Part shown: one piece after another, positions 1 to 36,573 of the stretch
How the letters are laid out: every line of letters starts with the position of its first letter
How positions within the stretch are numbered: position 1 is the stretch's first letter
Source: Alphaproteobacteria bacterium
GTDB taxonomy: Bacteria; Pseudomonadota; Alphaproteobacteria; JAJTHO01; CANGXP01
Length of the DNA: 36,573 nucleotides
Direction of reading: 5' to 3'
Assembly: GCA_947457935.1 (NCBI GenBank)
Contig: CANGXP010000016.1
Location: 1-36,573 of the forward strand
Notes under the pieces: generated by a model
Told to the model about the DNA's origin: nothing
What the model saw: only the letters and a program-made list of their open reading frames with translations
Database searches by the model: none
Position numbers and translations under genes: made by a program

Positions 1-412
1 CAATTATAAAACAACGCGCTACGCTTGACTATACCGCTCGCACCTCAAGATTTGCAAAAAAATTTGCGAGCGGTAAAGCCCGCGCGGCGCTTGAGCGAAA
101 CATCGCAACTTCTTCAGTTACGATGAGTATAGAACTGCGTAAGTCCTGCTAGATTTGAGTTAGTCATTTTATTTTTCCCACCACTAAAAATTTAACCATA
201 CTTATTTAATCTTAAAAAAAATAGTTAATAATATCACACTATGGAACCTCAAACCCCATCGTTTCTTTTTCTGTCAACTCTTTTTCCTTGCATTTCTCCC
301 CAAACTCCTATACTATTTCCAAACATTGACAGCTTAGCATTTTTTGTAAGCCTTTGACCCGTTCGGGTATTGTCATTTTTTTCTCTCACACATTAAAGAA
401 CTCCCCTCATTT
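1..412. other. Intergenic region at the left edge with structured repeat
   Basis: I see no convincing gene in this stretch. Positions 29-132 hold copy A of a structured repeat, listed separately. The rest is AT-rich. A short hairpin (ACCCG-TT-CGGGT) sits near 358-369, just before the first gene. A TTGACA hexamer lies at 326-331 but has no good -10 partner 16-18 bases downstream, so I do not call a promoter. Confidence 0.6.
29..132 (+). repeat. Structured repeat element, copy A
   Basis: This copy is about 104 bp and ends in short inverted repeats (CTATAC at 29-34, GTATAG at 127-132). Hairpin 1 is a 10-bp stem, ACCGCTCGCA (33-42) with TGCGAGCGGT (65-74). A conserved GC-rich middle (about 75-100) follows. 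Hairpin 2 is CATCGCAAC (101-109) with GTTACGATG (117-125), with one mismatch and loop TTCTTCA. A second copy in the opposite orientation lies at 30755-30866. I do not recognise the family. The fold is read from the sequence; mobility or an RNA function is inference. Confidence 0.75.
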
Positions 413-1138
413 ATGCATCTTAAAGACCTGAAGGCGCAAAAGAAATTCTTTGCGACCCTTGATAATCCGTTGATTTGCGCGATTATCGAGGAGCGATTTC
501 GTTTCGATGATGCAGAGCAGGCGTTGAACCGGCTAAAGCAAGTGCGCAAAAAACACCAAGTTGTGTCATTTGATGAAAAATCTGTAACCCTTTGGATTAA
601 AGGTTTTGCGATTACGAAAGAGCAAGAGCGCAAAGGCTATGTGGGCAACTATGCTTGCCTATATATTAAGTCACTTGAAGAAAAGGGCATCACGCTTGCC
701 GCAGAATTAATAGTGTTGCCGCTTGCGGAGCATCCGTTGAAAAAGCGTCCGCAACACAAGCACCCGAATTGGGCGCACCCGATTATGCGGAGTATTGCTA
801 AGAAGCAAACCTATCCCAGTATTGAAATTGCGCAAGCGGTGCTTGATTTACTCCACGATGAATTCAAAGATACCACCATTCCTGCTGCATACCATAAGTT
901 GTATGTGCATTTATATAGCAAAGAAAAACAGCGTGCCTTGCCTATTCAGAAGATTGTGCTCAAGATTGTGCCTGTAAGCCAAGACGGCGAGCGTATTCAA
1001 TATGAAGACATGCCCGACTATGAAGAAAAGCATGACTTATTCCGCATTGACTGGAAAGAAAACACAGGACGTAGCAAAAAAGGTGGCGGCATGAAAGCTG
1101 CGGTTGCGGCAATGGCAGCAGGGATGGGCGGGCGTTAG
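413..1138 (+). CDS. Hypothetical protein, 241 aa
   Basis: I do not recognise this protein. It is soluble-looking, with no signal peptide or membrane segment. It is rich in Lys, Glu and His. The middle has a basic His/Pro/Lys stretch (PLKKRPQHKHPNWAHP, about residues 108-123). The C-terminal tail is Gly/Ala/Lys-rich, starting RSKKGGGMKAAVAAM, and looks disordered. The ATG at 413 lacks a strong Shine-Dalgarno sequence, but the reading frame is long and no other credible start is nearby. The gene stands alone on the plus strand, and tRNA-Leu follows 73 bases downstream. It is probably a real lineage-restricted gene; function unknown. Confidence 0.7.
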   Translation: MHLKDLKAQKKFFATLDNPLICAIIEERFRFDDAEQALNRLKQVRKKHQVVSFDEKSVTLWIKGFAITKEQERKGYVGNYACLYIKSLEEKGITLAAELIVLPLAEHPLKKRPQHKHPNWAHPIMRSIAKKQTYPSIEIAQAVLDLLHDEFKDTTIPAAYHKLYVHLYSKEKQRALPIQKIVLKIVPVSQDGERIQYEDMPDYEEKHDLFRIDWKENTGRSKKGGGMKAAVAAMAAGMGGR

Positions 1139-1211
1139 GCGGCACATGCGCCTTACGCGCAAAAATTCTCTTTCCTTTTATCACGAATCGTTTATATACG
1201 ATTCCTCGTTT

Positions 1212-1297
1212 GCCCCAGTGGTGGAATGGTAGACGCGGCAGACTCAAAATCTGTTGTCCGCAAGGGCATGGGGGTTCAAGTCCCTCCTGGGGCACCA
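1212..1297 (+). tRNA. tRNA-Leu (CAA anticodon)
   Basis: The acceptor arms GCCCCAG (1212-1218) and CTGGGGC (1287-1293) pair perfectly. Discriminator A is at 1294 and CCA is encoded at 1295-1297. The anticodon stem GCAGA/TCTGT closes the 7-base loop CTCAAAA, so the anticodon is CAA, reading UUG leucine codons. The TGGGGGTTCAAGTCCCTCC region supplies the T arm, and the long variable arm (TTGTCCGCAAGGGCA) is that of a class II tRNA, as expected for leucine. Length 86 bases with CCA. Confidence 0.96.
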
Positions 1298-1303
1298 CTC
1301 TAT

Positions 1304-2098
1304 TTAACGTTGATTATTTTCTGTGATAGGAAATGCCTCTAAAGGCGGTAAAGGCGGTATCGTTTTAGAAATAAGCACACGCGACTTATCTACTATAAGA
1401 ATAGCCTTCATTTGTAACAGAAATTCTGCGGGAACGCGGATACAACCGTGGCTTATGTCGCGGTTCTCAAGTTCAAAGATATTCTGATTTAGCCAGCCAT
1501 GAAAGAAAAATTCTGATAAACTCACGTTTTCTTCGGTACGAGAAGGAACACTTGCTATTTGCCCCATATAGACATAGTGGGCTCCATTATCTGTAAATAT
1601 ATTTTTTACAGGAAATATTCCCCAAGGGGTATTGTAATATCCTGCTATTTTACCGTTCTTATCATAAAATGGATCGTTGCTCCCCACAACAACGGGGCTT
1701 TCAAGAGAGGCAAGCATAATCTTGCCATCAGGTTGCCGTTGGAGCTGTACTAACATAAGAGTTGCTTGCGCTGTGCCAACAAGGGCATTTATATTAGAGA
1801 GAGGCACAGCGGGGTTTTTAGCCAAAAAAGCGTTATTTAAAGGGGTGTCCGTCGCCATTATGCAGGCAATAGCCGTCTTCCAGTAAGTCGCCTTTTGTTG
1901 AGGCGTTGCGGTGCTTTTCTCTAAGGCAAGAACAGTGGGGTATTGTGCGCAACGTTCTTGGGCTTGTTGCATTGTTGCGGGGACGAGACGCGTCACATCT
2001 GCGGGCATAGGCGGTGAGAGTGGCTGTGCTCCTGCTGGCCAAGCGATGCTAAGACTTGCAAGGGTGGTGCTGGCAATCAATCCAGAAAGAGCACGCAT
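1304..2098 (-). CDS. L,D-transpeptidase (YkuD family), exported
   Basis: This is a predicted periplasmic L,D-transpeptidase, an enzyme family that forms 3-3 peptidoglycan cross-links or attaches proteins to peptidoglycan. A signal peptide covers about residues 1-24 (hydrophobic run ending PAGAQP). The YkuD motif is near the C-terminus: FFHGW with His200, and SHGCIRV with catalytic Cys219. The HGCIR signature is complete, so the enzyme should be active. Its ATG shares one base with the TAA stop of the upstream 600-aa gene (TAATG), so the two are translationally coupled and may act in the same envelope process. The specific reaction cannot be read from the sequence. Confidence 0.9.
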   Translation of the reverse strand: MRALSGLIASTTLASLSIAWPAGAQPLSPPMPADVTRLVPATMQQAQERCAQYPTVLALEKSTATPQQKATYWKTAIACIMATDTPLNNAFLAKNPAVPLSNINALVGTAQATLMLVQLQRQPDGKIMLASLESPVVVGSNDPFYDKNGKIAGYYNTPWGIFPVKNIFTDNGAHYVYMGQIASVPSRTEENVSLSEFFFHGWLNQNIFELENRDISHGCIRVPAEFLLQMKAILIVDKSRVLISKTIPPLPPLEAFPITENNQR

Positions 2099-3900
2099 TA
2101 AGATCTCTGCGATTTCAGCATGCTCAAATTCAAAGCAAGGCTTTGGAAGCCATTGCCAGTGTCAACAAGTAAAGCTTTTCCATCTTTTGTTGCTGCCACC
2201 CGTGTTATTGTAGAGGTTTCAGTGCCCTGCTGTTGCAACCAACCGAGAATAACTGCTGCTTGTGCTGTGTTGCTGTCACTAAGTGTTGCTTTACTAAGGC
2301 ATTTCGCGATAGCTTCTTGCGCACTGCCATCCCGTTTCTCGCCGACAATGCATACGGTGTTATAATCTGCCCTATTTGGGCTGGGTGTCTTAGACACACT
2401 GGAGGTGCTGGGAAGTGCAGGGGTTGTTGCCTTTGTTGTAACGGTTGCAGGGGTTCCTTTAGGGATTTCTGCTGTTATAGAAGTTATTACACCAGCAGGA
2501 TCGCGGCTGAAAACTTTTATATTATCTTGATGTTTTATAACCGCCAGTCCTGTTGTGTTTACGGAAACGGAGCTTGCTAATGTTTGCAGTTCCCCAAGGG
2601 TATATTTTGGAAGACCTGCTTTAAGTAAACTCTCTTCTAGGGCACGCTTTAAGTTGCCATTCTCAACGAAAGCGTATGTTGAAATGGCTTTAGCAGGCAG
2701 TTCTGTGATTGTAGAGGGAGCAGCGGGTGTTGAGGCAGTGTTATTAGGGGGTGTTGGGTTTGAAGGATTTATAAATGTAGGGTTCAAGATTGGTATATGC
2801 CAGTCTTCGAAAGAATCTTGTTGATTAGCCAGATTATTGACAGGAGAAATGGGAGAATCTCCGTAGTAAGGCACCATTCTTTGTTGTGATCCTGCTATTG
2901 CTATTGCTATCTTCAATGACGACTGAGAAGGATTAGCCCCAGTATCCACCCACTGCGCAAGGTCTTGTGCTACAGGGCTTTTGTACCGAGGGTCAAGCCA
3001 AGTTATAATCTTAAGAGGCTGAACAGCTGCAACAGAGCCTTGTGATACGGTAGTAATACGTTGCTGTGAACCGTCGCTGTTATTAAGAGTTATAGTAAAA
3101 CTGCCCTGTTTTTCGACTGTTAATAATTTTGTCGGATCTTGAATATTCCAATACCAAGCAACCTGAGTGACGTTTTGTTCCAGTGTTAGTTTTTGGCCAG
3201 TTCTTGAATTTGTACTTTCTAGTGTCCAGCCTGTCGATGTAGTTTTCACAGTTGTCGATACGTTTCCAGCAACTGAATTATCAGCAGGAGCGTCAATGCG
3301 AAGATCTGCAGCACTAAAACTAACGGATGCTTCAATGTTAGTATTTGCGTTAGCATCAGCATATACGGGTTGTTGATAATCTGGTGCTAAATCTTTCACC
3401 AATGGGATCGTAGTATCTGACACGGTATCTGACATGCTGGTTTCTAGTGCAGCTGATGGAAGCGTAGTGCCTTCTAAATCAGCAACATTCGTAAATCGAG
3501 AGTCCAGTTTAGTTGGTATCTTGGCACTTGTGACTGCTAGATTTTCTAGATCTTGCACAGGTTCGATGTTTTGCGCAGGAAGTTCAGGCGCAATTTGTGG
3601 AGCTTGCGTAGTCTCCAAGACATTTGCCACAACACTTATTTGATTCGCGTTAGAGGGAACGATTTCTTGGGTTTTTTCAGCATGCGCTGGTTGCGAGATG
3701 AGTACAGAAATTGCTAAAACAGCCATGGCAATGTCGGACATCCAACCCTTATGCTTTGGAGTTCTTGGTTTAGCGGCTTCTCTATTCTGGTAATGAGGGC
3801 CTCGATTGTTGGAAGTAGAACTGTTTATGTGCAGAACAGCATCGGTAATGTGTTGAAACATCCGACTAGCTTCCCGCATTTTTTCTCCTATTCCAAACAT
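2098..3900 (-). CDS. Large envelope protein of unknown function coupled to the L,D-transpeptidase
   Basis: I do not recognise this 600-aa protein. A cytoplasmic N-terminus of about 55 residues is followed by one hydrophobic segment (DIAMAVLAISVLISQPAHA, about residues 56-74), ending like a signal peptide or signal anchor. The rest is Ser/Thr/Ala/Pro-rich and probably periplasmic. It has a compact region around residues 220-320 (Trp-rich, WTLESTNSRTG to ITWLDPRY) and another at the C-terminus containing two Cys (VCIVGEKRDG, AIAKCLSKA). The start at 3900 is favoured over Met54 because AAGGA lies 9 bases upstream. Its stop overlaps the L,D-transpeptidase start, suggesting a shared role at the cell wall. 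Confidence 0.75.
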   Translation of the reverse strand: MFGIGEKMREASRMFQHITDAVLHINSSTSNNRGPHYQNREAAKPRTPKHKGWMSDIAMAVLAISVLISQPAHAEKTQEIVPSNANQISVVANVLETTQAPQIAPELPAQNIEPVQDLENLAVTSAKIPTKLDSRFTNVADLEGTTLPSAALETSMSDTVSDTTIPLVKDLAPDYQQPVYADANANTNIEASVSFSAADLRIDAPADNSVAGNVSTTVKTTSTGWTLESTNSRTGQKLTLEQNVTQVAWYWNIQDPTKLLTVEKQGSFTITLNNSDGSQQRITTVSQGSVAAVQPLKIITWLDPRYKSPVAQDLAQWVDTGANPSQSSLKIAIAIAGSQQRMVPYYGDSPISPVNNLANQQDSFEDWHIPILNPTFINPSNPTPPNNTASTPAAPSTITELPAKAISTYAFVENGNLKRALEESLLKAGLPKYTLGELQTLASSVSVNTTGLAVIKHQDNIKVFSRDPAGVITSITAEIPKGTPATVTTKATTPALPSTSSVSKTPSPNRADYNTVCIVGEKRDGSAQEAIAKCLSKATLSDSNTAQAAVILGWLQQQGTETSTITRVAATKDGKALLVDTGNGFQSLALNLSMLKSQRS

Positions 3901-4267
3901 GTCAAAAATTCCTTTTAATTAATACGTGGGGAGTGCTAGGTAAGGGATAGGCAACTCTATATCTTACGCCTACCCTCTTTGAAACCCCAAGGAAATAAAC
4001 CCCTGCGAAGGCAGTGGGCTAGAGGTGCTTCGGATGACTAAGTTGATGGGTTAACTCTTAAGCACCACTCTCAAATGTGTTTTTTGAGCGACTCCCTGTG
4101 TTGTGAAGACACAGGGAGTCTCCCTTGTTTCGCTTAAGCATACCCACCGTGGCGGCAGGTTTACTTTTAAAATCCGCCAGTAGCATGTTTTTGTCGTATT
4201 TGCGAAAAACAACACATACTTTCCGCGTTTAATATACACGTCATGTTACAGGCGTTTTTATAGAGAT
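3901..4267. other. Intergenic region with a perfect hairpin
   Basis: I find no convincing gene in these 367 bases. The upstream region of the 600-aa gene occupies the left end. The main structure is the hairpin at 4090-4120, listed separately. A 62-codon frame on the minus strand (4051-4239) reads through the hairpin and has no homology I can recognise. Confidence 0.6.
4090..4120. terminator. Perfect 12-bp stem-loop downstream of the 355-aa gene
   Basis: GACTCCCTGTGT (4090-4101) pairs without mismatch to ACACAGGGAGTC (4109-4120) around a 7-base loop. It lies between two minus-strand genes. No long U tract follows on either strand (minus strand continues GCTCAAAAAACA; plus strand TCCCTTGTTT). 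It may be a weak terminator, an RNA-stabilising 3' structure or an extragenic palindrome. The stem is certain; the role is not. Confidence 0.4.
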
Positions 4268-5335
4268 TTAGCCTCTGCCTCTCTCTTTGATAAGAAGTAA
4301 GTTGGGAACACTTTCAATTGAAGGTGTTGCGGAAGGTGTTGCGGAAGGTGTTGCGGAAGGTGTTGCGGAAGAGCTCTGATTCTCGCATAAGTTCGTTAAG
4401 TTGGTAACCTGCCTAGCGGTTTCAATAGTTGATTGAGGTATTGGTTTATCTGCTAAAAAGTCCTTCACCAATTTCCCTGACACACTTAATCGTTGCTTGT
4501 AAGAAGTGCGTAGATCAGTAACAAGACCTACCTGCGTTTGCGCTAACGGATCGGCAGTATTATTTTTGGTGCTAGAATTTGTAGAAGTGATCCCTCCTCC
4601 GACGACTGGAACCGTAAAGCCAGCAGAACTTCCATCTGTTTCTTGAGCTACGCTTACTGTATTATTGCAAATCGTAACAGTTGATGTGTTGGGAATAGCA
4701 GTTGGAAGCGTACCAGGGAAGGGTGCAGAGGCAGGATTTAAAGGATAATTTGTAGAATTATTGGTAGTAGTAGTAACGGGTGTGACTGGAATAACAGAAG
4801 GCTTTGCGTTGCAAGCCTCTATCTGCTTTGCTAGGTTGTCTCGGAAACTAATCAAGTTGCCAGTCAGACCATATGTTCCAGCAATAAGGTTTAACTGCGT
4901 AAGTGCTTTTGTTGCAGCGGCCACATCTTCTTTTGTAGAGCATTGGATATCTTGTTGCTTTGGCAGGTTTAGACCACCACCACCAACGAACTTACCATCC
5001 GTGTCGTAGTAATCTGCATACACAGCTCCGCTTGTGCCTACTCCCGTTGTGTTTACACCAACAACCGTTACACCAAGAATTAACCGCGCTGCTAGATCTT
5101 TAAGTTGATCCGCTGCTGGACCTGTATAAGGAGAGGCAAGCCAATTTCTTGTTGCTAGCCGCTTATTAAATTCTGCTTGTGTGTATGGTATCTTCGCGCC
5201 GCCTGGTTCAATTGGATTAGGCGGCGTTGCTATGCCTGCATTAGCAGCACCAGCAAACGTATTGAAAGCAGCAACACTAACAGCAGCACTAACAGCAGCA
5301 ACACTAACAACAGCAGCATTCGAATTATTCTTCAT
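4268..5335 (-). CDS. Exported hypothetical protein with SATP tandem repeats
   Basis: This 355-aa protein has no family I recognise. The start is set at 5335 because AGAAGGA lies 8 bases upstream. A longer frame beginning at 5365 would add a short Ile/Arg-rich extension. An Ala/Val-rich signal peptide runs to about residue 33 (ending FAGAANA). The mature part is Asn/Thr-rich and has four cysteines. Near the C-terminus, four copies of SATP are encoded by four 12-bp direct repeats (4323-4370). It is a single gene between two long intergenic regions. Probably a secreted or surface protein; function unknown. Confidence 0.7.
   Translation of the reverse strand: MKNNSNAAVVSVAAVSAAVSVAAFNTFAGAANAGIATPPNPIEPGGAKIPYTQAEFNKRLATRNWLASPYTGPAADQLKDLAARLILGVTVVGVNTTGVGTSGAVYADYYDTDGKFVGGGGLNLPKQQDIQCSTKEDVAAATKALTQLNLIAGTYGLTGNLISFRDNLAKQIEACNAKPSVIPVTPVTTTTNNSTNYPLNPASAPFPGTLPTAIPNTSTVTICNNTVSVAQETDGSSAGFTVPVVGGGITSTNSSTKNNTADPLAQTQVGLVTDLRTSYKQRLSVSGKLVKDFLADKPIPQSTIETARQVTNLTNLCENQSSSATPSATPSATPSATPSIESVPNLLLIKERGRG
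4323..4370. repeat. Four tandem copies of a 12-bp unit inside a gene
   Basis: GGTGTTGCGGAA occurs four times head to tail, with no visible differences. On the coding strand it encodes SATP repeats in the 355-aa exported protein. Because the unit is a multiple of three, copy-number changes keep the frame. Confidence 0.95.
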
Positions 5336-5867
5336 AATATTATTCCTTCTGATGATTATCATCATTATCTGCCGCCCATTCTAGTTTCGCTAGGGTGGGG
5401 CGATTGTTAAAAAATTCTTAGATAAAATGTCTAGGGGATAAGGTTTGTATCGCTAGTGCTTTATCTTGATAAATTTTATATATTTTATTTTTTGGTTTGT
5501 AAACAAAAAAATTTTTTATTAGCAACTTTTTTTGCGTTAAAAACAAAAAACATCAAACAAAAAACTTTATCAATGTTTCCTAAACGCATGAAAAAGAAAA
5601 AATACATCTGTATTGTGGGAAAAAATCAGCCTACCTCGTTGTGATGTGTCCCCTTGCAATCGGGGATCCACCCTTACATAGAGCACGGCGGTTAAAGAGT
5701 AGATTCCCTCGTCCCGCTACGCAAGCGCCTGCGCGGCGAGTCGAGGGAATGACAATACAACATAGCCTGTCATCCCCTTGTAAAAGGGGATCCACACTTT
5801 TACATAAAGCACGGGCGGTTAAAGAGTGGATTCCCCTTTGCAGGGGAATGACAAACGGCTATGCGTG
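5336..5867. other. Long intergenic region: AT-rich left half, repeat cluster on the right
   Basis: I see no gene here. Positions about 5400-5600 are very AT-rich with several homopolymer runs and lie upstream of the minus-strand exported-protein gene, so its promoter is probably here, although no clear -35/-10 pair stands out. Positions 5648-5855 hold a duplicated palindromic repeat, listed separately, directly downstream of the OmpA-like gene. Confidence 0.55.
5648..5855. repeat. Duplicated palindromic repeat cluster
   Basis: Two related units follow one another. Each contains GGGGATCCAC, a spacer with TTACATA and AAGAG, then GATTCCC and GGGAATGACA. The first copy starts near 5662 and the second near 5786. 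Small palindromes lie at 5703-5711/5742-5750 (ATTCCCTCG with CGAGGGAAT), 5772-5791 and 5830-5849. The signature TGTCAT-CCC and GGGAAT recurs at 7485-7547 and 34417-34489, so this is a dispersed family. Confidence 0.75.
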
Positions 5868-7013
5868 TTACTGCAACACCACCTCAACGCGATCGCGCGG
5901 CACGCCGCCTGCATAATCATAGCCCTTGCCGACAGCTTTAATACGATTTGCCGCAATGCCTTGTGTTTGCAAATATTCTTTCACGATGCTTGCCCGTTTT
6001 GCGGCGAGATACTCGGTTGCTTCAAGCGAGCCGTTGGGTGTCCAATCTGCATAGCCACGCAATTCTACCATGCGGGTTGCATCTTGTTTCAAGGTTTCTG
6101 CGACTTGTTGCAGTTGTGCTTCTGCCGTTGCAGGCATCACAGAATGGAACGGCGTGAAAGCCAGTGTTGCCGCCAAGACATCAGAGCGTTTTTCTGCGGC
6201 TGGCTTGGGCAACAACGAGGCAGGCGCGGTTGGTTGAGCGACTTTCTCTGCAACGGGCTTTTTCGCTTTTTTAACGGGTTTTGTCGTTTTAGCAACGGGT
6301 GCAGCAGGTTTCGCTTGAGCCACTGGCTTCGGGGCGATTTTCTTTTCCACCACAGGTTTTTGTTTTACAGGCTTGGCTGCCTTTTTAACAGGAGGAGCTT
6401 GTTTAACGGGAGCAGGTGCAACAGCTTCCACAGGGGGCGGTGATGCTGCTTCAATCAGTGCAGGGGCTGCAACAGCGTTCGGGTCAATCGGCGGAACGGC
6501 AGAAGGCGGTGATACCATGCCTTGTGCGCGGTGGTTCATCGGTGCGCCTTCACGACCACGAGGACTATTGGCAATCGCATCAACAGCAGGAGGGGGCGGC
6601 GCAAACACAGGTTCAGGTTGTTGTGCAATGGGCGCAGGTGCGACAGGCGCAACAGCAGGGGCTTGTGCTGGAACGGCAGCAGGGGGGGGCGGCGCTTGCT
6701 CGAGCATCTGCCAGAGTTTATCTTCCTTCGGATCACGAATAGCGGGTTGTGCTTGCGCGGCAGGTGCGATAGGTGCAGCAGCAGGGGCGGCTTCCGTTTT
6801 GACAGAATTAAGCGTTGCAGAGGGCATGAGTGATTCAGGCGTTGGCGAAGGCGCGGCAGGCAACGGCTTGGGTGCTTCTTTAATGCCAAAGAGTTGGTCG
6901 AGGCTGGCGGGAGGCTGGTCTGCCGCAAACGCCGTTGACAACGCAAGGGTGCTAACACCCACAAGCGCAATAAATTTTTTTGACAATACGACTGACCAAG
7001 ACTGTTTTGGCAT
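5868..7013 (-). CDS. OmpA-C-domain protein with long Pro/Ala/Lys-rich linker
   Basis: This is a predicted exported, peptidoglycan-binding protein of 381 aa. A signal peptide spans about residues 1-30 (FIALVGVSTLALSTAFAADQ). Residues about 35-275 form a low-complexity linker rich in Pro, Ala and, towards its end, Lys (PVKKAAKPVKQKPVVEKK). The C-terminal ~100 residues match the OmpA/Pal/MotB fold: LRGYAD carries the conserved Asp, followed by AAKRASIVKEYL with the conserved Arg, then GIAANRIKAVGKGYD and DRVEVVLQ. In this family those residues hold diaminopimelate of peptidoglycan. There is no lipobox or β-barrel, so it probably spans the periplasm as a soluble or loosely anchored linker. The start has GGTGGAAG upstream. 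Confidence 0.85.
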   Translation of the reverse strand: MPKQSWSVVLSKKFIALVGVSTLALSTAFAADQPPASLDQLFGIKEAPKPLPAAPSPTPESLMPSATLNSVKTEAAPAAAPIAPAAQAQPAIRDPKEDKLWQMLEQAPPPPAAVPAQAPAVAPVAPAPIAQQPEPVFAPPPPAVDAIANSPRGREGAPMNHRAQGMVSPPSAVPPIDPNAVAAPALIEAASPPPVEAVAPAPVKQAPPVKKAAKPVKQKPVVEKKIAPKPVAQAKPAAPVAKTTKPVKKAKKPVAEKVAQPTAPASLLPKPAAEKRSDVLAATLAFTPFHSVMPATAEAQLQQVAETLKQDATRMVELRGYADWTPNGSLEATEYLAAKRASIVKEYLQTQGIAANRIKAVGKGYDYAGGVPRDRVEVVLQ

Positions 7014-7158
7014 ATTCTTCCACCTATACTTTTTTAGCGATTACGCAAAAATCCGCACGACGCCTATAATTTCTTTTTTACAATATGCAGGAAAACTTAA
7101 AAAATAATGAAGGAGGGTGATGCTTTTGGTAATTGCTTCTTTAGAAGCATCGTATTTA

Positions 7159-7424
7159 GAACCAGTCATCTAAAAAATTTTAGAAATAGTCGGAGATAAA
7201 ATGAAGAAATTGCTAAGAGAAAGAGGCAGCCAATATCGAGATATTGGCAACGAATTCGATGCCGCAAGAATTCATTTTAGCCCGACCCTAGAGGGGCAGG
7301 GTTATTTTTGCGCCTTACATCGTCAAACCCCTTACCAATATCTCGATATTGGTTGCGGTCTTTTCCTCGTAATCCGACAAAAATTCCGCCTGCTATTTCT
7401 TAAAATTTTTTAGATGACTGGTTC
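7159..7424. mobile_element. 266-bp MITE-like element with TTA target duplication
   Basis: The ends are inverted repeats of 31-32 bp (7159-7189 and 7393-7424) that differ by a single base insertion. They begin GAACCAGTCATC. The trinucleotide TTA flanks both sides (7156-7158 and 7425-7427), as a target duplication would. A second, perfect 18-bp inverted pair lies inside (7230-7247 and 7335-7352, CCAATATC half sites), so much of the element can fold into one long hairpin. A 70-codon frame at 7201-7413 reads through the palindromes and ends in the right repeat; it is probably a relic or chance. Three-base TNA duplications occur in some IS5-type elements; that link is inference. Confidence 0.8.
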
Positions 7425-7484
7425 TTAGTAAAATAAAAAAATGAGAGTGGTATGCAGCAGATAGATGCAAGTATCTTTAGAGTA

Positions 7485-7547
7485 GATTCCCGCTTTCGCG
7501 GGAACAACAGGCAGAGCTAAATTGTCATTCCCGCGAAAGCGGGAATC
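7485..7547. repeat. Extragenic palindrome, 20-bp perfect arms
   Basis: Left arm 7485-7504 and right arm 7528-7547 are perfect reverse complements, built on GATTCCCGCTTTCGCGGGAA. The loop is 23 bases. Each arm is itself partly palindromic. The flanks AGAGTA and TTGTCA match the repeat clusters at 5648-5855 and, in part, 34417-34489. Confidence 0.9.
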
Positions 7548-7619
7548 CATTCTTTAGTAAAGTTATGCTACTATCGTTCTTTAAAGAAACACTCTCAAAA
7601 AAGTAGTCAAAGAGTCACT

Positions 7620-8420
7620 CTACTTAACAAACTTCAAAAATTCTCCATGCAAATTAAAGTTTGTGGCGAGAACGGAACCAGTTTGCAGCACCGTGTTGCC
7701 ACCTTGGGAATCCGTCACCACGCCGCCTGCTTCTTTCACAATCAGAATCCCTGCCGCAATATCCCAAATTTTAACATCTTCTTCCCAATAGGCATCACAC
7801 CGCCCCGCTGCAACATATGCTAAATCGAGTGCAGCAGAACCCATGCGCCGAATGCCTGCAATCTGCGGATACATCGCGTCTAGCACTTTGAGAACCCGCT
7901 TAGCGTTACCGCGTTCGCCGCACGGAATACCTGTGGTGAGCAACGCTTCATTCAAATACATCCGCCCTGAAACGCGTAGGCGTTTGTCGTTCATAAACGC
8001 GCCTTCGCCTTTTTCTGCCCAGAATGTTTCTTGCTTTACGGGGTCATGGATAACACCCGCCACAATCTCACCGTTGGTTTCCACCGCGATAGAAATACAA
8101 AATTGGGGAATACCATGCAGGAAATTCGTGGTGCCGTCGATGGGGTCAACGACAAAACGGCTTTCGCTTGTTCCTTTCGTCTCGCCGCTTTCTTCGCCTA
8201 AAAAGCCGAAGGTGGGGCGGGCAAGCAGGAGTTCTTCTTTGAGAATTTTCTCGCTTCGTGTGTCGGCAACGCTCACAAAATCGGCGGGGCCTTTGCGAGA
8301 GACTTGCAAGTTTTCCAACTCGCCAAAATCGCGCAGCATAGGACGAGCTGCCTTCTCCATGGCTTTGATGATAACGGTAACGAGGGGAGAACGGCGTGAG
8401 GTGCGCGAGTGTTGAGCCAT
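7620..8420 (-). CDS. suhB: Inositol-1-monophosphatase family protein (SuhB-like)
   Basis: Predicted Mg2+-dependent phosphatase of the inositol monophosphatase superfamily, 266 aa, normal length. Metal-binding motifs are all present: GEES (75-78), DPIDGTTNF (92-100) and WDIAAG near residue 219. In alphaproteobacteria these enzymes act on inositol phosphates or related sugar phosphates, and in E. coli SuhB also takes part in rRNA antitermination; the role here is not resolved. The start lies 8 bases after the efp stop, so thiE-efp-suhB is read as one operon. A repeat-rich intergenic region follows the gene. Confidence 0.93.
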   Translation of the reverse strand: MAQHSRTSRRSPLVTVIIKAMEKAARPMLRDFGELENLQVSRKGPADFVSVADTRSEKILKEELLLARPTFGFLGEESGETKGTSESRFVVDPIDGTTNFLHGIPQFCISIAVETNGEIVAGVIHDPVKQETFWAEKGEGAFMNDKRLRVSGRMYLNEALLTTGIPCGERGNAKRVLKVLDAMYPQIAGIRRMGSAALDLAYVAAGRCDAYWEEDVKIWDIAAGILIVKEAGGVVTDSQGGNTVLQTGSVLATNFNLHGEFLKFVK

Positions 8421-8428
8421 GGTGTATC

Positions 8429-8995
8429 TTAGTCCTTTGCGCGTTCAACGTAAGTACAGTCTGCTGTGTTCACCACAACGCGGGTGCCAGAGCCAATGTG
8501 CGGCGGCACCATCACGCGCAACCCATTTTCTAGTTTTGCGGGTTTATAAGACGAGGAAGCCGTTTGCCCCTTCACCACAGGTTCTGCTTCCACAATTTCC
8601 ATAATCACCGTTTCAGGGAGGTCTACGCTAATCGGCTTGCCGTCATACATCATAGCTTTCACCTGCATGCCGTCTTGCAGGAAGGCAACGCGTTCCCCCA
8701 AAATATCAGTGGGCAGGGTGATCTGCTCAAATGTTTGCAGATGCATGAGGGTGATGTCGGTGTCATCGCTAAACAGGTATTGATAAAATTCTTCCTCTAG
8801 GTGCACCTTTTCAAGGGTTTCAGAAGAGCGGAAACGCTCATTGGTTTTTGTGCCGCCTAACAGCTCTTTCATCTCTGCTTGAATGTACGCCCCGCCTTTC
8901 CCTGGTTGGGTATGCATGGTTTTGGTGATGACCCACAATTTGTTTTTGTGTTCAACAATATTTCCAACCCGTAAGTCGTTAGCAATAATTTTCAT
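8429..8995 (-). CDS. efp: Translation elongation factor P
   Basis: EF-P enters the ribosome E site and relieves stalling at consecutive prolines. The protein is 188 aa, full length, with the KOW-like N-terminal domain, central OB domain and C-terminal OB domain ending near GSGTRVVVNTADCTYVERAKD (partial; last residues of the protein). The tip loop reads QPGKGGAY with Lys33 at the position that is β-lysylated by EpmA/EpmB in other bacteria; no modification gene is in this window. It sits between thiE (5-base gap) and suhB (8-base gap). Confidence 0.97.
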   Translation of the reverse strand: MKIIANDLRVGNIVEHKNKLWVITKTMHTQPGKGGAYIQAEMKELLGGTKTNERFRSSETLEKVHLEEEFYQYLFSDDTDITLMHLQTFEQITLPTDILGERVAFLQDGMQVKAMMYDGKPISVDLPETVIMEIVEAEPVVKGQTASSSYKPAKLENGLRVMVPPHIGSGTRVVVNTADCTYVERAKD

Positions 8996-9000
8996 CTCTG

Positions 9001-9633
9001 TTATTCCTGTATTACTGTATTATAGGCAGCAACGGCGGCAGCTGCACCATCTTTATACTGCCAAATGCCAGAAGAGACAGCCAGAAAATTTGCACCCGCT
9101 GCAATGAGTGGTGCAGCGTTGTCTATCGTAATCCCGCCAATCGCGCAAGCAGGAATGACACTCATCGCGCACCAGTTGCGTAAGGTTTCAACATCGGCGG
9201 GGGTGGCGGTCTCCTTGGTGGTGGTGGGGTAAAAACTCCCGAATGCCACATAATCCGCGCCAGCTTCTGCGGCGAGCATGGCGGTGTGGGGGGAGTTATA
9301 ACAAGAAACACCAAGGCTTTTGTCATTGCCTAACGCTTTGCGGGCGGAGGTGACGGCACCATCGTCTTTGCCGATATGCGCGCCGTCACAACCGTGTTTG
9401 GCGGCAAGAGCGGGGGTGTCATTGAGAATAAACGCGACATCGTGGGCATGGCAAATCGGCATGAGGGCTTTAATCGCCTCGATAATAGTAGGCTCAGGGG
9501 CATTTTTGAGGCGTAGTTGGAACGCGGCAACATCGCCCGCTGTGAGGGCATTTTTCAGTGTCTCTGCAAAATCCGCCAACATGAAGGTAGGCGGGGAGAT
9601 GAGATAGAGGCGGCAATCGGTGTAGAAGGACAT
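9001..9633 (-). CDS. thiE: Thiamine phosphate synthase (ThiE/TenI family)
   Basis: Predicted to join hydroxymethylpyrimidine diphosphate with thiazole phosphate to give thiamine phosphate. The 210-aa TIM barrel shows QLRLKN (usual QLREK), ILNDTPALA, GAHIGKDD (usual HLGQxD), FGSFYPTTTK and the phosphate-binding CAIGGIT. Two differences from classic ThiE are notable: Lys where the Gln of HLGQ is usual, and GSF in place of GPxF. Such divergent ThiE/TenI proteins occur next to efp in alphaproteobacteria, and their activity is less certain. It is first in the thiE-efp-suhB operon. Confidence 0.85.
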   Translation of the reverse strand: MSFYTDCRLYLISPPTFMLADFAETLKNALTAGDVAAFQLRLKNAPEPTIIEAIKALMPICHAHDVAFILNDTPALAAKHGCDGAHIGKDDGAVTSARKALGNDKSLGVSCYNSPHTAMLAAEAGADYVAFGSFYPTTTKETATPADVETLRNWCAMSVIPACAIGGITIDNAAPLIAAGANFLAVSSGIWQYKDGAAAAVAAYNTVIQE

Positions 9634-9749
9634 AACGAATTCAATAGAAACAAAAAAAGGCGGTCACCTTCTTGTGCCACCTTATCTAATTACCGTACAC
9701 TTTTTTCGAAAGTTTGTAAAGGGGCGCACCCAAAAATTGTTGATACAAG

Positions 9750-10316
9750 TTATTTAGAATGACGCGTTTCTATTTTGATTTCGTTTATTTCATCAATGCA
9801 TGGAGGAAGTCCTTTGACGCGCAAATTAAGAGTCGTTCTTTTCTTTTTAAGAAGATTAAAAGCTTCAGATGTATAGGTTTGGATTTCAATAAATTTCCCC
9901 AAGTCTATTTTGCTTTCTGGATACTTGCGTTGATATTCGTATGACATGTAAGTCCCATTGGAACTCCATACAAAACCATCTTGATTGTAAAAAACTTTGA
10001 AGACACAATTGGTATCAAACCTATTTTTAGGATATAAAACGGCAACATCCTCCCAAACAAAAATGCTTATCCACGGTTTTGTTTGTAGTTCCACGGTGGC
10101 GACATAGTCTTTCACCACACCACTCTCTTCAACGTCTTTTTCTAATTTACGACGTTTTGCTTTAACCCTTTCAATATACTGTTGCCACTTTTGCTCGTTT
10201 AGTTGTTGTTGTTTTGCTGTTATTTTTGGTTCGGAAGAAAATCCTCCAAAATAGAAAATCAAACTTAGGGATAGTAAAGATAAAATTATCAGACTGATTT
10301 TCATTGGTTTGGGCAT
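9750..10316 (-). CDS. Small membrane-anchored hypothetical protein, 188 aa
   Basis: I do not recognise the family. One N-terminal hydrophobic segment (about residues 7-25, ISLIILSLLSLSLIFYFGG) is followed by a Lys/Gln-rich, probably helical stretch (30-65) and a periplasmic domain containing two Cys (DTNCVFKVFY, GLPPCIDEI), which might form a disulphide. The ATG is 2 bases after the higA stop, so it is probably co-transcribed with the rsmE-higA genes. An in-frame ATG four codons later is an alternative start. Confidence 0.65.
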   Translation of the reverse strand: MPKPMKISLIILSLLSLSLIFYFGGFSSEPKITAKQQQLNEQKWQQYIERVKAKRRKLEKDVEESGVVKDYVATVELQTKPWISIFVWEDVAVLYPKNRFDTNCVFKVFYNQDGFVWSSNGTYMSYEYQRKYPESKIDLGKFIEIQTYTSEAFNLLKKKRTTLNLRVKGLPPCIDEINEIKIETRHSK

Positions 10317-10318
10317 TC

Positions 10319-10606
10319 TTAGTGTACCAACAGAGGCTTTACTTCCGCCTGCACCCGTGCAGTGAGCCCATTATTTGCAGCGAGTGCTTGGTCATATTGG
10401 GCTTGCAGGTTCAACCAAAATTGCGCGGATTGCCCGAAAAAATACCCCAATCGCAACGCCATCTCAAGCGAAATAGCGCAGGTGTTATTCAAAATGCGGG
10501 TCACACGATTGCGCGGCACTTGTAAAGCAGCGGCAAGTTGTGCGGCGTTAAGGTTTGCCTCTTTCAAGAATTCTTGCAGGTGGCGACTGGGGGGTACAGT
10601 AATCAT
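10319..10606 (-). CDS. higA: HigA-family antitoxin (XRE HTH), apparently orphaned
   Basis: This 95-aa protein matches the HigA/VapI antitoxin family. An XRE helix-turn-helix covers about residues 17-42 (LNAAQLAAALQVPRNRVTRI), followed by the typical LRLGYFFGQSAQFWLNLQ segment. HigA normally binds and neutralises the HigB ribosome-dependent mRNase and represses the operon. Here the upstream frame keeps only the last ~22 codons of higB (10616-10690), stopping 9 bases before this ATG. The intact antitoxin now lies directly behind rsmE and is probably expressed by read-through. Confidence 0.88.
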   Translation of the reverse strand: MITVPPSRHLQEFLKEANLNAAQLAAALQVPRNRVTRILNNTCAISLEMALRLGYFFGQSAQFWLNLQAQYDQALAANNGLTARVQAEVKPLLVH

Positions 10607-10615
10607 TTTTTTCTC

Positions 10616-10690
10616 CTAGTGGTAGTCAACAATTTCAACATCATTTGCGTTGCCATCTTCCCAAGAAAAGCAAACGCGCCATTGTCTGCA
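10616..10690 (-). pseudogene. HigB toxin remnant (C-terminal fragment)
   Basis: Reading the minus strand from 10687 gives RQWRVCFSWEDGNANDVEIV followed by DYH and a TAG stop. This is the diagnostic C-terminal block of HigB toxins (xQWRxCFxWEDG...VEIVDYH). Nothing of the N-terminal two thirds is present; upstream in the same frame is the TAA of intact rsmE (10691-10693). The toxin has therefore been cut off, with a breakpoint at or near the rsmE 3' end. The 9-base gap to higA is the normal higBA spacing. Confidence 0.88.
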
Positions 10691-11419
10691 TTACTCCCCC
10701 CGTGCCATACCAAAACACGCCAACGCCGCAATCGCTGCCGTGTCTGCGCGTAAAATGCGTTTGCCAAGGCTGCAGGGGTATACAAATGGACAACGTGCTA
10801 ATAGCGCGAATTCATCAGGGGTGAAACCCCCTTCACAGCCAATGAGAATTGCCCATTTCTCGCCTTTTGGGGATTGTTGCAGTACTTCTAAAATTGGCTT
10901 GGCAGCACCGCGTTCATCACACAGCAACAGCTTTCTATCAGGGGGGAAATCCGCTAATCGTTTGGGCAGCGTTGTAGCAGGGAGCAGGGTGGGGAGCGAC
11001 AACCTGCCTGTTTGTTCGGCGGCTTCAATCACATTCGCAAGCAGCCGCTCCTCATTCACACGGGTGACAATGGTGCGTTGGGTAAAAATCGGTTGTAGGG
11101 CGGAAACGCCCAGTTCTGTTGCCTTTTGGGCGATAAAATCAATGGGCGTGCGTTTGATGGGCGCAAACAGCAACCACACATCGGGTTCTGGCTCTGGCAC
11201 GCGGCGTTGCGCCTGTATTGTCACGGCAGCAGCCTTTTTGCCAATGCACTCCAGCGTTGCCAACCACTCCCCCTGTTCACCGTTGAAGACAGCCAGCATT
11301 GCCCCTGTTTCTAACCGTAGCACATTCCTTAAGAAATGCGCTTGGGGCAGGGGGAGGGGAATCTCAGCCCCTGCGACTAACCCGTTTTGCAGATACAAGC
11401 GTGTTGCAATCTCAGCCAT
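10691..11419 (-). CDS. rsmE: 16S rRNA m3U1498 methyltransferase RsmE
   Basis: RsmE is a SPOUT-class enzyme that methylates N3 of U1498 in 16S rRNA using S-adenosylmethionine. The 242-aa protein has the PUA-like N-terminal part and the family marks LLFAPIKRTPIDFIAQKATE, LIGCEGGFTPDE and LGKRILRADTAAIAAL, the last two forming the trefoil-knot cofactor site. It overlaps the DUF58 gene by 8 bases, showing translational coupling. The C-terminus (GMARGE) looks normal, so the loss of higB behind it did not truncate rsmE. Confidence 0.95.
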   Translation of the reverse strand: MAEIATRLYLQNGLVAGAEIPLPLPQAHFLRNVLRLETGAMLAVFNGEQGEWLATLECIGKKAAAVTIQAQRRVPEPEPDVWLLFAPIKRTPIDFIAQKATELGVSALQPIFTQRTIVTRVNEERLLANVIEAAEQTGRLSLPTLLPATTLPKRLADFPPDRKLLLCDERGAAKPILEVLQQSPKGEKWAILIGCEGGFTPDEFALLARCPFVYPCSLGKRILRADTAAIAALACFGMARGE

Positions 11420-12245
11420 GACACAACACCTTCACAAGGTTTTGCAGCAACGGCAACAGGGGTGCATCGGTGCTGTGTTGCACATAACGAAAACCATACT
11501 GCAAACATTGTTTTTCAACAGCTTCCGCGTGTTGCGTATAGCGTTGTTGATAGGCGGCTTTGAATTCTTCCGCTTTGGGGGCATGAAGACGCGATGTATC
11601 CCCTAGCCCTGTAAAGAGCACCGCGCCTTCAAACGGAAAATCGCGTTCAGCAGGATCGTGGAAATGCAGCAAAACAGCGGGGTAGCGGTCTGTTTTGCTC
11701 TGTAATAAACACTGATTAATATTGTCTAAGGAGGTGAGGCAATCGCTGATAAGCAATAAGGCGCCGTCTGTGTGGCGTTGGTGTGTCCAGCAAGAAGCGG
11801 TGGCGGGTGGCATGGCGGCAACATCAGGGTAATTTTTTGGTTTTTCGCCATTGACACCGAATAATCCGTGTCTACCCAGCACAATGCCGAGGGTATAGAG
11901 AATAACGGTTGCAACATCTGCTTTACATAATAATTTTGCCGAAGAGCAATACGTCATCGTTGGCGCGCCATCCGCCCACAAATACCATACAGGGTTTTGT
12001 TGGCGGTCAAATTCCTTGACGAGAAGGGTATCGCCCCGTGCGGAGCGTCGCCAGTCAATCGCTTTCGCGGGGTCGGCAGCGTCATATTGTCTGTATTGCC
12101 AAAAGTCATAGCCCACGCCGCGTTGCGCCGCATTTTGTTCGCCTTGTTGGCGGTGAGCTGCTGCGTTCAGCAACGGGGTCACATCACCGAGGCTGGCGGC
12201 AAGCGCATGTGCTTGGGAGAGGAGGGAAGAGTTAGACCAATCCAC
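11412..12245 (-). CDS. DUF58 domain protein
   Basis: DUF58 proteins have a von Willebrand-A-like fold and are almost always encoded next to a MoxR AAA+ ATPase, as here. The 277-aa protein shows the DUF58 signature (YDFWQYRQYDAADPAKAIDW, then RRSARGDTLLVKEFDRQ), around residues 46-83. Function is thought to be MoxR-assisted maturation or assembly of partner complexes, usually at the envelope. In many alphaproteobacteria a DUF4159 membrane protein follows, but here rsmE does. The moxR stop is 145 bases upstream, with a long hairpin between the two genes. Confidence 0.9.
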   Translation of the reverse strand: MDWSNSSLLSQAHALAASLGDVTPLLNAAAHRQQGEQNAAQRGVGYDFWQYRQYDAADPAKAIDWRRSARGDTLLVKEFDRQQNPVWYLWADGAPTMTYCSSAKLLCKADVATVILYTLGIVLGRHGLFGVNGEKPKNYPDVAAMPPATASCWTHQRHTDGALLLISDCLTSLDNINQCLLQSKTDRYPAVLLHFHDPAERDFPFEGAVLFTGLGDTSRLHAPKAEEFKAAYQQRYTQHAEAVEKQCLQYGFRYVQHSTDAPLLPLLQNLVKVLCHG

Positions 12246-12264
12246 GTAGATACCTGAAGAATTT

Positions 12265-12347
12265 CTGGATACCAGCTTTCGCTGGTAATTCGCACCGCAG
12301 GCAGTCGTTGCGAGAGTGGCGAATCACCAGCGAAAGCTGGTGTCCAG
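12265..12347. repeat. 83-bp hairpin between moxR and DUF58 genes
   Basis: The outer arms begin CTGGATACCAGC and end GCTGGTGTCCAG and pair over about 29 positions with two mismatches (left arm 12265-12293, right arm about 12319-12347). The loop is about 25 bases. It resembles other extragenic palindromes in the window in size, but the sequence differs. Lying inside the moxR-DUF58 unit, it could alter the ratio of the two products by slowing decay or attenuating transcription; that is inference. Confidence 0.85.
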
Positions 12348-12389
12348 CTATTTGACTTACAAAACGTCTCTTTAGAAATTTAAATGACA

Positions 12390-13403
12390 TCAGCTATACT
12401 GTTGGCGCAATCCTGCCCAAACGTGCTGTATTACATCGGCGGTGGTGATGCCATCCGCACGGGCTTGATAGGTTAATCCAATTCGGTGACGCAACACAGG
12501 GAGAGCAAGTGTATCAATATCATCCAGAGACGGCGCAAAACGCTCCTCCAGCAAGGCATTGGCGCGGGTGGTGAGCAGCAACGCTTGGCTGGCACGGGGG
12601 CCCGCGCCATATTTCACATATTTTTGGATGAACGGGTCGTTGTTTTGCTCAGGGCGAGTGTGCTGCACAAGGGCAATCACGGCATCGGCAACGCGTTCTG
12701 CCACGGGCATTTCACGCACTAAGTTTTGTGCTTGCTCCAATGCGGCGGGGGAAAATTTTGCAACAGGCGGTTTTTGCTGAATCCCTGTGGTTTTCAGGGC
12801 AATTTCGCGCTCAATAGCAGCGGTGGGATAGGTGAGGATAATCTCTAATAAAAAGCGGTCGAGTTGCGCTTCTGGCAAGGGATACGTCCCTTCGTGTTCA
12901 AGCGGGTTCAAAGTAGCGAGAACATGGAACGGGCGGGGCAGGGGATAGGTGGTGCCTGCTAGCGTCACCTGCTGTTCTTGCATGGCTTGCAGCAACGCAG
13001 ACTGGGTTTTCGGGCTGGCGCGGTTAATTTCATCCGCCATGAGAAGTTGCGTAAAAACCGCCCCCTTAATCAGGCGGAAAGCGCGTTTGCCCGCTGTGTC
13101 TTGCTCCACCACTTCTGCGCCCAAAATATCACTGGGCATTAAATCAGGCGTGCATTGAATGCGGTTATGCTCTAGCCCCAACACCGTGCCAAGGACAGTT
13201 ACCAAGGTGGTTTTCGCAAGCCCTGGAACGCCTTTGAGGAGGACATGCCCGCCCGCAAGAATGCCCAACAATGTTTGCGTGATGACCTCTTCTTGCCCAT
13301 AAACATGCTGCGCTATTTCATGGCGCACGGCGGTGAGTTGTTGATGGATGCCCGTAACGAGCGTGCGGGCGGCGGCGAGGTCTTGTTTTAAAGGGGATGT
13401 CAT
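12390..13403 (-). CDS. MoxR-family AAA+ ATPase
   Basis: MoxR proteins are AAA+ chaperone-like ATPases that work with DUF58/VWA partners. The 337-aa protein has Walker A GVPGLAKT (58-65), Walker B LLMADE (Asp124, Glu125), a sensor-like LATLNPLEHEGTYPLPEAQL (NP-x-E-x-G-TYPLPEAQLDRF is the MoxR hallmark) and a C-terminal lid domain. It is first in the moxR-DUF58-rsmE unit. The substrate complex is not known. Confidence 0.95.
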   Translation of the reverse strand: MTSPLKQDLAAARTLVTGIHQQLTAVRHEIAQHVYGQEEVITQTLLGILAGGHVLLKGVPGLAKTTLVTVLGTVLGLEHNRIQCTPDLMPSDILGAEVVEQDTAGKRAFRLIKGAVFTQLLMADEINRASPKTQSALLQAMQEQQVTLAGTTYPLPRPFHVLATLNPLEHEGTYPLPEAQLDRFLLEIILTYPTAAIEREIALKTTGIQQKPPVAKFSPAALEQAQNLVREMPVAERVADAVIALVQHTRPEQNNDPFIQKYVKYGAGPRASQALLLTTRANALLEERFAPSLDDIDTLALPVLRHRIGLTYQARADGITTADVIQHVWAGLRQQYS

Positions 13404-13474
13404 GCTGTTTTCATGCCATGAAATGAGGGGAGGTGTCTAGGGTTTACCTCCTTGCATCCCCATTTTTTTACATC

Positions 13475-13771
13475 CTATACAGGATTCCCAAGGAAATCCA
13501 TCTTGCCTACATCCACCCCATTGTGCCGCAAAATGCTATACGCCACGGTGGTGTGAAAATAGAGGTTGGGTAGAACAAAGCCGAATAGATACGCTTGCCC
13601 TGTAAACTGTAATTCGCGTCCGCCCACCTTGAGGGTTACAGGCTTATTTTCACTGCCATCAATTTGTGCGGGGGTAAGGGTGTTCAGAAAGTCGATAGTT
13701 TTGGTGAGGCGCATTTGTAATTCTGCAAAGGTGGTTTCCTCATCCGCAAAGCTAGGCACGTCAACGCCTGC
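13475..13771 (-). pseudogene. DUF1993 gene fragment (C-terminal half)
   Basis: From about 13771 the frame reads AGVDVPSFADEETTFAELQM and continues to YSILRHNGVDVGKMDFLGNP. This matches the C-terminal part of DUF1993 family proteins, which are usually about 170 aa. Only about 98 residues match; the N-terminal half is missing. The open frame continues upstream to a TTG at 13921, but that part is an out-of-frame reading of another gene fragment (DUF1348). An ATG at 13843 could still start a 122-aa chimeric product. Best read as a truncated gene fused to a second ruin by a deletion. Confidence 0.8.
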
Positions 13772-13772
13772 T

Positions 13773-13922
13773 ATACCCCAATTCCTGTTGCCATTTGCGA
13801 TGCAGAAACGCGGTGATGGCTTCTTGTCTTTTGAGGAACTCATCACGGTTGCACCATTCCGTATCTTCCGTATAGGCAAGAGCGACTTGTTCAGGGTTTT
13901 TACTGTTCCATAAATCTTCAAA
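13773..13922 (-). pseudogene. DUF1348 (NTF2-like) gene fragment
   Basis: In the minus-strand frame starting at 13922 the sequence reads FEDLWNSKNPEQVALAYTED, then TEWCNRDEFLKRQEAITAFL and HRKWQQELGY. This is the conserved N-terminal part of DUF1348 proteins (typically AEDAWNxRDPExVALAYTEDSxWRNRxEF...FLxRKWxxELxY), which are about 150 aa with an NTF2-like fold. The start is missing (an in-frame TAA lies at 13932-13934) and the last two thirds are replaced by the DUF1993 fragment. The left break is at the end of the autotransporter gene. Confidence 0.85.
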
Positions 13923-15846
13923 AATTGCTTGTTAGACCAATGCGCACACCATTGGTGGATGAAATTTTATCGCCATCATCAGATTGCGAGAATACAGCAC
14001 TATAGCCGGAAACCGTTAGCTGCATTGTATTCGAAATTCTGACATCTGCTCCCGCCTGAATGGTGACGGAATCTTGAAAATTACGTTCGCGCACATAGGG
14101 AACTATCGTCGTTTTTTCAGATCCTACGCCGACTTTGATGTCATCAGTGTTAAAATCATGGTTATAGGCAACATCCAAAAAGGGCAGGATCACAGCCTGT
14201 TTATCCGCGCTTTCAAAATGCACACTGACAGTACCCAGAGTTGCGTCATAGTTTGCATTATCATAAGCAAGCGCGAGAACGCCTGCCTTTTCCTGATATG
14301 CCTCAAGTTCGGTATGTTGTTGTGATGCCCCAACACGTGCATTATAGGCGATAGACTCCGTTGAACCACGGTAGTTCAGGCCAATTGTAGCACCCTTCTG
14401 CGTGCCATAGGTATCGCCTTGCGTGCTGGCGGCGGCTATTGCACCCAGCCGCGTTTTACGACTTATATCATCAAGCGAAACATAGCCCGCATCAAGGCGT
14501 GAATCAATCCACACACGATTCGTGATTGGCTTCGCCACATAGAAAGAGCCTATCACTGCGGTGCGATTGCCGCTACCCGACTGATCGGAAAATGTATTGT
14601 CTGATTGTGAAAGTTGTAGGTTGATTCCCGTTAAAACATCGTTGAATGCAATACCATCGATACCGGTCTGGAGACGCCACGTGTTGCTCGATAATTTGGT
14701 ATCAGTCAGCGTGGAGCTTGATTGCGATGCGACATCATAATCCATATCCACATAGGGACGCCAAGTTTTACTGGCAACATCAGTTTCCAGCATACGGTCA
14801 CTAACATGGAAGGTTAAACGATCATTATAGGTGCGATAATCGGCCGCTGTTTGTTCCAGTATGCTCATATATTGATCGCGTGCACGAATCTGCGCCAAAT
14901 AGAAATCCGACTGAATCGCTTGCAAGGCCGTTGTAAAGTGACCATCGGTGGTAAATACGTTACCATCATTTGCAAGTTGCTGATAGGGCAGCTTACTCCC
15001 GTCAGGGACATTGATCTGTTGATAACCATCGGTACCCGACGTAAATCCGTATTTGGACAGATTCAGGCGCACATCTTCTGCGAGCCGATTGAAGTCAATG
15101 ATATATACCCCGCGTGCTTGCAATAACGGCCACAACGCTTGCTCCGAGGCAATGGATTGGGTTCTTAAATCATCAAGTTGACTGGGAGTATAGCCGCTAT
15201 CGAGACTAAATTGTACGGGTATAAGGTCAATTTCGGCACCAAGTGCCACTATGTTACGAGCACCCAGATTTTTCATCCGATCAATCTGCGAAATATAGGC
15301 GGATGCATAATCATTGGCATCGTAACTTAGAGCATCAATAAATGCAGTCGTGATATCGTTGCGATAAATACCCACAATCACCAGATCGTTTTTATTAAAG
15401 CGACCACGGTCATTTGCAAAAAAACCGACCTGATCGGATAGCGTAAATACGTCAGGGTAAGCTAATGCTGTTGCGCCAGAAATAGCATAATTCGTACCAC
15501 CCGTTGCCGTATTGCCAATCAAACAATCAGGCGTGCTTGAACCGCAGGCAGCATCATAATCAATCAGGCGCGCTGCTGAGGCAGATGCGGCGGTCAATCC
15601 AAGCCGTTTGCTCAGAGATTCTGACCAATTATCGCCCACATTCGTTGGTCGCAGAACAAGAATGCGCGAGCCTGATCCATCCACAACCCCAAATGCGCCC
15701 ACATCAGAGGTGCTATCTCCAAAAACATAGAAGTTGGGCTTTGGTTCTGCCAATGCCGGAGATGCGGCAACGACACTTATTGCTATTACGGAACACATTA
15801 AACGGGCAAATAATAAGCATGAGGGATAACGATAGTTCTTTTGCAT
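13918..15846 (-). CDS. GDSL esterase/lipase autotransporter
   Basis: Predicted type V secreted esterase, 642 aa. A signal peptide runs to about residue 33 (ending SPALAEP). The passenger is an SGNH/GDSL hydrolase: VFGDSTSDVG with nucleophile Ser45, GGTNYAISGA with the block II glycine, GIYRND as a variant of block III GxND, and TDGHFTTA with the catalytic Asp-x-His of block V. The C-terminal ~280 residues are an autotransporter β-domain with alternating hydrophobic strands, ending in a terminal Phe (RIGLTSNF), as outer-membrane barrels do. The family includes EstA-type enzymes that stay on the cell surface. It is flanked on one side by gene fragments, which hints at insertion or rearrangement here. 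Confidence 0.92.
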   Translation of the reverse strand: MQKNYRYPSCLLFARLMCSVIAISVVAASPALAEPKPNFYVFGDSTSDVGAFGVVDGSGSRILVLRPTNVGDNWSESLSKRLGLTAASASAARLIDYDAACGSSTPDCLIGNTATGGTNYAISGATALAYPDVFTLSDQVGFFANDRGRFNKNDLVIVGIYRNDITTAFIDALSYDANDYASAYISQIDRMKNLGARNIVALGAEIDLIPVQFSLDSGYTPSQLDDLRTQSIASEQALWPLLQARGVYIIDFNRLAEDVRLNLSKYGFTSGTDGYQQINVPDGSKLPYQQLANDGNVFTTDGHFTTALQAIQSDFYLAQIRARDQYMSILEQTAADYRTYNDRLTFHVSDRMLETDVASKTWRPYVDMDYDVASQSSSTLTDTKLSSNTWRLQTGIDGIAFNDVLTGINLQLSQSDNTFSDQSGSGNRTAVIGSFYVAKPITNRVWIDSRLDAGYVSLDDISRKTRLGAIAAASTQGDTYGTQKGATIGLNYRGSTESIAYNARVGASQQHTELEAYQEKAGVLALAYDNANYDATLGTVSVHFESADKQAVILPFLDVAYNHDFNTDDIKVGVGSEKTTIVPYVRERNFQDSVTIQAGADVRISNTMQLTVSGYSAVFSQSDDGDKISSTNGVRIGLTSNF

Positions 15847-15949
15847 ATAACGACGCCTACCAGAAAAAATTTCTTGACCATCCTATCAAAGCATATTAAT
15901 TATCGATTATCAATATATTTTTTCCTCTCACAGATAAGGAAAGTTTTTT

Positions 15950-16348
15950 ATGTTCAGAAAATCATCGCTGGTAATGGCCATGTGTTCCGTTACTCTACTC
16001 TCTGGCTGTGCCACTATTATGGAGGGCAGCACCCAAAACATTAAAGTGTCTACCAATCCTTCAGGTGCGCGCTGCATCATCAAAAACGGTGAGAAAACCT
16101 TGGCAACGATAGAGGAGACTCCTGATTTTGTCGATGTCAAGAAACTAAAATCGGACGTAACGATTACGTGTGAGAAACCGGGATACGCGCCGATGCAGAA
16201 AACACTTGTTTCTGATTTTTCAAGAATGACCGCGGGAAATTTGGTATTTGGATTGGTCTCTCTGCCAGGTATTGGCGTAGATGCCGCCACGGGAGCCATT
16301 AATAAATACGATGATCGGGTTGAGCTGAAATTATCGCCAGCGCGTTGA
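15950..16348 (+). CDS. Small outer-membrane-type lipoprotein, PEGA-like
   Basis: This 132-aa protein has a lipoprotein signal peptide with lipobox LLSGC, placing the lipidated Cys at about residue 20. After CATIMEGSTQNIKVSTNPSG comes a PEGA-like segment (VSTNPSGARCIIKNGEK...VTITCEKPGYAP), a small β-fold common in surface lipoproteins. A Gly/Ala-rich hydrophobic segment (NLVFGLVSLPGIGVDAATGA) lies near the C-terminus. Similar small alphaproteobacterial lipoproteins have no defined function. It is divergent from the autotransporter gene, with a 103-base AT-rich gap that must hold both promoters. Confidence 0.85.
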   Translation: MFRKSSLVMAMCSVTLLSGCATIMEGSTQNIKVSTNPSGARCIIKNGEKTLATIEETPDFVDVKKLKSDVTITCEKPGYAPMQKTLVSDFSRMTAGNLVFGLVSLPGIGVDAATGAINKYDDRVELKLSPAR

Positions 16349-16517
16349 GATTAGGCATATCACCTGTCGCAGCCGACAACCATATGCCATATTCAGTTTC
16401 ATAATCGCTTGTTTTGTCTGGTCGCAGGTTCGCATAGCGTCTACAATGTCCTGCCAGCCTGCAAATGCCAATAGAAGACTTCTCCAATACGCAGATCTTC
16501 GAAGAAGCGTTAAAGTT

Positions 16518-16724
16518 CTATTCATTTCTATATTCAAGAATGTCGCCAGGTTGACATTCAAGCGCGTGACAAATGGCAATCAATGTTGAAAAGCGAATAG
16601 CTTTGGCTTTGCCAGTTTTCAAAATCGATAGATTTGCCAGAGTGATACCCGTCATTTCTGCAAGGTCGCTTAAGCGGACTTTACGCTTGGCTAACACAAC
16701 ATCCAGATTGACAACAATACGCAT
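16518..16724 (-). CDS. XRE-family transcriptional regulator (YozG-like), partner of DUF2975
   Basis: A 68-aa Cro/CI-type DNA-binding protein consisting essentially of one helix-turn-helix (VRLSDLAEMTGITLANLSIL, about residues 17-36). The start at 16724 (MRIVVNLD) is chosen because small regulators of this type begin there and AGGGA precedes it; the open frame extends further upstream into the DUF2975 gene without support. It starts 7 bases after the DUF2975 stop. Such two-gene units are widespread, and the regulator probably controls its own operon, with the membrane partner modulating it (inference). Confidence 0.88.
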   Translation of the reverse strand: MRIVVNLDVVLAKRKVRLSDLAEMTGITLANLSILKTGKAKAIRFSTLIAICHALECQPGDILEYRNE

Positions 16725-16731
16725 TTTATCC

Positions 16732-17259
16732 CTAAATGGTATATTTTTCGAAATCATGTAACGCCGATGCACGGCGCATGATCCGACCCACCACATAAAA
16801 AAATGCGCCTGCCATGATGTATTCTGGCTGAATGGCATAAAGAATGGATATATCAGCTAATGCGGGCGTCATACCACCGTAATAAAGAATGACACTCAGC
16901 AAAGGAAACGTAGCCGAATTAATAACTCCCATAAATGCTAACGCTATGCCGATACGGATAAAACAACTCGTGTTGCAGGTGTCAAATAGAATGCCACGAC
17001 GATAATTTCTTGCCAATCGAATCACCTGAATGATGGCATAAATCCAAGCAATATGAGGTGCAGAACACAGTAATCCCACGCCAATTCGGATGCCTATGGG
17101 CAACGTTTCTAGAGGAATGCGCCATATCTCGGCCCCATGCATCAACATGATTGGCTGCAAAAAAATTTCCTCAATCGGCAGGATTATGCTCATCAGGCCA
17201 GAACACAGTGCCAATATGATGAGAGCAACACTCCATATATTTAATTCTTTATCGATCAT
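16732..17259 (-). CDS. DUF2975 membrane protein
   Basis: Four hydrophobic segments can be seen in about 175 residues (around 6-26, 50-80, 103-128 and 140-160), and the arrangement matches DUF2975 proteins. The motif RNYRRGILFDTCNTSCFIRI (about 80-100) is the region usually conserved in the family (YRxGxPFxxxNxxxLRxIG). The ATG at 17259 has GGA upstream; a GTG at 17283 is an alternative giving 8 more residues. It forms an operon with the YozG-like XRE regulator. The pair probably senses a membrane or envelope signal; this is inference. Confidence 0.85.
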   Translation of the reverse strand: MIDKELNIWSVALIILALCSGLMSIILPIEEIFLQPIMLMHGAEIWRIPLETLPIGIRIGVGLLCSAPHIAWIYAIIQVIRLARNYRRGILFDTCNTSCFIRIGIALAFMGVINSATFPLLSVILYYGGMTPALADISILYAIQPEYIMAGAFFYVVGRIMRRASALHDFEKYTI

Positions 17260-17357
17260 AATTTTTCCAACTGTAGGGTTCACTTGTTTTCGGCTTCGCT
17301 TATGATGACACCATCATTTCATGGTGTTTTGGCTTCAGCGGTAAGCTCTTAGAAGCG

Positions 17358-19151
17358 TTAATTACCCCACTCTAACGCGAGCATTTCATACACAATCGCT
17401 TTGGCTTCCGCATCATAGCCATATTTTAGCAGGGTGCGAAAAACATCTTGCATCACGGCATTATCATAATGCAGCGGCACGAGTTGCAGCAAACGCACGC
17501 TCAGCAACAGGCTTTTCCCCTTATCACCCGCATTTAGTGACTGCACCAAGCCTGTGTGCAGTGTTGCCATTTCCTCCGCCACCACAGGATTATCAAACGA
17601 TGCTAACAAAGCAGGCATGGAAAGGGGCAGGGGGTCTGCGTTGGTATCTCCATGGGGGAGTTTTTTGCCTAACGCGGAAAAATACGCGGTGACAACCCGT
17701 CCATAAAGGATATTTTTCTGTTGCCAACGATTAAAGCGGGCAACATTTTGTGGGTTAGTTGTATCTGCTGCATAGCTGCGTTGTAAAATATAATAGGGCA
17801 GAAGCGTTGTAAGTACTTGTGTTGCGGCGGCATTCCCATTGCGTTCCTCAATTTCCAGCAACGTGAGCCATAAACCTGCGCGGTCTGCATCCCCTGCTAA
17901 TAACAGCAACGGCACTAAAGTGGGGGCAGCAAAAATGAATTGCTTACTCAATGGTACTTCAAAAGTCAGCGGATAAAACACTTTAGCAAAAGCAAGAATA
18001 CTGCGATTTTCCGCGTTAAACGCGGTCAATATTTTTAGCAGGGAGAGTTTTTCTTCGAGTGTTTTTGTGCGTTGAATTTTCTGCCACAGCAACGCGTTTT
18101 CGCGCCCTGTGGGCAGGGGGTCATCCATCGCCACTTTGCCGAGGGCTTGTGTGTCGTCAATCGTGCCCCATTCATTCTCATTAAATTTTTCAGAACGATA
18201 CAGATGTAGTAAGGTTTGAACATCAAGAGTATTACGGCTTACGGCTTGTTCGGCTGCTACAATCCGCGTGCCACTCCATAAAAAGGGGAGGGTGGCAAGA
18301 CGGGGGAATAAGGTGGGATTGAGGGTGGGTTGCACCACAAGAGGCACATCTTTTTGCAGCAAAGAGAGTAGGGTTATTTGTAATAACGTGGGGTTCTCAA
18401 GCGTGGGGGCTTTGGGGCTTTGCTCTAACCCAAAAGCAGCAAGCTCAATAAAAGAATCTTTTACTTTGCCTTGTGTTGCTTGTTCTTGCAGTAGCCCGAA
18501 CGATAATTCGGCAGCGGCTCTATTCCCCGAGGCTAACTGACACAAAAAGATAGTTTTTGCGATGTTTGGTGCATTTTCAGGGGCTTTTTCAAGGGCTTCT
18601 TGGTGAATCGCGCATCCTCGTTTGATGTCAGATTTTAAAAATGGCAGGTAAACCGCCATACGCCACGAACTTGGGGTATAGTCTTTGCGGGGAATGGTGT
18701 TGAGGAGTTCTTCTGCTGCAGTCACATTGCCCGTGCTAGCTAGTGTTTGCAGGCGTTGCCCCAAAAATGCGGCTGCATCGGTGGGCGGTGTTTGGCTTGG
18801 CGGTGCTTTTGCGGCCGCTTTTAAAACCCGCGCAATAATTTGTTGCGTGGTGGGCGAGGTGTATCCCCGCTCAATCGCTTGCAAAAGTGCGATAATTTCT
18901 GTTTGTGTTGCGTTGTCCCATAACGGTTGGGGAGCGCCGATGCCGCTATCATTAATATCAACGGCGGTAAGTTCACTGCTGGTGAGTGTTGCACGGGTTT
19001 GGGGCTTCAGGGCATCTGTTTGTGCAGCTAAAGTGTTAAGGGCGGGGGTAGTGCGCGGGGAGGGTATGACGGGAGTGGAGACAGGAGCACTACTGCACGC
19101 AGTGAGAAGAGCGCAAACAGACGCATAGCAAAGGAAGGAAAATCTATTCAT
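17358..19151 (-). CDS. Large lipoprotein of unknown function (597 aa)
   Basis: The N-terminus is a lipoprotein signal with lipobox LLTAC (Cys19), followed by a Pro/Thr/Ser-rich linker (about 20-60). The rest is helical, with many Ala/Leu-rich repeats reminiscent of TPR-like or α-solenoid folds (for example LQTLASTGNVTAAEELLNTI, LLLAGDADRAGLWLTLLEIE). I do not recognise a named family, although alphaproteobacteria carry similar uncharacterised proteins next to aroK. It overlaps the upstream 79-aa membrane protein gene by 8 bases, so the two are coupled. It may be an envelope scaffold. Confidence 0.75.
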   Translation of the reverse strand: MNRFSFLCYASVCALLTACSSAPVSTPVIPSPRTTPALNTLAAQTDALKPQTRATLTSSELTAVDINDSGIGAPQPLWDNATQTEIIALLQAIERGYTSPTTQQIIARVLKAAAKAPPSQTPPTDAAAFLGQRLQTLASTGNVTAAEELLNTIPRKDYTPSSWRMAVYLPFLKSDIKRGCAIHQEALEKAPENAPNIAKTIFLCQLASGNRAAAELSFGLLQEQATQGKVKDSFIELAAFGLEQSPKAPTLENPTLLQITLLSLLQKDVPLVVQPTLNPTLFPRLATLPFLWSGTRIVAAEQAVSRNTLDVQTLLHLYRSEKFNENEWGTIDDTQALGKVAMDDPLPTGRENALLWQKIQRTKTLEEKLSLLKILTAFNAENRSILAFAKVFYPLTFEVPLSKQFIFAAPTLVPLLLLAGDADRAGLWLTLLEIEERNGNAAATQVLTTLLPYYILQRSYAADTTNPQNVARFNRWQQKNILYGRVVTAYFSALGKKLPHGDTNADPLPLSMPALLASFDNPVVAEEMATLHTGLVQSLNAGDKGKSLLLSVRLLQLVPLHYDNAVMQDVFRTLLKYGYDAEAKAIVYEMLALEWGN

Positions 19152-19383
19152 TTTGCGGTTGTGGTGCGGGAGAGTCGCCTATAGGCGCAAGAACAGGTTG
19201 TGCCACGGCAGGAGGGATTGCAACAGGCGTTGGTTTTGGCGCGTTCTGTACCTTTAGCGCCTCGTCAAGCGGCACATCAATGCTGAGTGTTTTGTTTTCA
19301 GGCTCCACTTTCATCACAAACCCAGCAAAAAAGCCGAAAAGAATAATGGAAAGGAGGATTAAAACGAGGAACAGTTTTTTCAT
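19144..19383 (-). CDS. Small single-pass membrane protein (79 aa) upstream of the lipoprotein
   Basis: The start MKKLFLVLILLSIILFGFFA at 19383 gives one N-terminal transmembrane segment (about residues 4-24). A short periplasmic part follows, ending in a Pro/Ala-rich tail (PKPTPVAIPPAVAQP). A longer frame extends upstream across the aroK start region, but the Lys-Lys-hydrophobic start fits better. Its stop overlaps the start of the 597-aa lipoprotein by 8 bases. The two genes diverge from aroK. Function unknown; it probably works with the lipoprotein in the envelope. Confidence 0.7.
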   Translation of the reverse strand: MKKLFLVLILLSIILFGFFAGFVMKVEPENKTLSIDVPLDEALKVQNAPKPTPVAIPPAVAQPVLAPIGDSPAPQPQNE

Positions 19384-19484
19384 AGATGCTTTTTTTAATG
19401 ATATTATGTAGGATGCATCATGCTTACAGGAAACAGTGTCCCAGCGCAATTTTTTTATCAAGGTGCCCCAAGGATTGAGGCATC

Positions 19485-20021
19485 GTGAACAGGTTTTTGG
19501 ATAAACCCCTTGTCCTTGTGGGAATGATGGGCTGCGGCAAAACAACACTGGGCAGTGCACTAGCCAGAGAATGGGGCGTGAAGTTTTTTGATGTTGATGC
19601 GGTTATTGAACAGCACTTTCAAAAAACAGTTTCAGAAATTTTTGCAACCGAAGGCGAGGCGTTTTTTCGTGGAGCAGAAAGTGAAGTTATTAAGGCATTA
19701 CTTGAACATGAGCAGGTGGTTATTGCTTTAGGTGGCGGCGCGTTTTTGAGTAAGCGCAATAGGAATATAATTAAAAACAAAGCATTGTCTGTTTTTTTAA
19801 AAGTACCAAGTGAGATACTGTTTCGCCGATTAGAGAAAAAAGCCGCGCATCGCCCTTTGTTGCAAAGCGGACAGGGCAATTTACGCGAGAGAATAGGCGT
19901 GTTATTAAAAGAGCGTGAACCCGTCTATGCACTGGCAGATGTAACGGTGAGCTTTGACAAACGCCAAAGTTTGAAACGGGCGATAGAATTTTTTGAAGAA
20001 GAAATAGCAGGAAAAATATAA
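19485..20021 (+). CDS. aroK: Shikimate kinase
   Basis: Phosphorylates shikimate with ATP, the fifth step of chorismate synthesis. The 178-aa P-loop kinase has Walker A GMMGCGKT (13-20), shikimate-binding Asp36 and Asp38 (FDVD), Arg62 in FFRGAES, GGG at 83-85 and the lid HRPLL. It starts with GTG at 19485, preceded by AAGGA and GAGG. aroB follows 4 bases after the stop, so the two are one operon, the usual alphaproteobacterial order. Confidence 0.97.
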   Translation: MNRFLDKPLVLVGMMGCGKTTLGSALAREWGVKFFDVDAVIEQHFQKTVSEIFATEGEAFFRGAESEVIKALLEHEQVVIALGGGAFLSKRNRNIIKNKALSVFLKVPSEILFRRLEKKAAHRPLLQSGQGNLRERIGVLLKEREPVYALADVTVSFDKRQSLKRAIEFFEEEIAGKI

Positions 20022-20025
20022 CTAT

Positions 20026-21147
20026 ATGCGTACTATAAAGGAGATTGTTCCTGTTGCACTAGAGAATCACCGTTACGAAATTATCATTGCGGCGAGTCTC
20101 TTGGAAGACATCATCACCCCCATTCAGGCAGTGCTCACAGGCAAACGCTGTGTGGTGATTAGCGATGCAACCGTTGCGCCGCTATATGCGGATGGTATTT
20201 TAAATCAGTTTGCAAAAGCAGGATATGCAGCAACGCTGATTACCATCAATTCAGGGGATAAAAACAAAAATTTCAGTAGCTTGCAGTATATTTGTGAGAA
20301 GTTACTTGATTTTAAAGTTGATAGAAATTGCTTTCTTGTTGCCTTAGGCGGCGGGGTGATTGGCGATATAACAGGGCTTGCGGCAAGCCTGATTTTGCGC
20401 GGTATTCCCTACATTCAGATTCCCACAACCTTGCTTGCACAGGTGGATAGCTCCGTGGGTGGCAAAACAGCGATTAATATGCCGCAGGGTAAAAATCTCG
20501 TGGGGGCGTTTTATCAGCCCAGCCTTGTGTTGATTGATTCAACGGTTCTGAGAACTTTAGGAAAAAGAGAAATATTAGCAGGTTATGCAGAAATATTAAA
20601 GTATGGACTGATTAATGACGCGCCATTTTTTGCGTGGTTAGAGCAACACGGTGCGGCTGTTTGTGCGCTAGACCCCGCCGCCGTTCATTATGCTGTTGCA
20701 ACAAGTTGTCGTGCAAAAGCCGCAATTGTTGCCGCAGATGAAAAAGAAACCAGTGGTTTGCGTGCATTACTTAATCTAGGTCATACGTTTGGTCATGCGT
20801 TGGAAGCTGCTGTTGGCTACAGCGATACAGTGTTGCACGGCGAAGCGGTCGCTATGGGGTGCTTAATGGCGTTTCAGTTATCGGTAGATTTGGGGCAATG
20901 CCCGCCGCAGGATTTAGAACGATTGAAGCAGCACCAACAAGCATGCGGTTATGCGCTCACACTCCCAGCATTGGCAGATTTTCCGTGGCAGGCGGAAACT
21001 CTTGTTGAGCTGATGGCACTTGACAAAAAAGTGGCGGATCAAAAGAAAACTTTTGTACTGGCAAAAGGAATAGGGGCATCATACTTGGATAAAAACATAG
21101 ATGACTCCTCTGTTATCAAGGCATTAAATAAGTTTATTAAAGTATAG
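20026..21147 (+). CDS. aroB: 3-dehydroquinate synthase
   Basis: Converts DAHP to 3-dehydroquinate, the second step of the shikimate pathway, using NAD+ and a divalent metal. The 373-aa protein carries the NAD-binding ALGGGVIGDITGLAAS, IPTTLLAQVDSSVGGKTAIN, KNLVGAF and the metal ligands in LNLGHTFGHALE (two His) and LHGEAVAMG. Full length and intact. It sits 4 bases after aroK and 11 bases before the HlyC/CorC-type gene. Confidence 0.98.
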   Translation: MRTIKEIVPVALENHRYEIIIAASLLEDIITPIQAVLTGKRCVVISDATVAPLYADGILNQFAKAGYAATLITINSGDKNKNFSSLQYICEKLLDFKVDRNCFLVALGGGVIGDITGLAASLILRGIPYIQIPTTLLAQVDSSVGGKTAINMPQGKNLVGAFYQPSLVLIDSTVLRTLGKREILAGYAEILKYGLINDAPFFAWLEQHGAAVCALDPAAVHYAVATSCRAKAAIVAADEKETSGLRALLNLGHTFGHALEAAVGYSDTVLHGEAVAMGCLMAFQLSVDLGQCPPQDLERLKQHQQACGYALTLPALADFPWQAETLVELMALDKKVADQKKTFVLAKGIGASYLDKNIDDSSVIKALNKFIKV

Positions 21148-21158
21148 GATTGTAAAAA

Positions 21159-22430
21159 ATGGACATGAGTAGCGATATAATAGGTTTAATCTCTATTGTT
21201 TTCCTGTTGGGTTGCTCCGCTTTTTTTTCTATGTCAGAGACGGCTTTAACAGCAGCCTCGCGCCCGAAAATGCACCATGCAGAAAAACAGGGCAGCAAGA
21301 GAGCGGCCGTGGTGAATCACCTACGTCAAGATAGCGAAAGTCTCATCGGGTCGATTTTAGTAGGCAATAACCTTGTCAATATTTTAGCAACAGTGCTTAC
21401 CACAACGGTTTTTACCAGCTTGTTTGGCGAAACAGGGGTTGTTTACGCAACAGTAGCCATGACCGTTGCTATTATTGTTTTCGCGGAAGTGTTGCCCAAA
21501 ACCTACGCTTTTAACCATGCAGATAAAGTCGCGATGGTTGTTTCGTATTTTGTGCGGGGTTGGTTGTGGATTTCGTGGCCGATTACATGGACAATTCAGA
21601 AAGTGTCTCGCTTGTTATTGCGTTTGCTAGGGGTGAAAACATCAGCAGAATTGGGGCGATATTTGGGAGATGACGAGTTGCGCGGCGCGATTGATCTGCA
21701 CGGCAACACGCCTGATCGCGATGATGTGCAGCAAGAACGCGCCATGCTCCGCAGTATTCTTGATTTAGATGCGGTAACGGTGGAAAAAATTATGACCCAT
21801 CGTCGCAAAGCGATGATGCTCGACATTGAAATGCCCAAGGAAGAGTTGATAGAGGCGGTACTCAGTAGCCCGTATACGCGCATTCCGCTATGGAAAGATG
21901 ACCCCAGTAACGTTGTGGGGGTGCTGCATGCAAAACCGCTGTTGCGGGCATTGCGTCAAACGCCCGATGTTGAAAAGTTGGATATTTTAGACCTTGCGAA
22001 TGAGCCGTGGTTTATTCCTGAAACGGTGAACCTGCTTGATCAATTACAGGAATTTAGAGAACGGCGCGAGCATTTTGCGTTGGTTGTGGATGAATACGGC
22101 GCGTTGATGGGGATCGTCACGCTGGAAGATATTTTGGAAGAAATTGTGGGGGAGATTTCTGATGAGTTAGATTCGCCTGTAACGGGCGTGCGCCGCCATC
22201 CTGATGGCAGTTATTTGGTGCAAGGTTCTGTTACTATTCGCGATTTGAACCGTCAGTTTGATTGGGGTTTGCCTGAAAACCCTGCTGCCACCTTGGCAGG
22301 ACTCATCATGCATGAAGCCCGCCAACTGCCAGACATAGGGCAGGTGTATAGCTTTTTTGATTTCCGTTTTGAGATTGTGCGGCGGCAACGCCATCAGGTG
22401 ACGTTGATTAAGGTTAAGCAGCAACTATAG
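21159..22430 (+). CDS. HlyC/CorC-family (CNNM-like) membrane protein with CBS pair
   Basis: A DUF21 transmembrane domain occupies about residues 1-175, with hydrophobic segments near 7-27, 62-84, 95-115 and 125-150. CBS domains (about 205-325) include MTHRRKAMMLDIEMPKEEL and HFALVVDEYGALMGIVTLED. A C-terminal CorC/HlyC domain (about 340-423) follows. Members of this family are linked to Mg2+/Co2+ efflux or homeostasis. The start at 21159 has AGGA 9 bases upstream. The stop TAG (22428-22430) lies inside the left end of a MITE-like element, so the final residues may have been set by that insertion. Confidence 0.92.
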   Translation: MDMSSDIIGLISIVFLLGCSAFFSMSETALTAASRPKMHHAEKQGSKRAAVVNHLRQDSESLIGSILVGNNLVNILATVLTTTVFTSLFGETGVVYATVAMTVAIIVFAEVLPKTYAFNHADKVAMVVSYFVRGWLWISWPITWTIQKVSRLLLRLLGVKTSAELGRYLGDDELRGAIDLHGNTPDRDDVQQERAMLRSILDLDAVTVEKIMTHRRKAMMLDIEMPKEELIEAVLSSPYTRIPLWKDDPSNVVGVLHAKPLLRALRQTPDVEKLDILDLANEPWFIPETVNLLDQLQEFRERREHFALVVDEYGALMGIVTLEDILEEIVGEISDELDSPVTGVRRHPDGSYLVQGSVTIRDLNRQFDWGLPENPAATLAGLIMHEARQLPDIGQVYSFFDFRFEIVRRQRHQVTLIKVKQQL

Positions 22431-22532
22431 TGGTCTTGCTTTAGATTGATACAAGGAAGGCGAGGCGAAGTGTATATAATCATAGATGACCAGAAGTATG
22501 ACGATGTAGCAATTTGAATGAAGACCGCTATA
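22426..22532. mobile_element. 107-bp MITE-like element overlapping the corC-like stop codon
   Basis: The ends are imperfect inverted repeats: TATAGTGGTCTT at the left (22426-22437) and AAGACCGCTATA at the right (22521-22532). Similarity extends inward to about 27 bases (ATTGATACA against ATTGCTACA). There is no coding capacity. TA dinucleotides at both ends fit a TA-target transposition, as in IS630/Tc1-type elements, but this is inference. Confidence 0.65.
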
Positions 22533-22577
22533 TAATCCTTGTTGCCCTCTGTTTTTCTGCATGGTATATCTGTGCGA

Positions 22578-23525
22578 ATGAGCACCTATCTTGATTTTGA
22601 ACAGCCTATTCTCGAACTCGAGGGAAAAATTGAAGAGCTAAAACGCCTTCAAGATGCCGAGATGGATATTGCGGAAGAAGTGGCGCGGTTGTCCGAAAAA
22701 GTTGAGCGGATGCTGAAAGCAACCTACGGAAAACTCACGCCGTGGCAAAAAGTGCAGGTTGCACGTCATCCCAGCCGCCCGCGTTGCGGCGCATTCATTA
22801 ATGCTCTCGTTGAAGATTTCACCCAGCTTGCAGGGGATAAACTGTATGGCGAAGATGCCGCCATCATCGGCGGGATTGGGTGTTTTCATGGGCGCAGTGT
22901 GATGGTGATTGGTCAAGAACGCGGGCATGATCTTGCCTCACGACTAAAGCATAATTTTGGGATGCCCAAGCCAGAAGGCTACAGAAAAGCACAACGCCTG
23001 ATGAAAATGGCGGATCACTTTGGTTTGCCAATTTTAACCTTTGTTGATACCCCCGGTGCGTACCCCGGTATTGGCGCGGAAGAACGCGGCCAAGCAGAAG
23101 CTATTGCGCGGAGCATTGATATTGGGTTGAGTGTTACTGTACCGTTCATCACCACCGTTATTGGAGAGGGCGGTTCAGGCGGCGCGATTGCCCTTGCCAC
23201 AGGCAACCGTGTGCTCATGTTGGAACATGCTGTCTATTCCGTTATCTCCCCTGAAGGATGCGCGTCAATTTTGTGGCGCAGCGCGGCTGAGGCAGAAACA
23301 GCCGCTGAAGCCCTTAAAATTACTGCACAGGATTTACACCGCCTTGGGGTGATTGATGAAATTGTTGCAGAACCCTTGGGCGGCGCACATCGCCACCCTA
23401 CACAAGCTATCAATACGCTGAAAAGTGCTCTGGCGCGTCATTTGGATGAGTTGGCGGGAGAAGAGGCGGCTGTTTTGAAGCTGCAGCGGCAGGAAAAATT
23501 TCTTGCCATGGGGCGGGCGGCTTAA
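22578..23525 (+). CDS. accA: Acetyl-CoA carboxylase carboxyltransferase, alpha subunit
   Basis: With AccD it transfers the carboxyl group from carboxybiotin to acetyl-CoA, the first committed step in fatty acid synthesis. The start MSTYLDFEQPILELEGKIEE at 22578 matches the family; an in-frame ATG 13 codons upstream adds residues not seen in homologues. The crotonase-like core shows GGIGCFHGRSVMVIGQERGH, FVDTPGAYPGIGAEERGQAE and EGGSGGAIALATGN. The 315-aa length is standard. It stands alone after the MITE, and a parS site follows 95 bases after the stop. Confidence 0.96.
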   Translation: MSTYLDFEQPILELEGKIEELKRLQDAEMDIAEEVARLSEKVERMLKATYGKLTPWQKVQVARHPSRPRCGAFINALVEDFTQLAGDKLYGEDAAIIGGIGCFHGRSVMVIGQERGHDLASRLKHNFGMPKPEGYRKAQRLMKMADHFGLPILTFVDTPGAYPGIGAEERGQAEAIARSIDIGLSVTVPFITTVIGEGGSGGAIALATGNRVLMLEHAVYSVISPEGCASILWRSAAEAETAAEALKITAQDLHRLGVIDEIVAEPLGGAHRHPTQAINTLKSALARHLDELAGEEAAVLKLQRQEKFLAMGRAA

Positions 23526-23619
23526 AAAATTAACTATTTATCAATACTTTAAGCCTCTGAAAGCCACCTAAAAAAACACCGATTTTTGAAAAAATGGCGG
23601 AACTCTGCCGTCAAATCAA

Positions 23620-23635
23620 TGTTTCACGTGAAACA
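23620..23635. promoter_or_regulatory. parS site (ParB-binding)
   Basis: TGTTTCACGTGAAACA is a perfect 16-bp palindrome and matches the conserved chromosomal parS consensus TGTTNCACGTGAAACA at every position. ParB-CTP clamps load here, spread, and recruit SMC and ParA for chromosome segregation. It lies between accA and the antitoxin gene, in non-coding DNA. No parA or parB gene is in the window. In most bacteria such sites cluster near the replication origin. Confidence 0.93.
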
Positions 23636-23676
23636 TATATAGTATTAGTGAAAAATATAAATCAAAAATAGCAACT

Positions 23677-23964
23677 CTATAATTGCTCACCACTTTGTAG
23701 GTTCGGGTATGAGCCCACCGCATATTGATGTAGTATCCCTGCAATCAACGTATCACGTGGCATTCCTTGTTGTGCAGCTTTTATAGTCAACAAATCAACA
23801 TCAGATTTTTCAAGTGCAAGATGGAGATGATGCTTATTCTTTAGGCGTGTATTGCGTGCAATCAGCGGTGCTAAGGCCATATCCGCCGTAGCAGTCGAGG
23901 ATTGATTTAATGTTCCTGCACTAAACGCTTCAAGAATTTCTTGCTCTTCGCTATCGAGTTTCAT
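23677..23964 (-). CDS. Antitoxin partner of BrnT-like toxin (ribbon-helix-helix type)
   Basis: A 95-aa protein beginning KLDSEEQEILEAFSAGTL, the start typical of antitoxins encoded directly after BrnT/DUF497-like toxins. The C-terminal part (LHLALEKSDVDLLTIKAAQQ, then GMPRDTLIAGILHQYAVG) has the short β-strand plus two helices of a ribbon-helix-helix DNA-binding fold. It starts one base after the toxin stop, so the pair is coupled. Such antitoxins neutralise the toxin and repress the operon. Confidence 0.85.
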   Translation of the reverse strand: MKLDSEEQEILEAFSAGTLNQSSTATADMALAPLIARNTRLKNKHHLHLALEKSDVDLLTIKAAQQGMPRDTLIAGILHQYAVGSYPNLQSGEQL

Positions 23965-23965
23965 G

Positions 23966-24280
23966 TTAAGAATCCTTTTGGAGTCGTGCTTTATAGTGTT
24001 TTGTCGCGGTACGGCTTGGAAAAATAGTTTTCAGAAAAACACTATTTTCTTGCCGAATAAACGGCACTAAATAAACATATCCTGCTATATCGAGTTCGTA
24101 AATTTGTTGATGTGGATACTTCTCTTGGTTGGGATGGTCATAAACGTTTAAGATGTTGCCTGCTTCAATCAGTCTAATAACAGCATCGAAATTAATGCCG
24201 CGTTCTCGTTCTAATAACGCGCTTTTCTCTGCATTGTATTCATACTGAACAGCAGAACCATCTACAGTAAAATTATGCAT
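23966..24280 (-). CDS. BrnT/DUF497-like toxin
   Basis: This 104-aa protein has the toxin pattern YEYNAEKSALLERERGINFD, then VYDHPNQEKYPHQQIYELDI, YVYLVPFIRQENSVFLKTIF and PSRTATKHYK. It is close to small RelE-fold ribonucleases paired with ribbon-helix-helix antitoxins. Whether it is strictly BrnT (DUF497) or a neighbouring subfamily I cannot decide without a profile search. The order toxin then antitoxin, with a 1-base gap, is typical. The frame is intact, unlike the higB remnant at 10616. Expected activity: mRNA cleavage when the antitoxin is lost. Confidence 0.82.
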   Translation of the reverse strand: MHNFTVDGSAVQYEYNAEKSALLERERGINFDAVIRLIEAGNILNVYDHPNQEKYPHQQIYELDIAGYVYLVPFIRQENSVFLKTIFPSRTATKHYKARLQKDS

Positions 24281-24299
24281 AATAACAGCGCTTTGTCAA
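24272..24299 (-). promoter_or_regulatory. Candidate sigma-70 promoter of the toxin-antitoxin pair
   Basis: On the minus strand TTGACA (24299-24294) is followed after 16 bases by CATAAT (24277-24272). The -10 hexamer overlaps the second codon of the toxin, whose ATG is 24280-24278. If this promoter is used, the message would start inside the annotated coding region, so either the real promoter is further upstream or the toxin starts later. A prediction from hexamers only. Confidence 0.35.
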
Positions 24300-24332
24300 G
24301 ATTTTACAGGAAATATAGTGATTCTATCCACA

Positions 24333-25097
24333 TCAACCAAATCGTCCTGTAATGTATCCTTGGGTTTTTTCATGCTTGGGGCGGGTGAAAATTTGATCGG
24401 TATCGCCCACTTCAATGATGCTGCCAAGATGAAAAAATGCGGTTTTTTGCGAGACACGCGCTGCTTGTTGCATGGAGTGGGTTACAATAACGATGGTGAA
24501 ATTGGCGCGTAGCTCATCCATCAGCTCTTCAATACGCGCTGTTGCGATGGGATCAAGCGCAGAGCATGGCTCGTCCATTAAAATCACTTCAGGGTTCACC
24601 GCAATAGCGCGCGCAATACAAAGACGTTGCTGTTGTCCGCCTGAAAGGCTTGTGCCTGCTTCTTTGAGGCGGTCTTTTACTTCTTCCCACAGCCCTGCTT
24701 TGGTAAGACTTGTTACCACAATATGCTCTAAATCAGCTTTGTGCCGCGCAATTCCATGAATCCGCGCACCATATGCAACATTATCGAAAATAGATTTCGG
24801 GAAGGGATTAGGCTTTTGAAAAACCATGCCAATGCGGGCGCGAAGGCTCACCACATCCACGCTTGCATCATAAATATTACTGCCATCCAGTGTGATGTTT
24901 CCCGTAACGCGACAGCCCTCAACCACATCATTCATGCGGTTAAGGCAGCGCAAAAAAGTTGATTTTCCACAGCCTGAAGGACCAATCAGCGCGGTGACTT
25001 GCTTTTCATCAATATCAAGGCAAATGTCTTTAAGTGCTTGTTTTGCGCCATAAAACACAGAAACATCTTCTGCGCGCATCTTGAGTGTTGCCGCCAT
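24333..25097 (-). CDS. pstB: Phosphate ABC transporter ATPase PstB
   Basis: ATPase of the high-affinity phosphate importer. Walker [10 protein letters not shown] (39-47), signature LSGGQQQRL, Walker [14 protein letters not shown] and the switch His in [10 protein letters not shown] are all present. The ATG at 25097 gives 254 aa and lies 2 bases after the pstA stop; a GTG three codons upstream is an alternative and would overlap pstA. Last of the pstSCAB genes. phoU, usually next, is absent; the TA pair lies downstream instead. Confidence 0.97.
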
Positions 25098-25099
25098 GG

Positions 25100-26347
25100 T
25101 TACCACTTCTTTTCTAGCTTTTTGCGTAAATAAATTGCTGTTGCATTCATGGTGAGTAAAAACACCATCAGCACGAGAATTGCTGCTGCTGTTTTTTCCT
25201 GATAGCCGATTTCAGGATTGCTTGACCAGAGGAAAATCTGCACGGGTAATACTGTTGCGGAACTGCCTAAGTTCTGCGGAATATCGCTAATAAACGCCAC
25301 CATCCCAATCAGCAATAGCGGGGCAGTTTCCCCCACAGCACGGGCAATACCTAAAATCATCCCTGTTAAAATCCCTGGGATGGCACAGGGAACAACATGA
25401 TGAAACACCACTTGCACGGGCGATGCGCCTAATCCTTGCGCTGCTTGACGAATGGAATCGGGCACACTTTGGAGTGCCGCGCGAGTGGCAATAATCGCAG
25501 TGGGAAGGGTGAGGAGGGCAAGAACCGCGCCGCCCACCAAGGGAGAAGAGCGTGGCCATTCAAAAAACACAAGAAAAACAGAGAGACCTAATAAGCCATA
25601 AATAATAGAGGGGACAGCGGCTAGGTTGTTGATATTTATTTCAATAATATTGCGGAGGCGGCTGTTGCCTGCAAATTCCTCTAAGTAAATCGCTGCCATG
25701 ATGCCTAACGGAAAGGCGAGTACAATGGTAATCCCCAGCGTCATGATTGTGCCAACTAACGCGCCTAAGATGCCCGCTGATTCAGGCTGCCGAGAATCTG
25801 CCGCTGTAAAGAATGTCTTGTTGAATTGTTCTTTTATGTTGTTTTGCGTGATGAGTTTTTCTAGTGCCTGTTGTTGAACAGGAGAGAGGGAGCTTTGCGT
25901 TTTATTATCGCGATGATGCTTAATGTATTGATCAGCAGCATCACTTAAAGGTAGCCACACCGTTTCTGTTGAATTGATGAGAGCGGGATTTTCTAAAACA
26001 CGTTGACGCAACACATCTTCTGCAGCGGAACTGAGGAGGGCGGCAACCAGCTTTTTTTCTCCCCGCGTTTTTATTTCGGGGAAACTTTCTAATAACGTAT
26101 CCCGCACTAATCCTCTAAAATCACTGCTGCGGATGGTTTGTGGCGAGAGAACATCAATATCATTGCGATCGTAATAAATTGTGAGAGAGACCATAGATTG
26201 CCGAAAGGCAGGTATTGCCTTGCTACCTAAATCTAACAGCAGCACCGCCAACATGGTTGTGGCAAAAATGATAGACAGCAAACCACAGGTGCGGAAAATT
26301 TTCTCACGACGATGGCGTTTCTTGAGATGCTTTGCTGTATCAATCAT
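25100..26347 (-). CDS. pstA: Phosphate ABC transporter permease PstA
   Basis: Inner-membrane permease of the phosphate importer. The start [16 protein letters not shown] at 26347 overlaps pstC by 8 bases and is preferred over a longer frame from 26383. Residues about 25-45 form the first membrane helix. About 150 extra residues (up to ~185) follow before the permease core, the extended periplasmic region (DUF3333-like) found in alphaproteobacterial PstA. The core contains [27 protein letters not shown] and the EAA-type loop [20 protein letters not shown]. About 415 aa in total. Confidence 0.95.
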
Positions 26348-27545
26348 ATTTTTCTCGATACCTTCTGACAAACCACATAGCAATAATGTTAAATATCAGC
26401 GTTATAAATAAAAGTATTAAACCAAGAGCGAAAGCAGCAAGGGTTTTAGGACTATCAAATTCTTGGTCACCCACCAACAAACTCACAATCTGCACCGTCA
26501 CTGTTGTAACGACCTCAAGGGGATTGAGGGTAAGATTCGCCGCCATCCCTGCTGCCATCACCACAATCATGGTCTCGCCAATAGCCCGAGAGATAGCAAG
26601 GAGTAGTGCGCTCACCAATCCCGGTAGAGCGGCGGGTAGTACTACAAAGCGCACGGTTTCATATTTCGTTGCGCCTAAACCAAAGGAGCCATCGCGCAAG
26701 CGTTGTGGCACAGCGCGGATAATATCGTCTGATAACGAGGAAACAAAAGGGATAATCATAATGCCCATTACAAACCCTGCGGCAAGCGCACTTTCAGAGG
26801 CGACAGAGAATCCCATATCGCTCGCAATATTCCGAATGAGGGGGGCAACGGTAACAATCGCAAAAAAGCCATACACAACAGTAGGAACACCCGCTAACAA
26901 TTCTAGTAAGGGTTTGGCAATGGCACGGGCACGATTGCTCGCATAATCGCTCATATAAATGGCAGACATGAGTCCGATAGGGGCAGCGATGCTAATGGCA
27001 ATAAATGTAATAAGTAGTGTGCCTGTAAACAGCGGCACTGCGCCAAACGCCCCTGTACTGCCGACTTGGTCAGCACGAATTGCCGTTTGCGGACTCCAAT
27101 TCAGCCCGAACAAAAATTCTGACATCGGCACTTTGCCGAAAAAGCGAATGCTCTCAAAAATGAGCGAAAGTACAATCCCTAAGGTGACGAGCACTGCCAA
27201 CAGCGAGCTTGTTAGCAGAATAATCTTAATCATCCCTTCCACATAACGCCGTGCGTTAAAACGGGGCGTGATGCAATACATCCCTGCTATGATGCCTAAA
27301 ACACCTGCTAAGGTTGTTGCGCCGTATAGCGATACTGGACTGGCATTATTCTTGATTAAGCCAATGAAAATAAAAAATGTAAAGAGGCTAAAACCGAATG
27401 TGAGTAATGCTGTGAACCAGCCGAATGTGGGGGGCAGGGCACGTAATGCCCCCCCCGTTCTCTCTGCAAGCTTCTCTGCCTTAGCTTTGCCCAGAAGAAA
27501 AGCAATAACAGAAATGCACAAAATTATGCCCAGAGAAACAAGCAT
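26340..27545 (-). CDS. pstC: Phosphate ABC transporter permease PstC
   Basis: Second permease of the phosphate importer, 401 aa. Residues 1-90 hold three hydrophobic segments not found in E. coli PstC; this extension is common in alphaproteobacteria. The core has PIGLMSAIYMSDYASNRARA, LLELLAGVPTVVYGFFAIVT and the EAA-type loop PQRLRDGSFGLGATKYETVR. It starts 6 bases after the pstS stop and overlaps pstA by 8 bases, so pstS-pstC-pstA-pstB form one operon. Confidence 0.96.
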   Translation of the reverse strand: MLVSLGIILCISVIAFLLGKAKAEKLAERTGGALRALPPTFGWFTALLTFGFSLFTFFIFIGLIKNNASPVSLYGATTLAGVLGIIAGMYCITPRFNARRYVEGMIKIILLTSSLLAVLVTLGIVLSLIFESIRFFGKVPMSEFLFGLNWSPQTAIRADQVGSTGAFGAVPLFTGTLLITFIAISIAAPIGLMSAIYMSDYASNRARAIAKPLLELLAGVPTVVYGFFAIVTVAPLIRNIASDMGFSVASESALAAGFVMGIMIIPFVSSLSDDIIRAVPQRLRDGSFGLGATKYETVRFVVLPAALPGLVSALLLAISRAIGETMIVVMAAGMAANLTLNPLEVVTTVTVQIVSLLVGDQEFDSPKTLAAFALGLILLFITLIFNIIAMWFVRRYREKYD

Positions 27546-27551
27546 GGAAAA

Positions 27552-28589
27552 CTATTTTTTCAGTGCAGGCGCAAGGACTTTAGCATCTTTGAGGCGGGCA
27601 CGTTGTGCATTCCGCAGCTCTGTCATCAATGGGATTAAGCCCTTTTCGCCCAAATACCCATCATCACTCATGGCTTCCTCGCTGGTGAACTCTGTGAGGA
27701 ATTCTTGCAGTCCGCGACCACTATTCAAATGTGATTTTTTGAAATACACAAACAAAGAGCGTGCAACGGGATATTTACCGTCTGCAATATTTTCAAAAGT
27801 GGGCATCACGCCATCAATAGGCAATGCTTTGATTTTTTGCGTATTTTGCTCAAGATAGCTATAGCCAAAAATGCCGATAGCATCTTTGTTGCTCTCTAAG
27901 CGTTGAATGATGACGTTGTCATTTTCACCTGCTTCAATAAATGCGCCATCTTCACGCAGGGTGCTGCAAGCAGCAAGGTGTTCTTGCTTGTTTAGTTTTG
28001 CGAGTTCAGGCACAGCACCACAGCCGCGTTCCATCACCAGATCAACAAACGCATCGCGTGTGCCAGAGGTGGGAGGGGGACCATACACTTCAATTTTTTG
28101 CTTAGGCAATTTGCTATCAACATCATCCCATGTTTTATAAGGGTTCGCAACGAGCTTGCCTTTTACGGGAACTTTTTTTGCAAGAGCGAGGAAAATTTGT
28201 TGATCATTAAGGCTGAACTCTGCGCCATTTTTGCCATTGCCGATAACGATGCCATCATAGCCGATTTGTAATTCTACAACGTCTTTAATGCCGTTTTTCG
28301 CACACTGGGCAATTTCGCTGTCTTTAATTTGACGCGAGGCATTCGCAATATCGGCTGCATTCTTGCCTTCGCCTTCGCAAAACAATTTAATGCCGCCGCC
28401 TGTGCCTGTGGCTTCCACAATGGGGGTGGGGTAGCTATAAACTTTGCTGAAATGTTCTGCAACCGCTGTAGAAAAAGGGAATACGGTTGATGAGCCAACA
28501 ATGCGTAGGGCTTGAGCTTTATCTGCCGCAAAAGCAGGAACAGCAAGGATAAGAGCAAGAGCCGTGGCGGTGAGGAATGTTTTTTTCAT
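27552..28589 (-). CDS. pstS: Phosphate-binding protein PstS
   Basis: Periplasmic phosphate-binding protein, 345 aa. The start MKKTFLTATALALILAVPAF at 28589 is preceded by AGAGG at 5 bases and gives a clean signal peptide cut near AFAADK; an upstream frame extension (to 28634) is unlikely. Ligand-binding motifs of the PstS fold are visible: IVGSSTVFPFSTAVAEHF, EATGTGGGIKLFCEG, NASRQIKDSE and GPPPTSGTRDAFVDLV. First gene of pstSCAB. I saw no clear Pho box in the 109-base gap to hemE. Confidence 0.95.
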   Translation of the reverse strand: MKKTFLTATALALILAVPAFAADKAQALRIVGSSTVFPFSTAVAEHFSKVYSYPTPIVEATGTGGGIKLFCEGEGKNAADIANASRQIKDSEIAQCAKNGIKDVVELQIGYDGIVIGNGKNGAEFSLNDQQIFLALAKKVPVKGKLVANPYKTWDDVDSKLPKQKIEVYGPPPTSGTRDAFVDLVMERGCGAVPELAKLNKQEHLAACSTLREDGAFIEAGENDNVIIQRLESNKDAIGIFGYSYLEQNTQKIKALPIDGVMPTFENIADGKYPVARSLFVYFKKSHLNSGRGLQEFLTEFTSEEAMSDDGYLGEKGLIPLMTELRNAQRARLKDAKVLAPALKK

Positions 28590-28698
28590 AGCAGCCTCTT
28601 TTAAGAAAAAGTATAGGTGTCTGCTCTTTAGCAAATTATAAGACTCGATGGTATAAAATTTTTATTACTCTTTAACACAAAGCAATTATAAGCGCGTT

Positions 28699-29730
28699 AT
28701 GACATCCCCTCTCGTACAAACACTCTTGCAGAAAAACGCTCCTCAGCAGCCGCCTGTATGGATTATGCGCCAAGCAGGAAGATATTTGCCTGAATACTTG
28801 AAAGTGCGGGCAGAGGCGGGCAGTTTTATGAATCTGTGCCGTAACCCTGCTTTAGCAGCGGAGGTAACACTGCAACCGTTGCGTCGCTTCAATCTTGATG
28901 CGGCAATTATTTTCTCCGATATTCTAATGATTCCTTACGGTTTGGGGCAGCATGTCACCTTTGTGGAAGGAGAGGGGCCAAAACTGAGCCGTCTTGACCA
29001 CCCCAACGATTTTCATTTTCTAAAACCTCTAAAAACTGCACAAGCATTGCAACCTGTTTACGACGCTTTGGGATTGGTGAAGGAAAAACTGTCTGAGAAT
29101 AAGTCTTTGATTGGCTTTGCGGGCGCACCGTGGACGGTGGCAACCTATATGATTGAAGGGGGCAGCAGCCGCACGTTTGAGAAAACCAAAGCATTTGTGG
29201 CAGCGTTCCCCGAGGGTATGCAAACGCTGATGGATATTCTTGTTGAGGCAACCGCCGCGCATTTGCTTGCACAAATACAGGCAGGTGCAGATGTGGTTCA
29301 ACTGTTTGACAGTTGGGCAGGCGCATTGACAGGAGACGATTTTGCACGGTGGGTTATTGCCCCCAACAAGGCAATTATTGCGCGTGTAAAACAAGCCGCT
29401 CCCCATGTTCCCGTTATTGGTTTCCCGCGTAAAGCACGAGGAGCAGATTTAACACACTATTGTGTGCAAACGGGTATTGATGGTGTGGGGATTGATGAGG
29501 ATTTGAGTCCTGCTGAAGCGTGTGCCCTTGTGCCGCCTTCCATCACCCTTCAAGGGAATATCTCGCCGCAAGTGTTGGTTGCGGGCGGCGCGGCATTAGA
29601 ACAAGCGATAGACGCGTGCTTAGAAGGCTTCAAAGGGCGGTCGCATATTTTTAATTTGGGGCATGGCGTAGTGCCACAAACACCGCCTGATAATGTGGCG
29701 GCATTGGTGGCACGCGTGAAATTCTCTTAG
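28699..29730 (+). CDS. hemE: Uroporphyrinogen decarboxylase
   Basis: Decarboxylates uroporphyrinogen III to coproporphyrinogen III in haem synthesis. The 343-aa protein has the signature PVWIMRQAGRYLPEY (Arg24, Arg28), catalytic Asp74 in FSDILMIPYGLG, APWTVATYMIEGG, the second signature GFPRKARG and the C-terminal FNLGHGVVPQTPP. It is divergent from pstS and its stop overlaps the stop of the convergent SbtA-like gene by 4 bases. In several alphaproteobacteria hemE lies beside the origin; here it has other neighbours. Confidence 0.97.
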   Translation: MTSPLVQTLLQKNAPQQPPVWIMRQAGRYLPEYLKVRAEAGSFMNLCRNPALAAEVTLQPLRRFNLDAAIIFSDILMIPYGLGQHVTFVEGEGPKLSRLDHPNDFHFLKPLKTAQALQPVYDALGLVKEKLSENKSLIGFAGAPWTVATYMIEGGSSRTFEKTKAFVAAFPEGMQTLMDILVEATAAHLLAQIQAGADVVQLFDSWAGALTGDDFARWVIAPNKAIIARVKQAAPHVPVIGFPRKARGADLTHYCVQTGIDGVGIDEDLSPAEACALVPPSITLQGNISPQVLVAGGAALEQAIDACLEGFKGRSHIFNLGHGVVPQTPPDNVAALVARVKFS

Positions 29731-30707
29731 AGAAATTTGAGTGCCATACTATAATAGAGCGGAATCCCAATCATCACGTTGAATGGAAAAGTGATGGCAA
29801 GAGACATCGGCACATAGATTGAAGCTTGTGCTTCTGGCAAAGCGAGTCGCATGGCGGCAGGCACCGCGATATACGATGCACTTGCACAGAGCACCGTAAA
29901 CAACATCCCTGTGCCAACATCCATGCCAAGGGCACTGCTCATCGCTAAACCTATCGCCGCACCAATAAGCGGCATGTAAATCCCAAACAGCACCAACGGC
30001 AACGTGAAGGCGCGTAAATTGGTCATTTGGCGGGCAACCAGCAAGCCCATATCAAGCAAGAATAACGCAAGAATCCCTTGAAACGGCGTGACTAAAAAGC
30101 CCTCCATTTTGTCCATGCCGCTTTGCCCCGTAAGGCATCCAATAATGAACGCGCCAAACAACAACAAAATAGAGCCATTCGTGAAAATTTCGCGGTTAAA
30201 CAGCTTTTTTGTTTCTTGTTCGTGGATGGTGCTGGGGGCAGCGCGATGCGCAATAAATAAAGCAGAAATGATGGCAGGGGCTTCCATGAGTGCAAGTATC
30301 GCCACAATATACCCCGCATATGCAACCTCATTCACTTTTAAGAATGCCGCTGCTGTGGCAAATGTTACCATGCTGATAGAGCCATAATGCGCTGCAACCG
30401 CTGCCGCTGTGGGGCTATCTAGTTTTGTTGTCCAGCGTAAAAGAGCATACCCTAAGAAAGGTTGCACAAAGCCAAACGCAACCCCTGCACCAATCGCCGC
30501 AAGGACTTCACCGTTAATATCAGGCGTATTCGCAATTGCCACGCCGCCTTTAAAGCCAATCGCCATCATGAGATACAGCGAGAGATAGCGGCTGATACTT
30601 TCGGGGATTTCCAGATCAGATTTAATAACGCCCGCGATAATCCCTAAAACGAAAAAGAGGATGGCGGGAGAGAGAAAATTTTGCGCGAGGCTGTGTAGGA
30701 TATCCAT
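29727..30707 (-). CDS. SbtA-family sodium-dependent bicarbonate transporter-like protein
   Basis: A 326-aa polytopic inner-membrane protein with about ten hydrophobic segments in two repeated halves. It matches the SbtA/DUF897 family: LYLMMAIGFKGGVAIANT, AVAAHYGSISMVTFATAAAF and, in the second half, LFTVLCASASYIAVPAAMRL. Cyanobacterial SbtA imports bicarbonate with Na+; the substrate of proteobacterial members is less certain. It is a single gene convergent with hemE, overlapping by 4 bases. Confidence 0.9.
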   Translation of the reverse strand: MDILHSLAQNFLSPAILFFVLGIIAGVIKSDLEIPESISRYLSLYLMMAIGFKGGVAIANTPDINGEVLAAIGAGVAFGFVQPFLGYALLRWTTKLDSPTAAAVAAHYGSISMVTFATAAAFLKVNEVAYAGYIVAILALMEAPAIISALFIAHRAAPSTIHEQETKKLFNREIFTNGSILLLFGAFIIGCLTGQSGMDKMEGFLVTPFQGILALFLLDMGLLVARQMTNLRAFTLPLVLFGIYMPLIGAAIGLAMSSALGMDVGTGMLFTVLCASASYIAVPAAMRLALPEAQASIYVPMSLAITFPFNVMIGIPLYYSMALKFL

Positions 30708-30754
30708 GAAAGTTCCTTTTCGGTTTCTTACTATAAAATTTTAGTGTTGTGAAA

Positions 30755-30866
30755 GTAATTATACCTGTTGCACATGAAGAATGTGCAACGTTTCGCTCAA
30801 GCGCCGCGCGGGCTTTACCGCTCGCAAGATATTTTTGCAAATCTTCAGGTGCGAGCGGTATATTAC
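30755..30866 (-). repeat. Structured repeat element, copy B
   Basis: This is the inverted second copy of the element at 29-132. Outer arms GTAATTATACC (30755-30765) and GGTATATTAC (30857-30866) pair with one bulge. Hairpin 1 is ACCGCTCGCA (30817-30826) with TGCGAGCGGT (30850-30859). Hairpin 2 is GTTGCACA (30767-30774) with TGTGCAAC (30782-30789), loop TGAAGAA (TTCTTCA on the other strand). Hairpin 1 and the middle are nearly identical to copy A, while hairpin 2 differs by compensating changes. The right end overlaps the DUF4175 stop codon. Confidence 0.8.
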
Positions 30867-33139
30867 TCTCCCCCCAACAGCCCCCGCAAATACTGCCGTT
30901 CTTGCCCTTCAGAGTGATGCAATTTATCTTGTATGGTTTGCATAAGCTGGCGGAGTTGGTTTGCCTCCACCGCATCAGGTACAGGGTAGCGACTGTTTAG
31001 CGGGTTTTGCGGTGCTGCGCCTTGCAACGAGGGAAAAGGAAGCGACGGATTTTGTTGTTGCAGTTGTTTTGAGGCTTGTTGCAGCGTTTTTTCCAGCGCA
31101 TTCACCGCTTCATGTTGGGCATCCAAACTTTGTTGTTGCTGTTGTCCCCCTAAGGCTTTTAGGCTTTTTTGCATCGCCTCAAGCGCTTGGGTTAAGCCTT
31201 CAAGCGGCAGTTCCGTGCCCTTTCCTTGCGCCATAATTTTTTTTAACAAGGGAATAAGCTGTTGCTGCACTTGGGCGAGTTTTTCCAACTCGGTTGGCGC
31301 GTTCGTTTCCCCTGTTTTTTTGAGTAAGTTCCGTTGTGCTTGGGTAAGGTTTTGCATATCCTCTAATAACGCGAGGGATTTTTGCAATTGCGGGGATATT
31401 TCTTGCGGGTTCTGCAAATTCTCCATCATTTGTTGGAGGGAATCGAGGCGTTTGAGCGCGTCCTCTGGCTTGCCGCTATTGGCAAGCGTTTCGATGGATT
31501 CAAGATATTTTTGTAAGCCACTCATGTTCACATCGGGCGGTGGTGCGCCTTTGGGTGTTTGTTGTGCCGCCATGCTTTGGATGTATTTTTCCAAGGCGGC
31601 GTTAAATTCTTTTAACGCTTGCTGTAGGGCTTCTGTATCACGGTTTGGGTTGGCAAGTAGCTCTCTTAGTTTGTCGGCTGCTTGCCGCATATTCTCTGCT
31701 TCGCGTCCTGTTGTCCCCTGTTCCAAACGCACGGCTGTTTGCCATAATAATATAGCGGCACTGTCAATCGGGGGTATGGCAATGCTGAGGCGTTGCAGCG
31801 CACTGATGAACGACAGATAGGCGGTGAAATCCTCCCTAAAAATCGGTGCAGGATTTTCTAAATAGGGGCTAAGAATTGCAACGACTTTTGGCGGTGTGAG
31901 TGTATTGTCTAACAACTTTTTGCGCGTCTCGATAATGTGCTTTGCAACAGGGTGCGTGAAAATGCGTTCAGGGAGGGGGATGGTGACAGGGGCGGTGGCG
32001 GTGGTTTGCCCCGCGCTATCGGTGGCGATGAGCGAGAGGCTCACCTTTTGTCCTGCAAACGGCAACTCGCTAAAGTCTGCCGTTGCTTGCGTTGTAAGGG
32101 TTTTAAGCGGATTCTCCCAAGCATAGAGTGTCTGCTGATGAGGTTTGTTTTTTTGCGGGGAAAGCAGAACCTCAATACGCACAATCCCATAATCATCACT
32201 GGTGGCGAATGGCAGCGTGAGACTGTTTTGCTGGTTAAGAATGATTTTATCCGTCAGCGCAATTTTCGGGGCTAAATCCGCAATAACATTAATATTCCAC
32301 GGCGCGGCTGTCAGCAGTCCGCTTTTTAAGCGATACGACCCGCTTGCCGTCAGCGGTGTATTGAGTTGCTGGTCATCGTCGCTATGGTCAACAAATCGTA
32401 GCGTATCACCGCCATGTTTCACGCTTAAGGGTAAAAACGTATGCGCTGCTGTGAGTTTTAAAACAGAGCCGTGTGGCACGTTTATTTCCTTCTCATCAGT
32501 GGGCAGCATGATAGCTGGAAGCCCTGTGTATGCGGGCGGTTCAATCCACCCCGTCACCGTTGGCAACGTGGTAAATCCGTTGATCGCCACAGCGGGGCGT
32601 AAGGTCTCTTGAATGTTTTCCCGCGCTGCAGGAGACAGCAATACTAGGGACAAGATCACTGTCATGGCAATCAGCGTAGAATTTTGAACACTGATTAATA
32701 TTTTAGTTTTGAAAGCAAAGCGTATGCTTTTCAACTTTCTCGAAAGCCACGATTTTGATTGGGTTTGATGCAACTGCCAAAGGGCTTGTTCCAGCGGTGT
32801 TTTTGCCTGTGAGGGGGTGTCTTTTTGCACGGCAAACGGCTGGTGCTTCAAAAGGCTAGCGCGTTCAATTTGTTGTTCGGCTTCTTTTAAAGTGGGCAGC
32901 GGCAGCGTGCGTACTGTTTTTATAACCGCATTTGCTATAAAGCCCAACACAGCCACCACACACCCGATATGCAGCCACAGTGGCAGCGCAAGAAATAATC
33001 CCGTTGTGGCGAGCAGCAAAAAAACGAGCGTGATAAGCGCGGTATCTTTAAGTTTTAAAACAAAACGATGGAGGTAAAGCCAAGCCTGTGCTTGCCAATA
33101 GAGAGCGCGGGAAACGGTGGTGGGCTTTACGTCAACCAC
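30863..33139 (-). CDS. DUF4175 (TIGR02302-type) membrane protein
   Basis: This 758-aa protein belongs to an alphaproteobacterial family of unknown function. Hydrophobic segments lie near residues 35-75 (two) and 148-170. A periplasmic region with β-rich domains (200-400) follows, then a long Gln/Leu/Ala-rich helical part (about 450-740) with coiled-coil character, such as LEAMQKSLKALGGQQQQQSL. It starts with GTG and overlaps lysA by 13 bases, the usual order in alphaproteobacteria. It is shorter than many members (about 850 aa). Its stop codon lies at the boundary of structured repeat copy B, so the C-terminus may have been trimmed by that insertion. Confidence 0.88.
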   Translation of the reverse strand: MVDVKPTTVSRALYWQAQAWLYLHRFVLKLKDTALITLVFLLLATTGLFLALPLWLHIGCVVAVLGFIANAVIKTVRTLPLPTLKEAEQQIERASLLKHQPFAVQKDTPSQAKTPLEQALWQLHQTQSKSWLSRKLKSIRFAFKTKILISVQNSTLIAMTVILSLVLLSPAARENIQETLRPAVAINGFTTLPTVTGWIEPPAYTGLPAIMLPTDEKEINVPHGSVLKLTAAHTFLPLSVKHGGDTLRFVDHSDDDQQLNTPLTASGSYRLKSGLLTAAPWNINVIADLAPKIALTDKIILNQQNSLTLPFATSDDYGIVRIEVLLSPQKNKPHQQTLYAWENPLKTLTTQATADFSELPFAGQKVSLSLIATDSAGQTTATAPVTIPLPERIFTHPVAKHIIETRKKLLDNTLTPPKVVAILSPYLENPAPIFREDFTAYLSFISALQRLSIAIPPIDSAAILLWQTAVRLEQGTTGREAENMRQAADKLRELLANPNRDTEALQQALKEFNAALEKYIQSMAAQQTPKGAPPPDVNMSGLQKYLESIETLANSGKPEDALKRLDSLQQMMENLQNPQEISPQLQKSLALLEDMQNLTQAQRNLLKKTGETNAPTELEKLAQVQQQLIPLLKKIMAQGKGTELPLEGLTQALEAMQKSLKALGGQQQQQSLDAQHEAVNALEKTLQQASKQLQQQNPSLPFPSLQGAAPQNPLNSRYPVPDAVEANQLRQLMQTIQDKLHHSEGQERQYLRGLLGGE

Positions 33140-34383
33140 GGTGCATCCTGATAAAGCCGTTGTAACTCCTGATAGTCAGGGCGGCGTTTGATAATGGCGT
33201 GTTTATCGCCCTCCACCAGAATTTCTGCAGCGGGTAGCCGCATATTATAGGCAGACCCGAGCACCGTGCCGTACGCCCCCGTATCCAGCATTACAATCAC
33301 ATCGCCCTCTGTTAAAGTCGGTAGTTGAATGTTGCGATTAAACACATCCGTTGATTCGCACACAGGCCCCACAACGTCATATTGTTGTGTGGTATGATGG
33401 GATTGGTGGAGCGGTAATAAACGGTGCTCAGCCTCATACAGCGCGGTGCGCATAAAATCATTCATGCCTGCATCCACCACGGCGAACGCTTTATTTTTTG
33501 TTTGTTTCACATAAATAACCGATGTGACGAGTACACCCGCTTTGCCCACCAAATATCGCCCTGGTTCAAAAATTAATTGCAGTGGCAACTCCTGCGTTAC
33601 GCGTTTTACCATCGCGCCAAATTCTGCTAAAGGGGGTAGAATTTCCTCATTATAGGCAATGCCAAAACCGCCACCGAGGTCAAGGCGTTTCAAGGGATAG
33701 CCGTCTGCAATCAACTCCTTGACGAGGGTAACAACTTTGGTGAAGGCCTGCTCAAACGGCGTGAGGGAAGTCAGTTGCGAGCCAATATGCACCGCAATGC
33801 CTTCCACCGCAATATGCGGCAATGTTTTGCTCAGACGCAGAATATCGGGGATGCTGTCCCATGCGATACCAAACTTATTTTCGCTTAAACCCGTGGTGAT
33901 TTTCGCGTGGGTTTTTGCATCCACATCAGGGTTCACGCGCAAGGCAACCCGCGCTGTGAGGTTCAGTGTTGCGGCAACCGCGTTAATGCTTTCCAATTCT
34001 TCGGCGGATTCCACATTGAGCTGCAAAATGTTGCTGGTAAGCGCGAACGCAATTTCCTGCTTGGTTTTTCCCACACCTGCAAACACAATTTTTTCTGGCA
34101 GAATATCGCATTGTAAAGCAAGGCGCAATTCGCCCTCGGATACCACATCCGCGCCAGCCCCCTGTTGCGCGAGTAGCTTGATAATGCTGGGATTTGAATT
34201 TGCTTTCATCGCATAACAAACAAGGGCATTGGTGCCGTTGAACGCGTTTGTATAATCTTGAAATGCTTGTTTTATCGCGCTTGCCGCATAGCAATAAAAC
34301 GGGGTTTTCACTGTCGTAGCCAGCGTTGCAAGAGACACGTTTTCGGCGTGTAGGATATTATCTTTGTAAGAAAAAAATGACAT
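33127..34383 (-). CDS. lysA: Diaminopimelate decarboxylase
   Basis: PLP enzyme that makes L-lysine from meso-diaminopimelate, the last step of the pathway. The 418-aa protein has the PLP lysine in VCYAMKANSN (Lys60), IAVHIGSQLTSL, the Gly-rich phosphate site LDLGGGFGI, the EPGRYLV motif and the second active-site Cys in GPVCESTDVF. Normal length. It is followed by DUF4175 with a 13-base overlap. The argH-lipoprotein-lysA order is typical of alphaproteobacteria, but a GIY-YIG gene and a palindromic repeat are inserted here. Confidence 0.97.
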   Translation of the reverse strand: MSFFSYKDNILHAENVSLATLATTVKTPFYCYAASAIKQAFQDYTNAFNGTNALVCYAMKANSNPSIIKLLAQQGAGADVVSEGELRLALQCDILPEKIVFAGVGKTKQEIAFALTSNILQLNVESAEELESINAVAATLNLTARVALRVNPDVDAKTHAKITTGLSENKFGIAWDSIPDILRLSKTLPHIAVEGIAVHIGSQLTSLTPFEQAFTKVVTLVKELIADGYPLKRLDLGGGFGIAYNEEILPPLAEFGAMVKRVTQELPLQLIFEPGRYLVGKAGVLVTSVIYVKQTKNKAFAVVDAGMNDFMRTALYEAEHRLLPLHQSHHTTQQYDVVGPVCESTDVFNRNIQLPTLTEGDVIVMLDTGAYGTVLGSAYNMRLPAAEILVEGDKHAIIKRRPDYQELQRLYQDAPWLT

Positions 34384-34416
34384 GATATTTATTATAGTTA
34401 GCGATGTATAAAAGGC

Positions 34417-34489
34417 GTGTCATTCCTGCGCAGGCGGGAATCCAGAATACTACATTGCCTCTGGATTCCCGCCTGCGCGGGAATGACAC
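34417..34489. repeat. Extragenic palindrome between lysA and the GIY-YIG gene
   Basis: Left arm 34417-34446 (starting GTGTCATTCCTGCGC) and right arm 34460-34489 (ending GGGAATGACAC) are 30 bp long and differ at one position. The loop is 13 bases. The TGTCATTCC and GGGAATCCA signature is shared with the repeats at 5648-5855 and 7485-7547. Confidence 0.92.
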
Positions 34490-34503
34490 CTCGACTATAC
34501 TTG

Positions 34504-34794
34504 CTATAACGCATTGCTTAAGTCTTTCCATGTTGGATTATTTTTTTCAATAAGCTTTAGTTTCCAGTGCCTATTCCATTTTTTAATTTGTTTTTCGCGC
34601 ATAATAGCAAATTCTATTTCTTCGCATACTTCAAACCATACCAATGTTTTTACGCCGTATTTTTTTGTAAATCCATCAGCCATATCACGTTGATGTTCGT
34701 ATATTCTACGCGGCATATTATTTGTTACACCTACATATAAAGTGCCGTTCTGCTGGCTAGCAAGAATATACACAAAATACTGTTTTGTAAGCAT
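34504..34794 (-). CDS. GIY-YIG nuclease-superfamily small protein
   Basis: A 96-aa stand-alone GIY-YIG domain of the UPF0213/YhbQ-like group. The motif is QYFVYILASQQNGTLYVGVT (YVYIL ... LYVGVT stands for GIY-YIG), followed by catalytic Arg in MPRRIYEH, KTLVWFEVCEEIEFAIMREK with the conserved Glu, and QIKKWNRHWKLKLIEKNNP. The ATG at 34794 fits the family start; an upstream TTG (34821) would add 9 residues. These proteins may act on DNA repair or mobile elements; function is poorly defined. It interrupts the usual lysA neighbourhood and sits beside a palindromic repeat. Confidence 0.9.
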   Translation of the reverse strand: MLTKQYFVYILASQQNGTLYVGVTNNMPRRIYEHQRDMADGFTKKYGVKTLVWFEVCEEIEFAIMREKQIKKWNRHWKLKLIEKNNPTWKDLSNAL

Positions 34795-34821
34795 AACGGA
34801 ATCTATGTAAAATGTTCCCAA

Positions 34822-34956
34822 CTACTTTTGTGCAGGATACTGTTGCGGATAGGTTGACGGCACGCCTTCAGGCGGTTGCAAATCACCGCGCACGCCACAG
34901 GCGGTAAGGAGGAGGCAAACCAACCCTAAAAACCCTAGATTTCTTACCATCCCCAT
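34822..34956 (-). CDS. Small LptM-like lipoprotein (44 aa)
   Basis: This short gene reads MGMVRNLGFLGLVCLLLTAC and then GVRGDLQPPEGVPSTYPQQY, ending PAQK. The lipobox LLTAC puts the lipidated Cys at residue 20, and CGVRGDLQPP matches the CGxxGxLxxP start of LptM/YifL-type lipoproteins. LptM in E. coli helps mature the LptDE lipopolysaccharide translocon. AGAAGGA precedes the ATG at 34956; a second ATG lies at 34950. It overlaps the upstream 68-aa lipoprotein gene by 13 bases. Such a gene between argH and lysA is common in alphaproteobacteria. Confidence 0.82.
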   Translation of the reverse strand: MGMVRNLGFLGLVCLLLTACGVRGDLQPPEGVPSTYPQQYPAQK

Positions 34957-35150
34957 TTTTCCTTCTCCCGTTTCCGTAGCATCTGTTGCTGCTGCTGATA
35001 ATCTTGCGGCACTTCAATTTTTGGCTGTGAATAATCGGTTTGTTGCGGCGTGGTGTTCGGCAGCGGCGTGGTGATTTCATCCACAATATTGAGCGTGGTG
35101 CAACTGCTAAGAGCCAATAAAATCAATCCAAAAGCGAGAGTTTTTTGCAT
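34944..35150 (-). CDS. Small lipoprotein of unknown function (68 aa)
   Basis: A lipoprotein signal peptide with lipobox LALSSC (Cys17) is followed by TTLNIVDEITTPLPNTTPQQ and a short Gln/Lys/Glu-rich C-terminus (QDYQQQQQMLRKREKEKWGW) that is probably helical. I do not recognise the family. It starts 8 bases after the argH stop and overlaps the LptM-like gene by 13 bases, so argH and the two lipoproteins form one unit. Both lipoproteins probably act at the outer membrane. Confidence 0.75.
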   Translation of the reverse strand: MQKTLAFGLILLALSSCTTLNIVDEITTPLPNTTPQQTDYSQPKIEVPQDYQQQQQMLRKREKEKWGW

Positions 35151-35158
35151 GAAAGTCC

Positions 35159-36550
35159 TTATGATCCCAAGGTTGCGAGAGCCGCTGTAATCGCTTGTTT
35201 CACGCGTGTTGGTGCAGTGCCGCCCAAACTTTGCCGACTATTCACCGAGGCTTCTAACGTGAGTACAGACAACACTTCTGCTGTGATGCGCGGCTCAACA
35301 CCTTGCATCTGCTCTAAAGACAACTCATGCAGTTGCACGCCCTGTGTTTCTGCCATTTTTACCAACGTTCCCGTGATATGATGGGCATCCCGAAATGGCA
35401 TGTTGAGGGTGCGTACCAACCAATCGGCTAAATCCGTTGCGGTGAGATAGCCCTTTTGTGCCGCTGCTAGCATCGCCTCGCTGTTGGCGGTCATATCATC
35501 AACCATGCCTGTCATCACCGCAAGACAAACGCTTAAGCTGTCATAGCCATCAAACACAGGCTCTTTATCTTCTTGCAAATCTTTGCTGTACGCCAGCGGC
35601 AAACCCTTCATCAGGGTGAGAAGCGCGGTCAAATCGCCAAACACCCGCCCTGTCTTGCCGCGTATCAATTCTGCTGCATCAGGGTTACGCTTTTGCGGCA
35701 TGATGGAACTGCCTGTCGTGTAGGCATCGCTTAAAGAAATAAAGTTAAATTGCGGCGTACACCACAGCACAATTTCTTCCGCAAAACGCGACAGATGCAC
35801 CATGGTGATGCTCGCACAACTCAAAAATTCTGCGGCAAAATCGCGTGCCGAGACAGCATCCAGCGAATTTCGACACGGGTTGTTAAACCCCAGTGCATTA
35901 GCAGTTTGATTGCGATCGATCGGAAACGGCGTACCTGCTAACGCTGCCGCCCCCAACGGGCATTCATTCAGCCGTTTGCGACAATCTTGGAAACGGCTTT
36001 TGTCCCGTCCGAACATCTCCACATATGCAAGCAAATGATGCCCAAATGTGATGGGTTGTGCGGGTTGCAGGTGGGTGAACCCCGGCATAATCGTCTCGCT
36101 ATAGGTTTCTGCCTTAGCAAGCAGTGCCTTTTGCAGGCGAGTCAGTTGCTCTTCCACACTCTCAATCGCGGTGCGTACCCACAGCCGAAAATCTGTTGCA
36201 ACTTGGTCGTTGCGTGAACGCGCCGTATGCAAGCGTTTTGCAGGCTCTCCCACCAGCGTGAATAACCGTGTTTCCACATTCATATGAATGTCTTCAAGGC
36301 TTTCATCAAAGGTGAATACACCATCCGCAATTTCTTGCGCGATTTGACTTAAGCCCTGTTGAATAGCGGTATTGTCCGCCGCCGTGATAATACCCTGTTG
36401 CGCCAGCATGGTGGCATGGGCTTGTGAGCCTTGAATATCCTGTGCAGCAAAGCGTTTATCAAAACCAATGGAGGCATTGATTTGTTGGAGAAGGGCAGAG
36501 GGCGAAGCAGAAAATCTGCCGCCCCAAATGGTGCTAGGGGAAGATGTCAT
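35159..36550 (-). CDS. argH: Argininosuccinate lyase
   Basis: Cleaves argininosuccinate to arginine and fumarate, the last step of arginine synthesis. The 463-aa protein of the fumarase/aspartase superfamily has [33 protein letters not shown] with the catalytic His, and the signature [20 protein letters not shown] with the mobile-loop Ser. The start [13 protein letters not shown] at 36550 fits the family; three extra upstream codons are possible. It is complete within the window, with 23 bases left to the edge. Confidence 0.97.
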
Positions 36551-36573
36551 AGCACGCACTATAGCGAGAAGTG

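Follow-up and report, generated by a model that had tools for sequence, protein, structure and literature searches.

Two copies of a short repeat built from two hairpins lie, on opposite strands, in a 36,573-nt stretch of DNA (the window), which is contig 16 of a draft genome of 1.83 Mb from an alphaproteobacterium. What such a repeat is, and how it came to be there, is the question raised by this locus: an earlier note, made from the letters of the window alone, offered a mobile element moved in trans, a structured RNA or a protein-binding palindrome. Comparison with the rest of the genome and with other Alphaproteobacteria points to non-autonomous, CIR-like mobile DNA of the MITE kind, of which one copy has multiplied as the passenger of an IS701-family element while the stand-alone copies are older insertions. 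We consider this reading probable, at about 0.78.

Layout and fold of the two copies

Each copy is composed of hairpin 1, a GC-rich linker of 24 nt and hairpin 2 (Table 1). The copies that the earlier note had placed at 29–132 and, inverted, at 30755–30866 are real, with limits slightly refined, and the TATAC and GTATA ends described there are the termini of the element. Hairpin 1 and the middle are, as stated in the note, nearly identical (92% over 87 bp). Hairpin 2 is different in its stem sequence, with the TCTTC loop and the length common to both copies. Four of its pairs are changed on both sides between copies 1 and 2 (alignment columns 85/108, 87/106, 91/102 and 92/101), and one stem position is left unpaired in each copy. 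The compensatory changes given in the earlier note are seen in the alignment.

An alignment of six copies, one of them from another family of the same order, contains six doubly changed pairs, above the number in shuffled or slid controls. In this alignment 96.8% of the cells pair, compared with 88.2% in shuffles, and the covariation score of 0.243 (0.086 in shuffles) was reached by none of 500 shuffles. Folding energies of the copies lie 3.3–4.6 s.d. below those of shuffled sequences (z of −3.3 to −4.6). The claim that the fold rather than the sequence is kept therefore holds for the arms, where covariation exceeds that of the shuffles, and fails for the linker, where sequence conservation is highest in the element.

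Table 1 Positions of the two-hairpin copies and of the adjoining features in the window
Feature	Position	Strand	Sequence or remark
Two-hairpin element, copy 1	30–131	+	TATACC...GTATA; inside IS end
Copy 1, hairpin 1	32–75	+	TACCGCTCGCA (32–42) paired with TGCGAGCGGTA (65–75)
Copy 1, linker core	77–100	+	AGCCCGCGCGGCGCTTGAGCGAAA; common to Alphaproteobacteria elements
Copy 1, hairpin 2	101–125	+	CATCGCAACT, loop TCTTC, AGTTACGATG
Stand-alone element, copy 2	30760–30862	−	Also recovered by the relatives-only model R2
Copy 2, hairpin 1	30816–30860	−	From fold and pair comparison
Copy 2, linker core	30791–30814	−	Identical to copy 1 linker core
Copy 2, hairpin 2	30767–30789	−	GTTGCACAT, loop TCTTC, ATGTGCAAC
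TAA stop of the upstream DUF4175 gene (30863–33139, − strand)	30863–30865	−	Directly abuts copy 2
Left end assigned to an IS701/ISPlag1-like element	1–148	−	22 contig ends agree up to and including AACTGCGTAAGTCCTG and no further
Terminal inverted repeat of the IS	136–148	−	CAGGACTTACGCA, read 148–136

Elsewhere in the window are a tRNA-Leu (CAA) gene (1212–1297, + strand) and palindromic repeats around TGTCATTCCCGCG..CGCGGGAATCCA (7479–7553, 12260–12352 and 34406–34500), the last of which adjoins an ORF with a GIY-YIG domain (34504–34821). Nested inverted repeats at 7153–7430, with 30-nt arms that are 93% complementary, 218 bp apart and placed around a 60-nt pair, are possibly another small mobile element.

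Copy 1 as the passenger of an insertion sequence

A BLAST search of the genome with 112 bp returned 20 full and two cut matches. All are 100% identical, and each lies at the end of a contig and is directed inwards. Identity extends 16–17 bases past the element, up to AACTGCGTAAGTCCTG, and ends there. Read outward-in, AACTGCGTAAGTCCTG is CAGGACTTACGCA, which occurs in 51 exact copies in the genome (0 for a reversed-pattern control) and also forms the start of a second set of contig ends. Encoded at this second end is the peptide NHIACVNLAWVILKRAAYALKTTVYQLKEKLLYDYVYSALNNPLRLVM, a transposase C-terminus of 48 amino acids (read by eye from locus L037), which Pfam did not recognize and which is 53% identical to that of the IS701-like ISPlag1 of Planktothrix (tblastn on plasmids). 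The Planktothrix element has the same termini as the carrier, on both sides.

Owing to the contig-end identity, the CAGGACTTACGCA termini and the ISPlag1-like C-terminus, window positions 1–148 are, on sequence grounds, assigned to an IS701-family element as its left end, the body of the element having collapsed out of the assembly. The carrier is read at its two ends, with the C-terminal 48 residues as the part of its transposase present in the assembly; the gene itself would run leftwards off the contig. Copy 1 thus exists as reported, yet it stands for at least 22 identical contig-end copies within an IS end. Because these copies are unchanged, their number reflects IS transposition and is uninformative about the repeat itself, and the perfect copy number in this genome should not be taken as a sign of selection on the repeat. 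As one of the two window copies is an IS passenger, the two are not independent evidence of one process.

The two-hairpin insert is absent from the relatives of the IS that were compared: those in the same order (G003, L282), in another family (G143, L281) and in Planktothrix, Moraxella and Acinetobacter. The carrier accordingly resembles the ISPlag1-like members of the IS701 family in its terminal repeat and its related transposase C-terminus, and differs from the examined known members in having a passenger. Also observed, in G000 (C2:70838–70980, C3:16635–16776 and C14:16663–16994; L031–L034 and L041–L042), were MITE-like derivatives of the carrier IS, 142–332 bp long, with an IS701-like terminal repeat on both sides and without the two-hairpin element.

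Stand-alone copies in the genome

About six diverged copies stand alone, on contigs C16 (copy 2), C31, C21, C4, C14 and C68, and one more partial copy was found in another family of the same order; the genus and the family of the organism are represented by a single genome in the collection. The stand-alone copies have different flanks and end at TATACC/GGTATA, with neither an IS terminus nor IS sequence on the other side. Two types of hairpin 2 occur among the copies, the IS copy being of the same type as that on C21. The stand-alone copies lie between the main ORFs and are overlapped only by short or antisense ORFs.

Copy 2, located between the DUF4175 gene and a gene for an Sbt_1 transporter, is the only one of the six that abuts a stop codon. 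Beyond its other end, at 30761–30759, is a second TAA, and the flanks read TAA-TA-TACC (left) and GGTA-TAA (right). This pair of TAA triplets is suggestive and compatible with a decayed TAA duplication, albeit short of proof, since an extra TA intervenes on the left. At the six copies of this genome, whose flanks read NTA/TACC...GGTA/TAN, a TNA duplication was not seen.

A wider family with a conserved linker

Elements that have different arms and the same fold carry the linker AGCCCGCGCGGCGCYTGAGCGAAA in other Alphaproteobacteria, among them Xanthobacter, Sphingobium and Methylobacterium. A literature search for the linker sequence returned nothing relevant. The 24-nt core is carried by 66 stretches that match the pattern AGCCCGCGCGGCGCYYKAGCGAAA, from Xanthobacter, Aquabacter, Methylobacterium, Methylorubrum, Sphingobium estronivorans, Sphingomonas, Stakelama, a Magnetospirillum bin and others. 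Most of these are full elements (TACC-arm-loop-arm-GGTA, linker, arm-loop-arm-GGTA), and in some copies the arms are missing. As the strict pattern is found in only 7 of 385 sampled genomes of the class, the distribution is patchy rather than universal.

In the arms of the relatives 22 of 32 pairs are changed on both sides with pairing kept, and the covariation score is 0.484, where shuffles gave 0.185 and slid controls did not exceed 0.110. These elements, too, fold better than shuffles. A model constructed from the relatives, R2, for which no sequence of the window's genome was used (a joint MAFFT alignment with the window copies misplaced the arms), recovers the window's copies with E values of 2.7e-9 to 4.7e-7, and has matches in at least 5 of 190 class genomes among the best 20 candidates scored per genome. 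The search for further copies in the genome and in relatives that the earlier note had proposed has thus yielded many more, nearly all with pairing kept.

Reduced forms were also observed. In Xanthobacter (L145:1238–1363; also L095 and L120) the linker is found without hairpins in tandem 34-bp units, which makes it a repeat of its own as well. Lone single-hairpin versions of about 36–41 bp, with the same TACCAACCG termini, are present in G114 (L222, L223, L228, L230 and L241). The left arm is reduced to a TACCAAGG-like stub in L096, L116, L129 and L131, of which L096, L129 and L131 keep identical TNA flanks.

Target-site duplication and placement on stop codons

Flanking the elements of the relatives are short direct repeats of the form TNA. 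Among 21 full elements for which the parser set a TNA on either side, 19 have identical flanks, with the same middle base. A parser that does not require TNA still recovered it at 24 of the 26 flanks on each side, left and right, and the flanks were identical in 19 of the 22 elements with TNA on both sides, against 6.3 expected. Within S. estronivorans alone (G385) the repeats are identical in 13 of 15 elements (shuffle mean of 4.5, maximum of 11 in 10,000 shuffles), and a fourth identical flank base is present in none. The preferred context of insertion is CTNAG. The TNA repeats are evidently a 3-bp target-site duplication, which makes the family mobile DNA. Within IS5, TNA duplications are characteristic of the IS1031 branch. 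The suggestion of a mobile element moved in trans is supported through these duplications in relatives. A transposase with matching ends was not found, and among 145 ends in G114 no examined unpaired end led to an obvious transposon.

When the empty sites of 37 elements were reconstructed, the duplicated TNA coincided in 24 with the stop codon of an ORF 80 or more codons long. The same holds for 64 of 588 control TNA sites no more than 200 bp away (11%). The gene stop is on the + strand of the element in 17 of the 37, and the remaining 7 of the 24 stop-codon cases are on the opposite strand. With a crude gene caller the enrichment is weaker and in the same direction (9 of 21, against 10.6% of sites), and on an annotated plasmid the coding sequence of a Pannonibacter MFS transporter ends on the element's left TGA. 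Since any TNA reads as a TAA or TGA stop on one of its strands, the duplication leaves the interrupted gene with an intact stop. This placement may come from target choice or from the survival of insertions that do no harm, and the stop is intact in either case.

Relation to known repeats

The earlier note knew of no named family with this layout, a statement that does not stand beside the CIR repeats. These are described (Chen & Shapiro 2003, as given in PMC2229807) as intergenic repeats of about 110 bp in Alphaproteobacteria, with two stem-loop arms, a linker, TA termini and GANTC, the CcrM site, in the loop of one arm; in PMC2229807 their target-site duplication is tabulated as ‘?’, and their mobility was unexplained. 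As far as that description of the layout goes, the window element is alike in its two long inverted-repeat arms, its linker, its length of about 110 bp and its 5′-TA-3′ at both termini (TATACC...GGTATA or GTATA), and the intergenic location is matched by the stand-alone copies. GANTC in one arm loop is also present in same-linker relatives and is missing from the window copies and the scanned stand-alone copies. A RAMA domain was found in a Caulobacter control and in none of the four genomes of the order. Since the window copies are without GANTC and no RAMA domain was found in the order, the element is called CIR-like and not filed as CIR, a likeness drawn from the published layout description. 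The CIR-type layout has been known since 2003; what the sequence comparison adds is the TNA duplication and the stop-codon placement.

With MITEs the element shares short length, non-coding character, terminal inverted repeats, multiple copies and, in the relatives, a target-site duplication (TNA), and it differs in that two arms joined by a conserved linker stand where MITEs have a single long palindrome. REPINs, the REP doublets mobilized by RAYT, are similar in their two hairpins and spacer, and single-hairpin forms are likewise seen in G114; here, however, the linker is the conserved part, TNA is duplicated and the termini lie inside stems. Rickettsia palindromic elements (RPE) are palindromic mobile repeats of similar size in Alphaproteobacteria, which are inserted in-frame within genes, whereas the element here is intergenic, with a preference for stop codons and a different layout. 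Membership in the RPE was rejected, as the stand-alone copies are not in-frame insertions in protein genes.

Discussion

Compensatory change in both arms is strong, folding is better than in shuffles and the elements sit directly behind stop codons, all of which would be expected of a structured regulatory RNA or of an mRNA 3′-end element (a stabilizer or terminator) whose fold is selected and whose spread is secondary; conservation of the fold could also come from an RNA function. We nevertheless consider this unlikely: nothing credible was recovered from Rfam at gathering or permissive thresholds, insertions face either way with respect to the gene upstream (17 versus 7 of the stop-codon cases), some copies have no arms, and the exact TNA copy on the far side has no RNA explanation. 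A dedicated structured RNA, one of the options of the earlier note, is not supported. A protein-binding palindrome placed by selection, serving as a nucleoid-protein site or, as in CIR, a methyltransferase site with GANTC in the loop, is more improbable still. It would accord with the strongly conserved linker and with GANTC in 16 of 25 parsed elements of relatives, usually as TGACTC in the hairpin-1 loop; against it, the motif is lacking in the window copies and the scanned stand-alone copies, the four genomes of the order yielded no RAMA domain of the CcrM type, and the duplication shows that transposition brought the element in.

The 22 identical copies within the IS could also suggest that the element is an intrinsic, regulatory piece of the IS701-like left end, with the stand-alone copies as decayed IS ends. 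This is the least probable of the readings considered and was rejected, given stand-alone copies that stop cleanly at TATACC/GGTATA and relatives of the IS that have no insert; the hairpin 2 type also differs in stand-alone copies, and the same core is present in genomes without this IS context.

Non-autonomous mobile DNA remains the favoured reading, and the earlier interpretation as a whole is partly supported, with the observation on which it was built confirmed. The element would be a unit of about 102–109 bp that is bounded by TACC...GGTA and made of two hairpin arms and the conserved, GC-rich linker, patchily distributed in Alphaproteobacteria and inserting, as shown in relatives, at TNA (preferably CTNAG), which is duplicated and is very often the stop codon of a gene. 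A transposase acting in trans would recognize the TACC/GGTA ends and perhaps the linker too. The arms may drift with pairing kept if transposition depends on the hairpins, in the form of cruciform or single-stranded DNA; alternatively, the hairpins may serve the stability of mRNA 3′ ends, or template-switch repair may keep the arms palindromic. In the genome of the window, one copy probably entered an IS701-family element between the terminal repeat and the transposase gene, and that IS copy would then have multiplied to at least 22 identical passenger copies. The stand-alone copies, including copy 2, would be older, separate insertions.

A broader proposal, tentative and one on which we lean slightly towards doubt, is that structured mini-transposons across the class, CIR included, target stop codons through CTNAG, duplicate TNA and rebuild the stop harmlessly. 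Once in place, their hairpins may have a role at mRNA 3′ ends, and the linker would be a candidate recognition site of the transposase. The copy carried by the IS shows that the repeat has a second way to spread. The TNA duplication and the stop-codon placement provide a concrete, testable form for how CIR-type repeats move, and the same two features would explain the high numbers of such repeats in compact genomes.
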